Shown: piece by piece, positions 1-64,000 of the stretch
Numbering within the stretch: position 1 is the first letter of the stretch
How the letters are laid out: each line of letters starts with the position of its first letter
Source: Clostridia bacterium
GTDB lineage: Bacteria; Bacillota; Clostridia; Oscillospirales; Acutalibacteraceae
Direction of reading: 5' to 3'
Length of the DNA: 64,000 nt
Assembly (NCBI GenBank): GCA_017403185.1
Contig: JAFQON010000019.1
Location: forward strand, 1 to 64,000
The notes under the pieces: generated by a model
The model's input: only the letters and a program-made list of their open reading frames with translations
Told to the model about the DNA's origin: nothing
The model's database searches: none
Translations under genes and position numbers: made by a program

Positions 1-1
1 T

Positions 2-145
2 GCAACGGGTGCTTATAACTATTCTATGGCGAGCAATTATAACAGAAATCCTCGCCCGCCTATTGTTGCAATAAGAGGTGAGGAAAAGAAGATTATAGTC
101 AAAAGGGAAACATATGACGATATCATAAATAACGATTTGATATAA
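2..145 (+). CDS. lysA: Diaminopimelate decarboxylase, C-terminal fragment
   Basis: The reading frame is open from the window edge to TAA at 143-145 and gives 47 residues. It contains GAYNYSMASNYN, then RPP and VKRETYDDI. These match the C-terminal end of diaminopimelate decarboxylase, where the GAY-(G/N)-x-SM-SNYN loop lines the PLP/substrate site and the RRE/KRE-(S/T)-YED segment closes the beta domain. The enzyme decarboxylates meso-diaminopimelate to L-lysine in the cytoplasm. The catalytic PLP lysine lies upstream of the window. Recognition is by motif memory over a short segment. It marks the left chromosomal flank of the accessory region that follows. Confidence 0.85.
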   Translation, partial: ATGAYNYSMASNYNRNPRPPIVAIRGEEKKIIVKRETYDDIINNDLI

Positions 146-264
146 ACTATATATAACGGTTTTGGCAAAATGATACGCAAAAATTTTTGTAGAAATATCA
201 ATTTCTATGTTTTTTACAAAATCGATAGCTTGTTTTAGCTCAGAATAACAACTACACAAAACAC

Positions 265-292
265 AAGCCCGCAGGCAAAAACCTGCGGGCTT
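265..292. terminator. Terminator between lysA and the convergent gene
   Basis: An 11-bp perfect stem (AAGCCCGCAGG with CCTGCGGGCTT) has a 6-base loop. It lies between the end of lysA and the stop of the convergent minus-strand gene at 298. T-rich sequence follows on the minus side (TTGTGTTTTGTG) and is weaker on the plus side, so it probably serves both genes. Confidence 0.75.
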
Positions 293-297
293 GGTGT

Positions 298-864
298 TTA
301 ATACTCGGTTTCGTCGTAATCATCTTCGTATTCATCCTCAATAAAATCACGGAAATAGAATTCATCGGGACTACGATATCCGACAAGCTTGCCGAGAAAT
401 CTGATTTTATCTGTAAAAACAGTTACAGGTTGATATGCGTCATCCTCAAAATACAGTTCGCACTTTCCGTCTCTTTCATTTGTAACAAAAGCCGGAATAA
501 TAACTCCGTCCAGTTCAATTGCCTGATAATCACCGAAATAAACTTCATCAGGATCATATTTGATTATATATCCCTCTTCAATTCCGTGGTTAGCAAAGCT
601 GCTGTCCCTGATAACAAACTCATTCTTGCGAAGTGCCACGGGTTCAAGTTCATCATCGAGTAAATAATAACTGCGTTCATACTCGGTGAGAATATCGCTC
701 AAAGATGATGCCCCAAGACTTTTTTGAATTGCCGTCATTACGGCATAGGGAAAAATGCAGTTGACATACGGATTTTTGTCAAAGAAACACAGGATTTTTT
801 CTTTCTCAAATCCATATTTCTTTGAAATGTTTTCGGCAATGATTTCTTTAAGATGATTTTTCAA
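298..864 (-). CDS. Uncharacterised protein with S24/LexA-like C-terminal region
   Basis: About 188 residues. The N-terminal third is helical (KNHLKEIIAENISKKYGF). The rest has the order DSSFANHGIEEG-Y-I-KYDP, then DYQAIELDG, then a closing IRFLGKLVGYR. This resembles the beta-barrel layout of S24/LexA-type repressor C-terminal domains (SM-P-I-GD, DGE, IIGRVVG). No convincing catalytic Ser/Lys pair is visible, so the link is structural at best. The tail is very acidic. Two TTG codons (873 and 864) can start it; 864 is preferred because TAGGAG lies 8 bases upstream. There is no ATG start. Its convergent position next to lysA and closeness to integrases suggest accessory DNA. Function unknown. 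Confidence 0.6.
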   Translation of the reverse strand: MKNHLKEIIAENISKKYGFEKEKILCFFDKNPYVNCIFPYAVMTAIQKSLGASSLSDILTEYERSYYLLDDELEPVALRKNEFVIRDSSFANHGIEEGYIIKYDPDEVYFGDYQAIELDGVIIPAFVTNERDGKCELYFEDDAYQPVTVFTDKIRFLGKLVGYRSPDEFYFRDFIEDEYEDDYDETEY

Positions 865-1010
865 ATATTTCAACTCCTATTTAATATTTGACACTTCTTT
901 GCCTTACAAACGGATAATAACATATGAACGTTACAATCACGTCGCGGGTTGTCTAAGTTTTTTGGAACATTACGTGAACAAAATACGCACATGGAAATTA
1001 AATACTTTTG

Positions 1011-1274
1011 TTATTTAAATGTATCTAATGTAAATTTTGCACCAAATCTGAACCCGGTGATAAAGCTATCCGTGATGCTTGTTGTCAGGAACGCAAGATA
1101 TTTGTCTACATATTCCGAAAACAACCCCTTATCGGCATCTGCCAATTTCCCCATAAGTTCTTTTTCTATCTGAGTCAGTTCGTTTTGCTTTTTCTTTAAT
1201 TTCGCTTTGAGTTCTGCGCTGTATTCCTGCGGCTCGATGTTGCCGTAATAAAATTCTTCAATAAAGCCAGGCAT
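1011..1274 (-). CDS. Small helical protein, DUF6809-like
   Basis: About 87 residues. It has a short FIEEFYYGNI-P opening, a charged Lys/Glu coiled stretch (AELKAKLKKKQNELTQIEKE), and a FITGFRFGAKFTLDTF ending. This pattern of YYGNI-P followed by FI-GFR-GA matches the small DUF6809 proteins common in Firmicutes mobile regions. Function is unknown. Two ATGs exist at 1280 and 1274. The ribosome site AAGGAGGT abuts the first but sits 6 bases before the second, so 1274 is chosen. Family membership is from memory. Confidence 0.65.
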   Translation of the reverse strand: MPGFIEEFYYGNIEPQEYSAELKAKLKKKQNELTQIEKELMGKLADADKGLFSEYVDKYLAFLTTSITDSFITGFRFGAKFTLDTFK

Positions 1275-1483
1275 TATCATACCTCCTTTTCATATAAAAG
1301 ATGATTTTGGCATATTTAAAAAGGCTAAACAAATCAATCAACTCCCAAAATTTATTACAGAAGATATATTTCCTCTGCAGAATAATTGTACCAGGAGTCA
1401 ACGGGTAACGTCAACGCGTGAAATGTACAAAGATTCGGCTTCATGGCCGGTGAAAGCGCACAAAGCGTATCAATACTACAATT

Positions 1484-1521
1484 ACAAGATAAAATCGCAA
1501 ATTATTGCGATTTTGTCTTGT
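1484..1521 (+). terminator. 17-bp hairpin, probable terminator
   Basis: The arms 1484-1500 and 1505-1521 pair over 17 bp with one G-U pair and a 4-base loop (ATTA). AAAGTTTTTGTG follows, which is terminator-like on the plus strand. No intact plus-strand gene ends just upstream, so it may be left over from a lost gene. Confidence 0.55.
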
Positions 1522-1576
1522 AAAGTTTTTGTGAGTAGCGTATATTATAAACATTAAACAAGCGGAGGTTAGTCTA

Positions 1577-1603
1577 ATGAGTTTATCTATCAAAGCTTTA
1601 TAG
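1577..1603 (+). CDS. Possible 8-codon leader peptide or truncated start
   Basis: The frame reads Met-Ser-Leu-Ser-Ile-Lys-Ala-Leu-stop. GGAGG lies 8 bases before the ATG, a better ribosome site than that of the AbiEi gene which starts 57 bases later. It could be a translated leader or the surviving start of a deleted gene. The sequence alone cannot separate these. Confidence 0.3.
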   Translation: MSLSIKAL

Positions 1604-1660
1604 TTTACATTAAAAATACAGAAAATTTAAAGAAACGATTCTAATTGAAAGAGTGAGAAT

Positions 1661-2305
1661 ATGGGCGAATCAAATATAAAAAGACTTGAAGGTGTGCTTG
1701 AAAAGGCCGATTTTTCAAAAGGCTTTGCCACTACACAGGAATTGTATAAAGCGGGTATAAAGGATGTTCGGGAACTGACAAGCCTTTGCCGTGCAGGTGT
1801 TCTCGTAAGATATTCCCGTGGAGTATATAAAAAAAGCAAAACCGACAAGGCTCACAAAATGCGGCTTATCGCCAATAAAATACCCAACGGTGTTTTTGCC
1901 GAAGCAACTATGTTATATATGTATAAGCTGATTGATAAAAGACCTGATTCATATACTCTCGCTGTTCCGAGAAGCTTGTCGCATCACAAGAGAAAAGAAA
2001 TTGACGGCATCTCTATCTCCGTCTATTACATAGAAGATGAACGCCTGCTTAAAACAGGCAAGATAAAAATAAAAGATTTGGGCGTTAACGGCTATAACCT
2101 CGAAAGAACAATCTGCGATTGCTTCAGCCGCAGAAACAAACTGAAAAAGAAGCTTGGTGATGATTTTTCATTAGAGGATATCTCCGAAAGATATCTCAAT
2201 CATCCGAAGCGTAATATCGAAAGATTAAAAGAATATACGGACATACTTGACTTATCTGAAGCAGCAAGAAAAGAAATTGATAAATATATTTTGAGCAAGG
2301 TATAA
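1661..2305 (+). CDS. AbiEi-type antitoxin (type IV TA), orphan
   Basis: 214 residues. The N-terminal part reads as the AbiEi winged helix: KGFATTQELYKAGI, then LTSLCRAGVLVRYSRGVYKK (about residues 21-56). This is followed by the body with FAEATMLYMYKLIDKRPDSYTLAVP and ERTICDCFSRRNKL. In AbiE systems this protein represses its own promoter and counters the nucleotidyltransferase-like toxin AbiEii, encoded directly downstream. Here a terminator follows 17 bases after the stop and no AbiEii frame is present, so the antitoxin stands alone. Orphan AbiEi-like regulators are common. It may act only as a transcription regulator or as a defence remnant. The start ATG has GAAAGAGTGAG upstream. Confidence 0.8.
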   Translation: MGESNIKRLEGVLEKADFSKGFATTQELYKAGIKDVRELTSLCRAGVLVRYSRGVYKKSKTDKAHKMRLIANKIPNGVFAEATMLYMYKLIDKRPDSYTLAVPRSLSHHKRKEIDGISISVYYIEDERLLKTGKIKIKDLGVNGYNLERTICDCFSRRNKLKKKLGDDFSLEDISERYLNHPKRNIERLKEYTDILDLSEAARKEIDKYILSKV

Positions 2306-2321
2306 AACTTAATAAAAAAAC

Positions 2322-2360
2322 AACTCCCGAAGTGTGATTTTTCTCACATTTCGGGAGTTT
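2322..2360 (+). terminator. Terminator after the AbiEi gene
   Basis: A stem of about 16 bp is formed by AACTCCCGAAGTGTGA and TCTCACATTTCGGGAGTT, with G-U pairs. T-rich sequence (TTTGATTTTG) follows. It lies 17 bases after the antitoxin stop. Confidence 0.8.
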
Positions 2361-2706
2361 GATTTTGTGGCTATTAACAGGACATCTTGCCTGAATTACA
2401 TACTTCCATTGAATAACACAGTCAACAGGAGAAATTCCATCAGGCAAATCAGCCTGTGGTCGTGTATGCTCCGATGCACGAAAAAAGCAAGCATTTAAAT
2501 CGCAGCGGATACATCAACAGATGAACGGAGATAAATTTGTTGATGTTATGCTGCAGACATTTTTTGAAAGGATGATGCCCGAAAAGCAAAATCGCAGCCC
2601 CTTGTCATCAGCCGAATTTTTTTTGCTGATGAAGTGTGATGCGGCGTTTGTTTGTTGGTGAAAAGTTGCATCTGATGAACAACAGCAATAAACAACGCAG
2701 CGTCAC

Positions 2707-2730
2707 AACAGACCGTTTTTTCGGTCTGTT
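2707..2730. terminator. 9-bp hairpin with T6 loop
   Basis: AACAGACCG pairs perfectly with CGGTCTGTT around a TTTTTT loop. The following bases TTCG are not a T-tract, so termination is doubtful. It may be part of the recombination or regulatory region ahead of the first integrase. Confidence 0.4.
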
Positions 2731-2732
2731 TC

Positions 2733-2783
2733 GTTAGGGGTTATCACGAAAATATCGTGATTTTTACGTGATAACCACCTAAC
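2733..2783. repeat. Inverted repeat upstream of integrase 1
   Basis: The arms GTTAGGGGTTATCACG (2733-2748) and CGTGATAACCACCTAAC (2767-2783) are complementary except for one unpaired base. The 18-base centre repeats the ATCGTGAT theme. It lies 145 bases before the recombinase start. The layout resembles a recombinase core/arm site or an operator; neither is proven. Confidence 0.5.
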
Positions 2784-2927
2784 AAGAATTTTTTGAGCGA
2801 AAAGAGAAAGAATTTCTTGCTCAGAAGCTTTGGTGTGAACAGGACGGCAACCTGTTCAACCGGCCTTTTCTCGGCGGCAGAATGTATTTTCTGTATGGAA
2901 ATTGAGACATCGCCATTGATTTAACGA

Positions 2928-3956
2928 ATGGGTTGGAAGAAACACCAACAGAAAAAAGTTTCAAATACAAAGAAAGGACTGATTGATTCAAAGAAACAAA
3001 ATAAAGTCAGGGGCAAGAGCATAACAAGACAGCTGCGTGATGAAACAGAACCATTTTTATCAACAAAAAGCTTTGGTACTCAGAAAAACTATCGCAAATG
3101 GCTTGATGCATATATCAAATATTGCCGTGAACATCACAACTGCAAAACACACGACGAATGTTTTATGCACATTCAGGATTACTCGGATTATCTGCAGGGT
3201 AAGTACAGTGCATCTACCATACACAGCTATCTTGCGGCGGTTTGCGGATTCTATAATGTTCCGATGGATTTGATTACGAAACCCATCCGTCATACTGCCG
3301 AATATACAAAATCCCGTTTGGATAACGGCAAAACGATTCGTGCGGACAACAACCCCGACAATCCTCGTTATGAACGATCAGTAGCATTTCAGAGGGTTGT
3401 GGGTATAAGAGCATCCGAGCTTGCCAAACTTGAGGGTCGGGATCTTGTCACGGACGAATCGGGACATTTATGTGTTTTCGTCAAAAACGGAAAAGGCGGC
3501 AAAGATTCACTTCAGAGGATTCTTCCCGAAGACGAAGTTTTCATCAGCGAATATTTTAATGTCGGCGAAAAAGAAAAAGTTTTTCAGCCGATAGAACTTT
3601 CCAATTCTATTGACTATCATCACATCAGGGCTGAAAATGCCAAAAGATGTTATGGCTATTATCTGAATAAAATCAACACAGAAGAAGGGTATGCGGAAAA
3701 ACTTGCAGACGAAATCCGTTTACGTTGGAAACTGTACTGCACAAAGAAACTTTCCGATGGCACAATTATCCACAAACCTTTTGATGAAAAACTTATCAAA
3801 GGTACATACAAAATCAGAGGTAAGAACAAACAGTTGGCAATCAAGTATGGCTTACCAACCGAATACAATAACCTTGCACTTGCTGCAGTTTCAATTTTTC
3901 ACTTGGCTCACTGGAGAAATAACGTAACCGTGCAGTCATATCTTTTATCACACTAA
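2928..3956 (+). CDS. Tyrosine recombinase/integrase-like protein 1
   Basis: 342 residues. An N-terminal SAM-like core-binding domain (about 45-110: FGTQKNYRKWLDAYIKYC, STIHSYLAAVCGFY) is followed by a catalytic domain. That domain has GIRASELAKLEG (catalytic Arg near residue 161), a strand with VKNGKGGKDSLQRILP, an HHIRAENAKRCYGYYL segment in the H-x-x-R position, and a C-terminal HLAHWRNNVTVQSYL. The last carries the H/W position and the likely nucleophilic Tyr. It should cut and rejoin DNA as a site-specific recombinase. No good ribosome site is visible before the ATG, and an in-frame stop lies close upstream. It may be poorly expressed or depend on the second recombinase. It is not closely related to the integrase at 4396. 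Confidence 0.8.
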   Translation: MGWKKHQQKKVSNTKKGLIDSKKQNKVRGKSITRQLRDETEPFLSTKSFGTQKNYRKWLDAYIKYCREHHNCKTHDECFMHIQDYSDYLQGKYSASTIHSYLAAVCGFYNVPMDLITKPIRHTAEYTKSRLDNGKTIRADNNPDNPRYERSVAFQRVVGIRASELAKLEGRDLVTDESGHLCVFVKNGKGGKDSLQRILPEDEVFISEYFNVGEKEKVFQPIELSNSIDYHHIRAENAKRCYGYYLNKINTEEGYAEKLADEIRLRWKLYCTKKLSDGTIIHKPFDEKLIKGTYKIRGKNKQLAIKYGLPTEYNNLALAAVSIFHLAHWRNNVTVQSYLLSH

Positions 3957-4095
3957 CTCTGAGGATACGGGAGCGGTTTGATTCCACCCAATATTATATA
4001 AACGAAAGTACGCTTTCTCAAGATGAAAATGAAAATAACTCACTATGAGTTCAGTATAGAAAATCCTCAAAAAATATTTTTATGAGGTAACTAAT

Positions 4096-4266
4096 ATGTT
4101 TGAAAACAAAGAGCTTCTGACCGTTAAGGAAACGGCAGAGTATCTCGGAGTTTGTGAAAAAACCATTTACAAACTCATCAACACAAAGAAGCTTTTTGCG
4201 CTAAAAATAGGCAAAAAACTTCTTGTGCCGAAAAGCAAAATTTATGGTTCGCTCGGCACAAAATAA
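4096..4266 (+). CDS. Excisionase-like HTH protein
   Basis: 56 residues, too short for a standard gene-length cutoff. It reads MFENKELLTVKETAEYLGV, then EKTIYKLINTKKLFALKIGKKLLVPKSKI. This is the winged HTH_17/MerR-type excisionase fold: a helix-turn-helix over residues 8-27 and a KIGKK-LVPKS wing. Such proteins bend DNA at attachment sites and steer the partner integrase towards excision. It sits between the two recombinases and 130 bases upstream of integrase 2, the normal xis-int order. GAGGTAA precedes the ATG by about 6 bases. Confidence 0.85.
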   Translation: MFENKELLTVKETAEYLGVCEKTIYKLINTKKLFALKIGKKLLVPKSKIYGSLGTK

Positions 4267-4272
4267 CAAAAT

Positions 4273-4302
4273 GGCTGAACGGAGATTTTTCTTCGTTCAG
4301 CC
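4273..4302 (+). terminator. Hairpin after the excisionase gene
   Basis: GGCTGAACG (4273-4281) pairs with CGTTCAGCC (4294-4302) around a T-rich loop. There is no T-tract after the stem (GAAAATTC), so it may slow rather than end transcription between xis and int. Confidence 0.5.
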
Positions 4303-4395
4303 GAAAATTCACAATTAATTTACTTTACACAGAGCGGTTTGCGCGCTATCCTTAAGTTACCAAAAGGACGGCGTTGTATAAACCACTCAAAGGAG

Positions 4396-5568
4396 ATGAT
4401 TTATATAGGCGCTACAATACAGACCAAAGGCAACCACTATTACATCGTTGTAGACACTTATGATGAAAACGGCAAAAGAAAACCCAAATGGATTGCAACG
4501 GGTCTTGAAATTAAAGGTAACAAAAGAAAAGCCGAAGAAAAAAGAAAGGAGATCGAAAGGGAATACGAATTAAAAAGCAAGCTTGTTCCTTCTAACATCA
4601 CGCTTGACGAATTGGCACAGAAATGGCTCAACGAGTATAAAAACGAAGTTGATATAATCACATATGGCGGTTACGAAAGTATCGTAAGAGTTCATATTAT
4701 TCCTTATTTTGAGGAACACAAAATAAAGGTGAACGAGGTTACCTGCGAAACAATACAAAAATATTTCGACGAAAAGAAAGTATCCGGGAACAAAATAACT
4801 GGCGATGGTCTTGCTCCCAAAACGCTCAAAAGCCATATGACCGTTTTCAAGTTGATTTTCAATCTGGCAAGAAAGGAAAAAATCATTTATGACGATTGTC
4901 TGGAATTCGTGAAACTTCCGACACTTACTCACGAAAAGGTTAATTTCTACAGTGCGGAAGAAGTTCAGAAGGTTTGGGAAGCTATTAAAGATGACAGAAT
5001 CTTTCATCTGATTTATGCGACAATTTATTTCGGAATGCGCAGAAGCGAAGTGCTTGGACTTCGCTGGGATGCGATAGATTTTGAAAACAAAATGCTTATC
5101 GTCAGACACACGGTTGTTATGTATAACAACAAGGTTGTTGCAAAGGATTCAACCAAAACCGACGCAAGCAACAGAACATACCCACTGTCAGATGATATGA
5201 TTGAATTCTTCAAATGGCTCAAAGCCCGTGAGGAAGAGGAAAGAGCTGCTTGCGGCAAAGATTATATTGAGAACGATTATATATTCAAATGGCCTAATGG
5301 TAAAACTTATGACCCTGACTATATATCAAAACGCTTCAAAAAACTTTTGAAAAAGAACAATTTAAAACATATCAGATTTCACGATTTGCGTCACAGCTGC
5401 GCAGCTCTGCTTTTGTCGGAGGGCCGTGAACTTTATGATGTTAAGGAATGGCTCGGTCACTCTGATATTAATATCACCGCCAAGTATTACGGCCATCTTG
5501 ATTTAAAAAGAAAAAGAGCTCTCGGCAACTCAATCGGAAATTCTATAGGCTTCAAAAACAATGTGTGA
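4396..5568 (+). CDS. Tn916/phage-type tyrosine integrase 2
   Basis: About 390 residues from the ATG at 4396. Order: an N-terminal arm-binding domain (IQTKGNHYYIVVDTYDENGK, WIATGLEIKGNKRKAE), a SAM-like core-binding domain (ITLDELAQKWLNEY to KSHMTVFKLIFNLARKE), then the catalytic domain. The catalytic residues are visible: Arg in FGMRRSEVLGLRWDAID, the Lys/beta-hairpin region with DSTKTDASNRTYPLS, HDLRHSCAALLLSEG (H-x-x-R), and LGHSDINITAKYYGHLD with His and nucleophilic Tyr. It should integrate and excise a mobile element. AAAGGAG abuts the ATG, an unusually short spacing. A TTG at 4339 would add 19 residues but has no ribosome site. It ends 113 bases from the 3' end of tRNA-Arg, the usual place for a tRNA-targeting integrase. 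Confidence 0.9.
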   Translation: MIYIGATIQTKGNHYYIVVDTYDENGKRKPKWIATGLEIKGNKRKAEEKRKEIEREYELKSKLVPSNITLDELAQKWLNEYKNEVDIITYGGYESIVRVHIIPYFEEHKIKVNEVTCETIQKYFDEKKVSGNKITGDGLAPKTLKSHMTVFKLIFNLARKEKIIYDDCLEFVKLPTLTHEKVNFYSAEEVQKVWEAIKDDRIFHLIYATIYFGMRRSEVLGLRWDAIDFENKMLIVRHTVVMYNNKVVAKDSTKTDASNRTYPLSDDMIEFFKWLKAREEEERAACGKDYIENDYIFKWPNGKTYDPDYISKRFKKLLKKNNLKHIRFHDLRHSCAALLLSEGRELYDVKEWLGHSDINITAKYYGHLDLKRKRALGNSIGNSIGFKNNV

Positions 5569-5647
5569 TTTGAGTCTGAACACCTCTTGTTAGAATTTTG
5601 TTAGAAAAAGGGTGTTTTTGAGACTTTTTTTCGAAGGGTATAAAAAG

Positions 5648-5678
5648 CCGAAACTCCTTGATGTACAAGGAGTTTCGG
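5648..5678 (-). terminator. Terminator of the tRNA-Arg transcript
   Basis: A 13-bp perfect stem (CCGAAACTCCTTG with CAAGGAGTTTCGG) has a 5-base loop. On the minus strand it is followed by CTTTTTATA. It begins 3 bases past the tRNA CCA end. Confidence 0.85.
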
Positions 5679-5680
5679 TA

Positions 5681-5757
5681 TGGCGCGCTGCAAGGGATTC
5701 GAACCCCTGACCTTTTGGTTCGTAGCCAAACACTCTATCCAGCTGAGCTAGCAGCGC
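5681..5757 (-). tRNA. tRNA-Arg (anticodon ACG)
   Basis: A full cloverleaf can be drawn on the minus strand: acceptor GCGCTGC with GCAGCGC, a D arm with AGCTCAG...GGATAGAG, anticodon stem TTTGG/CCAAA around loop CTACGAA (anticodon ACG), and T arm GGGGTTCGAATCCC. The 3' CCA is encoded. The ACG anticodon is normally deaminated to ICG and reads CGU/CGC/CGA. Its 3' end faces the integrase region and is a likely integration target. No second copy of the tRNA 3' end was seen in the window. Confidence 0.97.
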
Positions 5758-5797
5758 ATATTCTGTTAAGCAGCGGCTTTCGCCTGACTGCCCAAGT

Positions 5798-5826
5798 ATA
5801 TTATCATATCTGCGAGAAAAAATCAA
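5798..5826 (-). promoter_or_regulatory. Promoter of tRNA-Arg
   Basis: On the minus strand TTGATT (-35) and TAATAT (-10) are separated by 17 bases. The predicted start is about 35 bases before the mature tRNA 5' end. Confidence 0.6.
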
Positions 5827-5913
5827 CACTTATTTTGAAAAAAATTCAGTTTTTTCAAAATTCATAATATTTGCACAAAAATTCATACCGCACGGGCATA
5901 TAAATTATGATTT

Positions 5914-5953
5914 GTCATTCCGAGCTAAACGGGCGGATGATATCCGCCCCTAC
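5914..5953. repeat. Hybrid R1/R3 repeat fragment
   Basis: It begins like the R1 element end (GTCATTCCGAGCTAAAC) and runs into an R3 palindrome (GGGCGGAT with ATCCGCCC, then CCTAC). The rest of 5827-6051 shows nothing gene-like. Confidence 0.55.
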
Positions 5954-6051
5954 TTGGCATATTGTCACCATAAACAGTGTGGTGACAGACCTCCTGTGTG
6001 GTTGCCAAAAGATTTTGCAATGTTTTGATGAATTGCTGACAAAATAAGAAA

Positions 6052-6083
6052 AGGAGCGTTTCACTTTTGCGTGATTCGCTCCT
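6052..6083 (-). terminator. Terminator of lipoprotein gene 6090-6917
   Basis: On the minus strand AGGAGCG pairs with CGCTCCT, with an inner TCAC/GTGA pair. TTTCTTATTTT follows. It starts 7 bases past the gene's stop codon. Confidence 0.7.
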
Positions 6084-6089
6084 CATTTT

Positions 6090-6917
6090 TTAAATTCCGC
6101 CGCCGACGGTGATTATGTAATCGATTTTTGCATCTGCCTTGTCAATCATGATTCCGCTGATGTCAAGGTGTTTTATTTCGGGGTCGCAGGTATATTTCCA
6201 TGTGCCTTTTTCAATGATACCGTTTTCGTTGATTTTAACCTTAACGGTTGCGTTGACATAATTCACCTTGATATCCGCATTTTCAACATCAACTTTGAAC
6301 TGCGGGAATTCGGCAAGAACTTTTGAAATATCGCCGAGCACGGATATTGCATGACCTACGGAGCCTTCGTGCTCATTGGCATGAATGCCGTCAGTCTGGT
6401 TTTTCATAGTCATTTCAACAACGGTGTCATTGCCGCTTCTGTAGGCTTTGATGCTCTTTACATCGGCAGCTTCAAGAGCTGAAAATCCGCCCGTGATTCC
6501 GTCAAAATTCAAAGCATTCTTCTTTATTACCGAAGCGATTGCGGGCTCGAGAATTTTGATGAAAAATCCGAGTGCACCGTCACCGTCATTGATAATCAGC
6601 TCGTTGAGCACCATCACCTGATTGGATTTGGCCTTGGGATTTGACTTTTCGGCAGCTTTTTTATAAAAATCGATTATTTCTTCCCTGCTCCATTCCGACG
6701 GGTCGGCGGCAACGGTTACGGCAGTTGTGCCGCTTGTCTCTGTTGATTCTGCGGTTGAGCTTTCTGCTGTGATAATATCGTCGGGTTCCTGAATTGTTTC
6801 TGTTTCGGAATAATCATCCGTTTGGGGAATGGTGGTGGGCAAATCATCCTTTTTGCCGCACGATGCGAACGAAAAAGCCATAATAAACGCCGTTAAAATT
6901 GCAAACGCTTTTTTCAT
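6090..6917 (-). CDS. Uncharacterised lipoprotein
   Basis: 275 residues from the ATG at 6917, which has AAGGAGCG upstream. An ATG-less upstream extension overlaps the promoter and is rejected. MKKAFAILTAFIMAFSFASC is a lipoprotein signal peptide with the acylated Cys near residue 20. A Thr/Ser/Glu-rich linker follows (about 28-65), then a folded domain that begins WSREEIIDFYKKAAEKS and ends in beta-rich sequence with IDYIITVGGGI. I do not recognise the domain. Similar EEI-x-x-YNKA openings occur in clostridial surface lipoproteins of unknown role. It should be anchored on the outer face of the membrane. Confidence 0.8.
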   Translation of the reverse strand: MKKAFAILTAFIMAFSFASCGKKDDLPTTIPQTDDYSETETIQEPDDIITAESSTAESTETSGTTAVTVAADPSEWSREEIIDFYKKAAEKSNPKAKSNQVMVLNELIINDGDGALGFFIKILEPAIASVIKKNALNFDGITGGFSALEAADVKSIKAYRSGNDTVVEMTMKNQTDGIHANEHEGSVGHAISVLGDISKVLAEFPQFKVDVENADIKVNYVNATVKVKINENGIIEKGTWKYTCDPEIKHLDISGIMIDKADAKIDYIITVGGGI

Positions 6918-6946
6918 AATACCGCTCCTTTTATGCTTATAAATCA

Positions 6947-6975
6947 ATTGTATAATATGCCCGATGCAATGTCAA
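6947..6975 (-). promoter_or_regulatory. Promoter of the 6090-6917 lipoprotein gene
   Basis: On the minus strand TTGACA and TACAAT are separated by 17 bases. The predicted start is about 20 bases upstream of the ATG at 6917. Confidence 0.75.
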
Positions 6976-7066
6976 TCAATATTTTTTCATAAAATTCCGT
7001 TACATTCCGTGTTTTCGGTGACTACTTAATGAGAGGACCTCACAAAACCCCGAAAGGATTGATTTT

Positions 7067-9394
7067 ATGAAAAACATATTCAAAAAAGCTTTTTCGCTTC
7101 TGCTTGCGTTTGTTATGGCTGCAGGATTGATTCCGTTTGCGGATTTGCAGTCATATGCAGCGGTGAGCGGGTATTATTCATACACCGTGAACCCCGACGG
7201 CACGGCATACATAAGCGATTGCGACACGGCAATCAGCGGCGATGTTGTTGTTCCGTCTGAGCTTGACGGCAACCCTATAACCTCAATAAGCACAATGGCG
7301 TTTATGCAGTGTGACAAAATCACCTCGCTTGTTATCTCCGAGGGCATAACCTATATAGGTATTATGGCTTTTTCACGCTGCACGGCACTCAGAACAGTGA
7401 CGATACCCGAGAGCATGGAGAGCATATGCACAAGCGCATTTTCAAATTGCACCGCTCTTGAAACGGTCAATATCAATGCGGCGAAGTGCACAAACCTTTA
7501 CGGCAAATCTGTTTTCAGCAATTGCCCGTCTCTTAAAACGGTGAATTTCGGCGACAGCGTTGAATTCATTAAATATGACGCTCTGTATGACTGCAAAAGC
7601 ATTGAAACAGTGACTCTCGGCAGCGGCATCAAAGAAATAGAGGGCTGCGTTTTTGAAAACTGTGCATTCAAGAATGTTTATTACAACGGCAGCGTTTCGG
7701 ATTGGTGCGGCATAACCTTGGGCAACGCCAACGCAAATCCGATGTTTTTTACCGAGAAATTCTTTTTTAACGGCGAAGAAATCAACGGCAGCCTTGTTAT
7801 CCCCGAGGGTGTTGAGTCAATCGGCGCATATGCTTTTTACAGCTGTAAAAATGTGAAGGATATATCAATCCCCGACAGCGTAACGCATATCGGTGAGGAT
7901 GCCTTTAAGGATACGGATTTTTATAATGACGGCAGCAATTGGGAAAACGGCGTGCTTTATATCGGCGACAAGCTGATTAAAGGTGACAGCAGACTTGGCG
8001 GCACCTATGTAATCAAAAGCGGCACAAGGGTTATCGCTGACCGTGCACTGATTGAAAGCAAGAGCATTGATGATATCCTCATTCCCCGCAGCGTTACCCA
8101 TATCGGCGAAAACGCAATTGCTGCGGATGTGATAAATTTCTATTATGAGGGCAGCAGTGAGGAGTGGAATAAAATCTCGGGAGTCGATAAGCTTCACAGC
8201 GCAAAGGTTGTTTATTTCAATCACATTCACGATTACTGCATTGAAGAGGTGATAACCGACTACACCTGCACCGCCGACGGTTTATACAGATTTTACTGTG
8301 AATGCGGTCTGTCGCAGGTGAGGGAGATGCCTGCCGCCCACAGAAAGGGTGAGCCCGTATACAGCGGCGGCAATATGTTTGAAATATCCTGCAGAGAATG
8401 CGGCGAATTCCTTGATAATATGGCGGTTTCGCTCTCTCTTGCAAAAGATGAAACGGAGCTGACAATCGGCGAGAGCGAAATTCTGAAGTTTGCCGTGACC
8501 GACGGCTTCCTCGGCAAGGTGCTGTTTGACTCGTCGGATAATTCCGTTGTTACCGTTGCAAAAAACGGCAGGCTTTATGCTGCGGGAGTGGGCGAGGCGT
8601 TTGTTACCGCCCGCATTTCGGGCACGGATATTTCGGCTTCGTGCCGTGTAAAGGTGAACGGCAAGGCGGAGGAATACACCGTTGAAATTTACACAATGAG
8701 AGCAAACGGCAGATATGACTGCTCTTTGCAGGCTTGCAGCGGCATAACGGGCGAGCTTGTAACTGCCGAGTTTGATATCCCCGAGGGCTTCAGCCTTAAC
8801 GAAAAGCTCAGCGAGCTTTCGGGAGAGGTTGAAAACGGCGGCACGCTTGTGCTCAGGGTTTATCTTGACAGGAATACATACACATTCACAACCGTCGTCA
8901 ACGGCGTTAAAACCGCAGCAAGCTACCGCTACGGCGCAGCAGTGAATCCGCCCGAAGCTCCCTCGGCAGCGGGCATGGAATTTGCGGGCTGGTCGGCAGA
9001 TATTCCCGATACCATGCCTGCAAAGGATGTGACGGTGACTGCGGTTTTCAGGTGCATTTCGTCGGTGAAAATCAACAATAAGGGCGGCTGCACCGTGAAT
9101 TACGGCGATATTCTTTGCCTGAGTGCAACGGCGGCGGATTTGCCCGAGGGCGCAAAAATCTGCTGGTATGTCAACGGAGTCAGGAAGGGCGAGGGCAAGG
9201 TGTTTGAATTTGCTCCGTCAGACGGCGACACGGTCAAAGCTGCCGTTACCGATGCAGGCGGCAGGGTGATTTCCGATGAAAACGGGAAAGCCGTTGAGGA
9301 TTCGCAGTCGATTTCGGTTAATTCAAGTCTGTGGCACAGAATAATTTCATTTTTCAAAAACATTTTCGGCATAAACAGAGTTGTTGTGCAGTAA
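7067..9394 (+). CDS. Secreted BspA-like leucine-rich repeat protein
   Basis: 775 residues. A signal peptide (MKNIFKKAFSLLLAFVMAAG...SYA) is followed by LRR_5/BspA repeats (about 45-215 and 240-365), recognisable from I-D-VT-IG--AF and VTIPESMESI-TSAF-NCTALE units. Next come a Cys-containing module (about 390-450: YTCTADGLYRFYCECG), a bacterial Ig-like (Big_2) domain (about 455-540), a region with GWSADIPDTMPAKDVTVTAVF typical of InlB-type repeats (about 645-670), and another Ig-like stretch. The end, SLWHRIISFFKNIFGI, is an amphipathic tail frequent in secreted proteins of this group. No LPXTG signal or dockerin is present. BspA-like proteins mediate binding to host or matrix proteins; the ligand here is unknown. 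GAAAGGATTGA precedes the ATG. Confidence 0.88.
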   Translation: MKNIFKKAFSLLLAFVMAAGLIPFADLQSYAAVSGYYSYTVNPDGTAYISDCDTAISGDVVVPSELDGNPITSISTMAFMQCDKITSLVISEGITYIGIMAFSRCTALRTVTIPESMESICTSAFSNCTALETVNINAAKCTNLYGKSVFSNCPSLKTVNFGDSVEFIKYDALYDCKSIETVTLGSGIKEIEGCVFENCAFKNVYYNGSVSDWCGITLGNANANPMFFTEKFFFNGEEINGSLVIPEGVESIGAYAFYSCKNVKDISIPDSVTHIGEDAFKDTDFYNDGSNWENGVLYIGDKLIKGDSRLGGTYVIKSGTRVIADRALIESKSIDDILIPRSVTHIGENAIAADVINFYYEGSSEEWNKISGVDKLHSAKVVYFNHIHDYCIEEVITDYTCTADGLYRFYCECGLSQVREMPAAHRKGEPVYSGGNMFEISCRECGEFLDNMAVSLSLAKDETELTIGESEILKFAVTDGFLGKVLFDSSDNSVVTVAKNGRLYAAGVGEAFVTARISGTDISASCRVKVNGKAEEYTVEIYTMRANGRYDCSLQACSGITGELVTAEFDIPEGFSLNEKLSELSGEVENGGTLVLRVYLDRNTYTFTTVVNGVKTAASYRYGAAVNPPEAPSAAGMEFAGWSADIPDTMPAKDVTVTAVFRCISSVKINNKGGCTVNYGDILCLSATAADLPEGAKICWYVNGVRKGEGKVFEFAPSDGDTVKAAVTDAGGRVISDENGKAVEDSQSISVNSSLWHRIISFFKNIFGINRVVVQ

Positions 9395-9410
9395 CATTAT
9401 CAGATTTTTG

Positions 9411-9440
9411 GGGCAGCCTTTTAAAGGGCTGCCTTTTTTT
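9411..9440 (+). terminator. Terminator after the LRR gene
   Basis: GGCAGCC pairs with GGCTGCC around a TTTTAAA-type loop, and TTTTTTT follows directly. Confidence 0.9.
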
Positions 9441-9820
9441 ATGAATAATTAAGGGTGGGCGAAGCAATTTGTTAAGTGAATAATGAAAAGTGAATAATGA
9501 ATAATTAAGGGTGGGCGAAGCCCACACCCAATTAGAGTGATATACGGCGATGCCGTGTGATATATTGCTTTGCAATGTGATATTTTCGGCAGAGCCGAAA
9601 GTGATATACGCCTTGCGGCGTGTTAAAGGTCTGCGACGCTTATTATATTCGGGTAAGGGCAGAGTCCTTCCGAAATTCTTCATTATTAATTATTCATAAA
9701 AAACGGTCATAGGCGGAGCCTATCCGAAACTTTGCACTCTGCACTTTGAACTTTGCACTCAAAAAAGGTCATAGGCGAAGCCTATCCGAAACTTTTCATT
9801 CTTCATTATTAATTATTCAC
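9441..9820. repeat. R2 composite repeat block
   Basis: The block contains GAATAATGAA tracts, hairpins such as GTGGGCGAAGCCCAC (9511-9525), the module CTGCGACGCTTATTATATTC, copies of GGTCATAGGCGAAGCCTATC, and TTTGCACT tracts. The same modules recur at 53098, 60304 and, inverted, at 61715. No gene is seen between 9395 and 10119; this block and the R1 copy at 9829 fill most of it. Confidence 0.8.
9537..9621. repeat. Array of four different hairpins with GTGATAT linkers
   Basis: GTGATAT occurs at 9537, 9557, 9577 and 9601. Each copy is followed by a different perfect palindrome: ACGGCGATGCCGT, ATTGCTTTGCAAT, TTTCGGCAGAGCCGAAA and ACGCCTTGCGGCGT. The linkers are invariant while the stems vary, with a period of 20-24 bp. 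Confidence 0.85.
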
Positions 9821-9828
9821 TGATATTT

Positions 9829-9920
9829 GTCATTCTGAGCAAAGCGAAGAATCTCAGCCCACGGCGGAATTATTTCTGCGTTTCATTTTACCTGAGATCC
9901 TTCGCTGCGTTCAGGATGAC
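9829..9920 (-). repeat. R1 palindromic element, copy A
   Basis: 92 bp with ends GTCATTCTGAGC and GTTCAGGATGAC. Its reverse complement aligns end to end with the copies at 25978 and 26461, including the internal CTCAGGTAAA and AACGCAGAAA motifs. It is a small mobile-element-like repeat without coding capacity. Confidence 0.8.
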
Positions 9921-9947
9921 AATTTACAATAATTTACGGTCACAAAT

Positions 9948-9975
9948 CGTAGGGGCGACTCTGTGTGGTCACCCG
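9948..9975. repeat. R3 palindromic repeat
   Basis: CGTAGGGGCGACTCTGTGTG and then GTCACCCG form an imperfect palindrome. It belongs to the same border family as 25036, 25126 and 57206. Confidence 0.5.
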
Positions 9976-10119
9976 AAACATCTGCAGAATTCTTACCGTT
10001 ATTTTTTTGTTGTTTTCAACAAATTTTTCAAAAACCGTGAACCGTTTGTGAAAGCCGTGTATCTTACTATTATGAGGAACTTTAAAACCTCATATTATTC
10101 CGAAAAAGGAGCTAAAAAA

Positions 10120-10989
10120 ATGAAAAAGATTCTCGCAATTTTACTTGCACTTGCAACGCTGTTTTCGCTTTGCTCATGCAGCCTTCTCGGCAAAGATGAC
10201 AGCGACAACACTACAGTTGCAGAGACTGTTGATGAAAGCAAAAACTCTGCAGAAGAGCAACCAACATCTGCAAAGGATACTGAAACAACAACCAAAAAAG
10301 AGGTTGTTCATGCAGAAAACTATATCACATCAACAGATGATTTTATCGAAAAATTAAGTTCATTAATTGACACATCGATTTACACCGTAAGAGAAGGTGA
10401 TAACTATTACACTTATGAGATGGACTATGATCTTCAAAAAGAAACATCGTATGATATTGATTACAGTGTTAAATTAGGCGACGGTACGAATTTTGCACTG
10501 CCTGTACCCGTTAAGGAGTTTGAAAAGCAAGGGTGGACCATTTCTCAGAATCCTGAAGTTAAGGCGGGTTATGTTGTTACCGGTCCCCGCATGGAAAGTT
10601 CTCAAGGTAACTATCTTTGGAATGTATCTGCAGCAAATTTAACCGATGATACACTTAAATTCAATGAATGTGACTTGGTTGGATGTAAAATAGAGCTTTA
10701 TACCACAGACCACAAAAATGTGGCTGACGGTGCAATTGATTTTATAATATGTGATACCATTACAGAAGCTTCAACACTTGAGGATATTATTAAGAGACTT
10801 GGCAACCCCACTATTGTCAGCTGCAATATTTCCGAATACAACGGCGAATATGACAGAACAAAGATTACTTTAGGGTATGAACAGCTTGGCGAAGTATATG
10901 ACGGTTTGGAATTTGAACTGTCGGGTGACGGAAATTATATTGTAAGCGTAAAATACCGCAGACAAAACATAAAAACCATTGATTTATAA
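10120..10989 (+). CDS. Uncharacterised lipoprotein
   Basis: 289 residues from the ATG at 10120 (AAAAGGAGC upstream); an upstream extension to 9916 runs into repeat DNA and is rejected. MKKILAILLALATLFSLCSC is a lipoprotein signal, with the acylated Cys at residue 18 or 20. A low-complexity Asp/Thr/Lys linker (about 25-65) leads to a globular part with TSTDDFIEKLSSLIDTSIY and STLEDIIKRLGNPTIVSC. The second segment suggests a BLIP-like or surface domain that reads small conformational units, but I cannot assign it. A terminator follows. Likely surface exposed; role unknown. Confidence 0.8.
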   Translation: MKKILAILLALATLFSLCSCSLLGKDDSDNTTVAETVDESKNSAEEQPTSAKDTETTTKKEVVHAENYITSTDDFIEKLSSLIDTSIYTVREGDNYYTYEMDYDLQKETSYDIDYSVKLGDGTNFALPVPVKEFEKQGWTISQNPEVKAGYVVTGPRMESSQGNYLWNVSAANLTDDTLKFNECDLVGCKIELYTTDHKNVADGAIDFIICDTITEASTLEDIIKRLGNPTIVSCNISEYNGEYDRTKITLGYEQLGEVYDGLEFELSGDGNYIVSVKYRRQNIKTIDL

Positions 10990-11026
10990 TTCAATAAAGG
11001 GCAATTGAGGAGCTTTTTATAGAAGG

Positions 11027-11061
11027 CGGGCTGCTTCGGGTCAAACCGGGCGGCCCGTTTT
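11027..11061 (+). terminator. Terminator after lipoprotein gene
   Basis: CGGGCTGC pairs with GCGGCCCG (one G-U), followed by TTTTGCTTTG. It lies about 40 bases after the stop. Confidence 0.75.
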
Positions 11062-11083
11062 GCTTTGATTTATAAAACTGCAC

Positions 11084-11112
11084 TTGAATATATTGCCTTA
11101 TTCTGCTATAAT
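11084..11112 (+). promoter_or_regulatory. Promoter of the GH36 gene
   Basis: TTGAAT and TATAAT are separated by 17 bases. The predicted start is about 25 bases before the gene's ATG. The in-frame TTG at 11084 is this -35 box, not a start codon. Confidence 0.85.
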
Positions 11113-11143
11113 GTTACCGTATTATAAATTAGGAGAGTGCGGC

Positions 11144-12802
11144 ATGAACAAAAAGTATTTTATCAGCTACCTTTGCGACGGCATTAAAATCGTTTCAAAT
11201 GACCTTGAAAACGACCACTATTCTCTTGAAATCAGCGAGGCTGACGGCAGATATTCCGTTATCCTTAACCCCAAGTGCAAAATCGAAATGCTCGATTTCT
11301 ATGTTGAATTCCCTTATGAATTCAAGCCTCAGGACCTTTTCTTCGGCGCAGGCTATCAGTCATGGACTACCACAAAGGAATATAATAAAAACGATGTTAT
11401 GAGGGGCACAATCAAGCTCTCTCACATTCATCCTTACCTTAAGCACTTTGCAAGCATCACGGGTGACGACAGAATCGTTGAGCGCACCGGCAAGCCCGGC
11501 GAATTGGACAGCCACGGCTACACATACATCCGCAACGGCAGGAGCATGAAGCTTTGGGGCTCGCTGAGTGAAAAAACAGGCTACACCTATTTCAAGGTGA
11601 AGATGAATGAGAATTATTTCTCAATCCGCAAGGATGCTCTCGGCAAGTGCGTAACCGAGCCCTGGCAGGTGTTTGACATTGTTTATTTTGAGGGCAGCTA
11701 TGACGAGGTGTTTGATAAATACTTCGGCATGATGGATATGCCCGCAACAAGAAAGGGAACAATGAGCGGCTACACCTCGTGGTACAACTATTTCCAGAAT
11801 ATCACTGAGGATATCATCATCCGTGACCTCAACGGTCTTGACCCTGCTAAGGAAGAAACATCCATCTTTCAGATTGACGACGGCTATGAGCCCTATGTAG
11901 GTGACTGGCTTGATTATTGCGACAAATTCCCCAAGGGTATGAAGTATATTGCCGATAAGGTGCACGAAAAGGGCTACCTTGCAGGCATATGGATTGCTCC
12001 CTTCAGCTGTCAGAAGGTTTCGAGAATTGCCAAGGAGCATCCTGACTGGCTTATCAAGGACGAAAAGGGCAAGCCTCAGCTCGGCTGTATCGCATGGGGC
12101 GGCGCATACACTCTTGATATTTATAACGATGAAGCAAGAGAATACATCAAAAAGGTGTTTGACACCGTGCTCAACGAGTGGGGCTACGATATGGTTAAGC
12201 TTGACTTCCTCTACAGCGAGTGCGTAACACCCAGAAACGGCAAGTGCCGCGGCGAAATCATGTATGAGGCAATGAAGCTTCTGCGTGAATGCGTGGGCGA
12301 TAAGCTTCTTCTCGGCTGCGGTGTGCCCATGAGTGCCGCAATCGGCGTTTGCGATGCCTGCAGAATCAGCTGTGATGTTGACCTTACATACAAGGGTAAG
12401 TTTTATAATCACATTCATGTGAGCAACGAAATGCTCAGCGCACAGAGCGCAATCAATAACTCAATCTTCCGCCGCCACCTCAACGGCAGAGTGTTCATGA
12501 ATGACCCCGATGTATTCTTCCTTCGCAACAACAACCTCAAGTTTACATGGGAGCAGAAGAAGCTGCTTGCAAAAATCAACAATCTTTGCGGCAATGTGCT
12601 CTTTGTTTCGGATAACGCAGGCGATTATGATGCGGTGCAGATGGCTCTTCTCAAAAAGTATTTCAAGAAGACAAACGAGAAGATTATCTCTGCAGAGCGC
12701 CTTAAGCCCGATGTTATCAATATCGTGACCGAAGAGGACGGCAAAACAAAAGAATTCATGTTTAATTTGAAAGAGGGCAAAGTCCTCAAAGGCGAGCTTT
12801 AA
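11144..12802 (+). CDS. GH36 alpha-galactosidase-like enzyme
   Basis: 552 residues from the ATG at 11144 (AGGAGAG upstream). The middle carries GH36/clan GH-D signatures: YTSWYNYFQNIT, IFQIDDGYEPYVGDW (about 240-255), AGIWIAPFS, LIKDEKGKPQ. MVKLDFLYSE (nucleophile Asp near 354) and ACRISCDVDL (acid/base Asp near 411, in an R-x-x-x-D context) complete the active site. It should hydrolyse alpha-1,6-linked or related alpha-galactosides. There is no signal peptide, so it acts in the cytoplasm on imported sugars. It is monocistronic, with its own promoter and a shared terminator. Exact substrate is not predictable; related clan members act on alpha-GalNAc. Confidence 0.9.
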   Translation: MNKKYFISYLCDGIKIVSNDLENDHYSLEISEADGRYSVILNPKCKIEMLDFYVEFPYEFKPQDLFFGAGYQSWTTTKEYNKNDVMRGTIKLSHIHPYLKHFASITGDDRIVERTGKPGELDSHGYTYIRNGRSMKLWGSLSEKTGYTYFKVKMNENYFSIRKDALGKCVTEPWQVFDIVYFEGSYDEVFDKYFGMMDMPATRKGTMSGYTSWYNYFQNITEDIIIRDLNGLDPAKEETSIFQIDDGYEPYVGDWLDYCDKFPKGMKYIADKVHEKGYLAGIWIAPFSCQKVSRIAKEHPDWLIKDEKGKPQLGCIAWGGAYTLDIYNDEAREYIKKVFDTVLNEWGYDMVKLDFLYSECVTPRNGKCRGEIMYEAMKLLRECVGDKLLLGCGVPMSAAIGVCDACRISCDVDLTYKGKFYNHIHVSNEMLSAQSAINNSIFRRHLNGRVFMNDPDVFFLRNNNLKFTWEQKKLLAKINNLCGNVLFVSDNAGDYDAVQMALLKKYFKKTNEKIISAERLKPDVINIVTEEDGKTKEFMFNLKEGKVLKGEL

Positions 12803-12810
12803 AAGATAAT

Positions 12811-12853
12811 ATATCCCCCCGATTTTCGGCTTTCACCAAAATCGGGGGGATAT
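12811..12853. terminator. Bidirectional terminator, 16-bp stem
   Basis: ATATCCCCCCGATTTT and AAAATCGGGGGGATAT form a perfect 16-bp stem. It lies between the convergent GH36 gene and the minus-strand operon, 2 bases from the latter's last stop codon. Confidence 0.9.
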
Positions 12854-12855
12854 TG

Positions 12856-13614
12856 TTATATCAGCTCAACATCCGCATAAACTGCGTGGTGGTCTGAGTA
12901 GAAATCGCCGTCAACAAGCTTGTTGACAACCTTGAAATTAACAGGCTTCACCGTTGCTTCGTCAACAAAAACAAAGTCAATCCGTTCATGAATTTCTTCG
13001 GGTCTGAAGCCGTGGAAGGTGCAGCATTCATCGCTGTCGGGCGCAAGCTTTCTTGCATCCTTCATATTGCCGCTGACCATGGTGTTGTAGCAGTCAGAAT
13101 CCTGAAAAACATTGAAATCGCCCGTGCACACAACGGGCACACCGCCAAAGGATGCCGCCTTTTCCTGAATCATTTTTGCGCCGTTAATCTGCGCAATTCT
13201 GCCCACATGGTCAAGGTGTGTGTTGAAATGGAAATACGCCTTGCCTGTTTCTTTATCGGTAAGCTTCGCATATGTTGCAATTCTTGTGCAGGCTGAATCC
13301 CAGCCCTTTGAGGGCTTTTCGGGCGTTTCGGATATCCAGAAATTGCCGCTGTCGCTTGCGGTGAATTTGTCTTTTTTATAGAATACCGCCGAGAATTCGC
13401 CCTCCTTTTTGCCGTCATCCCTACCGACACCCACATAGGCGTATTCGGGCAGATAACGGCAAAGCTCCGTCATCCAATCCCAATGAGCTTCCTGCACGCC
13501 GAAGGAATCGGGGCTTATTTCTTTTATGATTGAAACAACCTTGGGCACTCTTTTGCTCCAGGCTCTTTCTCCCTTGCCTGCACAAAGCAGGTTGAACGAC
13601 ATTATGCGATACAT
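12856..13614 (-). CDS. EEP-family phosphodiesterase/hydrolase 3
   Basis: 252 residues, with the endonuclease/exonuclease/phosphatase fold from the first residue: MYRIMSFNLL, SFGVQEAHWDW (metal-binding Glu), FNTHLDHVG, VVCTGDFNV and YSDHHAVYADVEL (catalytic Asp-His). It has no signal peptide, unlike its two upstream paralogs, so it should be cytoplasmic. Members of this superfamily cleave phosphodiesters in nucleic acids, phosphoinositides or sphingomyelin. WISETPEKPSKGWDSACTRIATY is the form typical of bacterial proteins annotated only as EEP family. The start overlaps the preceding stop (TAATG), indicating coupled translation. It is the last gene of the malQ operon. Confidence 0.88.
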   Translation of the reverse strand: MYRIMSFNLLCAGKGERAWSKRVPKVVSIIKEISPDSFGVQEAHWDWMTELCRYLPEYAYVGVGRDDGKKEGEFSAVFYKKDKFTASDSGNFWISETPEKPSKGWDSACTRIATYAKLTDKETGKAYFHFNTHLDHVGRIAQINGAKMIQEKAASFGGVPVVCTGDFNVFQDSDCYNTMVSGNMKDARKLAPDSDECCTFHGFRPEEIHERIDFVFVDEATVKPVNFKVVNKLVDGDFYSDHHAVYADVELI

Positions 13615-14540
13615 TATTTTGTTCCTCCGTTGAAGAGAGTGAGCTCAACGATGAGCGGGAAGTGGTCGGAAGCGAGAATGTGATGAACAAAATCCGACTC
13701 AATCTTGCTTGATTTAACAGATGAGCAGTAGCCGTTTACAAACACGAAGTCGATGGGCTCAACCTCAAATGTGACAACATGATAGCCGTGATAGGTTGCG
13801 TGGTCGTCATATTCGGCTGCCATGTATTTTGTGTCCTTAAGACCGCAGGAGAGAACATTGTTATAATCGCCGCAGCCTTCGGAGAAGTTGAAATCGCCTG
13901 TTAAAACAACGGGGATGTCGGGTGCGATTTCGGCGATTTTGCCTGAGATAATCGCAACGGATTCCGTTCTTGCCTGTGCGCTTGCGTTATCAAGATGAGT
14001 GTTGAAATGAGCATAAACAAAGTCTGTTGCCTTGTCCCTGAGGATTACGTATGTGGTGATTCTGTAGTGACCTGCGCCCCAGCCCTTTGAAGGCACCTCG
14101 GGGGTTTCTGAGAGCCAGAAATGGCCCGACTCAACAAGGTCATACTTATCCTTGAGATAGAAAATTGCGCTTGATTCGCCTTCGTCAACGCCGTTATCTC
14201 TGTATTTTTCAACATGAGCGTAGTTGCCGAGCTCTGCAGCAAGACTTTCAACCCAGTTTTTGTCCGCCTCCTGCACGCCGAAGGAATCGGGCGTGTGAGC
14301 GTTAACGGTGTCAACGATATGAGGAACTCTCTTTTCAACCGTTCTTAAGCCGTCGCCGCTGATTTTGAGGTTGTAGCTCATGATTTTGAAATCCTGAGTT
14401 TTGGCGGATTCGGCAATGGGGTTGGGGTTAACATTTTTGAGCGGAAGTGTGGGAGTGGCAACCGAAGGTGTCTGAGGAACGATTGCCGTGAAAATTGAGA
14501 TGAGAAAGGCGACAACCGCCTGCATGGCTTTGAAATACAT
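13614..14540 (-). CDS. EEP-family hydrolase 2, membrane-anchored or secreted
   Basis: 308 residues. An N-terminal hydrophobic segment (MYFKAMQAVVAFLISIFTAI) acts as signal or anchor, followed by a Pro/Thr linker to about residue 50. The EEP domain then shows IMSYNLKI, SFGVQEADKNW, FNTHLDNAS, VLTGDFNFSEG and LASDHFPLIVELTL. All metal and catalytic positions seen in the paralogs are kept. It should act outside the membrane. It lies 12 bases after the first paralog and overlaps the third. Confidence 0.87.
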   Translation of the reverse strand: MYFKAMQAVVAFLISIFTAIVPQTPSVATPTLPLKNVNPNPIAESAKTQDFKIMSYNLKISGDGLRTVEKRVPHIVDTVNAHTPDSFGVQEADKNWVESLAAELGNYAHVEKYRDNGVDEGESSAIFYLKDKYDLVESGHFWLSETPEVPSKGWGAGHYRITTYVILRDKATDFVYAHFNTHLDNASAQARTESVAIISGKIAEIAPDIPVVLTGDFNFSEGCGDYNNVLSCGLKDTKYMAAEYDDHATYHGYHVVTFEVEPIDFVFVNGYCSSVKSSKIESDFVHHILASDHFPLIVELTLFNGGTK

Positions 14541-14552
14541 GATGATTCTCCT

Positions 14553-15440
14553 TTAATTGTGTAATGTGATTTTTGAAATAACGGGATGATGGTCCGAGGC
14601 ATACATTCCGTCATAAAGAGTGGTGTCAACTGCGTAGCTTTCAACCTCTGTTGCCATTGTGTTAACAAAAATAAAGTCAATCGGGTCCTCTTTTTCGGTG
14701 AGCTCGGAATAGCCGTGATATGTAGGCTTGTCGTCTGCCGTTACGGCAAGGGCTTTTGTGTCCCTGAAGCCTGCGCTGAGCACTCTGTTATACATATCGC
14801 CGCCCTCATAGTCATTGAGGTCGCCCGTGAAAACAACGGGAACAATGCCGCATATGCTTGAAATCTTATCGGCTACAACCGAAACGGATTCAAGCCTTGC
14901 GATAACGCCGAGATGGTCAAAATGCGCATTGAAATGAGCATAAATGAAGCCGCTTTCAACATCATGCAGCACTGCATAGGTGCAAACTCTGTTGAACATT
15001 GCATCCCAGCCCCTTGAAGGCTTATCGGGAGTTTTTGAAAGCCAGAAGGTGCCTGAATGGAGAAGCGCATACTTGTCTTTTCTGTAGAATATCGGGCTTG
15101 CTTCACCGCCGCCGTCAGCATCTCTGCCAACGCCCACATAGGCATATTCGGGCATATTCTCGGCAATGGTGTCAATCCAGTATTGTGTTGCCTCCTGCAG
15201 ACCGAATGAATCGGGCATATGTCTGCGGATGTTTTCAATAACAAGGGGTGCTCTGTTTTCTTTTGCCTTCTCACCGCTGCCTGCGTAGTAAACATTGTAG
15301 GTCATAACGGTAACATCCTGCGTTTTTCTGACCTCGGGTGTGTTGGCGGGGTTGACGCTTGCAACGGGTGACGGGGTATAAAACAGGGTCATTATTGCTG
15401 TCACAATTGCAAAAAAAGCTCTGATGATTTTGTCTATCAT
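14553..15440 (-). CDS. EEP-family hydrolase 1, secreted
   Basis: 295 residues. MIDKIIRAFFAIVTAIMTLFY is a signal or anchor segment, then a short linker. The EEP domain runs VMTYNVYYAG, SFGLQEATQYW, FNAHFDHLG, VFTGDLNDYEG and ASDHHPVISKITL. GDLND replaces the usual GDFN, a tolerated change in this family. The start overlaps the stop of the phosphohexomutase gene by 4 bases (ATGA). The three tandem paralogs share the GRD and W-S-T-P-P-S-GWDA blocks, so they arose by local duplication. Confidence 0.87.
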   Translation of the reverse strand: MIDKIIRAFFAIVTAIMTLFYTPSPVASVNPANTPEVRKTQDVTVMTYNVYYAGSGEKAKENRAPLVIENIRRHMPDSFGLQEATQYWIDTIAENMPEYAYVGVGRDADGGGEASPIFYRKDKYALLHSGTFWLSKTPDKPSRGWDAMFNRVCTYAVLHDVESGFIYAHFNAHFDHLGVIARLESVSVVADKISSICGIVPVVFTGDLNDYEGGDMYNRVLSAGFRDTKALAVTADDKPTYHGYSELTEKEDPIDFIFVNTMATEVESYAVDTTLYDGMYASDHHPVISKITLHN

Positions 15441-16960
15441 TTTTGTTTCTCCTTTATATAATCGGTCAATGCCGAAATATCAAGCAAATCAATGTTTGCG
15501 GCGGTTGAAATCACATCATGAACCGCTTTGCACATCTTAAGAGTGCCGCCGATTTCGTCGCTTTCGGTGTTGAGCACGATTATCGGGTCGTGAACGCTCA
15601 GCCTGAGCAGAAACCAGCCTTTGCCGTCTGCGGAATTGATTCTGATTCCCTCGTAGTTATCATTGCAGGCTGTCCAGCCCTCATGATTTTTTGCTTCATT
15701 TTCAAAAAGCTCAATGATTTTTTCGCCCTCGGGTCTGAAATCGTCACAGAGGATTTTGAAGCGGAGCTCTTTTTCTTCCTTTGCCTCACGCAGATTTTCA
15801 ATAAGCCCTTCAAGGGTCTGCCCCTTCTTTGCGAGTGCCGCAGCTTCAATGATGAGCTTTGTTATCAGGTATGCGCCGTCATCGAGAAAATAATTTTCGC
15901 TGAATGCAGCGTGACCCGAGGTTTCCATCGCAAGAGGGCAGGGGATGCCGCTTTTGCACAGCTCAATCTGCTTGTTTATAACATTTCTGTAGCCTCTTTT
16001 AAAGCGCAGATGCCTGCCGCCGTTTGCGGCAATGAATTCTGCAAGCCCGTCTGAGGTTACGCTGTCGGTAACGATTGTGCCGCCATTGCAGCCTGTGAGG
16101 GCGATTTTTGATGCGAGTGCAACAAGGCGGTTGCGGTTAATCTCAAAGCCGCCCTTGCCCACACACGCAGCCCTGTCAACATCGGTGTCAAATATCACGC
16201 CGAAATCGGCATTTGCATCAGCCGTTGCCCTTGAAACGCATTCCATTGCCTGCGCATTCTCGGGGTTGGGGGCGTGGTTGGGGAAATTGCCGTCGGGCTC
16301 AAGATAAATGCTGCCCGAGGTGTCTGCGCCGAGAACCTCAAGCACATCCTTTGCATAGAATCCGCCCACGCCGTTGCCCGCATCAACAACAATTTTCATG
16401 CCCTTGAGAGGGTGCTCACGGTCTGCCTTATCGTCAACGCCTTCGATTATCATATTGCGCAGAATTTCAGCGTATCTGCTCATAAAATCGCATTTTTCGC
16501 ATTCTTCGTTTTCGTTGCCGATGAATTCTTCGGCTTCGCCCGCAATTCGGAGTATATCCGCTATATCCGACCCGTCAAGACCGCCGTCACGGGTGAAAAA
16601 CTTAAGCCCGTTTCTGTCCTTGGGGTGATGGCTTGCGGTAATCTGCACCGCACCGTCACAGCCGATGTCAACCGTTGTCATAAACATTGCGGGGGTTGAG
16701 CTTAAGCCGCAATCCGCAACCCTGACGCCGTTTGAAGTGAGAGCCTTTATAACGGCATTTTTTATTCTTTCTGCCGAAAGGCGGCTGTCGTGACCCACCG
16801 AAACATAAAGCCCGTCCTTGCCGGTTTTGTTTTTCAGCCACATTGCAAAGGCGTATGCGCAGCGCATCACCATTTCATCGCTCATATAAAGCGGATTTGC
16901 TTCGTCGCCGAGGGCATAGCCTCTTATGTCGCTGCCGCTTTTGAATTTTGAATAGTCCAT
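15437..16960 (-). CDS. Phosphomannomutase/phosphoglucomutase
   Basis: About 507 residues. Alpha-D-phosphohexomutase signatures are in order: SDIRGYALGDE, TASHHPKDRNGLKF (phosphoserine near residue 110), FDTDVDRAACVG (Mg2+ loop), ETSGHAAF (sugar-binding loop) and a C-terminal phosphate-binding domain. It interconverts hexose 1- and 6-phosphates in the cytoplasm. The partner gene malQ in the same operon makes glucose/maltodextrins, so glucose-1-P to glucose-6-P is a sensible role. Of two ATGs (16966, 16960), the second is 8 bases from AAAGGAG and is preferred. The first overlaps the upstream stop. Confidence 0.93.
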   Translation of the reverse strand: MDYSKFKSGSDIRGYALGDEANPLYMSDEMVMRCAYAFAMWLKNKTGKDGLYVSVGHDSRLSAERIKNAVIKALTSNGVRVADCGLSSTPAMFMTTVDIGCDGAVQITASHHPKDRNGLKFFTRDGGLDGSDIADILRIAGEAEEFIGNENEECEKCDFMSRYAEILRNMIIEGVDDKADREHPLKGMKIVVDAGNGVGGFYAKDVLEVLGADTSGSIYLEPDGNFPNHAPNPENAQAMECVSRATADANADFGVIFDTDVDRAACVGKGGFEINRNRLVALASKIALTGCNGGTIVTDSVTSDGLAEFIAANGGRHLRFKRGYRNVINKQIELCKSGIPCPLAMETSGHAAFSENYFLDDGAYLITKLIIEAAALAKKGQTLEGLIENLREAKEEKELRFKILCDDFRPEGEKIIELFENEAKNHEGWTACNDNYEGIRINSADGKGWFLLRLSVHDPIIVLNTESDEIGGTLKMCKAVHDVISTAANIDLLDISALTDYIKEKQK

Positions 16961-16962
16961 GC

Positions 16963-17646
16963 TCATTCTCCTTTTGAAAAGTATTCGTCGGAAACGCTGA
17001 GAAGGAATTTATACATCGGGGTATACGCTTTATATATACCCCTCATGATTTCGATGATTTTATCGCTTTCAAGGTCGTCAAGCTCGTTGAAGTATACAAT
17101 AAAGCCCACATCCTTGAGATTATAATACCCTTCAAGCCCTTCGGGGCAGCCCGCAAAGGGTCTTTTATAGCTGTTTTTGAAGCATACCGAGCCTGTCATT
17201 TCGCATTTTTTAACGGCTTTTCTGAATTCCTCTGGTCTTTCACGCAGAGCCTTTCTGTAGGTTTCAAGAAGCCCAGGTTCATCGCCGTAAAAGCCGACGC
17301 CGAGCGAATAGCCTGAGGGAGTTACCTCAAACCACATACACGGATAACCTCTCCATTCGTGCTTGGGGCGCATGAACATTATCCACATATTTTCACGGTA
17401 AAGGCGTTTATCCTTGGTGTAGCGTGTGTCACGGCGCACCCTTGACACCATTTTGGTGGGTATTGAATTCATAAGAGGGTCAACCGAGAGCAAATCCTCA
17501 ACAATAATTCCCGCAAGCTGCCTCATGGGCACGGTAACATTTGCTTTTATTTCTTCTTTATGCTCTTCGTAGAATGCCTTGGAATCCCTGAAACGGTTAT
17601 CCGCAAGCAGGAACAGGGCATCACGGGTTATTCCTTTATATTCCAT
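16963..17646 (-). CDS. DUF2461 family protein
   Basis: 227 residues. The DUF2461 pattern is clear: LFLLADNRFRDSKAFYEEHKEE, SRVRRDTRYTKDKRLYRENMWIMFM, FEVTPSGYSLGVGFYG, and YFNELDDLESD near the end. It is cytoplasmic and of unknown biochemical function. It overlaps or abuts both neighbours in the operon. Confidence 0.85.
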   Translation of the reverse strand: MEYKGITRDALFLLADNRFRDSKAFYEEHKEEIKANVTVPMRQLAGIIVEDLLSVDPLMNSIPTKMVSRVRRDTRYTKDKRLYRENMWIMFMRPKHEWRGYPCMWFEVTPSGYSLGVGFYGDEPGLLETYRKALRERPEEFRKAVKKCEMTGSVCFKNSYKRPFAGCPEGLEGYYNLKDVGFIVYFNELDDLESDKIIEIMRGIYKAYTPMYKFLLSVSDEYFSKGE

Positions 17647-17647
17647 A

Positions 17648-18907
17648 TTATATCAGCCCCTTCTTTGCAAGGCCTTCCGCCGCAAGCATGATTGCAACCT
17701 TTGCCGAGTGGAAGTTGATACCGCCCTGCATCCACACGGCAAACGGCTCTCTGAGCGGAGCATCCGCCGAAAGCTCGATTGACGAGCCGAGAATGAATGC
17801 ACCTGCCGCCATGATAACCTTGCTGTCGTAGCCGGGCATATCCCACGGCTCGGGTGTAACATATGAATCAACGGGGGCACCGCTCTGAATTCCCCTGCAG
17901 AATTCAACGAGCCTGTCTGCATTTTCAAGGCAGAGTGCCTGAATGATATCGTGCCTGCTTTCATCGCTTGATGGTGTTACCTTAAAGCCGAATTCCTCAA
18001 ACAGTGCGGCAGCAAACACCGCAGCCTTGAGCGATTCGCCAACAACATGGGGTGCATGGAAAATGCCCATAAACATATTTCTGTTTTCGCCGAGTGTGCA
18101 GCCCACCTCTTTGCCGAGCCCGGGGGTTGTTGCTCTGTAAGCGCAAAGCTCAACAAGCTCTGCCCTGCCTGCTATGTAGCCGCCAGTGCGGGCAATCGAG
18201 CCGCCCGCATTCTTTATAAGAGAGCCTGCCATGAGGTCTGCGCCGACCTCGGTGGGCTCGATTTTTTCAACAAGCTCGCCGTAGCAGTTGTCAACCATAA
18301 CAACCGCATCGCATTTGGAATGAACAAGAGAGGCGATTTCACCGATTTCGTCAACCGAAAGGCTCGGGCGCAGGCTGTAGCCCCTTGAACGCTGAATGTA
18401 TACCATCTTCGGCTTCATTTCAAGCGCCTTTTCAATTGCCGCCATATCGGGTCTGCCGTTTGCGTCAAGGTCAACCTGAGCGTATTTTACACCGAAATCC
18501 TTCAGCGAACCCATTCCTTCGCCGCTGATGCCGATAACACTGTGGATTGTGTCATACGGTGTGCCCGTAACACAGAGCATTGTGTCGCCCGGGCGCAAAA
18601 CTCCGTAAAGCGCAACGGCAAGGGTGTGCGTGCCGCAGGTGAAGCTGTGGCGCACGATTGCATCCTCCGCACCGAAGATATCGGCATAGATGCGGTCAAG
18701 CTTTTCTCTGCCCGTGTCACCGTAGCCGTAGCCCGTTGAGCCTGCAAAATCCGTTTCGCTCACCCTGTTGTTGATGAATGCGCTGAGCACCTTCTGCTGA
18801 TTGTATTCGGCAATTGCATCAATTTCATCAAACTTTGCTCTTGCCTTAATGAGAGCGGCGTCGCTTGCCGCCTTGATTTTATCGCTGAATTCAAAAAATG
18901 CTTTCAT
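17648..18907 (-). CDS. PLP-dependent YnbB/methionine gamma-lyase-like protein
   Basis: 419 residues. It matches the YnbB/aluminum resistance family of Cys/Met metabolism PLP enzymes: SGSTGYGYGDTGREKLDRIYADIFGAE (in part), GTPYDTIHSVIGI, VMVDNCYGELVE, and GSLIKNAGGSIARTGGYIAG with the probable PLP Lys near residue 230. The fold is aspartate aminotransferase type I. Substrate and true reaction are unsettled for the family; a C-S lyase is the default prediction. It lies 3 bases from malQ and 1 base from DUF2461. Confidence 0.88.
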   Translation of the reverse strand: MKAFFEFSDKIKAASDAALIKARAKFDEIDAIAEYNQQKVLSAFINNRVSETDFAGSTGYGYGDTGREKLDRIYADIFGAEDAIVRHSFTCGTHTLAVALYGVLRPGDTMLCVTGTPYDTIHSVIGISGEGMGSLKDFGVKYAQVDLDANGRPDMAAIEKALEMKPKMVYIQRSRGYSLRPSLSVDEIGEIASLVHSKCDAVVMVDNCYGELVEKIEPTEVGADLMAGSLIKNAGGSIARTGGYIAGRAELVELCAYRATTPGLGKEVGCTLGENRNMFMGIFHAPHVVGESLKAAVFAAALFEEFGFKVTPSSDESRHDIIQALCLENADRLVEFCRGIQSGAPVDSYVTPEPWDMPGYDSKVIMAAGAFILGSSIELSADAPLREPFAVWMQGGINFHSAKVAIMLAAEGLAKKGLI

Positions 18908-18910
18908 ATT

Positions 18911-20344
18911 TTACCTTCTGTATATTCTGTTAAGTGATTTGAAAAATTCCTTGTCAGCTTTTTCAAGCTGTTCTTTTGTAACTCGGTAGCTCCAGTTGCC
19001 GCTTGCAACTCCGGGAGTATTTATTCTTGTGTCTGAGCCGTACATCAGAAAATCCTGAACGGGAATTATCGCAAGGTCGCTCACGCTTGAGAATACCGCA
19101 CGCAGCAGCAGGGGAGTTGCGCCGCCCCAGTCGCCGCCCGAAAATCCGCAGTAATCGAGCGCACGGCTTCTCACGGCATCCTCACTTTCCCAAAGGAAAC
19201 CGAAGAGAGTATTATTATCATGCGTGCCCGAATAGGCAACGGAATTTCTTATATAGTTGTGGGGCATATGGATGCTGTTGCTGTCATCAAGAAAACCGAA
19301 CTGGAACACCCTCATTCCGGGGAAGCCGCTTTCATCAACAAGAGCACGCACTTCATCGGTTATATCTCCGAGGTCTTCTGCGATAATCAGCTTATCCTCA
19401 TGACCCTCTTTAATCGCATTCACAAGCTCAATGCCGGGGCCTTTTACCCAAACGCCGTTTTTTGCGGTTGTTTCCTTCGCATCAACCGACCAATAAGCCT
19501 CAATCGCCCTGAAATGGTCAATTCTCACGCCGTCAAACATGGTCAGTGCGTGGTTGATTCTCTCTTTCCACCAGCCGAAGCCCGTCTTTTTCAGCTCATC
19601 CCAATCATAAAGCGGGTTGCCCCAAAGCTGACCGTCTTCAGCGAAATAATCGGGCGGCACGCCCGCAACTCTCTCGGGGTAGCCCTTTTCGTTAACCTGA
19701 AACAGCCCTTTGTTTTCCCACACATCGCAGCTGTCGTCGGAAACATAAATGGGGATGTCGCCTATGATGCTCACGCCCTTTGAATTGGCGTATTCCTTGA
19801 TTTCAGCCCACTGAGTGAAGAATTCATACTGAATGAACTGCCACATTCCGAGAGTTTCGGTGTCGGTGATTTCATTTGATTCCCACTCCTGCCAGGGCTT
19901 GTTGCCGTTTTGCTCACGCAGGGTCATAAATCTGCAGAATGCCTCAAGGCGGGGATGACTTTCAATGAATTCGTCAACCTTTTTCGTATCACTGAAATTC
20001 AGATAAGCCTTTCTCAAAAGAGCCATACGCTCCCTGCCGAGCCTTTCAAATTCGCAGGAATAGGGCGTATTCTGCTTTGCGTTTTCAAGGTCAGCCTTTG
20101 AAATCAGACCGTCAGCAAAGAGCTTTTCGGGGTCGATAAAATAAGGGTTTCCGCCGAAAGCGGAGAAGGATTTGTAAGGGGAGTTATATTCATCGGTAAC
20201 CGTGAAGGGCAGCACCTGCCACACGGAGAAGCCTGCATCCCTGATAAAATCTATGAATTCAAACGCACTTTTGCCGAATGTGCCGATTGAATAATCGCCG
20301 TAAAGCGATGAAATGTGCATTAAAATGCCGCTTTGTCGTTTCAT
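18911..20344 (-). CDS. malQ: 4-alpha-glucanotransferase (amylomaltase)
   Basis: 477 residues from the ATG at 20344. GH77 signatures: RQSGILMHISSLYGDYSIG, GDIPIYVSDDSCDVW, GVPPDYFAEDGQLWGNPLYDW, FDGVRIDHFRAIEAYW (nucleophile Asp), IIAEDLGDIT (acid/base Glu) and YSGTHDNNT (transition-state Asp). It transfers alpha-1,4-glucan segments between maltodextrins and frees glucose in the cytoplasm. It is the first gene of a seven-gene operon. An upstream ATG (20368) would place the ribosome site inside the gene, so it is rejected. Confidence 0.95.
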   Translation of the reverse strand: MKRQSGILMHISSLYGDYSIGTFGKSAFEFIDFIRDAGFSVWQVLPFTVTDEYNSPYKSFSAFGGNPYFIDPEKLFADGLISKADLENAKQNTPYSCEFERLGRERMALLRKAYLNFSDTKKVDEFIESHPRLEAFCRFMTLREQNGNKPWQEWESNEITDTETLGMWQFIQYEFFTQWAEIKEYANSKGVSIIGDIPIYVSDDSCDVWENKGLFQVNEKGYPERVAGVPPDYFAEDGQLWGNPLYDWDELKKTGFGWWKERINHALTMFDGVRIDHFRAIEAYWSVDAKETTAKNGVWVKGPGIELVNAIKEGHEDKLIIAEDLGDITDEVRALVDESGFPGMRVFQFGFLDDSNSIHMPHNYIRNSVAYSGTHDNNTLFGFLWESEDAVRSRALDYCGFSGGDWGGATPLLLRAVFSSVSDLAIIPVQDFLMYGSDTRINTPGVASGNWSYRVTKEQLEKADKEFFKSLNRIYRR

Positions 20345-20377
20345 ATTAAGGTAACACCTCTCGGTCAAATTTAGTAA

Positions 20378-20386
20378 ATTATAGCA
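20378..20386 (-). promoter_or_regulatory. Extended -10 promoter of the malQ operon
   Basis: The minus strand reads TGCTATAAT, an extended -10 box, with only a weak -35 (TTTATT) 17 bases upstream. It lies about 35 bases before the malQ ATG, back to back with the promoter at 20424. Confidence 0.6.
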
Positions 20387-20423
20387 TATAAGGTAATAAA
20401 AATAAAGTAATTTCGCAAAAAAC

Positions 20424-20452
20424 TTGATATTTTATTAAATAACGAGTAGAAT
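20424..20452 (+). promoter_or_regulatory. Promoter of the SIS-GH84 operon
   Basis: TTGATA and TAGAAT are separated by 17 bases, about 30 bases before the ATG at 20483. GGAGG precedes that ATG. Confidence 0.8.
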
Positions 20453-20482
20453 AAAATAAATGATTTTTCGGAGGCAGGTAAA

Positions 20483-21220
20483 ATGTCAAAGGCAACAGAA
20501 TATTTTGAGAATCTTCAGAGGATAATTTCACGAATCGCAACGGAGCAGCTGCAGAATGTTGAGAATGCCGCCCGTGCGGTTGCGGATACACTTGAAAACG
20601 GCGGCAGAATACATACCTTCGGCACGGGTCATTCGCATATGCTTGCAGAGGAGATTTTTTACCGTGCAGGCGGTCTTGTGAATGTTAACCCCATTCTTGA
20701 AACGGGGCTGATGCTTCACGAAAGCGCTTCAAAAAGCACCGAGCTTGAAAGGCTTGAGGGTTATGCGGAGATACTTTTTGAAACTCACTCAATAAAAAGC
20801 GGCGACATACTTTTCCTTTACTCAAATTCCGGCAGAAACGGCGTTGCAATTGATTTTGCAATTATCGCCCGTGAAAGAGGAGTAAAAACCGTTGTTATAA
20901 CAAACATGGAGCACACCCTTCAGGGCAAATCAAGGCATTCGAGCGGCAAAAAGCTTTATGAGCTCGGTGATATTGTTATTGATAACTGCGGCTGCATGGG
21001 CGATGCTTCAATGGAGATAAAGGAAATCGGCAGAAATGTTGCTCCCACCTCAACCGCAGCAGGTGCTGCCATACTCAATGCGATTGAAGCAAGAGCGGTT
21101 GAAATGATGGTTGCCGACGGCTTCACTCCCGAGGTCTTTTCAAGCAGTAATGTTGACGGCGGCGATGAGATAAACAACGCCTTTGTTAAAAAATATATCA
21201 AGGAGATCAAGTCGTTATGA
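20483..21220 (+). CDS. SIS-domain sugar-phosphate protein (UPF0309-like)
   Basis: 245 residues. One SIS domain: GGRIHTFGTGHSHMLAEEIFYRAGG (first phosphosugar loop, about 40-65, shown in part), ILFLYSNSGRNGVAIDFAI (second loop, Ser/Gly-rich) and a C-terminal helix bundle with RNVAPTSTAAGAAILNAIEA. The family includes isomerases, etherases and regulators of amino-sugar phosphates such as GlcNAc-6-P and MurNAc-6-P. It overlaps GH84 by 4 bases (ATGA), which suggests handling of the released N-acetylhexosamine phosphate. The exact reaction is not predictable. Confidence 0.87.
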   Translation: MSKATEYFENLQRIISRIATEQLQNVENAARAVADTLENGGRIHTFGTGHSHMLAEEIFYRAGGLVNVNPILETGLMLHESASKSTELERLEGYAEILFETHSIKSGDILFLYSNSGRNGVAIDFAIIARERGVKTVVITNMEHTLQGKSRHSSGKKLYELGDIVIDNCGCMGDASMEIKEIGRNVAPTSTAAGAAILNAIEARAVEMMVADGFTPEVFSSSNVDGGDEINNAFVKKYIKEIKSL

Positions 21221-22881
21221 TTTATCCTGCTTTTCAAAAAACGGATATTGCAGAATGGATTGAGTTTTCTCCCGAAAAAGTGCTCATAAACGGCTTTGAC
21301 AGAGAGTATGCGTCGGAGTTCCTGACCGATAAATGCGCCGACAGCTGTAAAGGCAATGCACTTTATATAGACATAATCAAGTCAAACACAAAAGCTGTTG
21401 AATACATTGATGAAAGCTGCAGAGTAACTGACGAAAAATATCTGCTCTCAGCCGAAAAATGTGATGGCGGAGTGCACCTTTGGGTTACAGTGTCCTGCCG
21501 CAAAAGTCTGTTCCGTGCGCTGTGCAGAATCAAGGGCATGCTCAAGGAGAAAAAATTCTTCATCGGCACTGCCGAGGATTACCCGCTGTTTGCCGAAAGG
21601 GGCTATATAGAAGGGTTCTACGGCAATCCGTGGAGCTTTGAAAACCGAAAAATGATGATAGAATTGCTGTCACACTACGGTATGAACACCCATTATTATG
21701 CCCCGAAGGATGACCCTTATCACAGGGATAAATGGGAAGAATTATACCCTGAAAAAGAGCTTTCAGAGCTTTCTGCAATGCTTGAAATCTGCAACAAAAA
21801 TTTTGTTGATTTTTACTATTGTATTGCTCCCGGACTGAGCATGAAATATTCTTCTGAAGAAGATTTTTGTAAGCTCGCTTGTAAAGCAGAACAGCTTTAC
21901 AGCATTGGAATAAGAAATTTCGGGCTGCTCGTTGACGATATCCCCGAAAACCTCTATTTTGATGAGGATAAAGCCGTTTTCAGCGGCGAAGCAGTCAATG
22001 CTCACATATATCTTTGCAACAGATTTTACGGTTATTTAAAAAATCTCAGCCCCGATTGCAGGCTGACCGTCTGCCCTCTGCAATACCACGGCAAGGGCGA
22101 TGAATATTATATCTCAAAGCTCGGCAAGGGTCTTGCCGGCGGCATAAAAATTTTCTGGACGGGCAAAAACATCTGCTCTCAGGAGCTCACCGTGCGTGAA
22201 GCGGTTATTTTTGAAAACTCAACCAACCGCAAGCCGCTCTACTGGGACAACTTCCCCGTTAACGATGCCGAGATGTATAACGAAATGCACATCGGCTACA
22301 TAAACGGCAGGGAGAAGGACTTATACCGTTATTCCGACGGTATAATTTCAAACACAATGGAGTATTGCCTTTCAAGCAGAATTCCTCTGCTTACCGTGTG
22401 CGATTATCTGTGGAATCCCGTGGCTTATAACGGCTTCGACTCGTGGCACAAGGCGTGCGAAATCATTTTCGGCGGGGAGAAAGAAACGCTCATGCCGTTT
22501 TTTGACAATCTTCTCACATCCTGCCTTAAGGTTGAGAATTCGCCGATGCTCAACGCCTGCCTCTATGATGCTCAGCAGAGCTTCTACGGCGGCGATATTG
22601 ACGGCGCAAAGGCTGCACTTGCAGAATACATTTTAAAGCTCGAAAAATGCTGTCAATACCTTGAAAGCGTTGATAATCCTGCAATTCGGGAGCTTTCACC
22701 GTGGGCTGAGAAGCAGAAAATCGCACTTGATATGATAAAATCCGCAGCGGTGATTCTTGAAAATAACGGTGAGGAGAATAAATCGAAGCTCCGTGATTTG
22801 CTCCGCAAATACCTCAACCATTCAAAAACTCTCTGCGATTTTTCGCTGCAGAGCTTTGCCGAAAGGATGCTGACACTGTGA
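21217..22881 (+). CDS. GH84 beta-N-acetylglucosaminidase/O-GlcNAcase-like
   Basis: 554 residues. The GH84 catalytic barrel is clear from about residue 120: ERGYIEGFYGNPWSFENR, LSHYGMNTHYYAPKDDPYHR, LLVDDIPENL (adjacent catalytic Asp pair for substrate-assisted hydrolysis, near 245), FWTGKNICS and PLYWDNFPVND. Homologs are NagJ-type hyaluronidases/O-GlcNAcases. It should release beta-GlcNAc. Known clostridial members are usually secreted with binding modules. This one has neither a signal peptide nor extra modules, so it is probably cytoplasmic. Second gene of a four-gene overlapping operon. Confidence 0.9.
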   Translation: MIYPAFQKTDIAEWIEFSPEKVLINGFDREYASEFLTDKCADSCKGNALYIDIIKSNTKAVEYIDESCRVTDEKYLLSAEKCDGGVHLWVTVSCRKSLFRALCRIKGMLKEKKFFIGTAEDYPLFAERGYIEGFYGNPWSFENRKMMIELLSHYGMNTHYYAPKDDPYHRDKWEELYPEKELSELSAMLEICNKNFVDFYYCIAPGLSMKYSSEEDFCKLACKAEQLYSIGIRNFGLLVDDIPENLYFDEDKAVFSGEAVNAHIYLCNRFYGYLKNLSPDCRLTVCPLQYHGKGDEYYISKLGKGLAGGIKIFWTGKNICSQELTVREAVIFENSTNRKPLYWDNFPVNDAEMYNEMHIGYINGREKDLYRYSDGIISNTMEYCLSSRIPLLTVCDYLWNPVAYNGFDSWHKACEIIFGGEKETLMPFFDNLLTSCLKVENSPMLNACLYDAQQSFYGGDIDGAKAALAEYILKLEKCCQYLESVDNPAIRELSPWAEKQKIALDMIKSAAVILENNGEENKSKLRDLLRKYLNHSKTLCDFSLQSFAERMLTL

Positions 22882-23393
22882 ACAAAATAAAAAATCCCGC
22901 TCTGCGTGAAGCGTATGAGCGGTTATACCACAAAACGCCCCTCGGATTTTACAACTGCGGCAGGCTGTGTGACGGCCTTTGCTGCAGGGGCGATGAGCAG
23001 GGAATGTGGCTTTTCCCTTATGAAGAGGAGCTTTTCAGGGAGAAGGAGGGCTTCACGGTGTGTGAAACCGAGGGCAACCACGGTTATCCCATGGTAATCT
23101 GCTCGGGTGAGTGCAACAGAGCCGAGCGACCGCTTGCCTGCCGCATTTTTCCGCTTTTCCCCTTGATAATTGAGGATGAGGGCAAAATCCGCATCAAGGT
23201 TATCTATGACCCGAGGGCAGGTATGTGCCCGCTTGCAAGGCAGAATAAGGAGCTTGACACCTCGTTCATCAAGGAGGTCAGGAAGGCGACACGCTACCTT
23301 ATCCGTGATGAAGAAATTCTGGAATATATGAAGGCGGTGAGCCTTGAGCTCATTGAAATCATCGAATTACAGCGCAGGCTTGGTGAAATATAA
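22878..23393 (+). CDS. YkgJ-like Cys-cluster protein
   Basis: 171 residues with a GTG start overlapping the GH84 stop. Conserved cysteines fit the YkgJ zinc/iron-chelating family: CGRLCDGLCCRGDE, ICSGECNRAERPLACRIFPLFP and AGMCPLARQ. The RPLACRIFPL block is diagnostic of that group. The family is thought to hold a metal or Fe-S cluster; function unknown. It sits between a glycosidase and a CapA-like protein. Its presence here could mean a redox or metal-dependent modification step, but that is speculation. Confidence 0.75.
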   Translation: MNKIKNPALREAYERLYHKTPLGFYNCGRLCDGLCCRGDEQGMWLFPYEEELFREKEGFTVCETEGNHGYPMVICSGECNRAERPLACRIFPLFPLIIEDEGKIRIKVIYDPRAGMCPLARQNKELDTSFIKEVRKATRYLIRDEEILEYMKAVSLELIEIIELQRRLGEI

Positions 23394-24697
23394 TGAAAAG
23401 ATTATTTAATATTTTATTTATAGTAACATTTATATTATGTACCTTCAGTTCGTGTATGCCGAAGCTCAGCGATGAGTATGCGCAGGAGCTGCAGGCTCAG
23501 GCTCAGGCATTTGATTATGCCGATGCGGCGCAGCGTATCAGTGACGGCACGGGTGTCGGCATGACCGCTGATTTTCTTGAAACCCTCGGCGAAGAAACTG
23601 CGCAGGCATTGCTCAATGAAATTGACAGCGGAGCATACACCGAGCTTTCCTGGTTGAGGCTGACGGGTTATTCCCGCCATGTTATCGCCGATATGATTTC
23701 GGGCAATATCAATGCCGATAATGTTGCCGATTTCGGCAATAACGGCAGTGACAGCTTCACGGTATCGTTTGTGGGGGATATTCTTTTTGACCCCGATTTC
23801 AGACCTATGGTGCACGCATCGCAGATGGGCGGAGTGCTCAACTGTATTGACAGCGCCGTTGTGGATTATCTTAAATCATCGGATGTTTTTCTTATAAACA
23901 ACGAGTTTTCGCTCGGTGACAGAGGGGCGCCGCTGCCGGGCAAGACATGGACCTTTCAGGTTGACCCCGCAAGGCTTTCGCTTTATGAGGATATGGGTGT
24001 TGACATCGTGTCGCTTGCCAATAACCATGTGTATGACTACGGCATCGAGGGCTTTGAGGATACTTTAAAGTATCTTGATGAAGCGGGAATTCCCCGAGTG
24101 GGCGCAGGCATGGACCTTGGCGAGGCTGCTGAGGGATATTATTTCATCGTCAACGGCATAAAGGTCGGTATTGTTGCCGCAAGCTGTGCGGAGAAAAAAT
24201 TCTTCACTCCCGTTGCAACCGAAACAGAGCCGGGCGTTATGGGCACCTATGACACAACTGAATTCATCAAGGCAATCAAGGCGGCGGATTCTCAGTGCGA
24301 TGTGCTTGTTGCCTATGTGCATTGGGGCACTGAAAACACCACCGTGCTTGATGAGGAGCAGAAATCCTTTGCCCGTGAATATATTGATGCGGGCGTTGAT
24401 GCCGTTATCGGCGGTCATACCCACTGCCTTCAGGGCATGGAATTCTACAACGGCAAGCCGATAGTTTACAGCGTGGGCAATTTCTGGTTTAACAGCAAGA
24501 GCCTTGATTCCTGCGTTATTACCCTCAGAATTGATAAAGAATTAAAAACAGAAGCCTTCATCGTACCCCTTGAGCAAAAGGGATGCGAAACAAGGCTTCT
24601 GACAGAGGACTCAGAGAGAAGGGCTTTGTTTGACAGGGTTGAGAGCTATGAGCCGCAGGGCGTAAGCATAGCCGATGACGGACTCATTACTCCTTAA
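23393..24697 (+). CDS. CapA-family lipoprotein (metallophosphatase fold)
   Basis: 434 residues. Signal peptide MKRLFNILFIVTFILCTFSSC with a lipobox Cys at residue 21. A helical linker region (about 30-115) precedes the PGA_cap domain: FTVSFVGDILFD, FLINNEFSL, VDIVSLANNHVYDYG, VAYVHWGTENT, VIGGHTHCLQGMEFYNGKPIV (in part) and YSVGNFWF. Metal-binding His/Asp/Asn residues of the calcineurin-like fold are in place. CapA/PgsA proteins take part in poly-gamma-glutamate or cell-envelope polymer handling at the outer membrane face. No pgsB or pgsC lies nearby. The start overlaps the previous stop (TAATG) and the end overlaps the convergent MGMT gene by 4 bases. Confidence 0.9.
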   Translation: MKRLFNILFIVTFILCTFSSCMPKLSDEYAQELQAQAQAFDYADAAQRISDGTGVGMTADFLETLGEETAQALLNEIDSGAYTELSWLRLTGYSRHVIADMISGNINADNVADFGNNGSDSFTVSFVGDILFDPDFRPMVHASQMGGVLNCIDSAVVDYLKSSDVFLINNEFSLGDRGAPLPGKTWTFQVDPARLSLYEDMGVDIVSLANNHVYDYGIEGFEDTLKYLDEAGIPRVGAGMDLGEAAEGYYFIVNGIKVGIVAASCAEKKFFTPVATETEPGVMGTYDTTEFIKAIKAADSQCDVLVAYVHWGTENTTVLDEEQKSFAREYIDAGVDAVIGGHTHCLQGMEFYNGKPIVYSVGNFWFNSKSLDSCVITLRIDKELKTEAFIVPLEQKGCETRLLTEDSERRALFDRVESYEPQGVSIADDGLITP

Positions 24698-25002
24698 TCT
24701 CCGAGCCACGCATATTTTTTCATGTCGACGCTGCCGTCGGGCAGGAATTCAATTCCTTCCTCACTCAGCAGCAAACGCTGCATATTTTCGCCGCCGAAGG
24801 CGAATGCGGGTGAAACGCAGCCGTCTTTTGTCACCACTCTGTGGCAGGGGATTGCAACCGGCTCAGGGTTAACATGAAGTGCATACCCCACAACTCTTGC
24901 CCATCGGGGGTTGCCTGCCATAGCGGCAACGGTGCCGTAGCTTGCAACCTTCCCCTTGGGTATTCTTTTTACAACTGCATAGATTTTTTCAAATGTATTC
25001 AT
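24694..25002 (-). CDS. MGMT-family DNA-binding domain protein
   Basis: 102 residues, only the C-terminal domain of O6-alkylguanine-DNA alkyltransferases: FEKIYAVVKRIPKGKVASYG, AGNPRWARVVGYALHVNP and IPCHRVVTKDG. The Cys at residue 53 is the alkyl acceptor. Short alkyltransferase-like (ATL) proteins usually replace it with Trp or Ala; here it is kept, so direct alkyl transfer is possible without the N-terminal domain. Either repair or lesion recognition is possible. Confidence 0.9.
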   Translation of the reverse strand: MNTFEKIYAVVKRIPKGKVASYGTVAAMAGNPRWARVVGYALHVNPEPVAIPCHRVVTKDGCVSPAFAFGGENMQRLLLSEEGIEFLPDGSVDMKKYAWLGD

Positions 25003-25035
25003 AATATCACCTACCCTGACAAATACAGACCCACG

Positions 25036-25153
25036 GTAGGGGCGGATATCATCCGCCCGCCGTAAGCTGAGATTCTTCGCATACGCTCAGAATGACAAAG
25101 TTTTAATAATTTACAGTCACAATTCGTAGGGGAGGCGTTTCGCCTCCCGCACA
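25036..25153. repeat. Two R3 palindromes flanking a half R1 element
   Basis: 25036-25060 is GTAGGGG plus GGCGGAT/ATCCGCC. 25068-25096 is one R1 end (GATTCTTCGCATACGCTCAG and AATGAC). 25126-25153 is CGTAGG plus GGAGGCG/CGCCTCC. The 25003-25269 gap holds nothing else recognisable apart from AT-rich DNA before the HAD gene. Confidence 0.7.
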
Positions 25154-25269
25154 TAATCAGTGTCGCAAACCCTTAATGCACGAAGTGCAAATCATGCAAA
25201 CACGGTTTTCAATTCATGCCGCAAGGCAATTATATATAATATAATATCAAACTTTAAAGAGGATTTCAA

Positions 25270-25905
25270 ATGGTAAAGTATACACATATTATCTGGGATT
25301 GGAACGGCACATTGCTCAACGATATATCAGCATCACTCGCAAGCGTCAACGATATGCTTGCAATGCGGGGCAAGCCGCCGATTGATGTTGATTTTTACAG
25401 GGAGTGCATCGGCGTGCCTATCAGAAAGTTTTATGAGAAAACATTTGATATGGAAAAAGAGGATTATTCCGTGCTCATAGAGCAGTATAACGAGGGTTAT
25501 CTGCGCCATCTCAGCTCCTGCAGGCTGACTGATGGCGTGGTTGAGGTTGTTGATTATTTCAACAAAAACGGAGTGAAACAGGCGATAATTTCGTCGTCAA
25601 ACAACGCTCAGCTTATACAAAATGTTACAAAATACGGAATATTTGACCGATTTGATGCAGTGCTCGGCGCAGAGGATTTTTTGGCGGGTTCGAAGATTGA
25701 ACGGGCTGAAAATTACCTCAGACACAGCGGCGGAGAGAGCAGGGTTCTTGTTGTCGGTGATATTGAGCACGATGCCGAAATGGCGCATAAGCTCGGTGCG
25801 GATTGCGTGCTTCTGACGAGCGGTCATGAAAACCGTGAACGCCTTTATGCCGCAGATGCAAAAGTTATTTGCGATGTGAGGGAACTGATCACCTTGGCGG
25901 AGTGA
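25270..25905 (+). CDS. HAD-family phosphatase (phosphoglycolate phosphatase-like)
   Basis: 211 residues. HAD motif I is IWDWNGTLLND (nucleophile Asp at about residue 10, with Asn at the +2 position, a known variant in this subfamily). Motif II is AIISSSN, motif III has the Lys in LAGSKIERAEN, and motif IV is VLVVGDIEHDAEMA. A small helical cap lies between about 15 and 85. It should dephosphorylate a small phosphorylated metabolite; substrate unknown. AAAGAGG precedes the ATG. Confidence 0.88.
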   Translation: MVKYTHIIWDWNGTLLNDISASLASVNDMLAMRGKPPIDVDFYRECIGVPIRKFYEKTFDMEKEDYSVLIEQYNEGYLRHLSSCRLTDGVVEVVDYFNKNGVKQAIISSSNNAQLIQNVTKYGIFDRFDAVLGAEDFLAGSKIERAENYLRHSGGESRVLVVGDIEHDAEMAHKLGADCVLLTSGHENRERLYAADAKVICDVRELITLAE

Positions 25906-25932
25906 GCAAAGTGACGCCGTCAACTTGCACAA

Positions 25933-26075
25933 ACCAACCCCGCTGCTTGTCATCCCGAAAAATCAAAACCACTGCTTGTCATCCTGAACGAAGTGAAGGA
26001 TCTCAGGTAAATTGAGACGCAGAAACCGTGTTGCATAGGGCAGAGATTCTTCGCATACGCTCAGAATGACAAAAT
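25933..26075 (+). repeat. 143-bp direct repeat, left of the GIY-YIG gene
   Basis: It starts ACCAACCCCGCTGCTTGTCA and contains a complete R1 element at 25978-26070. It matches 26415-26558 in the same orientation, with few differences. The shared part extends beyond R1 itself (GTCATCCCGAAAAATCAAAA is in both). Confidence 0.85.
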
Positions 26076-26106
26076 TGGTTAGGATCAAAACAAAAGAGAG
26101 GTGCGC

Positions 26107-26394
26107 ATGAAAAATAATTATTATGTCTACATAATGACCAACAAAAACAACCAGGTAATGTATGTTGGGGTAACCAACGATATATACAGACGAGTTGAAG
26201 AACATAAAGCCAAAAAGATAGACGGATTCACCAAAAAATACAATGTGACAAAATTGGTTTATTGCGAATCAACAGCGTATGTGGAAAATGCAATAGAATG
26301 GGAGAAAAAAATCAAAGGATGGACACGAGCAAAGAAAAACGCATTGGTCGAGAGTTTGAATCCTGAGTGGAAAGATTTGTCTGAAGAGTGGTGA
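26107..26394 (+). CDS. Single-domain GIY-YIG nuclease
   Basis: 95 residues from the ATG at 26107. The GIY-YIG core is NNYYVYIMTNKNNQVMYVGV (GIY to YVYI, YIG to YVG), then NDIYRRVEEHK with the catalytic Arg. The metal-binding Glu follows in NAIEWEKKIKGWTRAKK, and the end is LNPEWKDLSEEW. This is the UrvC-like, UPF0213-type small nuclease family. It cuts DNA with one metal ion; the biological role of the stand-alone proteins is poorly known. There is no DNA-binding module. The gene is enclosed by two nearly identical 143-bp direct repeats, like cargo of a mobile unit. AGAGAGGTG precedes the ATG. Confidence 0.92.
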   Translation: MKNNYYVYIMTNKNNQVMYVGVTNDIYRRVEEHKAKKIDGFTKKYNVTKLVYCESTAYVENAIEWEKKIKGWTRAKKNALVESLNPEWKDLSEEW

Positions 26395-26414
26395 AATATG
26401 CTTTTGATTCAAAC

Positions 26415-26558
26415 ACCAACCCCGCTGTTTGTCATCCCGAAAAATCAAAACCAACTGCTTGTCATCCTGAACGAAGTGAAGGATCTCAGGTAAATTGAAA
26501 CGCAGAAACTGTGCTGCAGACAGCAGAGATTCTTCGCATACGCTCAGAATGACAAAAT
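26415..26558 (+). repeat. 144-bp direct repeat, right of the GIY-YIG gene
   Basis: It starts 20 bases after the nuclease stop with ACCAACCCCGCTGTTTGTCA and contains an R1 element at 26461-26553. It matches the left copy at 25933-26075. Confidence 0.85.
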
Positions 26559-26589
26559 GGATAACAAGTCAACTCTGCCGTCATATTGC

Positions 26590-26639
26590 ACAAAGCGGTT
26601 AAAAAATGTTTATTAAAACTGCACAAAAAACCGCTTTGT
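26590..26639. repeat. Inverted repeat near the giant gene's promoter
   Basis: ACAAAGCGGTT (26590-26600) and AACCGCTTTGT (26629-26639) are perfect 11-bp inverted repeats 28 bases apart. The right arm overlaps the candidate -35 box at 26636, so it could be an operator. It could also end upstream transcription. Confidence 0.5.
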
Positions 26640-26664
26640 TAATAGTTTGTTCATAAATTATTTA
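26636..26664 (+). promoter_or_regulatory. Candidate promoter of the giant secreted protein
   Basis: TTGTTA and TATTTA are separated by 17 bases, a moderate match. It would give a 5' leader of about 145 bases that contains the hairpins at 26730-26789. Confidence 0.4.
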
Positions 26665-26729
26665 CGAAAAATTAATTTTGTCACACGGAGAATGCAACAT
26701 CTTCCTTATAAATTAATTAATGTAAGTTA

Positions 26730-26789
26730 GGGGCATTGGTCTATGCCCCATTCAGAGACCTTATTTGCAGAGGTCTCGGCACGAAAGTG
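26730..26789 (+). promoter_or_regulatory. Structured 5' leader of the giant gene
   Basis: Three consecutive hairpins: GGGGCAT/ATGCCCC (26730-26749), GAGACCT/AGGTCTC (26755-26777) and CAC-GAAA-GTG (26780-26789, a GNRA tetraloop). They end 13 bases before GGAGGTG. No known riboswitch class was recognised. Confidence 0.5.
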
Positions 26790-26815
26790 TTGTAATTTTT
26801 ATGGAGGTGCAAAAT

Positions 26816-29800
26816 ATGAAAAAGGCAAAACGACTTTTGGCAGTTCTTCTTGCTTCGTTGATGCTTTTCACCGCCGCAAGTGTACCCTCTTATGCGTACA
26901 TTTCAGGTGACAACTGGCATGTAGCGAACGATACAGGTGACCAGAAGTACTACTTCGACTACGCCCAGGGCGCATCGTGGGTTCTCGATTTCCTCGATGA
27001 TATGCTTCTTGATTTGGGTGTATGTATCAACTGTGACGAGCTTAACGAACTCGTTGACATCGGCATTAACATCTTCACATCAAACGTCTTTTTGAACACT
27101 GATGCGAGATTGGAAGAAGCCGGCTGTGTAGATGAAACCGGTCAGGGTGCACTTGACCTCCGCTCCGTTGACAACCTCATCAAATCGCTCTACGGTCTTC
27201 TTGATAACCTCAACGACCGAATTGTAGACCTTATAGATAATGCGCTTGTTAAGAGCTTTTTCGACGTTCTCGGTGATCTTCTTGACACTGAAAAGGGTCT
27301 TCAGATGACTGGTCTTGACCCTAAAAAGCTCAGAGGCAACGGTGTTACTTCTGACAGGGAAGTTCTTGAGATGCTTGTTCTTTGGATTACTAATCAGAAG
27401 GGCTTGCTTCGTGCAATCCTTGGCAACGATTTCAACTGGGGTTCACTTCTCCCCGACCTTATAGGTGGTCTTATCAACGATTTGCTTGATCCCGTACAGG
27501 TTGAATTTGACGGTAACAATAAGCTCAACACCAACAAGCTTATCAAAGACCTTCTCTACAATTTGCTTATCGACTCAACGGCTGCTTCCGCTCCCGCAAA
27601 CGATGCGAATACTCCCGAAGATGAGTCATCTATTGACAGTTGGGTTCAGCATCTTATCGATATGCTCGTTATCACCGGTACAGGCGACGGTTCACAGGAA
27701 GACGACAACCTCACACACCCCGTATACGGTGACGGCGCAAACTCAATACTCGGCGCAGACGCAAAACCCCTCATGTCCGCAGTAGGTCAGTTTGAAGGCG
27801 GCGCATCAATCACGGGCATCAGCGTTTACCAGTTTGTTAACAATATTATCAACGGTCTCTTCGGCGGCACTCTTAAGGACCTCCTTGCAGACCTTCTCTA
27901 TGATCTTCTTGAGATTGAAATTACACCCGAGCATCCCTACGGTGACCCCGCAGTTCTTCAGGATCAGACCTTCACAATGATCGTAGGTATCGTTGAAGGC
28001 CTCTTCGTTGATAACGGTGCTCCCGCTCCCAGCTATACAGATGAAGAGAACTCCAAGCCCACCCTCAAGGTTGATGCTCTTCTTGACTGGCTCCTTGTAG
28101 GTGACCCCGCAAACGGTGTTGACTCAGCTCTCGATACCTTCCTTCTTATCGACTATTACGGCTTCCACATTCAGGATAACTTCATGTCACTCCTTAATGA
28201 CGTTGCCCGTCTTCTTATCAACCTTCTTCCCTCACTCGGTCTCTTCGCAGATTCAGCTCACCTTGCATACACTCCCGATGAGCTCACAGTTTCATACTAT
28301 ATTGATGAAAACTTCAATCTCGTTGATTCAAACAGTGAGTCAAAGGTTACTCAGACTTATGTAACATACGAAACAAACGAAATTGTTTATCCCACAGAGT
28401 TTATTACTGACGCTAACAATGCTCTCGTTCCCGTTGCATATTGCTACCTTGATGACAAATCAGCTGTTAACACAACAGACGCAACGGCTGCTGATTACAT
28501 GAACCCCTCGCTTATCAGACCCAACTATGTAATCACAACCAAGATGGTATTTGCAAACATCATCAAGCTTGCAATCAACGACTTCATCGACGGCTGCTAC
28601 TTCCCCGAGTGGACTACCGATATTCCTTCGGTTCTTGCTTACGGCTTCGCAGCTATGGCAGCTCCCGTTGTTCCCGAAAACAACTACTATGCACGCCTTG
28701 ATGCTTATTATCAGTATCTCCAGGGCGGAGTTGCTCCCCTTGACGGCACAGATACAATCCAGACTGCAAACGGTGATGAGCTTGATATTCTCCGTTATTC
28801 AATCTATAAGGTTATCACAGTCAAGGATATCAACGGCAATGTTGCAGGCACAGCCAATGTTGAAATCCCCAAGGCTGCTCTTGACATCATCGCTTCATTC
28901 GGCGCAAAGAGACTCAACGGTGTGTTCCACTTCGACACTGATGTTGAAAAGTTCACAACAGACACAACCTTTGAGCGCTTCCTCGGCGAATTCCTTCTCT
29001 GGGCCGTAACTCAGTACATGCCCGCATTCGTAGGTGAAGCAACCAAGAAATCTGACGGAAAAACTCAGTTCATTGGTAACAATGATAACACAGACAAGGC
29101 TCCTATCTTTGCTTCCACATTGGAAACCTATGTAAATACTATTTACAATAATTATGAAGACTATATAGCAAGAAAGCCCAAGGTAGAGGCAAACTGGGAT
29201 GCTGTTTATGATCTTGTTGACGGCACACTCTTCAAGCTTCTTCCCACATCATGGCTGCCCCATATCAACGGTTCAGCTCAGTTCATTAATCAGTGGCTTC
29301 TTGAAAACCTCATCAACTTCAACCTTCAGGGTATTCTCAACCTCTTCCAGGTAAATGAAGATCCCAGTGCTGAACTTAATAACTCACTTGTTAAGGTTAT
29401 CATCAATGTTCTTGACCGTGTTCTCGCTCTTGTATTCAACGACAACGGCGTTATGATCACAAGCGGTAAGACAACAAACAGAACAGGCGTTGTTATGAAC
29501 AACGATGTAACAACACTTTCAACACTTGCAGGTCTTCTTGACTGCTCGAGCAAAGACGCATCTGTTCCTATGCTTGTCTATAACCTTCTCAACCTTCTCA
29601 ATGTTTATAAGGCCCCTCTTCTCGGAACAATTCTTCCCCTCATCCTCGGCGGTGAGTACATTAAGCCCTATTCAAACGCTTACGGAACAAAGGATAATGT
29701 TACAACATTCTTCCCCAACGGCGCAGCAGACCTCAAGAAATACAAGATTGCTGACCTTGAAAACTATATGTCAGATCTTTATGACCACACCAACGCATAT

Positions 29801-32290
29801 TGCATCAAGGAACTTGATTCTCTTGATGATGCAGAGGCTGCACTTGCTCAGGGTGAAGATAAGCCCATGGCTATCAAGAATGCTGACGGCGTTCGCACCG
29901 ATATCCTTCTCAGCACAGGTAACACCTTCGGCACATACGCATCTCGTGACGAAGCAAACCAGGTTCTTGAGCTTCTTAAGAATTCCTATATCCACGAAGA
30001 GCTTGTAAATGAAGCAACAGGCACCTATAAGTATCATATCTATACAAATGAGAGCTATCTCACATCGGCGAACGGAACTCCCGCTTCCGATGATGCAGGT
30101 GATTATACTAAGTATTCAGACTTCAGCTTCTCACAGCTCACCTACAGAACAATAGCCGATCCTTTGGTAAGCTATGATGATGACTACAGATTCTTCCAAT
30201 ATGAAGACTTCGGCAAGTCAGGCTTCCTTTACAACAACCACAAGGATGCTGTTGACGGCGGTCATGAATTCGTTGACAGCTACTACAGCTTTGTTGAAAA
30301 TGACCTTGTAAATGCCTATGGTGAATGGTACATGTACTTCATCGAGTCACAGCTTAAGTCACAGTCACTTCTTGACACCAACGGCGACGGTGTAGGTAAT
30401 GCGGACGACGGCGAACCTTCAATCCCCACAGCAATGTATCCCTACGCAACAACAGCTGCAACTCAGTTAAAATACTATGATGTTGATGCCTACACACTCA
30501 GTGATTACGACTATGACACAAGAACAAAGGATGGCTTTATTGATTCTGATTCAGGCACAGTAATTACAGACCATACAATGGCTTCGTTCAATGCTGAGAA
30601 CTTCGAGCAGCTTGCTCTTGCTCTTGAGTACGCAGCTGAAACAGATGCAGATGGCAAGCCCATCCATAATGTTGTTCTTTCAGATGAAGATGCAGAAAGT
30701 GTTGTAAGACTTGCTATCGGTTCACTTAATTTCGATATCACAAGAAACGGTGACGGTGAATTCAACGGTCCCATGCAGTGGGAACACCTTGTTGCTGACT
30801 CAACCAACATGGGCAAGCTCAACACATGGTGCGCAAACAACGGCTTTACCTTCACAACAACAACTGCTGAAGACGGCTCAACCGTTTATCAGCTTGCACG
30901 CCCTGCATTTGCACTCATTGGTGATACAACCTTCTCTTACTCAAACATTTCAACTATTCCCGAACTCGACTTTGAGCTGATCATGGAATATATTGATCAT
31001 GCAATCGACAGCACTCAGACCTACGGCGAAGAGCTTGTAATTGCAATCCATCAGGGTTACTTTGAATACATCAAGGCACTTTACGCTAACCGTAATCAGC
31101 TCCTTGATGAAATCGACGAACTTTCATGGCGTGTTGAAAATGCTGAAAACGGCAGAAAGTCAACCGGCGATCCTACAGTTCTTAAGTGGGTTCTTGACCT
31201 TGTTGCTGATGATTATAAGAATCCTCAGACAAGAAAGCGCAACATCACTTATATCCAGGATGAAAACGGCAACAATGTTGAATCAAAGCAGTTCACAACA
31301 TCCTCCTACACCAAATTCAGAAACGCATATGACTTTGCAAATGATCTCTATGATGCAGTATCGGATGCAAACATCCTCGCTTCCGGTATCACTCAGTCAA
31401 TGATCACTGCTGCATATCAGGGCCTTCTTGAGGCTTGGATGGCACTCGTTGAGTTCACGGGCTTCGCAGACTGGACACAGATTCATTACTACATCACAAT
31501 AGCTGAAGAAATCCTTAACGATCCCTATGTTCAGAGCAATGACCCCGATTTCGGTGTAGCATCAGGTCTTACAGAGCTTGAAGCAGCTCTCAAAGACGCA
31601 TATGTTTATGCTGATAACCATGATAATCCTGAGACAGCATACGACCTCAATAAGAACAGCGAGAGCAAATACGATTCAGAAAACAACGATGATATCTATG
31701 CAGCAGCAGCTCTTCTTAATCAGGCTATCCAGAGCCTTGTTTACAACAAGATTCCTTCGATCCTTCCCGATCCCGACGGAACTAATGTAAAGATTCAGGA
31801 TACAAAGTATGAGAACCAGATTCAGTATGCTCACATCTACGGTCTTACAGAAGGCGTAGGCTTCGGCGACGGTTCGCTTGAAATTGATGATGTTCTTGAT
31901 ATGCTCGGTCTTAAGGTTACCGGTATTACAATCGACGGTGATACAGGTACAGTTACAAGATCTAACTCATCTTTTGGTTCAGGTACTAACGCAAGAATCG
32001 ACGGCCGTTATCAGAACTATCTGAGATTCAGATACTTCGCAGTTATTTACGGTGATATCAATGGTGATACCCGTATCGACAACACCGACGCATCAGCTCT
32101 CAGAATTTACATCTCCAAGAACGAAAACAAGGTAGCCGACATGGGCGAAGCCAGATTTGAGGCAGCCGATGTAACTCATGACGGCGGCGTTGACGTAGCG
32201 GATGTTCAGGCTATCGTTAACCACTATTCACTTGTTAAGGACGGCGAAATCAAACAGGATGAACACAGCCCCGTAGCAACAGTTGAGTAA
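26816..32290 (+). CDS. Giant secreted protein with C-terminal type I dockerin
   Basis: 1,824 residues from the ATG at 26816 (GGAGGTG upstream). Signal peptide MKKAKRLLAVLLASLMLFTA...SYA. The long body is rich in Leu/Asn/Asp with helical stretches such as LIKSLYGLLDNLNDRIVDLI and repeated LLIDLLxxLLG-like segments. No glycosidase, Ig or adhesin domain was recognised. The last about 75 residues hold two dockerin calcium loops: YGDINGDTRIDNTDASALRI and ADVTHDGGVDVADVQAIVNH. A dockerin docks onto a cohesin of a scaffoldin, so the protein probably joins a cellulosome-like or cell-surface assembly. Codon use is strongly biased to CTT/CTC, AAC, TTC and AAG, more than in the neighbours, which suggests high expression. 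Function of the body unknown. Confidence 0.85.
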   Translation: MKKAKRLLAVLLASLMLFTAASVPSYAYISGDNWHVANDTGDQKYYFDYAQGASWVLDFLDDMLLDLGVCINCDELNELVDIGINIFTSNVFLNTDARLEEAGCVDETGQGALDLRSVDNLIKSLYGLLDNLNDRIVDLIDNALVKSFFDVLGDLLDTEKGLQMTGLDPKKLRGNGVTSDREVLEMLVLWITNQKGLLRAILGNDFNWGSLLPDLIGGLINDLLDPVQVEFDGNNKLNTNKLIKDLLYNLLIDSTAASAPANDANTPEDESSIDSWVQHLIDMLVITGTGDGSQEDDNLTHPVYGDGANSILGADAKPLMSAVGQFEGGASITGISVYQFVNNIINGLFGGTLKDLLADLLYDLLEIEITPEHPYGDPAVLQDQTFTMIVGIVEGLFVDNGAPAPSYTDEENSKPTLKVDALLDWLLVGDPANGVDSALDTFLLIDYYGFHIQDNFMSLLNDVARLLINLLPSLGLFADSAHLAYTPDELTVSYYIDENFNLVDSNSESKVTQTYVTYETNEIVYPTEFITDANNALVPVAYCYLDDKSAVNTTDATAADYMNPSLIRPNYVITTKMVFANIIKLAINDFIDGCYFPEWTTDIPSVLAYGFAAMAAPVVPENNYYARLDAYYQYLQGGVAPLDGTDTIQTANGDELDILRYSIYKVITVKDINGNVAGTANVEIPKAALDIIASFGAKRLNGVFHFDTDVEKFTTDTTFERFLGEFLLWAVTQYMPAFVGEATKKSDGKTQFIGNNDNTDKAPIFASTLETYVNTIYNNYEDYIARKPKVEANWDAVYDLVDGTLFKLLPTSWLPHINGSAQFINQWLLENLINFNLQGILNLFQVNEDPSAELNNSLVKVIINVLDRVLALVFNDNGVMITSGKTTNRTGVVMNNDVTTLSTLAGLLDCSSKDASVPMLVYNLLNLLNVYKAPLLGTILPLILGGEYIKPYSNAYGTKDNVTTFFPNGAADLKKYKIADLENYMSDLYDHTNAYCIKELDSLDDAEAALAQGEDKPMAIKNADGVRTDILLSTGNTFGTYASRDEANQVLELLKNSYIHEELVNEATGTYKYHIYTNESYLTSANGTPASDDAGDYTKYSDFSFSQLTYRTIADPLVSYDDDYRFFQYEDFGKSGFLYNNHKDAVDGGHEFVDSYYSFVENDLVNAYGEWYMYFIESQLKSQSLLDTNGDGVGNADDGEPSIPTAMYPYATTAATQLKYYDVDAYTLSDYDYDTRTKDGFIDSDSGTVITDHTMASFNAENFEQLALALEYAAETDADGKPIHNVVLSDEDAESVVRLAIGSLNFDITRNGDGEFNGPMQWEHLVADSTNMGKLNTWCANNGFTFTTTTAEDGSTVYQLARPAFALIGDTTFSYSNISTIPELDFELIMEYIDHAIDSTQTYGEELVIAIHQGYFEYIKALYANRNQLLDEIDELSWRVENAENGRKSTGDPTVLKWVLDLVADDYKNPQTRKRNITYIQDENGNNVESKQFTTSSYTKFRNAYDFANDLYDAVSDANILASGITQSMITAAYQGLLEAWMALVEFTGFADWTQIHYYITIAEEILNDPYVQSNDPDFGVASGLTELEAALKDAYVYADNHDNPETAYDLNKNSESKYDSENNDDIYAAAALLNQAIQSLVYNKIPSILPDPDGTNVKIQDTKYENQIQYAHIYGLTEGVGFGDGSLEIDDVLDMLGLKVTGITIDGDTGTVTRSNSSFGSGTNARIDGRYQNYLRFRYFAVIYGDINGDTRIDNTDASALRIYISKNENKVADMGEARFEAADVTHDGGVDVADVQAIVNHYSLVKDGEIKQDEHSPVATVE

Positions 32291-32314
32291 TTCAATCGCA
32301 AACGCTTAAAAATC

Positions 32315-32346
32315 GCCCCCGGCCATCACGGTCGGGGGCTTAATCT
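32315..32346 (+). terminator. Terminator after the giant gene
   Basis: GCCCCCGGCC pairs with GGTCGGGGGC (one G-U), followed by TTAATCTTTTATTT. Confidence 0.85.
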
Positions 32347-32371
32347 TTTATTTAACATTGTTTTAAAATTT

Positions 32372-32396
32372 GTTATTCTGAGCAAAGCGAAGAATC
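32372..32396. repeat. Half R1 element
   Basis: GTTATTCTGAGCAAAGCGAA and then GAATC match one end of R1 (compare 9829). The other end is absent. Confidence 0.6.
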
Positions 32397-32429
32397 GCAC
32401 CACACGGCAGTAAAATATTATAAATTTAA

Positions 32430-32450
32430 GGGGCTGTTTTCCACAGCCCC
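32430..32450. terminator. Terminator of the GH89 gene
   Basis: GGGGCTG pairs with CAGCCCC. It lies just past the GH89 stop on the minus strand (TTAAATTTAT follows). The plus side has TATTTTTAA, so it may work both ways. Confidence 0.75.
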
Positions 32451-32455
32451 TATTT

Positions 32456-34561
32456 TTAATCTTCAAGTATCGCTCTTTTATATTTTTCAAGCATTTTGCG
32501 TGCAAGCTCAACGGTGTTTTCCTCGCTCGGTGCATCCGGATTTGCCGTTGAAAGCCATTTTTTCTCAAAATCCGCATAGTTCTTGTAGAACTGATTGCCT
32601 CTGTAAATGTTTCTTTCACAGTGTTGCTTTTTAGTGGTCGTTGAGAATAAACGGCGCTTAGGGAATTCATAGGCAAGCATTTCAAAGAAGCTCTGCCAGC
32701 GTTTGGAGTAATATGTTTTAATCATGCCGCCCCATTCCTTCCAAGCATAGTCATAGTTGACCGTTTCCGAAATGGGACCCCACACCGTAATCTGAGTGAG
32801 CAGGTTAAGCTCAAAATTCTCCTTGTCTTTATCGTTGAGAGCAAGCTCGCCCGCCTCTTTAAGATGCTCATGAAGGGTCAGCTCGGGTCTTGTCTGAAGC
32901 AGACCGTCAAGCTCTTCACAAATTTTCAGGAATGCGTTTGAGGAACGCTCAAAAATGCTGACATCCTTGTTTTCGTAGCCAAACATTACCTTGTCATAAA
33001 GGCTTGAAACATAGTTGCTCATTACCTGCCTCACAAGGTCGCAGGCATCAAAGGCGTAGCCGTCTTTGGTTGCGTTTTCAGCGCTAAGAAGCAGCTCGGC
33101 AGCTTTGAAAAGTGTTTTGTTATCATAGCGAAGCTCTCTGAAATCGTTGGGTGCGGTGTGGCGAAGCTCCGTTGCAGGCCTTGCGCAAATGACTGAGCCG
33201 GTTTCTCTGCCTGTGCAGTTTTCGCTGTAGCAGGAATCTTTGAGCAGCAGCATAGCATCATTAAGGCATTTCTCCTTACTGCCGTAGCGGCGGAAAGCAT
33301 AGTCCCTGAGCCATTCGTCAAGGTCAATCGCCTTATCTTCGGTGAGCATCTGAAATGCAAGGTCATAATAGAGCGGATTCTGAAATATGCCCTCGGGGAA
33401 AAGACCTGTGCCGCTGCAATTATCGCATTCAAGGGTTGAATATTCATTGTCGGCAAGCGCTTTTATGCTGCCGTGAAGTGTGTTTCTGTCGCCGAAATTG
33501 TGAATGTTGCCGAGTACGAAATCATAGCCCCAGAAATTTTCGGTTTCTTTGTGCTTACTGCCGTCGATGTCAAGAATAAGCAGCCTTTCTTTGGGCACAG
33601 CCTTTACAATCTGTTCACGCAGAGACCAGCTCTGCATAACCCATACTGAATCCTTGTCAAATTCACGGTACATCGTGTCAATTGCTCTGCCGACCTTCCA
33701 CAGATAATCCCTTGTTTTAACCGACGGAGCATTTTCATGGAAGGGGTCGCAGGCATAATAGTGATATGCGCCGAAGAGCTGACGCTGTTTTTCAAGCAAA
33801 GCCTTGCCGAATTTCTGAAAAATCGGGTCTGTGGGGTCAAGCTGATATGTAATGGGAAAATTGCACCATGATGGCACAAGCCTGAGGCGGATTTTTTTGA
33901 AAAGCTTTGATATTGTTGCGGGCACGGTGCCTGCAAAGCCCTGCTGAATGGGTGTCATGCCCAGCTCAACCTCACGCTCGATTATCTTTTTGCCAAGCTC
34001 AAGGCGGCTTTCAATATACTTCACATCGGTGAGGGCGAAATAGCCCGTGAGGTTGCCCATAAGCTGCCACGGCCAGAAGCCGGGGCCTGAGAGGAATGAG
34101 AGTGCACCCGTTTCGCTGTAGGTGAAGTCACGCATGGTGTAGTACCACACCGCTTCGCTGCCAACAACGCAAAGGGGCATATTTATACCGTTCATCGCCA
34201 TGAAGTCAATCTCTTTTTCCCATCTGTCCCACTTCCAGAAGGCGAAGGAATAGCCGACTGTGCAATAATTCATGTATGCACGCCTTTTTTGCTTTATAAC
34301 CTTTGTGATTCTGCCCTCAAAGAGGGGAGCGGAATCAACGGAAATCTCTCTGTTGCCGCAGTGTGAGAGGTTGACTCCGCAGTATTTTTTCAGATATGCG
34401 TAATATCCCATTGCCTGACTGATTTTGCAGTCACCGCAGATGACGATTTTTCCGTTTTCGCAAAACACCTCATAGGTGTTCAGCCCGTCTGCGCTTTCAA
34501 TATCTCGAAGCTCAAATATATCCGCAATTTCGGGCGTGTTTCTTAAAATAAGATTTTTCAT
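32456..34561 (-). CDS. GH89 alpha-N-acetylglucosaminidase-like
   Basis: 701 residues. NAGLU/GH89 signatures: an N-terminal domain, then RRAYMNYCTVGYSFAFWKWD, RWEKEIDFMAMNGINMPL, LSGPGFWPWQLMGNL, VPSWCNFPITYQLDPTDPIF, YYACDPFHENAP (catalytic Glu region), VWVMQSW and NFGDRNTLHG. It should release terminal alpha-GlcNAc, as found on gastric mucin O-glycans and heparan sulfate. Characterised clostridial members are secreted and multimodular. This one has only the core and no signal peptide, so it likely works in the cytoplasm on imported oligosaccharides. Own promoter at 34595-34623. Confidence 0.92.
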   Translation of the reverse strand: MKNLILRNTPEIADIFELRDIESADGLNTYEVFCENGKIVICGDCKISQAMGYYAYLKKYCGVNLSHCGNREISVDSAPLFEGRITKVIKQKRRAYMNYCTVGYSFAFWKWDRWEKEIDFMAMNGINMPLCVVGSEAVWYYTMRDFTYSETGALSFLSGPGFWPWQLMGNLTGYFALTDVKYIESRLELGKKIIEREVELGMTPIQQGFAGTVPATISKLFKKIRLRLVPSWCNFPITYQLDPTDPIFQKFGKALLEKQRQLFGAYHYYACDPFHENAPSVKTRDYLWKVGRAIDTMYREFDKDSVWVMQSWSLREQIVKAVPKERLLILDIDGSKHKETENFWGYDFVLGNIHNFGDRNTLHGSIKALADNEYSTLECDNCSGTGLFPEGIFQNPLYYDLAFQMLTEDKAIDLDEWLRDYAFRRYGSKEKCLNDAMLLLKDSCYSENCTGRETGSVICARPATELRHTAPNDFRELRYDNKTLFKAAELLLSAENATKDGYAFDACDLVRQVMSNYVSSLYDKVMFGYENKDVSIFERSSNAFLKICEELDGLLQTRPELTLHEHLKEAGELALNDKDKENFELNLLTQITVWGPISETVNYDYAWKEWGGMIKTYYSKRWQSFFEMLAYEFPKRRLFSTTTKKQHCERNIYRGNQFYKNYADFEKKWLSTANPDAPSEENTVELARKMLEKYKRAILED

Positions 34562-34594
34562 CTCATTCTCCTTAGAAAGAATTTATACCATACT

Positions 34595-34623
34595 ATTATA
34601 CTATAAATAAACCGTGCAGGCAA
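34595..34623 (-). promoter_or_regulatory. Promoter of the GH89 gene
   Basis: On the minus strand TTGCCT and TATAAT are separated by 17 bases; the predicted start is about 25 bases before the ATG. AAGGAGAATGAG precedes the ATG. Confidence 0.65.
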
Positions 34624-34704
34624 GTTTTTTGTGATATTTAATGATATTTTTACAAAATAATAATATTGATATTGTAAAATTTTTTATAATTTATGAAATA
34701 ATGC

Positions 34705-34733
34705 TTTACACTTTGCTTTAAATAAAGTAAAAT
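34705..34733 (+). promoter_or_regulatory. Promoter of the pyrH operon
   Basis: TTTACA and TAAAAT are separated by 17 bases in an AT-rich region, about 35 bases before the pyrH ATG. Confidence 0.7.
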
Positions 34734-34769
34734 ATATAATAACTATACTTATATTAAGGCGGTGTTTTT

Positions 34770-35480
34770 ATGCAACCGGTTTATAAAAGAATCCTGCTCA
34801 AGCTCAGCGGCGAAGTGCTTGCGGGCGAAAAGGGGCACGGGTTTGATTTTGACACCATCAATTCCGTTTGTTCGGTTGTGGCTCAGGTCACAAAGCTCGG
34901 CGTTGAGGTTGGTCTTGTTGTCGGCGGCGGCAACTTCTGGAGAGGCCGTTCAGGCGGCAGTATGGACAGAACAAGGGCAGACCATATCGGAATGCTTGCA
35001 ACCGTTATGAATTCACTTGCACTTGCCGATACTCTTGAGCAGCACGGCGTCGAAGCAAGAGTGCAGAGCGCAATTGAGATGACGCAGATTGCCGAAACCT
35101 ATGTGAGAAACAAGGCGGTAAGCCAGCTTGAAAAGGGCAAGGTTGTTATTTTCGGATGCGGCACGGGCAATCCCTTCTTCTCAACGGATACCTGCGCTGC
35201 GCTCAGAGCGGCTGAAATCAAGGCGGATATCATCTTCAAGGCAACCAATGTTGACGGTGTCTATGATAAAGACCCCAACAAATTTGCAGACGCAGTGAAA
35301 TACGATGTTGTAACTCACAGCGAGGTGCTTGAAAAGGACCTTAAGGTAATGGATTCAACGGCAGCATCGCTTTGCCGTGACAATAATATCCCGATTCTCG
35401 TTTTCAATCTTGAAAACCCCGAAAACATCTTAAAAGCCGTTCTCGGTGAAAATATCGGAACAATAGTTAAGGAGGGCTAA
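34770..35480 (+). CDS. pyrH: UMP kinase
   Basis: 236 residues, the usual length. Amino acid kinase fold: [67 protein letters not shown] and [12 protein letters not shown]. It phosphorylates UMP to UDP in the cytoplasm and is regulated by GTP/UTP in the family. First gene of the operon here. In most Clostridia rpsB and tsf precede it; they are absent, and the gene has its own promoter. Confidence 0.97.
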
Positions 35481-35483
35481 AAT

Positions 35484-36038
35484 ATGCAGACAGTATTTGC
35501 AACAGCAGAAGAAAAAATGGGTAAAACGGTGAGCGTTCTCAATGCGGATTATGCCGCTATCAGAGCAGGCAGAGCAAACGCAGCGGTTCTTGATAAAATC
35601 AGAGTTGACTATTACGGAACCCCCACACCCATCAACCAGATGGCAGCCATCTCGGTTGCAGAGGCAAGAATTCTTATCATCCAGCCTTGGGATTCATCAA
35701 CACTTTCTCCCATCGAAAAGGCTATTCAGACCTCGGATATCGGCATCAATCCTCAGAATGACGGCAAGGTAATCCGTCTTACCTTCCCCCAGCTTACAGA
35801 GGAGCGCCGTAAGGAGCTCGGCAAAGAGGTTAAAAAGACCGCCGAGGATTCAAGAGTTGCAATCCGTTCAATCAGACGCGACTGCATTGATAAGGTCAAG
35901 AAGATGGAAAAGGCATCCGAAATCACAGAGGATGACCTTAAGATTGCAGAAAAGAAGCTTCAGGATATCACCGATAAGTATATCAAGGAGATTGATAAGC
36001 TTGCGGCTGCCAAAGAGAAGGAGATTATGGCAATCTGA
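35484..36038 (+). CDS. frr: Ribosome recycling factor
   Basis: 184 residues. RRF signatures: [60 protein letters not shown] (in part) and a C-terminal three-helix bundle with [18 protein letters not shown]. With EF-G it splits post-termination ribosomes. Three bases separate it from pyrH. Confidence 0.97.
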
Positions 36039-36055
36039 TTTTGCCGTGTGTTTTT

Positions 36056-36095
36056 GCAGAAGGTGGCTTTTGGCTGCCTTCTGCTGTCATGATTT
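36056..36095 (+). terminator. Weak hairpin between frr and uppS
   Basis: GCAGAAGG pairs with CCTTCTGC around a 13-base loop; GATTTTTT follows about 6 bases later. It could attenuate transcription between frr and uppS. Confidence 0.35.
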
Positions 36096-36106
36096 TTTAG
36101 GAGTGG

Positions 36107-36844
36107 TTGAAAATGACTAAGGAAGAGCTTGCAAATATTTCGTTGCCCCGCCACATAGGTATTATTATGGACGGCAACGGCAGATGGGCAAAGCAGAGAG
36201 GTCTCGGGCGCAGCGAGGGTCACAAGGCAGGTGCCGAGGTTTTCAGAAGAATCTGTGAATACGCCCGTGATATAGGCATTGAATATCTCACCTTCTATGC
36301 TTTTTCAACCGAGAATTGGAAACGCCCCGCCGAAGAGGTTTCGGCAATTATGAATCTTTTCAGGGATTATCTTGATGAAGCGAAAGAAAGAGAAGAAGAA
36401 AACAACGAAAAAGGAATGTGTGTGCGCTATATCGGCGACAGAAGCGTGCTGCCCGACGATATAAGGCTGATGATGAATGAGCTTGAAAAACGCTCAGACG
36501 ATAAAGATGTTATAACAATAAACCTTGCCGTGAATTACGGCGGCAGGGATGAAATTCTCCATGCCGTCAAGGCGATAGCCAAAAGGGTAGAGGCAGGGGA
36601 AATCAAAGCGGATGAAATTAATTTGAAAGATATAGACGGCAATCTTTACACTGCAGGTCAGCCCGACCCCGATCTTATTATCAGACCGAGCGGTGAATAC
36701 CGTCTTTCCAATTTCCTTATCTGGCAGGCTGCTTATTCGGAATTCTGGTTTTCCGATATACTCTGGCCTGATTTCACATCGGAGCATCTGGATAAGGCGA
36801 TTTTAGATTTTGCAAAAAGAAACAGACGCTTCGGCGGAGTATGA
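36107..36844 (+). CDS. uppS: Undecaprenyl diphosphate synthase
   Basis: 245 residues. Cis-prenyltransferase motifs: IGIIMDGNGRWAKQRGL (catalytic Asp), EYLTFYAFSTENWKRP, AVNYGGRDEI and PDLIIRPSGEYRLSNFLIWQ with SEFWF. It extends farnesyl-PP with IPP to the C55 lipid carrier for peptidoglycan and wall polymers. RPSGE replaces the common RTSGE. The DXP pathway genes dxr and ispG downstream supply its substrate. Confidence 0.96.
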   Translation: MKMTKEELANISLPRHIGIIMDGNGRWAKQRGLGRSEGHKAGAEVFRRICEYARDIGIEYLTFYAFSTENWKRPAEEVSAIMNLFRDYLDEAKEREEENNEKGMCVRYIGDRSVLPDDIRLMMNELEKRSDDKDVITINLAVNYGGRDEILHAVKAIAKRVEAGEIKADEINLKDIDGNLYTAGQPDPDLIIRPSGEYRLSNFLIWQAAYSEFWFSDILWPDFTSEHLDKAILDFAKRNRRFGGV

Positions 36845-36900
36845 GAGGTGATTGACAAAAAGCAGGCACAAAATCAATAATCGGAACAGAGAGTGAAATT

Positions 36901-37770
36901 ATGAAAGTAAGAATAATAACAGGTGTTATCTCGGCGTTGTTTGTAATAATGCTGCTCGCATTCACGGGTCTCGGCTACCCCGGAGCGGCAAGCATTCCCA
37001 TGGGCATTGTTGCTGCAATTGCGGCTTATGAGATAATGCGTGTATCAAAATGTAAAAACAAGGTGCTCACGGGCGTTTCAATGGCAGTGAGTGCGGTCAT
37101 CCCTGCATTCGTGGATTTTGAGCTGGAGAAGTTCGTTCCCGTTCCCGTTTCCGTAATTCTTGCGGTTTATATTATTGCGTTGCTGATTATTATGCTCAGA
37201 TACTATGAAAAAACAAAGTTTGAGCATGTGGCGCTCGCACTTTTCGGCTCAATTGTCATACCCTCAGCGCTCGGCACGCTGTTTGAAATCAGAAACCTCA
37301 GCACCGAATACCCTGATTTGTTTCAGCGTTCGCATACGGTGTTCCTTATACTTTTTGCGATGTACGGCGCATGGATAAGCGATACCTGCGCATATTTTGC
37401 GGGCAGATTCCTCGGAAAACGCAAGCTTGCTCCCAAAATAAGCCCTAAGAAAACCGTTGAAGGCGCAATCGGCGGCGTTGCAGGCAATGTGATTATAAGC
37501 GCAATAACCTTCCTTGTGTGTGACAGATTTTTCTTTGTGCTCGATACGCTGAAGCTGTGGATGATAATTGTTGCAGCGGTTATCGTTTCAATTCTCGGCA
37601 TGATAGGTGACCTTTCGGCATCGGTTATCAAGCGCAACTTCGGTGAAAAGGATTTCGGCAATATTTTCCCCGGTCACGGTGGCGTGCTTGACAGAATCGA
37701 CAGCTTCCTTGTCACCATGCCCGCAACCTATGTGCTTGTGCAGCTTGCTCTTACAATTGCAGGCAAATAA
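36901..37770 (+). CDS. cdsA: Phosphatidate cytidylyltransferase
   Basis: 289 residues with about eight hydrophobic membrane segments. The CDS signature is at the C-terminal end: GAWISDTCAYFAGRFLGK, KISPKKTVEGAIGG and SVIKRNFGEKDFGNIFPGHG followed by GVLDRIDS. It makes CDP-diacylglycerol from phosphatidate and CTP at the membrane, the branch point for acidic phospholipids. Confidence 0.95.
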   Translation: MKVRIITGVISALFVIMLLAFTGLGYPGAASIPMGIVAAIAAYEIMRVSKCKNKVLTGVSMAVSAVIPAFVDFELEKFVPVPVSVILAVYIIALLIIMLRYYEKTKFEHVALALFGSIVIPSALGTLFEIRNLSTEYPDLFQRSHTVFLILFAMYGAWISDTCAYFAGRFLGKRKLAPKISPKKTVEGAIGGVAGNVIISAITFLVCDRFFFVLDTLKLWMIIVAAVIVSILGMIGDLSASVIKRNFGEKDFGNIFPGHGGVLDRIDSFLVTMPATYVLVQLALTIAGK

Positions 37771-37788
37771 TTTTTAAGGACTGATATT

Positions 37789-38934
37789 ATGACAAAAACT
37801 CTTGCCGTGCTCGGCTCAACGGGCTCAATAGGCGTTCAGGCGCTTGAGGTTGCGGAGCTTATGGGCTTTGAGGTTGTTGCGTTAACGGCGAATTCAAGAG
37901 TTGATATAATTGAGGAGCAGATAAGAAAGTTCAGCCCCCGTATTGCCGCTGTGGCAGACGAAAAGGCGGCATCGGAGCTTAAAATAAAGGTTGCGGACAC
38001 CTCAACAAAGGTGCTTTCGGGTGCCCGGGGTGTTGAGGAATGTGCACGCTGCGGTGCTGATACCGTGCTCAACAGCATTGTGGGCATTGCGGGTCTTGCA
38101 CCGACCCTTGCGGCTATAGAATGCGGCAGCAACATCGCCCTTGCCAACAAAGAAACCCTTGTTGCGGGCGGCAAAATCGTTATGAATGCCGCCGAAGAGA
38201 AGGGCGTTGCAATCCTGCCCGTTGACAGCGAGCATTCCGCAATTTTTCAGTCACTTCAGGGCTGTCGGGGTAAAAATCAGATAAAAAGGCTCATTTTAAC
38301 CGCATCGGGCGGTCCCTTCTTCGGCAAAAGCAGGGATTATCTTGAAACGGTTACTCTTGAGCAGGCTTTGAAGCACCCCAACTGGAGCATGGGTGCAAAA
38401 ATAACCATCGATTCAGCTACAATGATGAACAAGGGTCTGGAGCTTATCGAAGCGGCATGGCTTTTCGGCATGAAGGCGGCGGATATTGATATAGTTGTTC
38501 ACAGGCAGAGCATAGTGCATTCGCTTGTTGAGTATGTTGATAATTCCGTGATAGCGCAGCTCGGCTTGCCCGATATGAGAATTCCCATTCAGTATGCGCT
38601 CACTTATCCTGACAGATTTGTAAGCCCCGTTTCTCAGCTTGACCTTGCCAAGGCGGCAACTCTTACCTTTGAAAAGCCCGATTACGAAACCTTTGCCTGC
38701 ATCAATCATTGCAGAAGAGCGTTTGAAGAGGGCGGATTATACCCCGCAGCGGTAAACGCCGCAAACGAAAAGGCAAATGAGCTTTTCAGAAACGGCAAAA
38801 TCAGATTTCTTGATATTCCCAAGGCGGTTGAAGCCGCCTTTGACTGCGTGAAGAGCGTTTCACACCACACACTTGAAGATGTGTTTGAAACGGATAAGCT
38901 TGTGCGCAAAGAAACAGAAAGGTTATTTGTATGA
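37789..38934 (+). CDS. dxr: 1-deoxy-D-xylulose 5-phosphate reductoisomerase
   Basis: 381 residues. NADPH-binding LGSTGSIGVQALEV at the start, NSIVGIAGLAPTLAAI, LANKETLVAGG, DSEHSAIFQ, LTASGGPFF and ITIDSATMMNKGLELIEA. It makes MEP from DXP, the first committed step of the DXP/MEP isoprenoid pathway. Its end overlaps the start of rseP by 4 bases. Confidence 0.97.
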   Translation: MTKTLAVLGSTGSIGVQALEVAELMGFEVVALTANSRVDIIEEQIRKFSPRIAAVADEKAASELKIKVADTSTKVLSGARGVEECARCGADTVLNSIVGIAGLAPTLAAIECGSNIALANKETLVAGGKIVMNAAEEKGVAILPVDSEHSAIFQSLQGCRGKNQIKRLILTASGGPFFGKSRDYLETVTLEQALKHPNWSMGAKITIDSATMMNKGLELIEAAWLFGMKAADIDIVVHRQSIVHSLVEYVDNSVIAQLGLPDMRIPIQYALTYPDRFVSPVSQLDLAKAATLTFEKPDYETFACINHCRRAFEEGGLYPAAVNAANEKANELFRNGKIRFLDIPKAVEAAFDCVKSVSHHTLEDVFETDKLVRKETERLFV

Positions 38935-40010
38935 AATTTATTCCGTTAATCAGTGCAGCAGAAATATGGGGCAAGGCATGGCCTGTTCTTGTTGCCATTC
39001 TTTTCTTCGGCTTGCTTATATTTTTTCATGAGCTCGGTCATTTTACCTTTGCAAAGCTCTTCAAGGTCAAGGTGCATGAATTTGCAATGGGCATGGGCCC
39101 CACTCTTTTGAAATTCAAAAAGGGTGAAACAAAATATGCCCTGCGCCTTTTCCCCATCGGCGGCTTTGTGAGCATGGAGGGTGAGGATGAAGACAGCGAC
39201 GACGAGGGCGCATTCTGCAACAAGCCTGCGTGGCAGAGATTTATTATCGTTGCGGCAGGCGGCACAATCAACCTTATTATGGGCGTTATCATCGTTGCAA
39301 TCATGCTTTCACAGTCAAGCCTTATCGGTCTGCCCGAAATTCATTCGTTTGAGGAGAATGCGGTGAGCAGTCAGCATCTTCAGGCGGGAGATAAGATTGA
39401 AAAAATCAACGGCAAGCGTGTTTATTCCGAGTATGACCTCAGCTTCCTTATGATGAGGGATAAAGACGGAATTATCGATTTTACCGTTGAAAGAGAAGGC
39501 GAAAAGGTGGAGCTGCCTCAGGTGCCTTTTCAGACTTATGATAACAACGGCGTTAACACCATTGTTTATGATTTTATAATCAGGGGCGTTGAGCCGGGTG
39601 TATGGAGCGTTACCAAAAACTCCGTGCTGCAATCCGTTTCGATAGGGCGGATTGTGTGGATAAGCCTGCTTGACCTTGTGACGGGTCAGTACGGGCTGAG
39701 CGATTTGTCGGGGCCCATCGGCACGGTCACATATATCGCCGATGCCGCACAGACCGCAACTCAGAAGACGGATTACACCTATTTATTCAACCTCATGGCG
39801 ATGATTGCAATTAACATCGGTCTGTTCAATCTTCTGCCCCTTCCCGCACTTGACGGCGGCAGGCTTCTTTTCATTGCAATTGAGGTTGTGTTCAGAAAGA
39901 AGGTGCCCGCAAAGTTTGAGGGCTGGGTTCATGCAGTGGGCATAGTTCTTCTTCTGGGGCTGATGGTTATAGTTTCCTTCAGCGATATTATGAAATTAAT
40001 CAGAGGTTAG
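38931..40010 (+). CDS. rseP: RIP metalloprotease RseP/RasP
   Basis: 359 residues. A membrane segment carries LIFFHELGHFTFAKLF (HExxH zinc site near residue 36). One PDZ domain lies at about 140-215 (LQAGDKIEKINGKRV), and the C-terminal membrane part has FNLLPLPALDGGRLLF (the LDG motif). It is a site-2 protease cutting membrane-embedded anti-sigma factors, signal peptides or division proteins in Gram-positives. Confidence 0.95.
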   Translation: MKFIPLISAAEIWGKAWPVLVAILFFGLLIFFHELGHFTFAKLFKVKVHEFAMGMGPTLLKFKKGETKYALRLFPIGGFVSMEGEDEDSDDEGAFCNKPAWQRFIIVAAGGTINLIMGVIIVAIMLSQSSLIGLPEIHSFEENAVSSQHLQAGDKIEKINGKRVYSEYDLSFLMMRDKDGIIDFTVEREGEKVELPQVPFQTYDNNGVNTIVYDFIIRGVEPGVWSVTKNSVLQSVSIGRIVWISLLDLVTGQYGLSDLSGPIGTVTYIADAAQTATQKTDYTYLFNLMAMIAINIGLFNLLPLPALDGGRLLFIAIEVVFRKKVPAKFEGWVHAVGIVLLLGLMVIVSFSDIMKLIRG

Positions 40011-40014
40011 CGAT

Positions 40015-41064
40015 ATGGAAAGGCGAAACAGCAGAAAAGTCAGGGTCGGCAATATTTTTGTGGGCGGCGATTCAAAAATCACCGTTCAGTCAATGCTCAA
40101 CAAGCCCGCATCGGATATCGAGGGCAGCGTGAAGCAGGCTCTTGAGCTTGAAAAGGCGGGCTGTGAGATTATCCGTGCGGCAGTGCCCGATATGGCGGCG
40201 GTGGAGCTTATAAGAGAGCTGAAAAAGGCTCTCACCGTGCCCGTTGTTGCGGATATTCATTTTGATTACCGCCTTGCCCTTGCAAGCCTTGATGCAGGCG
40301 TTGATAAAATCCGAATCAATCCCGGCAATATCGGCTCAATGGAGAGGGTGAAGGCTGTTGCCGATGCCTGCAAGGCGAAGAATGTGCCCATTCGCATCGG
40401 CGTGAATTCGGGCTCGCTTGAAAAGGAAATCCTTGCAAAATACGGCTCACCCTGCGCCGAGGCTCTTGCAGAGAGTGCGCTCGGTCATGTTTCGCTGCTT
40501 GAGCAGTGCGATTTCAACGATATTATAATTTCAATCAAATCTTCAAATGTAAATATTATGACCGAGGCATACAGACTCGTTGCCTCAAAGTGTGATTATC
40601 CCCTGCATCTCGGCGTTACCGAGGCGGGCACTCACAACATGGCGCTTATCAAATCGTCAATCGGCATCGGCTCGCTTTTGCTTGACGGAATAGGCGACAC
40701 AATCCGTGTGTCAATGACCGATGACCCCGTTAAAGAGGTTGCGGCGGCAAACGGAATTCTCAAAGCAATCGGGCTCAAAACCGATTGTGCGGATATCGTA
40801 TCCTGCCCCACCTGCGGCAGAACAAAAATTGACCTTATAGGCCTTGCCAATGAAGTTGAGGAGCGGCTTTCGGGCTGCAAAAAGAACATAAAGGTTGCTG
40901 TTATGGGCTGTGCGGTAAACGGTCCCGGTGAAGCAAGGGAAGCGGATATCGGCATTGCGGGCGGTGACGGCTGCGCCCTGATTTTCAAAAAGGGCGAAAT
41001 CATCTGCAAGGTGCCCGAAAACGAAGCTGTTGACAGACTTATGGATGAAATAGATAAGATATGA
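40015..41064 (+). CDS. ispG: 4-hydroxy-3-methylbut-2-enyl diphosphate synthase
   Basis: 349 residues. TIM barrel with SKITVQSMLNKPASDIEGS, ADIHFDYRLALAS, KIRINPGNIGS and LGVTEAG, then the iron-sulfur domain with SCPTCGRT and VMGCAVNGPGEA. These Cys plus the downstream Glu coordinate a 4Fe-4S cluster. It converts MEcPP to HMBPP near the end of the MEP pathway. Confidence 0.97.
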   Translation: MERRNSRKVRVGNIFVGGDSKITVQSMLNKPASDIEGSVKQALELEKAGCEIIRAAVPDMAAVELIRELKKALTVPVVADIHFDYRLALASLDAGVDKIRINPGNIGSMERVKAVADACKAKNVPIRIGVNSGSLEKEILAKYGSPCAEALAESALGHVSLLEQCDFNDIIISIKSSNVNIMTEAYRLVASKCDYPLHLGVTEAGTHNMALIKSSIGIGSLLLDGIGDTIRVSMTDDPVKEVAAANGILKAIGLKTDCADIVSCPTCGRTKIDLIGLANEVEERLSGCKKNIKVAVMGCAVNGPGEAREADIGIAGGDGCALIFKKGEIICKVPENEAVDRLMDEIDKI

Positions 41065-41071
41065 GGATAAA

Positions 41072-44000
41072 ATGCAGGAAAACAGTATTTTAAATTTTAT
41101 AGGGGAGTTAATCAATGCAGGGCTGCGCGAAATGTTTTCGGGCGGCTTTGTTGAGAAGATTTTTCTCGATGAGGACACAATGAAACTGAGCATTACCGCT
41201 CGGTTTGACCGTTATATCGAGGATAATTTCATTATCTCCGCTCAGAATGAAATCAAAAATGCGCTTGAGATTAACAAGGTTGTTATTGAGCCCCGTTATC
41301 ATCAGAGTGCGTTTTCTGATAAATGCGCCCCGCAGCTTGTGAGAGCGCTTAAGGAGAATATTGCCGCAGCAAACGGATTTTTGGAGAATGCAAAATTTTC
41401 TTTTGCAGAAAATTCGGTTGAAATAACCGTGTTTAACGGTGCGGATATTCTCAATGAAGCGGGCGCAAAGGAATTTTTGACAAAATATATTAAAGAAACC
41501 TTTGATATTCACGCTGCCGTTGCAATCAAAAGCGAGGGCGGCGCAGCGAAGCTTGATTCGCCAGAGTATAAGCAGATGCAGGCGGATAATATCAAAATCG
41601 AAATGCCTGTTATTGAGGATGAAAAGAAGCCCAAGGCACCAAAGCAGGAATATGACGATTTGCCGATTTCCCTCACAAATGCCAAGGTTATCTACGGCAG
41701 CAAAATCAAGTCAAAGCCCGTGCCCCTGAGCGGAATTTCAATTGAAGACGGCAATGTTACCGTGTGGGGCAGAATTTTTTCGCTCGATATGCGTGACACC
41801 CGTGACGGCAAGCGAAAGATTATAAACTTCAACATAACCGATAAAACCAATTCCTACACCGTCAAGATTTTTGAGGCGGTGCAGAATTGTGAGCAGCTTT
41901 GCGCAAACCTTGCAGACGGCAAGGTGGTTATGATGCGTGGTTATGTTGAGTATGACGACTATATAAAGACCTATTGCATCAAGGCGAATTCCATTATGCT
42001 CATTGAAGAAATCGGCATCAAGGATACCGCTGAGGAGAAGCGTGTTGAGCTGCATATGCACACCAATATGTCGGCAATGGACGGCATGACGGGTGCGGCG
42101 AAGCTTGTTGCAAGAGCGGCAAAATGGGGCCACAAGGCAGTTGCGATAACCGACCACGGCGTTGTGCAGGCATTCCCAGAGGCTGCTGCGGCGGCAAAGA
42201 AAAACGGCATCAAGGTTATCTACGGCATGGAGGGCTATCTTGTTGATGACTCCGCCAAAATCGTAACGGGCAATGCCGATATGCCCATGAGCGGCACATT
42301 CATCATTTTTGATGTTGAAACAACGGGTCTGCGCACGGACCGTGTGCGCCTTACCGAAATCGGCGCAGTCAAATTCGTTGACGGTGCGGAGAGGGCAAGA
42401 TTTCAGACCTTTGTCAACCCCGAAATGCCCATTCCTTCAAAGATAACGGAGCTTACGGGCATCACAAATCAGATGGTTGCAAATGCACCCAAAGAGGCTG
42501 AGGCTGTGCGCAGATTTTTTGAATTCTGCGGCGACGGCGTGCTTGTTGCTCACAATGCGACCTTTGATACCAATGTTCTCAAGCATACCTGCCGCAGAAA
42601 CGGCATTGATTATAATTTCACCCATATAGACACTCTCGTTATGGCGCAGAGCCTTATTGAGGGCATCAAGAATTATAGGCTTGATTCGATTTCAAACCAC
42701 TTCAAGCTCCCGAAATTCGACCACCACAGAGCGGATGAGGATGCAGGCGCACTTGCACGCATTTTTGAAAAGCTCATGGAGCTTTGCGCCGAAAAGGGCG
42801 TTGAAAATGTTAACGAAATCAACGAAAAGGTTCCCGTTAATGTCAAGCGTCTGCCCACCTACCATATAATTCTTCTTGCGAAGAATAAAATCGGCTTAAA
42901 GCATCTTTATCAGCTCATTTCAAAATCAAATCTTGAATATTACTACCGCCATCCCCGCATTCCCAAAAGCGAGCTTATCGCTCACAAGGAGGGGCTTATC
43001 GTCGGCAGTGCGTGCGAGGCGGGTCAGCTTTATCAGGCAATTTACAAGGGTCTGCCCACCGAAGAGCTGCTTGAAATTGCAAGCCTTTATGACTACCTTG
43101 AAATCCAGCCCAACGGCAACAATGCCTTCATGATTCGTGAGGGAATGGTTGACGGCGAGGAGGACCTCAACGAAATCAACCGCCGCATCATCCACCTTGC
43201 GGACAAGCTCAATATCCCTGTTGTCGCAACGGGCGATGTCCATTTTATGGAGGAGAGCGACAGCATTTTCAGAGAGATTCTTATGGCGGGTCAGGGCTTC
43301 AAGGATGCCGCAGAGCAGGCTCCTCTCTACCTTCGCACAACTCAGAATATGCTTGAGGAATTCGCATATCTCGGCGAGGATACCGCCTATGAGGTGGTTG
43401 TTAAAAATCCCAACCTTATCGCCGATATGTGTGAGGAGATAAAGCCCATTCCCGACGGCACATATCCGCCCAAAATCGAGGGTGCGGATGAAGAGCTCAG
43501 GCAGATTTGCTATGACAGAATGCAGGATTACTACGGCAATCCCTTGCCCGAATATATCAAAGAAAGGCTCGATAAGGAGCTCGATTCAATCATCAAAAAC
43601 GGCTTCGCCGTGCTTTATATCATCGCCCAGAAGCTCGTCTGGAATTCAATGGATAACGGCTACTATGTAGGCTCACGAGGCTCGGTAGGCTCGTCATTCG
43701 TTGCATTTGCGGCAGGTATTTCAGAGGTTAATCCGCTTGTGCCCCACTATATCTGTGAGGACTGCAAGCACAGCGAATTCTTCTATAAGGGCGAATACGG
43801 CTCGGGCTACGATATGCCGCCAAAGAATTGCCCCGTTTGCGGCAAGGATATGCACCGTGACGGCCATGATATCCCGTTTGAAACCTTCCTCGGCTTCTAC
43901 GGCGACAAGCAGCCTGATATCGACCTTAACTTCTCTGGCGAATATCAGTTCTATGCCCACCGCTACACCGAAGAGCTCTTCGGCAAAACCCATGTTTTCA

Positions 44001-45355
44001 AGGCGGGCACAATCGGCACTCTTGCGGATAAAACTGCCTTCGGCTTCGTTAAAAAATGGGCTGAAGAAAAGGGCGTTTTCCTCTCAAGAGCAGAGGAAGA
44101 AAGGCTTGTTCAGGGCTGTGTCGGCGTTAAAAGAACAACGGGTCAGCACCCCGGCGGCATGGTTGTTGTGCCTGCCGATATGGATGCTGAGGATTTCACG
44201 CCCATTCAGCACCCCGCAGATGATGCGGATTCAATCCACAGAACAACCCACTTCGACTTCCACTCGCTTCACGATACAATTCTCAAGCTCGATAACCTCG
44301 GCCATGATGTGCCCACAATGTATAAGCACCTCGAGGATATGACGGGCACGAATGTTATGAAAATTGATGTCTGCGACCCCAAGCTTTATGAGCTGCTCAC
44401 ATCTCCCGAGCCCATGGGTGTTACCGCAGAGGATATTGACTGTGAAACGGGCACGCTTTCACTGCCCGAGCTCGGCACTCCGTTTGTGCGCCAGATGCTC
44501 ATTGAATCGCAGCCCAAGAATTTCTCCGATATGCTTCAGATTTCGGGTCTTTCACACGGCACCGATGTTTGGATAGGCAATGCGCAGGACCTTATCAAAA
44601 ACGGCACCTGCACCATTTCAGAGGTTATCGGTACCCGTGACAACATCATGGTTTACCTTATCAACAAGGGCGTTGAGAAGGGCATGGCGTTCAAAATTAT
44701 GGAAATCGTAAGAAAGGGCAAGGCAACCTCGCTCCTTACCGATGAGCATAAAAAAGAGATGCTTGACCACGGTGTGCCGCAGTGGTATCTCGATTCGTGC
44801 ATGAAGATTAAATATATGTTCCCCAAGGCTCACGCAGCGGCTTATGTCAGTGCGGCAATGCGCCTTGCGTGGTACAAGCTTTACCGCCCCGTTGAGTATT
44901 ACGCAACCTATATGACGGTGCGCGGCGAAGATATCGACACCGCCGCCGTGCTTGCGGGCAGGGGAGCGGTTAAAAAGAAGATGGACGAAATCAAGCAGAA
45001 GATGCAGATGAAAACTGCCACCGCCAAGGAGGAAGGCACATTCACTTCTCTTCAGGTTATCAACGAGATGATGGCAAGGGGTGTTGAAATTCTGCCCATT
45101 GATATCTATAAATCCACCGCAAACCGCTATATTATCGAAGACGGCAAAATCCGTCTGCCTTTCTCGGCGATTGCAGGCTGCGGCGGCAGAGCTGCGGAAG
45201 GTCTTGAGGCAGCACGCAATGACGGCGGCGGTGAGTTCCTTTCAATCGAGGATTTTCAGCTCCGTTCGGGCGCATCAAAAACGATTATTGCCGCCCTTGA
45301 AGAGGGCGGAGCGTTCGAATCTCTGCCCAAAACAACACAGCTGAGCTTCTTTTAG
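41072..45355 (+). CDS. polC: DNA polymerase III PolC, alpha subunit
   Basis: 1,427 residues, the Gram-positive replicative form. Order: N-terminal domain, OB fold (about 220-310, VTVWGRIFSLDMRDTRDGKR), first PHP half with ELHMHTNMSAMDGM (about 325), DEDD 3'-5' exonuclease with FIIFDVETTGLRTDRVR (about 408) and DHHRADEDAGALA. Next are the second PHP half, a four-Cys zinc module (CEDCKHSEFF and CPVCGKD, about 895-930), the palm with KQPDIDLNFSGEYQ (about 945), and fingers with GTIGTLADKTAFGFV. The C-terminal part ends normally. It is the last gene of the operon; the frameshifted acyltransferase starts 9 bases after it. Confidence 0.97.
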   Translation: MQENSILNFIGELINAGLREMFSGGFVEKIFLDEDTMKLSITARFDRYIEDNFIISAQNEIKNALEINKVVIEPRYHQSAFSDKCAPQLVRALKENIAAANGFLENAKFSFAENSVEITVFNGADILNEAGAKEFLTKYIKETFDIHAAVAIKSEGGAAKLDSPEYKQMQADNIKIEMPVIEDEKKPKAPKQEYDDLPISLTNAKVIYGSKIKSKPVPLSGISIEDGNVTVWGRIFSLDMRDTRDGKRKIINFNITDKTNSYTVKIFEAVQNCEQLCANLADGKVVMMRGYVEYDDYIKTYCIKANSIMLIEEIGIKDTAEEKRVELHMHTNMSAMDGMTGAAKLVARAAKWGHKAVAITDHGVVQAFPEAAAAAKKNGIKVIYGMEGYLVDDSAKIVTGNADMPMSGTFIIFDVETTGLRTDRVRLTEIGAVKFVDGAERARFQTFVNPEMPIPSKITELTGITNQMVANAPKEAEAVRRFFEFCGDGVLVAHNATFDTNVLKHTCRRNGIDYNFTHIDTLVMAQSLIEGIKNYRLDSISNHFKLPKFDHHRADEDAGALARIFEKLMELCAEKGVENVNEINEKVPVNVKRLPTYHIILLAKNKIGLKHLYQLISKSNLEYYYRHPRIPKSELIAHKEGLIVGSACEAGQLYQAIYKGLPTEELLEIASLYDYLEIQPNGNNAFMIREGMVDGEEDLNEINRRIIHLADKLNIPVVATGDVHFMEESDSIFREILMAGQGFKDAAEQAPLYLRTTQNMLEEFAYLGEDTAYEVVVKNPNLIADMCEEIKPIPDGTYPPKIEGADEELRQICYDRMQDYYGNPLPEYIKERLDKELDSIIKNGFAVLYIIAQKLVWNSMDNGYYVGSRGSVGSSFVAFAAGISEVNPLVPHYICEDCKHSEFFYKGEYGSGYDMPPKNCPVCGKDMHRDGHDIPFETFLGFYGDKQPDIDLNFSGEYQFYAHRYTEELFGKTHVFKAGTIGTLADKTAFGFVKKWAEEKGVFLSRAEEERLVQGCVGVKRTTGQHPGGMVVVPADMDAEDFTPIQHPADDADSIHRTTHFDFHSLHDTILKLDNLGHDVPTMYKHLEDMTGTNVMKIDVCDPKLYELLTSPEPMGVTAEDIDCETGTLSLPELGTPFVRQMLIESQPKNFSDMLQISGLSHGTDVWIGNAQDLIKNGTCTISEVIGTRDNIMVYLINKGVEKGMAFKIMEIVRKGKATSLLTDEHKKEMLDHGVPQWYLDSCMKIKYMFPKAHAAAYVSAAMRLAWYKLYRPVEYYATYMTVRGEDIDTAAVLAGRGAVKKKMDEIKQKMQMKTATAKEEGTFTSLQVINEMMARGVEILPIDIYKSTANRYIIEDGKIRLPFSAIAGCGGRAAEGLEAARNDGGGEFLSIEDFQLRSGASKTIIAALEEGGAFESLPKTTQLSFF

Positions 45356-45364
45356 GTGATTTTT

Positions 45365-46670
45365 ATGAAGAAAAAACTACCCTTACGCCAACGGCAGTGG
45401 TACAAGCTCGATAATGCGGCGAAGGCATTTCCGGGTCAGAACAGCTCAACATGGTCAAATGTTTTCAGGCTTTCCGCAACGCTTACGGAAAAGGTTGACC
45501 CCGTGCTGCTTCAAAGGGCGTTGGAGAGAGTGATGCCACGCTTCCCGTGCTTTGATGTGAGAATCAGAGCGGGCTTGTTCTGGCATTATCTTGAGAAGAA
45601 TCCTAACGGTGCACCGCCCGTTATGCCCGATATTGCAAACCCCTGCCTTCGTGTGAAGTTCAAGGAGAATAAGGGCTATCTTTTCAAGGTTTATTACTAT
45701 GAAAACCGCATTTCGGTTGATTTTTACCATGTAATAACCGACGGCTACGGCGGCTCAAGATTCTTTATGACCCTTATTGCGGAGTATCTTCGTCAGACGG
45801 GCAAGAGCATCCCGAGCGGTGAGAGTGTTTTTGACCTTAACGAAAAGCCGCACCCGGGCGAAAGTGAGGATGCTTACCTCAAATATGCGCATTCAAAAGC
45901 CAAGGGTCAGCGTATTTTTAAAAATGCTTATCAATACAGAGGCAGGCGGCTGCCCAAGCACTGCTACTGTGTCACAACGGGTTATATGCCCGTTGATGCG
46001 ATAAAAGAAAAGGCGCACGAGCTCGGCGTTACCGTCACGGAATACATCGCCGCAGTGCTTGTGTGGGTTATGTATAATATGCAGAAGCAGGAGGGCAGGC
46101 GCAGACAGAAGCCGGTTGGAGTGCAGATTCCCGTCAATGTGCGCAATTTCTGCCCGAGCGAAACTCTGCGCAATTTTATGCTTTGCTATTCATTCCAGAT
46201 TGACCCCGATATGGGCGAATACACCTTCCCCGAAATTGCAAAGCAGCTCTCGCTCTACCTTCGCTACATCAATAATGAGAAGGAGCTGCAGGCGATGATG
46301 AACGGCAATGCAGGCATTGAATCCGCTGATGCGTGTTGTGCCCTCGTTCATCAAGGATTTTGCAATAAAAATGGTCTATGTTTTCGGCGGCGAAAAGTCA
46401 ACAAGCGCCCTTATTTCAAATGTGGGCATAATAAAAACCCCCAAGGAAATGGAGCAGTATGTTGAAAAATTCGCATTGGTAATGGGCCCCGCAATGAGAA
46501 TAAGCGCAAGGTGCGGTGCGTTCACATACAAAGGCACTCTTGCCCTGAGCCTTTCAAATATTTATGAGGACAATATAATTCAGAGGGAAGTTTTCACAAC
46601 CTTTGTAAAATTCGGCATACCCGTTAAAATCGAAAGCAACAGAAACGCAATCATGGGAGGTGACGGCTGA
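45365..46670 (+). pseudogene. Acyltransferase-like gene, frameshifted
   Basis: One protein is split over two frames. The first frame (from ATG 45365) covers about 320 good residues: YKLDNAAKAFPGQNSSTWSN, VDFYHVITDGYGGSRFFMTL (H-x-x-x-D-G motif of the condensation/alcohol acetyltransferase superfamily) and VGVQIPVNVRNF. Near 46310-46330 homology continues in the +1 frame with NPLMRVVPSFIKDFAIKMVY, SNVGIIKTP and ESNRNAIMGGDG, ending at 46670. The tail of the first frame is low-complexity nonsense. One extra base explains the break. It is either a real inactivation, a slippage site or a sequence error. The partner DUF6320 gene overlaps the stop (TGATG). If intact it would acylate an unknown alcohol or amine. 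Confidence 0.8.
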
Positions 46671-47365
46671 TGTCATACTGCGTAAACTGCGGCGTGGAGC
46701 TCGAAAAGGGCTGCGGCGAATGCCCTCTTTGTGACACTCAGGTTATAAATCCGAGAGAGAATGCAACAAATGAAAAGACGGCTTATCCCGAAAATGTGGA
46801 TATCCCCAAGTCGCTGAGCAAAAAATACCTTGTTTTTGTGCTCACGCTGATATTGCTTATCCCGAATCTCGTTTTGCTTATTCTGAATATTTTTATTCTT
46901 GAAAGCAGCATAGTCAAATATGTAATCGGCGGCTGCGTGGTGGCGTGGATATGGTTTTTGTTCCCGCTTTTGTGGAAGAAGCAGATACCCGCCGTGTCGC
47001 TCGGCATTGATGCCATCGCTCTGCTTGTTTACCTTTATATGTTCAAATTTTACGGTGATGAAAGCGGCTGGTTTTCGTCAATTGTCATGCCTGTGGTCAT
47101 TGCGCTGTGGGCGATATGCAATCTGTTCATTTTCTGGCTCAAAAAGCCGAGAACAAAGGGGCTTGTTGCAATTGCCCTGCTCGGCGCAGTGAGCGTGATG
47201 AGCTTTGTGATTGAAATTTGTATGAATATGTTTTATAACGGCAAGCTTGAAATCACCGTTTCGCTCATAATAGCCGCCTGCAGTGCGTCGCTTATGATAT
47301 TTTTTGCTGTTATGGAAAAAAGCAGACGCCTTAAGGCGTGGATGCGAAGAAAATTCTTTATGTAA
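46670..47365 (+). CDS. Zinc-ribbon membrane protein, DUF6320-like
   Basis: 231 residues. The first 25 residues form a zinc ribbon (YCVNCGVEL and CGECPLCDTQV, two Cys pairs). About six membrane segments follow, for example YLVFVLTLILLIPNLVLLIL and SIVMPVVIALWAICNLFIFW. Proteins of this type sit next to alcohol-acetyltransferase-like genes and probably form a membrane complex with them. Role unknown. Its start overlaps the acyltransferase stop, so its translation may depend on the upstream frame. Confidence 0.8.
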   Translation: MSYCVNCGVELEKGCGECPLCDTQVINPRENATNEKTAYPENVDIPKSLSKKYLVFVLTLILLIPNLVLLILNIFILESSIVKYVIGGCVVAWIWFLFPLLWKKQIPAVSLGIDAIALLVYLYMFKFYGDESGWFSSIVMPVVIALWAICNLFIFWLKKPRTKGLVAIALLGAVSVMSFVIEICMNMFYNGKLEITVSLIIAACSASLMIFFAVMEKSRRLKAWMRRKFFM

Positions 47366-47396
47366 TATTAAGTTGCTTCAGAAAGGAAGATAAGCT

Positions 47397-48866
47397 ATGA
47401 AGAAAAAATATATTATCCCCGCTTTAATCGGTGCCGCTGCAGCTGCAACCGCAGTCAAGGCAGCACGCTTTGTGCCCGAAAAGAAGGATTTCGGCACACC
47501 GAGCGAAGAAAAGGTTGATGCCAAAAAAGCTCAGGCAAACCTTTCAAGGGCTATTTCAATCCCCACAATAAGCTATCCCGACAAGTCAAAAATTGATTTC
47601 ACTCAGTTTGAAGAATTCCATAAATTCCTTGAAGAGGCGTATCCTCTTATCCACAAAAACCTCAAAAAAGAGGTTGTTCAGGAGGCGAGCCTTATCTATC
47701 ATTGGAAGGGCACGAGGGATGACCTTGAGCCCATCGCTCTGCTTGCCCATCAGGATGTTGTGCCTGTTTCAGAGGGCACGGAGCAGGATTGGACCTATGA
47801 GCCCTTCAGCGGCTATAATGACGGCGAATTTATCTGGGGCAGAGGCGCTCTTGATATGAAAAACCACCTTGTTGCGGTTATGGATGCCGTTGAAACCCTG
47901 CTTGAAGAGGGCTTTGTGCCCGAGAGGGATGTTTACCTTCTCTTCGGTCAGGATGAAGAGGTTGTTGCTTCGGAAGACGGCGGCGCAAAGAATATTATGC
48001 GCACCCTCAAGGAGAGGGGAATTCACCTTGACTGCGTGCTTGATGAGGGCGGTGCAATCATCCCCATCAATGTCAAGGGAATTCTTGATAACAAGGAGCT
48101 TGTGGGCATCGGCATTGCCGAAAAGGGCTACACCGATTTTGAAATCACCGTAAACGCAAAGGGCGGCCATTCGTCACAGCCTCCCGTGCATTCGGGTCTC
48201 GGCGAGCTTGCAAATGTTATTAAGGACCTTGAAAATAATCAGTTCAAGGCGGAGCTTATGCCTTTTGTCAAGGAGCTTTTCTCAAACATCGGCAGAAGCT
48301 GCTCATACCCCGCTCGCCTTGTTATGTGCAACCTTAACTATCTTCATCCGCTGCTCAAATTCGGCATGACAAAGATTCCCTTTGCCGCCTGCCTTGTAAG
48401 GACAACAACCGCAGTCACAATGGCTCAGGGCAGCCCCGCAGCGAATGTGCTGCCTCAGAAGTCGAGCGTGACCGTCAATTTCAGGCAGATGCCCGGCGTA
48501 ACCGTTGCAGATGTTGAAAAGCATATCCGCAAGGTTTGCAGGAATAAGGATATTGAGGTTAAGGTGCTCAAGGCTAAGGAAGCCTCAAAATTCTCACCCA
48601 CGGATTCAAGAGCATTCAAGATTATCGAAGAAATCGTTATGCAGGATAACAATGATTCAATCGTTGCGCCCTATCTTGTTATGGGCGGCACGGATGCCTG
48701 CTACTATGAGCCTATATGTGAAAACATCTATCGCTATGCCCCTTACAGAGTGAGCATTGAGCTTCTGCGCTGCACTCACGGCACAAACGAGAGAATACCC
48801 GTTGATGTTGTTGCACAGGGCGTTGCATTCTTCAAGAGATATATCAGAAGGGCTTCGGCTGAATAA
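47397..48866 (+). CDS. M20-family metallopeptidase (carboxypeptidase S-like)
   Basis: 489 residues. An N-terminal hydrophobic stretch (IIPALIGAAAAATAVKAARF) may anchor it. M20 signatures: PIALLAHQDVVPV (metal His/Asp), GRGALDMKNHLVAVM, LFGQDEEVVASEDGGAK (catalytic Glu), LDEGGAI and a dimerisation domain (about 235-360). The closing segment is MGGTDACYYEPICENIYRY and CTHGTNERI. It should be a two-metal exopeptidase or aminoacylase. GAAAGGAAG precedes the ATG. Confidence 0.92.
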   Translation: MKKKYIIPALIGAAAAATAVKAARFVPEKKDFGTPSEEKVDAKKAQANLSRAISIPTISYPDKSKIDFTQFEEFHKFLEEAYPLIHKNLKKEVVQEASLIYHWKGTRDDLEPIALLAHQDVVPVSEGTEQDWTYEPFSGYNDGEFIWGRGALDMKNHLVAVMDAVETLLEEGFVPERDVYLLFGQDEEVVASEDGGAKNIMRTLKERGIHLDCVLDEGGAIIPINVKGILDNKELVGIGIAEKGYTDFEITVNAKGGHSSQPPVHSGLGELANVIKDLENNQFKAELMPFVKELFSNIGRSCSYPARLVMCNLNYLHPLLKFGMTKIPFAACLVRTTTAVTMAQGSPAANVLPQKSSVTVNFRQMPGVTVADVEKHIRKVCRNKDIEVKVLKAKEASKFSPTDSRAFKIIEEIVMQDNNDSIVAPYLVMGGTDACYYEPICENIYRYAPYRVSIELLRCTHGTNERIPVDVVAQGVAFFKRYIRRASAE

Positions 48867-48867
48867 T

Positions 48868-49992
48868 ATGAATATTCTTATTGCGCCCGACAGCTTCAAA
48901 GGCACGCTCACCGCACAGCAGGTGTGCGACATAATCGGGCAGGCGTTTGCCGATACAATCATGAATACCGATATAATAAAGCTCCCCGCTGCCGACGGCG
49001 GCGAGGGGCTTTGTGCCTGTTTGAAGAAAGTTGCGGGCGGCGAAATGATTTCTGCCTCAGTCTGCGGAGTTTTCGGCGAAAAAACAGCGGCGGAATATCT
49101 GATTTTGCCCGATAAAACCGCCGTTATTGAAATGGCGGCGTGTGCAGGTCTGCCGCTTGCAGGCGAAAGCAAAAACCCCGAAAAGGCAACAACCTTCGGG
49201 GTCGGCGAGCTTATAAAGTCTGCCGTTTCAAACGGGGCAGAGCGCATTCTGCTCGGCCTCGGCGGCAGCGCAACCAATGACTGCGGCACGGGCATGGCGG
49301 CTGCACTCGGATGGAGTTTTTTGAATAAAAACGGCTCGGAATTTGTGCCCGCAGGCGGCACATTATGCGAAATCACAAAAATAATTCCGCCCGAAAAGGC
49401 GTTTGACATTCCCGTAACATCTGCCTGCGATGTTGAAAATCCGCTTTACGGCGAAAACGGAGCGGCGTTTGTGTTTGCGCCGCAAAAGGGTGCAGATGAA
49501 GCGATGGTCAGCCGCCTTGATGAGGGTCTGCGCCACACGGCTGAGATAATCCGCAGGGATTGCGGTGTTGATATCTCACAGGTCAAGGGTGCAGGTGCCG
49601 CAGGCGGAATGGGTGCGGGAGCGGTTGCGTTTCTCGATGCAGAGCTTAAAAAGGGCATAGATATTCTGCTCGGCATTGCCGATTTTGACAAAAAAGCAGC
49701 CGATGCCGATCTGATAATAACGGGCGAGGGCAGGCTTGATTTTCAAAGCGTAAACGGCAAGGTCATCTCAGGCATAGCAGAAAGAGCTGCAAGGCAGAGC
49801 AAAAGGGTTATCGCAATCTGCGGCAGCAGGGGAGAAGGTGCCGAAGAAATCAAAAAGCTCGGCGTTTCGGATTTATATTTTGCCTGCGAAGCAGATAAGC
49901 CCTTTGCCGAAATCCTCATAACCTGCAAGGATGATTTATACAACGCCGCCGTATCAGCGGCAAAAGATATAAAATTAAGCGGTGCCGTGTGA
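48868..49992 (+). CDS. glxK: Glycerate kinase, GlxK/GarK family
   Basis: 374 residues from the ATG at 48868, 1 base after the M20 stop. Signatures: MNILIAPDSFKGTLTAQQVC, KLPAADGGEGL, EMAACAGLPLAG, LGLGGSATNDCGTGMAAALG and ITGEGRLDFQSVNGKVISGI. It phosphorylates D-glycerate to 2-phosphoglycerate. An upstream frame extension lies inside the peptidase gene and is rejected. Confidence 0.94.
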   Translation: MNILIAPDSFKGTLTAQQVCDIIGQAFADTIMNTDIIKLPAADGGEGLCACLKKVAGGEMISASVCGVFGEKTAAEYLILPDKTAVIEMAACAGLPLAGESKNPEKATTFGVGELIKSAVSNGAERILLGLGGSATNDCGTGMAAALGWSFLNKNGSEFVPAGGTLCEITKIIPPEKAFDIPVTSACDVENPLYGENGAAFVFAPQKGADEAMVSRLDEGLRHTAEIIRRDCGVDISQVKGAGAAGGMGAGAVAFLDAELKKGIDILLGIADFDKKAADADLIITGEGRLDFQSVNGKVISGIAERAARQSKRVIAICGSRGEGAEEIKKLGVSDLYFACEADKPFAEILITCKDDLYNAAVSAAKDIKLSGAV

Positions 49993-50000
49993 CACCGCTT
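49977..50000 (+). terminator. Hairpin overlapping the glxK stop
   Basis: AAGCGGTG pairs with CACCGCTT around CCGTGTGA-type loop bases. GTTGTTGTC follows, a weak T-tract. Confidence 0.5.
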
Positions 50001-50052
50001 GTTGTCTACAGATAAACTTAAATGTTTATAAGAAAACGCAATTTGTTGTTAA

Positions 50053-50193
50053 GGCTCCCTCTGACGAGGGAGCTGGGTCATGGATCCTGAGGGAGAGACA
50101 AGATTTTGCGTAAAGCTGTTGTTTTATTATTTCTGCTTTTCTCGTCCTCCGTCTTTTGCTTCGCAAAATCCACCTCCCTCGTCAGAGGGAGGC
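50053..50193. mobile_element. R4 miniature inverted-repeat element
   Basis: 141 bp. Ends are GGCTCCCTCTGACGAGGGAG (50053) and CCTCCCTCGTCAGAGGGAGG (50173), which are inverted repeats, and each end is itself a palindrome. The middle is T/C-rich and non-coding. Similar elements are widespread in gut Clostridia; no transposase is nearby. The gap 49993-50224 contains only this. Confidence 0.75.
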
Positions 50194-50224
50194 AATTGAA
50201 CCGTGAGAATATATATTTTGATAT

Positions 50225-50434
50225 TTATTTAATCTCAACAACCGTGTATCCCTGCTCTTCAACAGCACTTTTCAGCGTTTCATTGCTCACATCTGCCGTG
50301 AGTGTAACAACGGCTGTGTCGGTTTCGTGGTTGACATCGGCAAAATCAACGCCGTCAATGCCCTCAAGAGTTTTCTTTACTCTTGCCTCGCAGTGGCCGC
50401 ACATCATGCCTTCGATTTTCATTGTTTTTTCCAT
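50225..50434 (-). CDS. copZ: Predicted stand-alone CopZ from internal start
   Basis: 69 residues, in frame with cop[21 protein letters not shown] to [12 protein letters not shown], the exact size of a free CopZ copper chaperone. AAAGGAG at 50444-50450 lies 9 bases before the ATG, better than many genuine starts here. So both a CopA-CopZ fusion and free CopZ may be made. That this start is used is inference. Confidence 0.65.
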
Positions 50435-52720
50435 GTTGTTTATCTCCTTTGTTTTGAATTTTATTTTTTTATCATTTTTATCACTGTGAAGCTTGAAAAG
50501 GTTGAGCCTCAGAGCGTTCGATACCACGCAGAAGCTTGAAAGGCTCATTGCCGCCGCTCCGAACATCGGGTTGAGCTCCCAGCCGAAGAGCGGAATGAAC
50601 AAGCCTGCCGCAAGCGGAATTCCGAGCGTGTTATACATAAACGCCCAGAAAAGATTCTCGTGAATGTTGCGAAGCGTTGCACGGCTCAGGCGGATTGCCG
50701 CAGCAACATCGGTAAGGCGGCTTTTCATCAGCACAATATCCGCCGCATCAATGGCAATATCCGTGCCGGCTCCGATTGCAATGCCCGTGTCAGCCCTTGT
50801 GAGTGCGGGTGCATCGTTGATGCCGTCGCCGACCATCGCAACCTTGCCCTTTTTCATCAGCCTGCGTATTACCGTTTCCTTGCCGTCGGGCAAAACGCCT
50901 GCTATAACCTCGTCAACGCCTGCAATTTTGCCGATTGCGTTGGCGGTTTTTTCGTTATCACCCGTGAGCATAACAACTCTGATGCCCATATTTTTGAGCT
51001 GCCTTATCGCCTCGGGGCTGTCCTCTTTTATTGTGTCCGCAACGGCGATAATTCCGAGCAGCCTGCCGTCTTTTGCAAACAGAAGGGGAGTTTTGCCTTT
51101 TTCCGCAAGGGAGAGGGCTTTTTCTTTTTCTTCACGTGAAATTTTTGCCTTGCTTTCAATATATTTCAGGCTGCCGCCGACAAGCGTGCTTTCGCCGCAT
51201 TTTGCAGTGAGTCCGTTGCCGGGCAGAGCCTTGAAATTCTCAACCTCGTCAAATCCGATTCCCGTTTCCTCCGCTTTGGCAATAATTGCCTTTGCAAGCG
51301 GATGCTCGCTTTTTTTCTCAAGCGAAAAGGCTGCTTTTAACAGCTCATTTTCAGTTGTGCCGAAGGGAATAATATCTGTAACAGCGGGAGTTCCGTTTGT
51401 GATTGTGCCCGTTTTGTCAAGCGCAACAATGCTTACCTTGCCTGCATTTTCAAGGGATGACGCAGTTTTGAAAAGTATTCCGTTTCTTGCACCCTTGCCG
51501 CTGCCTGCCATAATTGCAACGGGCGTTGCAAGCCCGAGCGCACACGGGCAGCTTATCACAAGCACCGAAATTCCCCTTGCAAGCGCATAGCCGAAGCCCT
51601 CGCCTGCAATCAGCCATGCAGCGGTTGCGATAACGGCAATTGAGATTACCACGGGCACAAATATGCCCGATACCTTGTCAGCAGCCTTGGCAATGGGTGC
51701 CTTTGTTGCAGCGGCATCGCTCACCATTTTTATTATCTGCGAAAGTGCCGTATCCTCGCCGACCCTCGTTGCCTCGCATTTAAGATAACCCGACTGATTG
51801 ATTGTTGCGGCGGAAACGGCATCTCCCCGAGCTTTGTCAACGGGGATGCTCTCACCCGTGAGTGCCGATTCATCAACGGCACTTGCGCCTTCGATAACCG
51901 CACCGTCAACGGGGATGCTTTCGCCCGGCTTTACGGCGAAAATATCGCCCTTTTTCACCTGCGGCACGGGCACGGATATCTCCTTGCCGTCTTTTATGAG
52001 CGTTGCCGTTTTGGGTGCAAGCTTCATAAGCCCCTTGAGTGCATCCGTGGTTTTGCCCTTTGAGCGTGCCTCAAGCATCTTGCCGACGGTGATAAGCGTT
52101 AAAATCATCGCCGCCGATTCAAAATAGAAGCTGTGCATATATTCCATTGCTTCGGCGTGGGTCTGAGCGGCAGTCATTTCAAAAAGAATATATACGCTCC
52201 ACACAAACGATGCTCCCGAGCCGAGTGCCACGAGTGTATCCATGTTGGGCGCACCGTGCAGCAGGCTTTTGAAACCGCTTATGAAGAATTTTTGGTTGAT
52301 TACCATAACAATAACGGTCAGCAGAAGCTGCAGAAGCCCGATTGCAAGGTGATTTGATGCAAGAATATCGGGCAGCGGAAAATTCCACATCGTGTGACCC
52401 ATTGATATATACATTAATATAATAAGGAAGCCGAGCGATGCAAAAAGCCTCTTTTTGAGAAGCGGTGTTTCGGTGTCCTTCAGTATATCGTCGGCATCTG
52501 CCTGAGCTTTTTGTGTGCCGGCGGATTTTTTTGATGCGCCGTAGCCCGCGTTTTTAACAGCCTCAATGATTTGCGCCTCGGCGGCGGTGCCCTCAACTCC
52601 CATTGAGTTTGTCAGCAGGCTCACCGAGCACGCCGTAACGCCGTCAAGCTTTGAAACTGCCTTTTCAACTCTTGCGCTGCAGGCTGCACAGCTCATTCCG
52701 GTAATATTGTATTGCTCCAT
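50225..52720 (-). CDS. copA: Copper P1B-ATPase fused to a CopZ chaperone domain
   Basis: 831 residues. N-terminal HMA domain with [11 protein letters not shown] (about 8-18). Next come membrane segments, the actuator loop with [19 protein letters not shown] (CPC metal site, about 390), DKTGT (phosphorylated Asp, about 434), SEHPLAKAI (HP motif) and [10 protein letters not shown]. The ATPase part ends near residue 745. The frame then reads through a short charged linker into a second HMA domain (763-831, [13 protein letters not shown]). It exports Cu+ at the expense of ATP. The linker codes over a good internal ribosome site (see CopZ). Operon with csoR, 9 bases apart. Confidence 0.95.
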
Positions 52721-52729
52721 AGTGTCACC

Positions 52730-53029
52730 TCATTTCATCAGCTTTTGCATGGTGGCAAGAAGCTCGTCGATTATTTCGTCGTTGCCCTCACGGATATCGT
52801 CGGCAACGCAGGTTTTGATGTGGCTTGCAAGAAGCTCTCTGTTAAACGCATTCATCGCCGCACTGACCGCAGAGGACTGAACAAGAATATCGGGGCAGTA
52901 GGCGTCTTTTTCTATCATGCCCTTAATTCCTCTGATTTGCCCCTCGATTCTGTTAAGGCGGTGAATGAGCTTTTTATATTCCTCCTCAGAGCGCTGCTTG
53001 GTTTTGTGACAAGCGCATTTTTTTGCCAT
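52730..53029 (-). CDS. csoR: CsoR-family copper-sensing repressor
   Basis: 99 residues from the ATG at 53029 (GAGGTG upstream). DUF156/CsoR fold: HRLNRIEGQIRGIKGMIEKD, then the Cu(I) ligands Cys in AYCPDILVQ and His/Cys in ASHIKTCV (the x-C-H-C fingerprint). An extra N-terminal CACHKTK adds further possible ligands. Cu(I) binding releases it from DNA and turns on csoR-copA. A longer frame to 53098 crosses the promoter and is rejected. Confidence 0.93.
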   Translation of the reverse strand: MAKKCACHKTKQRSEEEYKKLIHRLNRIEGQIRGIKGMIEKDAYCPDILVQSSAVSAAMNAFNRELLASHIKTCVADDIREGNDEIIDELLATMQKLMK

Positions 53030-53053
53030 AAAAAGCACCTCGCTTTCATATAT

Positions 53054-53082
53054 ATTATATACCCTATAGGGGTATATGTCAA
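53054..53082 (-). promoter_or_regulatory. Consensus promoter of csoR-copA with CsoR operator
   Basis: On the minus strand TTGACA and TATAAT are separated by 17 bases, a perfect consensus. The spacer holds the near-palindrome ATATACCC-TATA-GGGGTATAT (53057-53077), matching known CsoR operators with G/C tracts around an AT core. Bound repressor would block RNA polymerase directly. Confidence 0.88.
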
Positions 53083-53097
53083 TAGGATGCAGCAACA

Positions 53098-53190
53098 AAT
53101 GAATAATTAAGGGTTGCGACGCTTATTATATTCGGTCATATGCGGAGCCTATCCGAAATTTTTCACTTTTCATTATTCACTGTTCATTTG
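53098..53190. repeat. R2 composite repeat
   Basis: It contains GAATAATTAAGGG, GCGACGCTTATTATATTCGG, ATGCGGAGCCTATCCGAAA and TTTTCATTATTCAC modules shared with 9441 and 60304. 53191-53378 is AT-rich, with nothing else recognised. Confidence 0.7.
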
Positions 53191-53378
53191 TCGTTAATCA
53201 AAGTATACTTTAAATTTATCATACACTCTTATTTGTTTTTGTTTACTTTTGCAAATTGCATAATTTCGGCTGCTCAATATGTAAGAAATGAATTAAAAAA
53301 ATCGGTTAAAATGACGAAAAATAATTAGTGACAAATCAGAATATATATGATATAATATCATTGTAAAAACATTATATT

Positions 53379-53407
53379 TTGACATTCAGCATTAATTCGG
53401 ATATAAA
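53379..53407 (+). promoter_or_regulatory. Promoter abutting a terminator hairpin
   Basis: TTGACA and TATAAA are separated by 17 bases. The predicted start (about 53413) falls at the first bases of the hairpin below. Confidence 0.55.
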
Positions 53408-53410
53408 GCC

Positions 53411-53455
53411 AAAGACAAAGAACTCTTCAGACAAACGAAGGGTTCTTTGTCTTTT
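53411..53455 (+). terminator. 18-bp hairpin upstream of spoIVB
   Basis: AAAGACAAAGAACTCTTC pairs with GAAGGGTTCTTTGTCTTT (one G-U), 8-base loop, then TT and ATAG. It lies about 120 bases before spoIVB. It may insulate spoIVB from upstream transcription, or be a very short RNA. Confidence 0.7.
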
Positions 53456-53572
53456 ATAGCAAAAAAACTGAAAAAATATTACGGCGGAATTATCCGCGGA
53501 TTAATAACGCCGATGCTGAGCAAATTATTAGTGCTCCGAAAAACGGAGCAAATCAAAACACGGAGGTGAAAA

Positions 53573-54790
53573 ATGAAGCGTTTTTTTAAAGCCGTGGCGG
53601 CTGCGGCAATGATTTTGAGCATTTTTATTTTCAGTGCGGTTGCGTACGGCATATCGACATTGCCCGACGATATAGCCGTTACCGAAAGCGGAGACACAGC
53701 TCTCGGCACGGTGTTTTCGGTCAAGGATAACGGCGATGCACAGCCTGCTCTTAAAGGTGAAGGAAAAAGCAGGTATGAATCGAAGATAACTGCGTTGAAA
53801 ATCTTCCCTGTCAAGGATATAACCGTTACTGTGACAAAGCGAAGATTTGTTGCGCCCGGCGGTGATGCGTTCGGTATAAAGCTTTATACCAAAGGAGTTA
53901 TCGTTGTGGGCGTGGACAGCGTAACAACGCCCGACGGCTCAGCTGACCCTGCCCTGCAGGCGGGTATAAAATGCGGCGATATCATCACGCATATCGGCGG
54001 CAAAGCGGCTCTCAGCTCTCAGCAGTTAACCGATGCGGTGGAGCAAAGTGAAGGCAAAAAGCTGAAACTGAAGGTTGAGAGAAACGGCGAAACGCTTGAG
54101 CTTGAGCTCAGACCCGTGCGCTCTGTCAACGGCGGCTACAAAGCGGGCATATGGGTGCGTGACAGCTCTGCGGGCATCGGAACAATAACCTTTTATGACG
54201 ACTCTGCCTCAATGTTTGCGGGGCTCGGTCACGGTGTGTGCGATGTTGACACGGGCAAAATAATGCCGCTCAATAACGGCGAAGCGGTCAGGGCAAGAGT
54301 TAACGGCTTCTACAAAAGCAGTGCAGGCAATCCGGGTGAGCTTTGCGGCGTGTTTTCGGATTCCGTAATCGGCGGCCTTCGTGTTAATCACGATATGGGA
54401 GTTTACGGCACGCTTTTGCAGCCCTCCGGTGCAAAAACCGTTCCCGTTGCTCTTGAAAGTGAGGTTCAGCTCGGCAAGGCGCAGATGATAACAACGATTG
54501 ATGAAAGCGGCCCTCAGTATTATGATATTGAAATTGTTAAGATTTATCCGTCGTCGGATTTATCTGCCAGAAATATGATAATAAAAGTGACCGACCCCGA
54601 GCTGCTTGAAAAAACCGGAGGAATAGTGCAGGGGATGAGCGGCAGCCCGATAATTCAGAACTCAATGCTTGTGGGTGCAGTGACCCATGTGTTTATCTCC
54701 GAACCCGAGCAGGGGTATGCGGTTTTTGCACAGCGGATGATTGAAACCATGGATTCTGTTGCGGCTGAGGAATTGCCGCTTGCCTCTTAA
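53573..54790 (+). CDS. spoIVB: SpoIVB sporulation peptidase
   Basis: 405 residues. An N-terminal membrane segment (AAAAMILSIFIFSAVAYGI) is followed by a PDZ domain (about 105-185, ALQAGIKCGDIITHIGGKAA) and the S55 peptidase domain. Catalytic motifs are AGLGHGVCDVDTG (His near 219) and GIVQGMSGSPIIQN (Ser near 358). In sporulation it is made in the forespore and triggers pro-sigmaK processing across the intermembrane space. It is followed by spo0A, the usual order. GGAGGTG precedes the ATG. Confidence 0.96.
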   Translation: MKRFFKAVAAAAMILSIFIFSAVAYGISTLPDDIAVTESGDTALGTVFSVKDNGDAQPALKGEGKSRYESKITALKIFPVKDITVTVTKRRFVAPGGDAFGIKLYTKGVIVVGVDSVTTPDGSADPALQAGIKCGDIITHIGGKAALSSQQLTDAVEQSEGKKLKLKVERNGETLELELRPVRSVNGGYKAGIWVRDSSAGIGTITFYDDSASMFAGLGHGVCDVDTGKIMPLNNGEAVRARVNGFYKSSAGNPGELCGVFSDSVIGGLRVNHDMGVYGTLLQPSGAKTVPVALESEVQLGKAQMITTIDESGPQYYDIEIVKIYPSSDLSARNMIIKVTDPELLEKTGGIVQGMSGSPIIQNSMLVGAVTHVFISEPEQGYAVFAQRMIETMDSVAAEELPLAS

Positions 54791-54792
54791 TT

Positions 54793-54799
54793 TGTCGAA
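54793..54799 (+). promoter_or_regulatory. Spo0A box
   Basis: TGTCGAA is an exact 0A-box core, 3 bases after the spoIVB stop and 40 bases upstream of the spo0A -35 box. It would allow self-regulation, as known in Bacillus. Confidence 0.6.
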
Positions 54800-54839
54800 A
54801 CGGGAAGAAAAGAAATTGCCAAAAACTAGCAAATATTCA

Positions 54840-54868
54840 TTGACAAAATTGGCAAAATATGGTAATAT
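54840..54868 (+). promoter_or_regulatory. Promoter of spo0A
   Basis: TTGACA and TAATAT are separated by 17 bases, about 33 bases before the ATG at 54901. Confidence 0.85.
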
Positions 54869-54900
54869 CTTCGTGAACTAAATCAAGCGGAGGTAAAACC

Positions 54901-55662
54901 ATGAGAAAAATGTTGAAGGCAATGATAACAGAGGACGGCAGCGAAACCTCGCATGAGCTTGCGGGCGTGCTTCGTTCAAACGGCTTTGAGGTGTCAACGG
55001 TAATCAAGGACGGCAGCAGGATTGTTGAGAGAATGAGGGATGGAGAAATACCCGATATTCTTTTGATGGACGGCTTTATGCCCCGCCTTGATGCGCTCGG
55101 CGTGCTCAGGGAGATTGATAAAATGCACCTTGAAAAAAGGCCCGTTGTGATGGTGCTTTCAAGCACGGATAATCAGCGCTTTGAGAGTGAAATTCTCGGC
55201 GGCGGAGCCGATTATTATTTCCTCAAGCCCTATGACCCTGCAATGCTTGCCGAGAGGATAATTCAATTCACCGATATCCACAACGCCAATATTGCCGGCA
55301 CGGGAGTAAAGGATTTGGAGGTTGTTGTGTCGCAGATAATGCACCAGATCGGAGTGCCTGCCCATATCAGGGGTTATCAGTATCTGAGAGAAGCAATCAT
55401 TCTTTCGGTCAACAACAGCGAAATGATAAGCTCGGTCACAAAAATCCTTTACCCCACGGTTGCAAAAACCTTCAAAACAACTCCGTCGAGAGTTGAGAGG
55501 GCGATAAGGCACGCAATAGAGGTTGCGTGGGACAGAGGCGATGTTGATATCCTCAGCTCTTATTTCGGCTACACGATTCAGAATGAGAGGGGCAAGCCCA
55601 CAAACAGCGAATTTATCGCAATGATAAGCGATAACCTTAAGCTCAGAATGAAAACTGTATAA
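54901..55662 (+). CDS. spo0A: Spo0A sporulation master regulator
   Basis: 253 residues. Receiver domain (1-120): acidic residues Glu11-Asp12, phospho-acceptor Asp57 in PDILLMDGFMPRLDALGVL, Ser/Thr in VLSST and Lys in YFLKPYD. After a short hinge comes the C-terminal effector domain: VSQIMHQIGVPAHIRGYQYL, YPTVAKTFKTTPSRVERAIR and HAIEVAWDRGD (DNA recognition). It binds 0A boxes when phosphorylated and starts sporulation. The usual Asp-Asp acidic pair is Glu-Asp and the hinge is short. Both are within family variation. Confidence 0.97.
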   Translation: MRKMLKAMITEDGSETSHELAGVLRSNGFEVSTVIKDGSRIVERMRDGEIPDILLMDGFMPRLDALGVLREIDKMHLEKRPVVMVLSSTDNQRFESEILGGGADYYFLKPYDPAMLAERIIQFTDIHNANIAGTGVKDLEVVVSQIMHQIGVPAHIRGYQYLREAIILSVNNSEMISSVTKILYPTVAKTFKTTPSRVERAIRHAIEVAWDRGDVDILSSYFGYTIQNERGKPTNSEFIAMISDNLKLRMKTV

Positions 55663-55668
55663 AAAAGC

Positions 55669-55696
55669 GGGGGCAGGTTGTTAAAACCTGCTCCCG
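55669..55696. terminator. Bidirectional terminator after spo0A
   Basis: GGGGGCAGGTT pairs with AACCTGCTCCC (one G-U). The minus side has CTTTTTTATA, so it also ends the convergent secreted-protein transcript. Confidence 0.85.
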
Positions 55697-55701
55697 TGTG
55701 T

Positions 55702-56316
55702 TTAATCAAACAAGTTCATTATGAACTCAAGAATCGGAGTGATATCAAGCGAGAAGAACGGCAAATTGAAAACGCTGTCGTCAAGCTTGGTTGAAAGTAT
55801 TTCTGCTTTTGTGGCTGAGAAATTGTCAAAATCTTCATTTGAAGTATCTATGATTTTCAATTCATCGCCGATATAATAGTATCTTACAACCTCATTATTT
55901 TCGGTGAAATATTCATCAACCTTATAGGTCACTCCGTTAACGGTATCCTGATATGTGCGTGAAAACTCTTCCTCGGGAAATTCCAAATTTTTAAACTCTG
56001 ACAAAAAGTCGGGAAGCTCAAGACCTTCCTGTTTGATATGGAAGAAAGGCAATTTGAGCAAATATAAATAAGCGGTGTCGTTTTTGCAGATTAATTTTAA
56101 ATCAATGCCTTCAACGCTTGCTTCCATTGCCATTTTTCCGTCTTTATAGTATATGGTGGATTCGGAAGAATAGCCTTCTCCTCTTGTAGTGATGCGCATG
56201 GAAATCCCGTCTTTAAGCATTTGCTCAGCCTTGAGCTCGTCAAAGCCCGAGGCACATACCGAAAAGGCAGATAAAATGAGAATTAACGAAAGAATTACAG
56301 ATAAAAATTTTTTCAT
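55702..56316 (-). CDS. Secreted protein of unknown function, paralog A
   Basis: 204 residues. Signal peptide MKKFLSVILSLILILSAFSV...A. The mature part is beta-rich: GISMRITTRGEGYSSESTIY, KMAMEASVEGIDLKLICKND, then EEFSRTYQDTVNGVTYKVDE and YYIGDELKIIDTS, closing with FNLPFFSLDITPILEFI. The repeated strand pattern resembles LolA/LppX-type lipid-binding folds, but no motif proves it. It lies 33 bases after paralog B and shares its C-terminal DxTPxL ending. Confidence 0.8.
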   Translation of the reverse strand: MKKFLSVILSLILILSAFSVCASGFDELKAEQMLKDGISMRITTRGEGYSSESTIYYKDGKMAMEASVEGIDLKLICKNDTAYLYLLKLPFFHIKQEGLELPDFLSEFKNLEFPEEEFSRTYQDTVNGVTYKVDEYFTENNEVVRYYYIGDELKIIDTSNEDFDNFSATKAEILSTKLDDSVFNLPFFSLDITPILEFIMNLFD

Positions 56317-56349
56317 AATTCAAAACCTCGTTTCATCGTAAGGTGCGGA

Positions 56350-57033
56350 TTACGCCGTTAATGCTGAGCCGAGAAGTGCCACGAAAAGCCACTGAAGGAC
56401 GGGTGTCACATCGAATGCAAGAGCGGGCACTTCAAAGAATGCTTCGTCGGTATCGAATGTGATTTCGTCAAAATATGTGTACTGAACGGATTTTGTTGAG
56501 GCATTTTCAACCTTGAGAATCTTGAGGTCGTCGCCTTTGTAATAGAATTTGCTTGTTACAACCTCTCTGTCGTTATATTCTTCAACAACATATTCAACGC
56601 CGTCAACCGTTTCGTTGTAGGTGTCAATATACTGAATGAAGCCCTGAGTGAGGTTAGCAGCTTTGGCAACAAGTGAAAGGATATCAGCCTTTTCGGGGAT
56701 TTTGATATCAAGCTTAACATAAATAAAGGGTAAAACGGGTGTGAAAGCATAAACGCCGTCGTCATTTGCAACAACTCTCACGGGGATGAAGCCGTTGTCA
56801 ACCTGATAAGCAATTTCGTTATCCTTAACGGCAACCGTGTTTGAGGGGTTTTTGCCCAGGAAGCTGAAAATGGTTGACTGACCCGAGGTGAAGGTTACGC
56901 TGAACTCTTCCTTTGACTCAAGGCCGCCGAGCAGAGCGTCTGTTTTGGGGGTGTCTGCAGCGAATGCGCTGACCGAGAAAAGCGACACTGCAAGGATGAC
57001 TGCAGCGAGGATGATGCTTAATGTTTTTTTCAT
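56350..57033 (-). CDS. Secreted protein of unknown function, paralog B
   Basis: 227 residues. Signal peptide MKKTLSIILAAVILAVSLFS...AFA. The mature part has EEFSVTFTSGQSTIFSFLGK, AYQVDNGFIPVRVVANDDGV, YNETVDGVEYVVEEYNDREV and FYYKGDDLKILKVENAS, and ends FEVPALAFDVTPVLQWLFVALLG. The layout matches paralog A (TVDGVxYxVxEY, YYxGDxLKI), so the pair arose by duplication. The C-terminal hydrophobic end may touch the membrane. First gene of a two-gene operon with its own promoter. Confidence 0.8.
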   Translation of the reverse strand: MKKTLSIILAAVILAVSLFSVSAFAADTPKTDALLGGLESKEEFSVTFTSGQSTIFSFLGKNPSNTVAVKDNEIAYQVDNGFIPVRVVANDDGVYAFTPVLPFIYVKLDIKIPEKADILSLVAKAANLTQGFIQYIDTYNETVDGVEYVVEEYNDREVVTSKFYYKGDDLKILKVENASTKSVQYTYFDEITFDTDEAFFEVPALAFDVTPVLQWLFVALLGSALTA

Positions 57034-57056
57034 AGCGATTGCCTCCTTTTTCTTTC

Positions 57057-57085
57057 ATTTTACCATATATTTGTCTATAATTCAA
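57057..57085 (-). promoter_or_regulatory. Promoter of the paralog B/A operon
   Basis: On the minus strand TTGAAT and TAAAAT are separated by 17 bases, about 23 bases before the ATG. AAGGAGG precedes it. Confidence 0.75.
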
Positions 57086-57205
57086 TAAAAATAAATCATT
57101 TGATTTGAAAAAATGATTTGTATTACGCATATTATATAAGGCTTGCAAGGTCTGATGTTCAGATAAAAGATAATATTGAACAGATAATAAATAATAATTA
57201 AAGAA

Positions 57206-57283
57206 GTAGCGGCGACCCTGTGCGGTCGCCCGAAAAAATGCAAAAATCAAGGGCAGCCACATAGGGCTGCCCGCAGAGTAAAA
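57206..57283. repeat. R3-type palindromes
   Basis: AGCGGCGACC-CTGTGC-GGTCGCCCG and GGGCAGCC-ACATAG-GGCTGCCC are two adjacent palindromes related to 9948. The last one may also terminate hemW transcription, since it lies 17-50 bases past its stop. Confidence 0.6.
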
Positions 57284-57299
57284 TATTCACAAAACTCCG

Positions 57300-58391
57300 T
57301 TATATAATATGGCTTATTACCGAATTTGAAACAAGAAAACCGTTAACCGTGAGTGAAATACCGTTGCTGTCAACGGTCACAAGCCCGTGCTTTTCAAGCT
57401 CTTTTGCATTGCGGATTGTTTTTTCGGGCAGAGGATGACCGAATCTTTCTTTGAATCTTTCAAAATTCAGCCCTTCGCAAAGACGCAGCGCAAGCATGAT
57501 ATATTCCTCTTCATCGCCGCCGAAGCCGTCATCAACGGGCGGCTTTCCGCTTATGAAGCCGTCAATGCTGCGCTCGTAATAAAATCTTTTGCCGTCTTTG
57601 AATGAGTGCGCCGCCGCACCGATGCCGAGGTATTCCTCACACCTCCAATATTTCAGATTATGGCGGCTTTCAAAGCCCTTTTTTGAGAAATTGGAAATCT
57701 CATACTGATAAAATCCCGCTTTCTCAAGAAGCGAAACCGCCGATAAATACAAATCGCAGGTTGCATCCTCATCGGGAAGCGTGAGGGTGTTTTTTATTTT
57801 GTAAAACGGAGTGCCTTCCTCAATTTTAAGGATGTATGCGCTCACATGGCTTGCACCCGAGCTTTTGCAAAATTCCACAGATTTTTCAAGGTTTTCCGCC
57901 GTCTGAAAGGGAATTCCGAGCATCAAATCAAGCGAAATATTCTCAATTCCCGCTTTCTTTGCCCGTTCAATCGCCCTTTTAACATCGTCACAGCCGCTGC
58001 GCCTGCCGAGAATTTTTCTTTCGGCATCATCGGCGCTCTGCAGCCCCATTGAAATCCTGTTTACGCCGCTTTTTGCGATAACAGAAAAATCAAATGTCGA
58101 ATTCACACCGCCTGTGTCCGACGGATTGCATTCGAGAGTCACTTCGCAGCAGGGAGTGCGGTTTATATGCGAGAGGATTTTTGCAATGTTCTCCGAACCG
58201 ATGAGCGAGGGCGTGCCGCCGCCGAAATAGACTGTGTCATAAACTCCGCCTGCTCTGTCGATTTCTCTGCAAAGCGCATCAACATAGCGGTCAACGGTGC
58301 CGCTTTGAGGCGATACGGAGTAAAAATCGCAATAGGGGCATTTGCCGTTGCAAAAGGGAATGTGAAGATATAAGCCGATCGGATTAGTCAT
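57300..58391 (-). CDS. hemW: HemW-like radical SAM heme chaperone
   Basis: About 363 residues from the ATG at 58391 (58397 also possible). [20 protein letters not shown] holds the CxxxCxxC cluster motif. [54 protein letters not shown] and [13 protein letters not shown] follow. The C-terminal HemN domain has [20 protein letters not shown]. HemW binds heme and inserts it into partners; it is not a real coproporphyrinogen oxidase. The start overlaps the lepA stop, and lepA-hemW is a common order. Confidence 0.93.
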
Positions 58392-60198
58392 TGTCATCAA
58401 GCTTGAGGACTGCCATAAATGCCTCCTGAGGCACCTCAACCGTGCCGAAGTGGCGCATCCTCTTTTTACCTTCCTTCTGCTTTTCAAGCAGCTTTTTCTT
58501 ACGGGTAATGTCACCGCCGTAGCACTTTGCAAGCACATCCTTGCGCATCGCCTTAACGGTTTCGCGGGCAATAATCTTGCCGCCTATGCCTATCTGAATG
58601 GGGATTTCAAACATCTGACGGGGGATATGCTCCTTGAGCTTTTCGGCAATCTTTCTTGCTTTTGAATAAGCCTTTTCGGCGTGGATTATGAACGAAAGAG
58701 CATCAACAATATCGCCGTTGAGAAGCACATCAAGCTTGACAAGATTGGATTTTCTGTAGTCCGAGATTTCGTAGTCAAATGAAGCATAGCCCCTTGTTCT
58801 TGATTTGAGAGAATCAAAGAAGTCATAGATGATTTCGTTGAGGGGCAGCTCATAGTGAATGTCAACACGGTCGGGAGTGATGTAGTCCATGTTTTTGAAA
58901 ACGCCTCGTCTGTCCTGGCACAAATCCATAATTGTGCCCACATATTCCGTGGGGGCATAGATATGAGCGTTTGTGAAGGGCTCCTCGCAGCTTGCGATTG
59001 TTGCGGGGTCGGGGTAATGCGTGGGGTTGTCAATCTCAATCATCGTACCGTCGGTGAGGTTGATTTTATAGATAACGCTGGGGATTGTTGTTACAAGGTC
59101 AAGGTCATATTCTCTTTCAAGACGCTCCTGAATGATTTCAAGGTGGAGCAGACCGAGGAAGCCGCAGCGGAAGCCGAAGCCGAGTGCGCCCGAGGTTTCG
59201 GGCTCATAGGTGAGGGCGGCATCGTTGAGCTGAAGCTTTTCAAGCGCATCACGAAGGTTTTCATAATCCGCACCGTCTGCGGGGTAAACGCCGCAGTAAA
59301 CCATGGGGTTAACCTTTCTGTAGCCGGGCAGAGGCTCTGAAGCGGGGTTCTCGGCGGTTGTTACCGTGTCACCCACACGGGCATCGGCAACGGTTTTGAT
59401 TGACGCCGTGATGTATCCTACCTCGCCTGCGGTAAGCTCGCTGCAGGGCTCGGGCAGAGTAGCTCTCATGTATCCCGTTTCAACAACGGTGAATTCTGCG
59501 CCCGTTGCCATCATTCTCATTGTGTCGCCGGGCTTGATTTTGCCCTCTTTGATTCTCACATATACAATAACGCCCTTGTAGCTGTCATAAACCGAGTCAA
59601 AGATAAGCGCACGCAGCGGCAAATTATCGTCTGCCACGGGGGCGGGGATATCCTTAACGATTTTTTCAAGCACCTGCTCAACATTAAGGCCCGTTTTTGC
59701 CGATACTCTCGGAGCCTCGGAGCAGTCAAGGCCTATAACATCCTCAACCTCTGCGGCGACTCTGTCGGGGTCTGCCGAGGGGAGGTCGATTTTGTTTATT
59801 ACGGGCACAAGCTCAAGGTCGTGGTCAAGAGCAAGGTAGGTGTTTGCAAGGGTCTGCGCTTCAACGCCCTGAGAGGCATCAATAATCAGCACCGCACCCT
59901 CACACGCCGCAAGCGAGCGTGAAACCTCATAGTTGAAGTCAACATGGCCCGGGGTGTCAATGAGATTGAGCACATATTCCTCGCCGTCATTTGCAACATA
60001 GTTGAGCTTAACGGCGTGAGCCTTGATTGTGATTCCTCTTTCTCTTTCAAGGTCCATTTTGTCAAGAAGCTGAGCGGTCATGTCACGCAGCGCAACGGAC
60101 TTCGTTTTTTCAAGCAGCCTGTCGGCAAGGGTTGACTTGCCGTGGTCAATATGCGCTATAATTGAAAAATTTCTGATTTTATCCTTTGAAACAGCCAA
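58384..60198 (-). CDS. lepA: Elongation factor 4 (LepA)
   Basis: 604 residues with a TTG start (AAGGAG 9 bases upstream). G motifs: [19 protein letters not shown] (G1), [10 protein letters not shown] (G2), [10 protein letters not shown] (G3), NKIDLP (G4) and SAKTG (G5). EF-G-like domains II, III and V follow, then the LepA-specific C-terminal domain with [40 protein letters not shown] and [16 protein letters not shown]. It binds ribosomes and acts in back-translocation or assembly under stress. Confidence 0.97.
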
Positions 60199-60303
60199 TT
60201 TATTTTTCTCCTTGGTTATAATTAGAATATTACATACATAATTAATATACCAAATAATAAAAAGAAGGTCAAGAAGTTTTTATTTCGGAATTGATAAGTG
60301 ATG

Positions 60304-60460
60304 TAAGTGAATAATGAAGAGTGAATAATGAATAATTATGGGTCTGCGACGCTTATTATATTCGGGCAAGGGCAGAGCCCTTCCGAAATTTTTCATTCTT
60401 CATTATTAATTTTTCATTTAAAATGGTCATAGGCGAAGCCTGTCCGAAACTTTGCACTTA
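60304..60460. repeat. R2 composite repeat block
   Basis: It carries GTGAATAATGAAGAGTGAAT, GTCTGCGACGCTTATTATAT, GGGCAGAGCCC and GGTCATAGGCGAAGCC modules in the same order as 9441-9820. Nothing gene-like lies between lepA and alr. Confidence 0.8.
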
Positions 60461-60477
60461 ACAACTTCCTGCGGCAG

Positions 60478-60506
60478 TTGACAAAACTATATAATTGAAT
60501 TATACT
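60478..60506 (+). promoter_or_regulatory. Promoter of alr
   Basis: TTGACA and TATACT are separated by 17 bases, about 35 bases before the ATG. The -35 box directly follows the R2 block. Confidence 0.85.
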
Positions 60507-60540
60507 AAAACCATCTATGGATATTATCAGGCGGTGAATT

Positions 60541-61686
60541 ATGCAGAAATCATTAAAATTTCACAGAAGCTTTGCAAGGATTGATTTGTCGGCGGTCAAA
60601 AACAACTTTGATGCGCTCGCAAATCTTCTTCAGCCGGGGGTCAAGACAATGGCGATTGTCAAAGCCAATGCCTACGGTCACGGTGCAGTGCGTGTTGCGA
60701 AGGCTCTTGAAAACCGGGCGGATTATTTTGCCGTTGCCGATATTCAGGAGGCTCTTGAACTGCGTGAAAACGGCATAAACAACCCCATTCTGATTCTGTC
60801 TTACACAAGCACCTATCACTACGAGGAGCTTATCGAAAACTCGATTATTCCCACCGTATACAATTATGCGGATGCCGTCAAGCTCTCGCAGACCGCCGTT
60901 GAGATGTCAAAAAAAGCGGTTATCCATATCGCCGTTGACACGGGCATGAATCGCATCGGCTTTAAAGATAATGAAGAAAGTGCGGATATCGTCAAAAAGA
61001 TATCGGAGCTTCCGAACATTGAAATTGAGGGGATTTTCACCCACTTTGCCTGTGCCGATTGCATGGATAAATCCTTTGTTGCCGTGCAGAAGCAGAGATT
61101 TGATGATTTTATTTCTTCTCTTGAAGAAAGAGGACTTTGTATTCCCGTGAAGCATTGCTGCAATTCAGCCGCAACCATTGACTGCGACAGCCATTACGAT
61201 ATGGTCAGAATGGGCATTGCGCTCTACGGGCTTTACCCCTCGGATGAGGTTATGCGTGATAAGGTTGAGCTTGAGCCTGCAATGGAGGTTGTCAGCCGTA
61301 TTATTCACATCAAGGATGTTGAGGCGGGCGAGGGCATCGGCTACGGTCACGCCTATGTCACCCCCGAAAAACGCAAAATCGCAACCGTGTGCATCGGCTA
61401 TGCCGACGGCTACAACAGAGCCTTTTCAAACAAGGGCGTTGTGCTTGTCAGCGGCAAGCGTGCGAAGGTGGTCGGCAGAGTGTGCATGGACCAGATAATG
61501 ATTGACATAACGGGCATCGACGGCGCAAATGTGGGTGACCAGGTTATCATCATGGGCAGGCAGAAGGGCGAAAGGCTCACCGCAGAGGAGCTTGGCGAGA
61601 TGTGCGGCAGCTTCAATTATGAGATGATTTGCACCTTTATGCCGAGAGTCAACAAAATCTATTACGAAAACGGAAAAATGGTTTAA
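60541..61686 (+). CDS. alr: Alanine racemase
   Basis: 381 residues. PLP lysine in MAIVKANAYGHGAV (about residue 40), then AVDTGMNRIGF, EGIFTHFACAD and CCNSAATIDC. MVRMGIALYGLYPSDE and GRVCMDQIMIDITG follow; the catalytic Tyr lies in GIGYGHAYVTP. It makes D-alanine for peptidoglycan in the cytoplasm. Confidence 0.97.
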   Translation: MQKSLKFHRSFARIDLSAVKNNFDALANLLQPGVKTMAIVKANAYGHGAVRVAKALENRADYFAVADIQEALELRENGINNPILILSYTSTYHYEELIENSIIPTVYNYADAVKLSQTAVEMSKKAVIHIAVDTGMNRIGFKDNEESADIVKKISELPNIEIEGIFTHFACADCMDKSFVAVQKQRFDDFISSLEERGLCIPVKHCCNSAATIDCDSHYDMVRMGIALYGLYPSDEVMRDKVELEPAMEVVSRIIHIKDVEAGEGIGYGHAYVTPEKRKIATVCIGYADGYNRAFSNKGVVLVSGKRAKVVGRVCMDQIMIDITGIDGANVGDQVIIMGRQKGERLTAEELGEMCGSFNYEMICTFMPRVNKIYYENGKMV

Positions 61687-61712
61687 AAAAGGCGGGATTT
61701 CCCGCCTTTTTT
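61687..61712 (+). terminator. Terminator of alr
   Basis: AAAAGGCGGGA pairs with TCCCGCCTTTT, with a T-tract inside and after the stem. It begins at the alr stop. Confidence 0.9.
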
Positions 61713-61714
61713 CA

Positions 61715-61905
61715 GTGTAAAGTGCAAAGTTCAAAGTGCAAAGTGCAAAGTTGAGGATAGGCTTCGTCTATGACCTTTTTTGAGTGCAAAGTTCAAAGTG
61801 CAGAGTGCAAAGTTTCGGATAGGCTTCGCCCATGACCGAATATAATAAGTTTTGCAGACCCATAATTATTCATTATTCACTATTCATTTTTCACTATTCA
61901 CTTTG
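61715..61905. repeat. R2 composite repeat, inverted orientation
   Basis: AAGTGCAAAGTTCAAAGTGC tracts, two copies of GATAGGCTTCG-(T/C)-C-(T/C)-ATGACC, then GCAGACCCATAATTATTCAT. This is the reverse order and strand of the modules at 9441 and 60304. Confidence 0.8.
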
Positions 61906-61960
61906 AAACGCCGTTCACAGAAAATTCTTACATTTTAACAAAGTGTTTACAATTGAAATA

Positions 61961-61989
61961 TTGACAAAAGCGATTTGTTGGAGTATATT
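61961..61989 (+). promoter_or_regulatory. Promoter of hrcA-grpE-dnaK
   Basis: TTGACA and TATATT are separated by 17 bases, ending 11 bases before the CIRCE element. A second TTGACA at 61991 has no good -10 box. Confidence 0.8.
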
Positions 61990-62000
61990 ATTGACAGTGG

Positions 62001-62038
62001 TTAGCACTCAAAAGCAAAGAGTGCTAAAATTAGCACTC
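62001..62038 (+). promoter_or_regulatory. CIRCE operator plus extra half-site
   Basis: 62001-62027 is a perfect CIRCE: TTAGCACTC, nine bases, GAGTGCTAA. It is the HrcA binding site covering the transcription start region. A third half-site, TTAGCACTC, follows at 62030-62038. Confidence 0.97.
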
Positions 62039-62057
62039 GGCAAAGAAGGTGTGGCAG

Positions 62058-63080
62058 GTGTCAGAGCTCAGCGAGAGAAAAAAGCAGATTTTGGCGGCGG
62101 TTGTTGAGCAGTATATCAAAACGGGCGAGCCGATAGGCTCAAAGGAGCTGATTGCCCTCACGGGCATGACGGTTTCATCCGCAACCGTGCGTAATGAGAT
62201 GAGCGACCTTGCCGCTATGGGCTACCTTGAGCAGCCCCACACCTCGGCGGGCAGAGTTCCTTCTCAGGCGGGCTACAGATATTATGTTGATAATCTTATG
62301 AAGCCCCGTGAGATTGACGAGCTTAACCGCAGGATGCTCGAAGCGGGCATTTCCTCAGCGGTGGGTGACCCCGAAAGGCTTATTGCTCAGGCGGGCGAGG
62401 TGCTTGCGGATTTGACGAAGTGTGCGTGCATATCAACCGCACCCGGCGGCGAAGCGATGCTTATACGCAGAATTGAGCTTGTGCCTGTCGGCGTTCACTC
62501 GGCAATGCTTGTGCTGCTCACATCGAACGGCATTCTCAAAAGCAGGCTTTGCAGGCTTGACTGTGAGCTTACGGCGAGAGTCTGCGAGCAGTTTTATAAC
62601 ATCGTTCAGTCCTGCATAATCGGTAAACCCGCATCGGATATCAGCGTTGCGTCAATGCAGACGGTTGCCGCTTCGGTTGACGGCGATGTTTTTGCAATGC
62701 TTCCGCTTATGGCGGCTGTGTGTGAGCTTGCAAAGAGCACATCCACCTCACGCATAATGGTCGGCGGCAGCTCAAATCTCTTCTCAAGCTACGGCAGGGA
62801 TGCTCTTGAATTGCTTGAATTTCTTAACAAAAGAGAGCCGATATCGGCTGTTCTCGGCGGCGCAACGGAGCCGATTAATGTTAAAATCGGCAAAGAAAAT
62901 ATTTACCGTCAGCTTGAAAATTCAAGCGTAATCGTGGCAAAATATTCCGTGGGCGGCAGCGATTCGGGCACAATCGGCTTAATCGGCCCCACCCGTATGG
63001 ATTATGAAAACATAATTCCCAGTGTAAAATATCTTACAAATCTTGTCGGCACGCTTATAACGCAGGCGATAGAGGAGTAG
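62058..63080 (+). CDS. hrcA: Heat-inducible repressor HrcA
   Basis: About 340 residues from a GTG at 62058 (AAGGTG upstream; GTG 62049 is less likely). N-terminal winged helix: LSERKKQILAAVVEQYIKTG, EPIGSKELIAL, SSATVRNEMSDLAAMGYLEQ and PHTSAGRVPSQAGYRYYVD. A GAF-like core follows, and the closing segment is GTIGLIGPTRMDYENIIPSV. It represses this operon at CIRCE and is kept active by GroE. Confidence 0.97.
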   Translation: MSELSERKKQILAAVVEQYIKTGEPIGSKELIALTGMTVSSATVRNEMSDLAAMGYLEQPHTSAGRVPSQAGYRYYVDNLMKPREIDELNRRMLEAGISSAVGDPERLIAQAGEVLADLTKCACISTAPGGEAMLIRRIELVPVGVHSAMLVLLTSNGILKSRLCRLDCELTARVCEQFYNIVQSCIIGKPASDISVASMQTVAASVDGDVFAMLPLMAAVCELAKSTSTSRIMVGGSSNLFSSYGRDALELLEFLNKREPISAVLGGATEPINVKIGKENIYRQLENSSVIVAKYSVGGSDSGTIGLIGPTRMDYENIIPSVKYLTNLVGTLITQAIEE

Positions 63081-63093
63081 AAAGGATAGAATA

Positions 63094-63588
63094 ATGAAGA
63101 AAGAAAAGAAAAAGCCCGAAGCGGTTGAAGAGGAAGCGGTTGAAACTGCCGAATCAAAGCTGCAGAAGGAGCTTGACGAAAAGAACGAGCAGTTTTTGAG
63201 GCTCTGCGCAGAGTATGATAACTTCCGCAAGCGTTCAACCAAAGAAAAGCAGGATATTTATTCATCGTCGCAGGCGGAGGTAATCAAGGAATTGCTTCCC
63301 GTGCTTGATAATTTTGACAGAGCGGCAAGCAATAAGGATTGCAGCTTTGAGGATTATCAGAAGGGCATCGACCTTATTTTCAATCAGTTTGGCGAAATTC
63401 TCAAAAAGCTTAAGGTTGAAAGCTTCGGCGAGAGGGGCGATGAATTTGACCCCAACATCCACAATGCGGTCATGACCGTTGAGGATGACGAGCTGGGCGA
63501 GAATGTTATCGCAACCGTGTTCTCAAAAGGCTATAAAATGGGCGACAGAATTATCAGAGAAGCTGTTGTTCAGGTTGCAAATTCATAA
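63094..63588 (+). CDS. grpE: GrpE nucleotide exchange factor
   Basis: 164 residues, on the short side. A charged N-terminal tail and a long coiled helix (KLQKELDEKNEQFLRLCAEY) come first, then DNFRKRSTKEKQDIY, LLPVLDNFDRA and the beta wing with HNAVMTVEDDELGENVI and VFSKGYKMGDRIIREAVVQV. It frees ADP from DnaK. It starts 13 bases after hrcA. Confidence 0.95.
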   Translation: MKKEKKKPEAVEEEAVETAESKLQKELDEKNEQFLRLCAEYDNFRKRSTKEKQDIYSSSQAEVIKELLPVLDNFDRAASNKDCSFEDYQKGIDLIFNQFGEILKKLKVESFGERGDEFDPNIHNAVMTVEDDELGENVIATVFSKGYKMGDRIIREAVVQVANS

Positions 63589-63592
63589 ATAA

Positions 63593-64000
<408 letters not shown>

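Follow-up and report, generated by a model that had tools for sequence, protein, structure and literature searches.

A small GIY-YIG nuclease gene beside tagged hairpin repeats in many bacterial phyla, and its probable role as the enzyme of its own REP family

The nuclease gene and its flanking repeats

The stretch of DNA analysed here (the window, 64,000 nucleotides of a Clostridia bacterium) carries on its forward strand a gene for a single-domain GIY-YIG nuclease of 95 amino acids (26107..26394). The protein belongs to the GIY-YIG family, with a match to PF01541 over residues 4-77 (E = 1.1e-18, 67.7 bits vs. a curated cut-off of 22.6). An alignment of 50 sequences revealed 18 invariant columns: Y8, Y19, G21, R29, E66, and N85 were identical in 50/50 aligned relatives, and H33 and the motif K70-G71-W72-T73-R74 were conserved as well. 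We take the catalytic residues, for example Glu66, to be among the invariant ones. The Pfam search of the window protein yielded no second domain, only GIY-YIG and T5orf172, which is presumably also a GIY-YIG relative, and no match to the HUH tyrosine transposase that characterizes a RAYT. A group I intron homing endonuclease was rejected (TIGR01453, 23.6 bits vs. a cut-off of 56.05), and no Rfam match to a known RNA family was found in positions 24500-27000. Phage cargo was also rejected, as a scan of 50,697 phage records gave no nuclease match at E<=1e-8. The solved structures nearest by sequence were the small UPF0213 proteins 1zg2 and 1ywl, and also UvrC. The source genome (2.4 Mb, 80% complete) contained one nuclease of this subfamily; its other GIY-YIG match was a single 625-aa frame, probably UvrC judging from the length.

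Two direct repeats of 154 bp, located by pairwise alignment and repeat search, flank the gene on the forward strand (25928..26081 and 26410..26563). They were identical in 143 of 155 aligned columns (92%) with two gaps, and an ungapped core of 118 nt was 91% identical; the first-pass annotation had thus placed the gene correctly between direct repeats, and its term "near-identical" was slightly generous. Each copy contains a degenerate REP tag, TGTCATCCCGAAA (25948..25960 and 26430..26442, forward strand), followed by a full R1 element, as annotated. R1 (about 93 bp) is a dimer, an inverted pair of hairpins in which each half consists of TGTC, a 5-nt arm, GA, an inner stem, GA, the complementary arm, and CT. 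The two dimers found by pattern search (25977..26071 and 26460..26554, forward strand) were 94% identical over 96 nt. In the left dimer the first REP hairpin reads TGTC-ATCCT-GA-AC-gaa-GT-GA-AGGAT-CTC and the second, inverted hairpin reads TGTC-ATTCT-GA-GC..GC-GA-AGAAT-CTC. Both halves folded as a 5-bp stem, a GA/GA mismatch, and a 2-bp inner stem, and the TGTC tag stands at both outer ends of R1.

The dispersed copies that the annotation had listed were found in part. A further full dimer is present on the reverse strand at 9828..9921, next to the position 9829 given for it. Two single halves lie on the forward strand: an exact one of 30 nt at 25069..25098, absent at the matching place in the relative G145, and one of the ATTCT type at 32371..32398 with three mismatches to the degenerate 28-nt consensus. 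The half claimed at 5914 proved to be an isolated tag-like sequence of 13 nt, TGTCATTCCGAGC (5913..5925, forward strand), and not a full half. In the whole source genome the inverted-pair pattern occurred at 11 places vs. 0 for the reversed pattern, so R1 recurs beyond chance. Other R1 pairs (L002, L005, L006, L007) sit within larger repeated stretches and form composite mosaic elements, with GGGAGG or GGGCGG..CTACGAAT..AATTT before them and AAA[AT]T after.

Two further observations concern the surroundings of the cassette. An 18-nt near-repeat (25916-25933 and 26577-26594, GCCGTCA..TTGCACAAA, 89% identical) stands directly outside the flanking repeats and could be either a target duplication or a product of chance. 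Directly downstream lies a gene for an 1841-aa protein with a C-terminal dockerin domain (26765-32290); its counterpart in G145 follows closely on the site that has neither nuclease nor REPs.

Association of the nuclease with tagged hairpins across bacteria

Within the family sample the nuclease was detected in 7 of 150 genomes at E<=1e-8, the source genome included, and at the seven further family loci that were examined (L012-L018, six genomes) palindromes adjoined the gene by eye. The motif GTCAT[CT]N[CT]GA[AG] was derived from the family-sample loci and then scored on genomes of many phyla, where the test set comprised the best 80 of 543 relatives by protein similarity in named genomes. 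Of these 80 loci, 77 had the motif no more than 300 bp from the gene; without L043 and L075, duplicates of L018 and L013, the count was 75 of 78. Motif density fell from 7.43/kb over the first 200 bp to 2.84 and then 0.51 in the following two bins, and past 600 bp it was 0-0.36/kb. The three misses (L021, L034, L070) showed close variants by eye. At the class level 15 of 17 loci carried the motif, and the two others (L112, L116) have variants by eye. As controls served twelve lower-scoring GIY-YIG loci of the class search, eleven with small frames of 88-107 aa and one with a frame of 616 aa (L125); the motif was found in the flanks of 0/12. The first-pass annotation had drawn a parallel to REP/RAYT systems, in which a single-domain enzyme serves palindromes, and had predicted that R1 would lie near related genes more often than chance. 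The latter agrees with these counts; the former withstands this test and gains support from the covariation and coevolution described below.

The control small GIY-YIG genes are, by their size, putative members of UPF0213, with which we take the small GIY-YIG proteins YhbQ and YazA to be grouped. The UPF0213/YhbQ/YazA proteins resemble the nuclease in being small stand-alone GIY-YIG domains. In contrast, the control genes scored at most 60.7 bits against the subfamily profile, where members of the subfamily reached at least 99.9, and their flanks were devoid of the REP motif.

The association extends to distant groups. Matches at E<=1e-12 were obtained in 63 of 192 alphaproteobacterial genomes, although the best hit in 6 of the 63 was weak and control-like (about 55-61 bits). 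With a strict hairpin search, 22 of 30 alphaproteobacterial loci proved to have CGTC/TGTC-tagged repeats (e.g. TGTCATGCCCGGGCTTGACCCGGGCATCCA) no farther than 300 bp from the gene (21 of 29 once L132, a duplicate of L037, is dropped), and the hairpin density near the gene was 2.63/kb vs. 0.06-0.49/kb. Among the misses, six loci have variants by eye (L135, L139, L154, L156, L160, L161), L151 has a hairpin without the tag, and the flanks of L158 showed no REP variant by eye. For Chloroflexota together with one cyanobacterium, a hairpin or the motif was found in 26 of 30 loci (25 of 29 without a duplicate); in cyanobacteria the nuclease was present in 2 of 194 genomes at E<=1e-22. A plasmid collection contained 31 records with the nuclease, five of which were examined. 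REPs tagged CGTC or CCTC lay on both sides of the gene in four of them: A. lipoferum 4B, Rhizobium sp. CIAT894, and two records of chromosome size, those of S. meliloti and N. gonorrhoeae. R. tumorigenes had tagged REPs downstream only, from +204. On the plasmid AZO_p3 of Azospirillum lipoferum 4B (L193), nuclease and REPs are located between sufB and sufC of an iron-sulphur assembly cluster. The homologs L061, L087, and L225 contain an in-frame stop and still have adjoining REPs.

Across 334 units, GTC was preceded by T 285 times, by C 22 times, by G 20 times, and by A 7 times. At L182, in genome G652, the adjoining repeats are tagged GCTC instead of CGTC/TGTC, which suggests that even the tag can vary along with the enzyme.

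Inverted pairs were also far more frequent in genomes with the nuclease than in those without. In the family sample they occurred in 5 of 7 nuclease-bearing genomes vs. 5 of 143 others (Fisher p = 8e-6; 9e-5 without the source genome), and in the class sample, where nuclease-bearing meant a hit of at least 95 bits and which also includes the source genome, in 10 of 18 vs. 29 of 375 (p = 7e-7; 4e-6 without the source genome). Among nuclease-bearing genomes of mixed phyla, 11 of 12 had pairs, with 1-67 each. The reversed control pattern gave 0 in the family sample; in the class sample it occurred once in each of three genomes (G271, G359, G364). Equal abundance of R1 in genomes that lack the nuclease, which had been named as grounds for abandoning the link, was thus not observed; the link is nevertheless not exclusive, as REP-rich genomes without a detected nuclease exist. 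No nuclease was found at E<=0.01 in the family genomes G024 (40 pairs), G087 (8), and G037 (2); of the other REP-bearing genomes in the family, G139 had only a 639-aa frame and G109 a partial match of 32 residues. In the class sample, five genomes with 23-51 pairs (G213, G222, G237, G245, G392) gave no hit at E<=1e-10. These five and G024 may have lost the enzyme, may have an assembly gap at the repeats, or may use a different enzyme. Since the pattern is limited to inverted pairs of one spacing range, it misses the repeats beside the gene in G107 and G112. The presence and absence counts show that nuclease and REPs go together and yet can be separated; orphan REPs left behind by a lost enzyme would give such a picture.

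Hairpin pairing and covariation with the nuclease

The repeat forms a hairpin whose pairing is under selection. With one unit taken per locus, the exact closing arm was present in a mean of 58.7 of 77 loci, compared to 14.0 +/- 3.3 (maximum 24) when arms were permuted among the loci. Complementarity at the first two inner pairs was found in 52 of 69 vs. 24.7 permuted (maximum 38), and GA or GAA preceded the closing arm in 226 of the 238 units having such an arm. Longer hairpins with an extended inner stem were seen by eye at L050, L060, L088, and L095, and in the first three of these the stem-GA/GA-stem module seems to be repeated.

Hairpin architecture followed the phylogeny of the enzyme. 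On a tree of 132 nucleases, of which 90 were labelled GA mismatch, 20 continuous stem, and 22 remained unlabelled, the architecture changed 2 times vs. 18.5 times when labels were shuffled (minimum 13). Among the 25 labelled alphaproteobacterial loci there were 2 changes vs. 5.5 shuffled (minimum 3). Stem types, available for 116 of the 132 loci, were shuffled 1000 times within phyla only, with the family- and class-scan loci assigned to Bacillota. Clustering on the tree was strong for ATTCT (0 of 1000 shuffles as low), ATTTC (1), and ATCCT (4), weak for ATTCC (17) and ATTGC (33), and no phylogenetic signal was detected for ATCCC stems (537 of 1000).

The alignment columns most tied to stem type were residues 73 (z = 8.7), 71 (z = 7.7), and 18 (z = 7.4). 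In the GA-mismatch hairpins residue 73 agreed with stem base 5 in 83 of 86 loci, T, L, K, or I occurring with T and R or S with C; the exceptions were L028, L051, and L085, and four further loci had other residues. In the new Chloroflexota loci without continuous stems the agreement was 14 of 15 (exception L227), which is not a blind test since the base-5 rule was formulated after both sets. A three-rule prediction that was fixed before the new loci were scored was correct in 9 of 11 (p = 0.0012), or in 8 of 10 without the duplicate L200 (p = 0.0051). An independent-pairs test on the tree had at most three supported pairs to draw on, which is too few. From the genome G652, 10 divergent nucleases were examined, 8 of which lie beside strict tagged hairpins whose variants differ from gene to gene; at the two others (L175, L180) REP variants were recognized by eye only. 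Taken as sequence comparisons, these data make the putative recognition of its own REP hairpin by each nuclease a well supported proposition.

Arrangement, mobility and the proposed role

Repeat units occurred within 250 bp on both sides of the gene at 89 of the 132 loci, on one side at 33, and on neither at 10. In 52 of the 89 two-sided loci the gene lay between outward-tagged inverted hairpins (p = 2e-11 vs. one quarter), and this REP-nuclease-REP unit spans a median of 382 bp. The remaining orientations were -/+ in 17, +/+ in 12, and -/- in 8. The terminal inverted repeats of an insertion sequence or transposon would correspond to the outward-tagged arrangement; the hairpins nearest the gene in the window are of the -/+ kind.

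The gene may form a mobile cassette, as the first-pass annotation suggested. In the same-genus relative G145 the upstream genes, a HAD gene, and the start of the dockerin gene are syntenic, and the site measures about 190 bp vs. about 705 bp in the window, with nuclease and REPs absent. A nuclease hit in G145 was discarded because its frame contains stops; by eye it lies near a recombinase-like gene. Eight R1 copies were compared for a target duplication and showed none that was consistent, only short matches at differing offsets, and no near-identical second copy was found: 19 nuclease copies of three genomes (G652, G549, G623), out of 20 regions, were compared, none were near-identical, and their DNA was 65-73% identical where alignable. 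Recent transposition was therefore rejected; judged by this divergence, the within-genome copies are old and not recent jumps. The target duplication and near-identical copies of an insertion sequence or transposon were accordingly both lacking at the copies compared. Transfer by recombination between the direct repeats, the simpler alternative offered in the annotation, agrees with one case: in two Rhizobium plasmid regions of 95.6% identity (L229 and L230), about 260 bp of REP hairpins beside the nuclease are present in one and absent from the other, a difference consistent with recombination between direct REP units.

We consider it fairly probable that the gene encodes an enzyme dedicated to one REP family, its own; such a GIY-YIG "REPtron" would be similar to RAYT/REP systems, with an unrelated catalytic fold. 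Because the gene adjoins its own hairpin repeat and the two sequences track each other, the nuclease is probably that repeat family's enzyme, and it probably acts on a large repeat family for which no enzyme was believed to exist.

Other explanations draw on parts of the same data. I-TevI and its free-standing relatives are GIY-YIG homing endonucleases, with which the nuclease would share GIY-YIG catalysis and possibly sequence-specific cutting; unlike them, it has no second domain in Pfam and no Rfam match beside it, and what it targets seems to be a hairpin repeat. It is unlikely that the gene encodes a free-standing homing endonuclease which targets gene-less REP pairs and spreads itself, not the REPs. 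The recognition evidence (stem clustering, residue 73) would apply to this explanation equally, the 52 loci with outward-tagged REPs look as if the gene had been inserted in the spacer of a pair, and the syntenic relative lacks the insert. However, the gene in the window has a complete pair on either side and does not sit inside one, many pairs per genome (up to 67) are unoccupied, and the within-genome copies are old and stand beside different REPs.

It is also rather improbable that a domesticated enzyme trims or resolves REP hairpins or cruciforms at replication, with proximity due to co-inheritance. The conservation of the presumed catalytic residues in 50/50 relatives, the lack of recent mobility among 8 R1 and 19 nuclease copies, and the nearness in sequence to UPF0213 proteins and UvrC all accord with such a housekeeping function, but the patchy presence (7/150 family genomes, 2/194 cyanobacteria) and the different REP of each nuclease are a better fit to a selfish pair. 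Passive hitch-hiking, in which REP-rich intergenic regions are insertion hot spots and ordinary repeat recombination acts with no recognition, would account for the Rhizobium difference and the direct repeats in the window, but it deserves hardly any weight, since it leaves unexplained the same tag and hairpin in many phyla, the agreement of residue 73 with the stem, and the lack of the motif around the 12 control GIY-YIG genes.

For the dedicated enzyme of a REP family we propose a mechanism in four steps. The first two are very probable. As the association shows, the nuclease gene is kept inside or beside pairs of hairpin repeats tagged [CT]GTC; and, as the coevolution supports, the nuclease would recognize the hairpin formed by its cognate repeat. 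Residue 73, on the segment that follows the presumed catalytic Glu66, tracks the innermost of the five base pairs of the stem (T/L/K/I with T-A, R/S with C-G), and the hairpin shape would be given by the conserved GA/GA mismatch or, in the other clade, by an uninterrupted stem. The third step, which the invariant presumed catalytic residues make reasonably plausible, is a predicted cut at or beside the tag on extrusion of the hairpin in single-stranded or cruciform DNA, as might happen in the course of replication. The last and weakest step is dissemination. GIY-YIG enzymes are, to our knowledge, hydrolases without known strand transfer, so this step would need host repair or recombination at the cut, which might copy or move the repeat and sometimes the gene, with REPs as non-autonomous passengers of the nuclease; the flanking repeat copies would also permit loss of the gene by recombination. 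We put this step forward tentatively, by analogy with TnpA_REP as portrayed in the consulted part of PMC8266576.

Close parallels to the repeats have been described. In the passages of Di Nocera 2013 (PMC3733652) used here, CGTC-tagged REPs have a tag that can also be TGTC or CCTC, a stem beginning with AT, of 8-9 bp with a loop of 4-5 bp, and a CCA tail; the superfamily includes Neisseria dRS3, and A. lipoferum, S. meliloti, and N. gonorrhoeae are among the positive organisms named. The same passages report no association with a transposase gene, and these REPs seemingly lack a dedicated enzyme. Our repeats share with them the CGTC/TGTC/CCTC tag, the AT-starting stem, and head-to-head pairs, and many alphaproteobacterial loci also share the CCA tail and long stems. 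Window R1 has the unpaired tag and stems that begin with AT (ATCCT, ATTCT). Variants with GTCG or GTCAC occur elsewhere, and as the search motifs mostly required AT, its frequency there is not a free test. Unlike the CGTC superfamily as described, the repeats here flank a GIY-YIG nuclease, and window R1, likened to it by description and not by consensus, has a 5-bp stem, GA/GA, a 2-bp stem, and the tail CTC, with no 8-9 bp stem, 4-5 bp loop, or CCA tail.

The RAYT/TnpA_REP REPtrons and REPINs are alike in having a single-domain enzyme gene beside its own tagged palindromes, dispersed repeats, and inverted pairs. An enzyme flanked by its own REPs, with REPs dispersed in the genome, was found here as well (11 pairs; 77/80 loci), and conserved-mismatch or perfect hairpins are described for REPtron groups 2 and 3 in the part of PMC8266576 drawn on. 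They differ in that the catalytic domain here is GIY-YIG (PF01541) and not an HUH tyrosine transposase, and that the tag is [CT]GTC or CCTC and not GTAG. Enzymes with their own REPs are thus already known as a kind, and what appears to be new is this enzyme class with this repeat superfamily. No paper tying GIY-YIG to REPs was found among the matches listed in the open-access literature, preprints and most subscription papers being outside its scope; in that literature, GIY-YIG with "repetitive extragenic palindromic" gave no paper, and the matches of GIY-YIG with "repin" concerned mostly restriction enzymes by title.

Given the association and coevolution with hairpins of the CGTC type, this looks like a second kind of REPtron, in which REP hairpins are served by a GIY-YIG nuclease and not by a RAYT. 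The nuclease is a candidate enzyme for the CGTC-tagged repeats, including Neisseria dRS3, a point that PMC3733652, in the passages used, leaves open. A bolder version is possible, if somewhat doubtful: the GIY-YIG family of about 90 aa may be the missing enzyme of the whole CGTC/TGTC REP superfamily, with a stem code at residue 73, the REP-nuclease-REP unit of about 0.38 kb may be among the smallest autonomous mobile elements, and gene-less pairs may be its non-autonomous forms. The agreement between residue 73 and the stem base predicts specificity swaps. If the proposal is true, enzyme-served REPs would have arisen on at least two occasions, from nuclease folds unrelated to each other, and the widespread plain annotation "GIY-YIG nuclease family protein" would gain a function.
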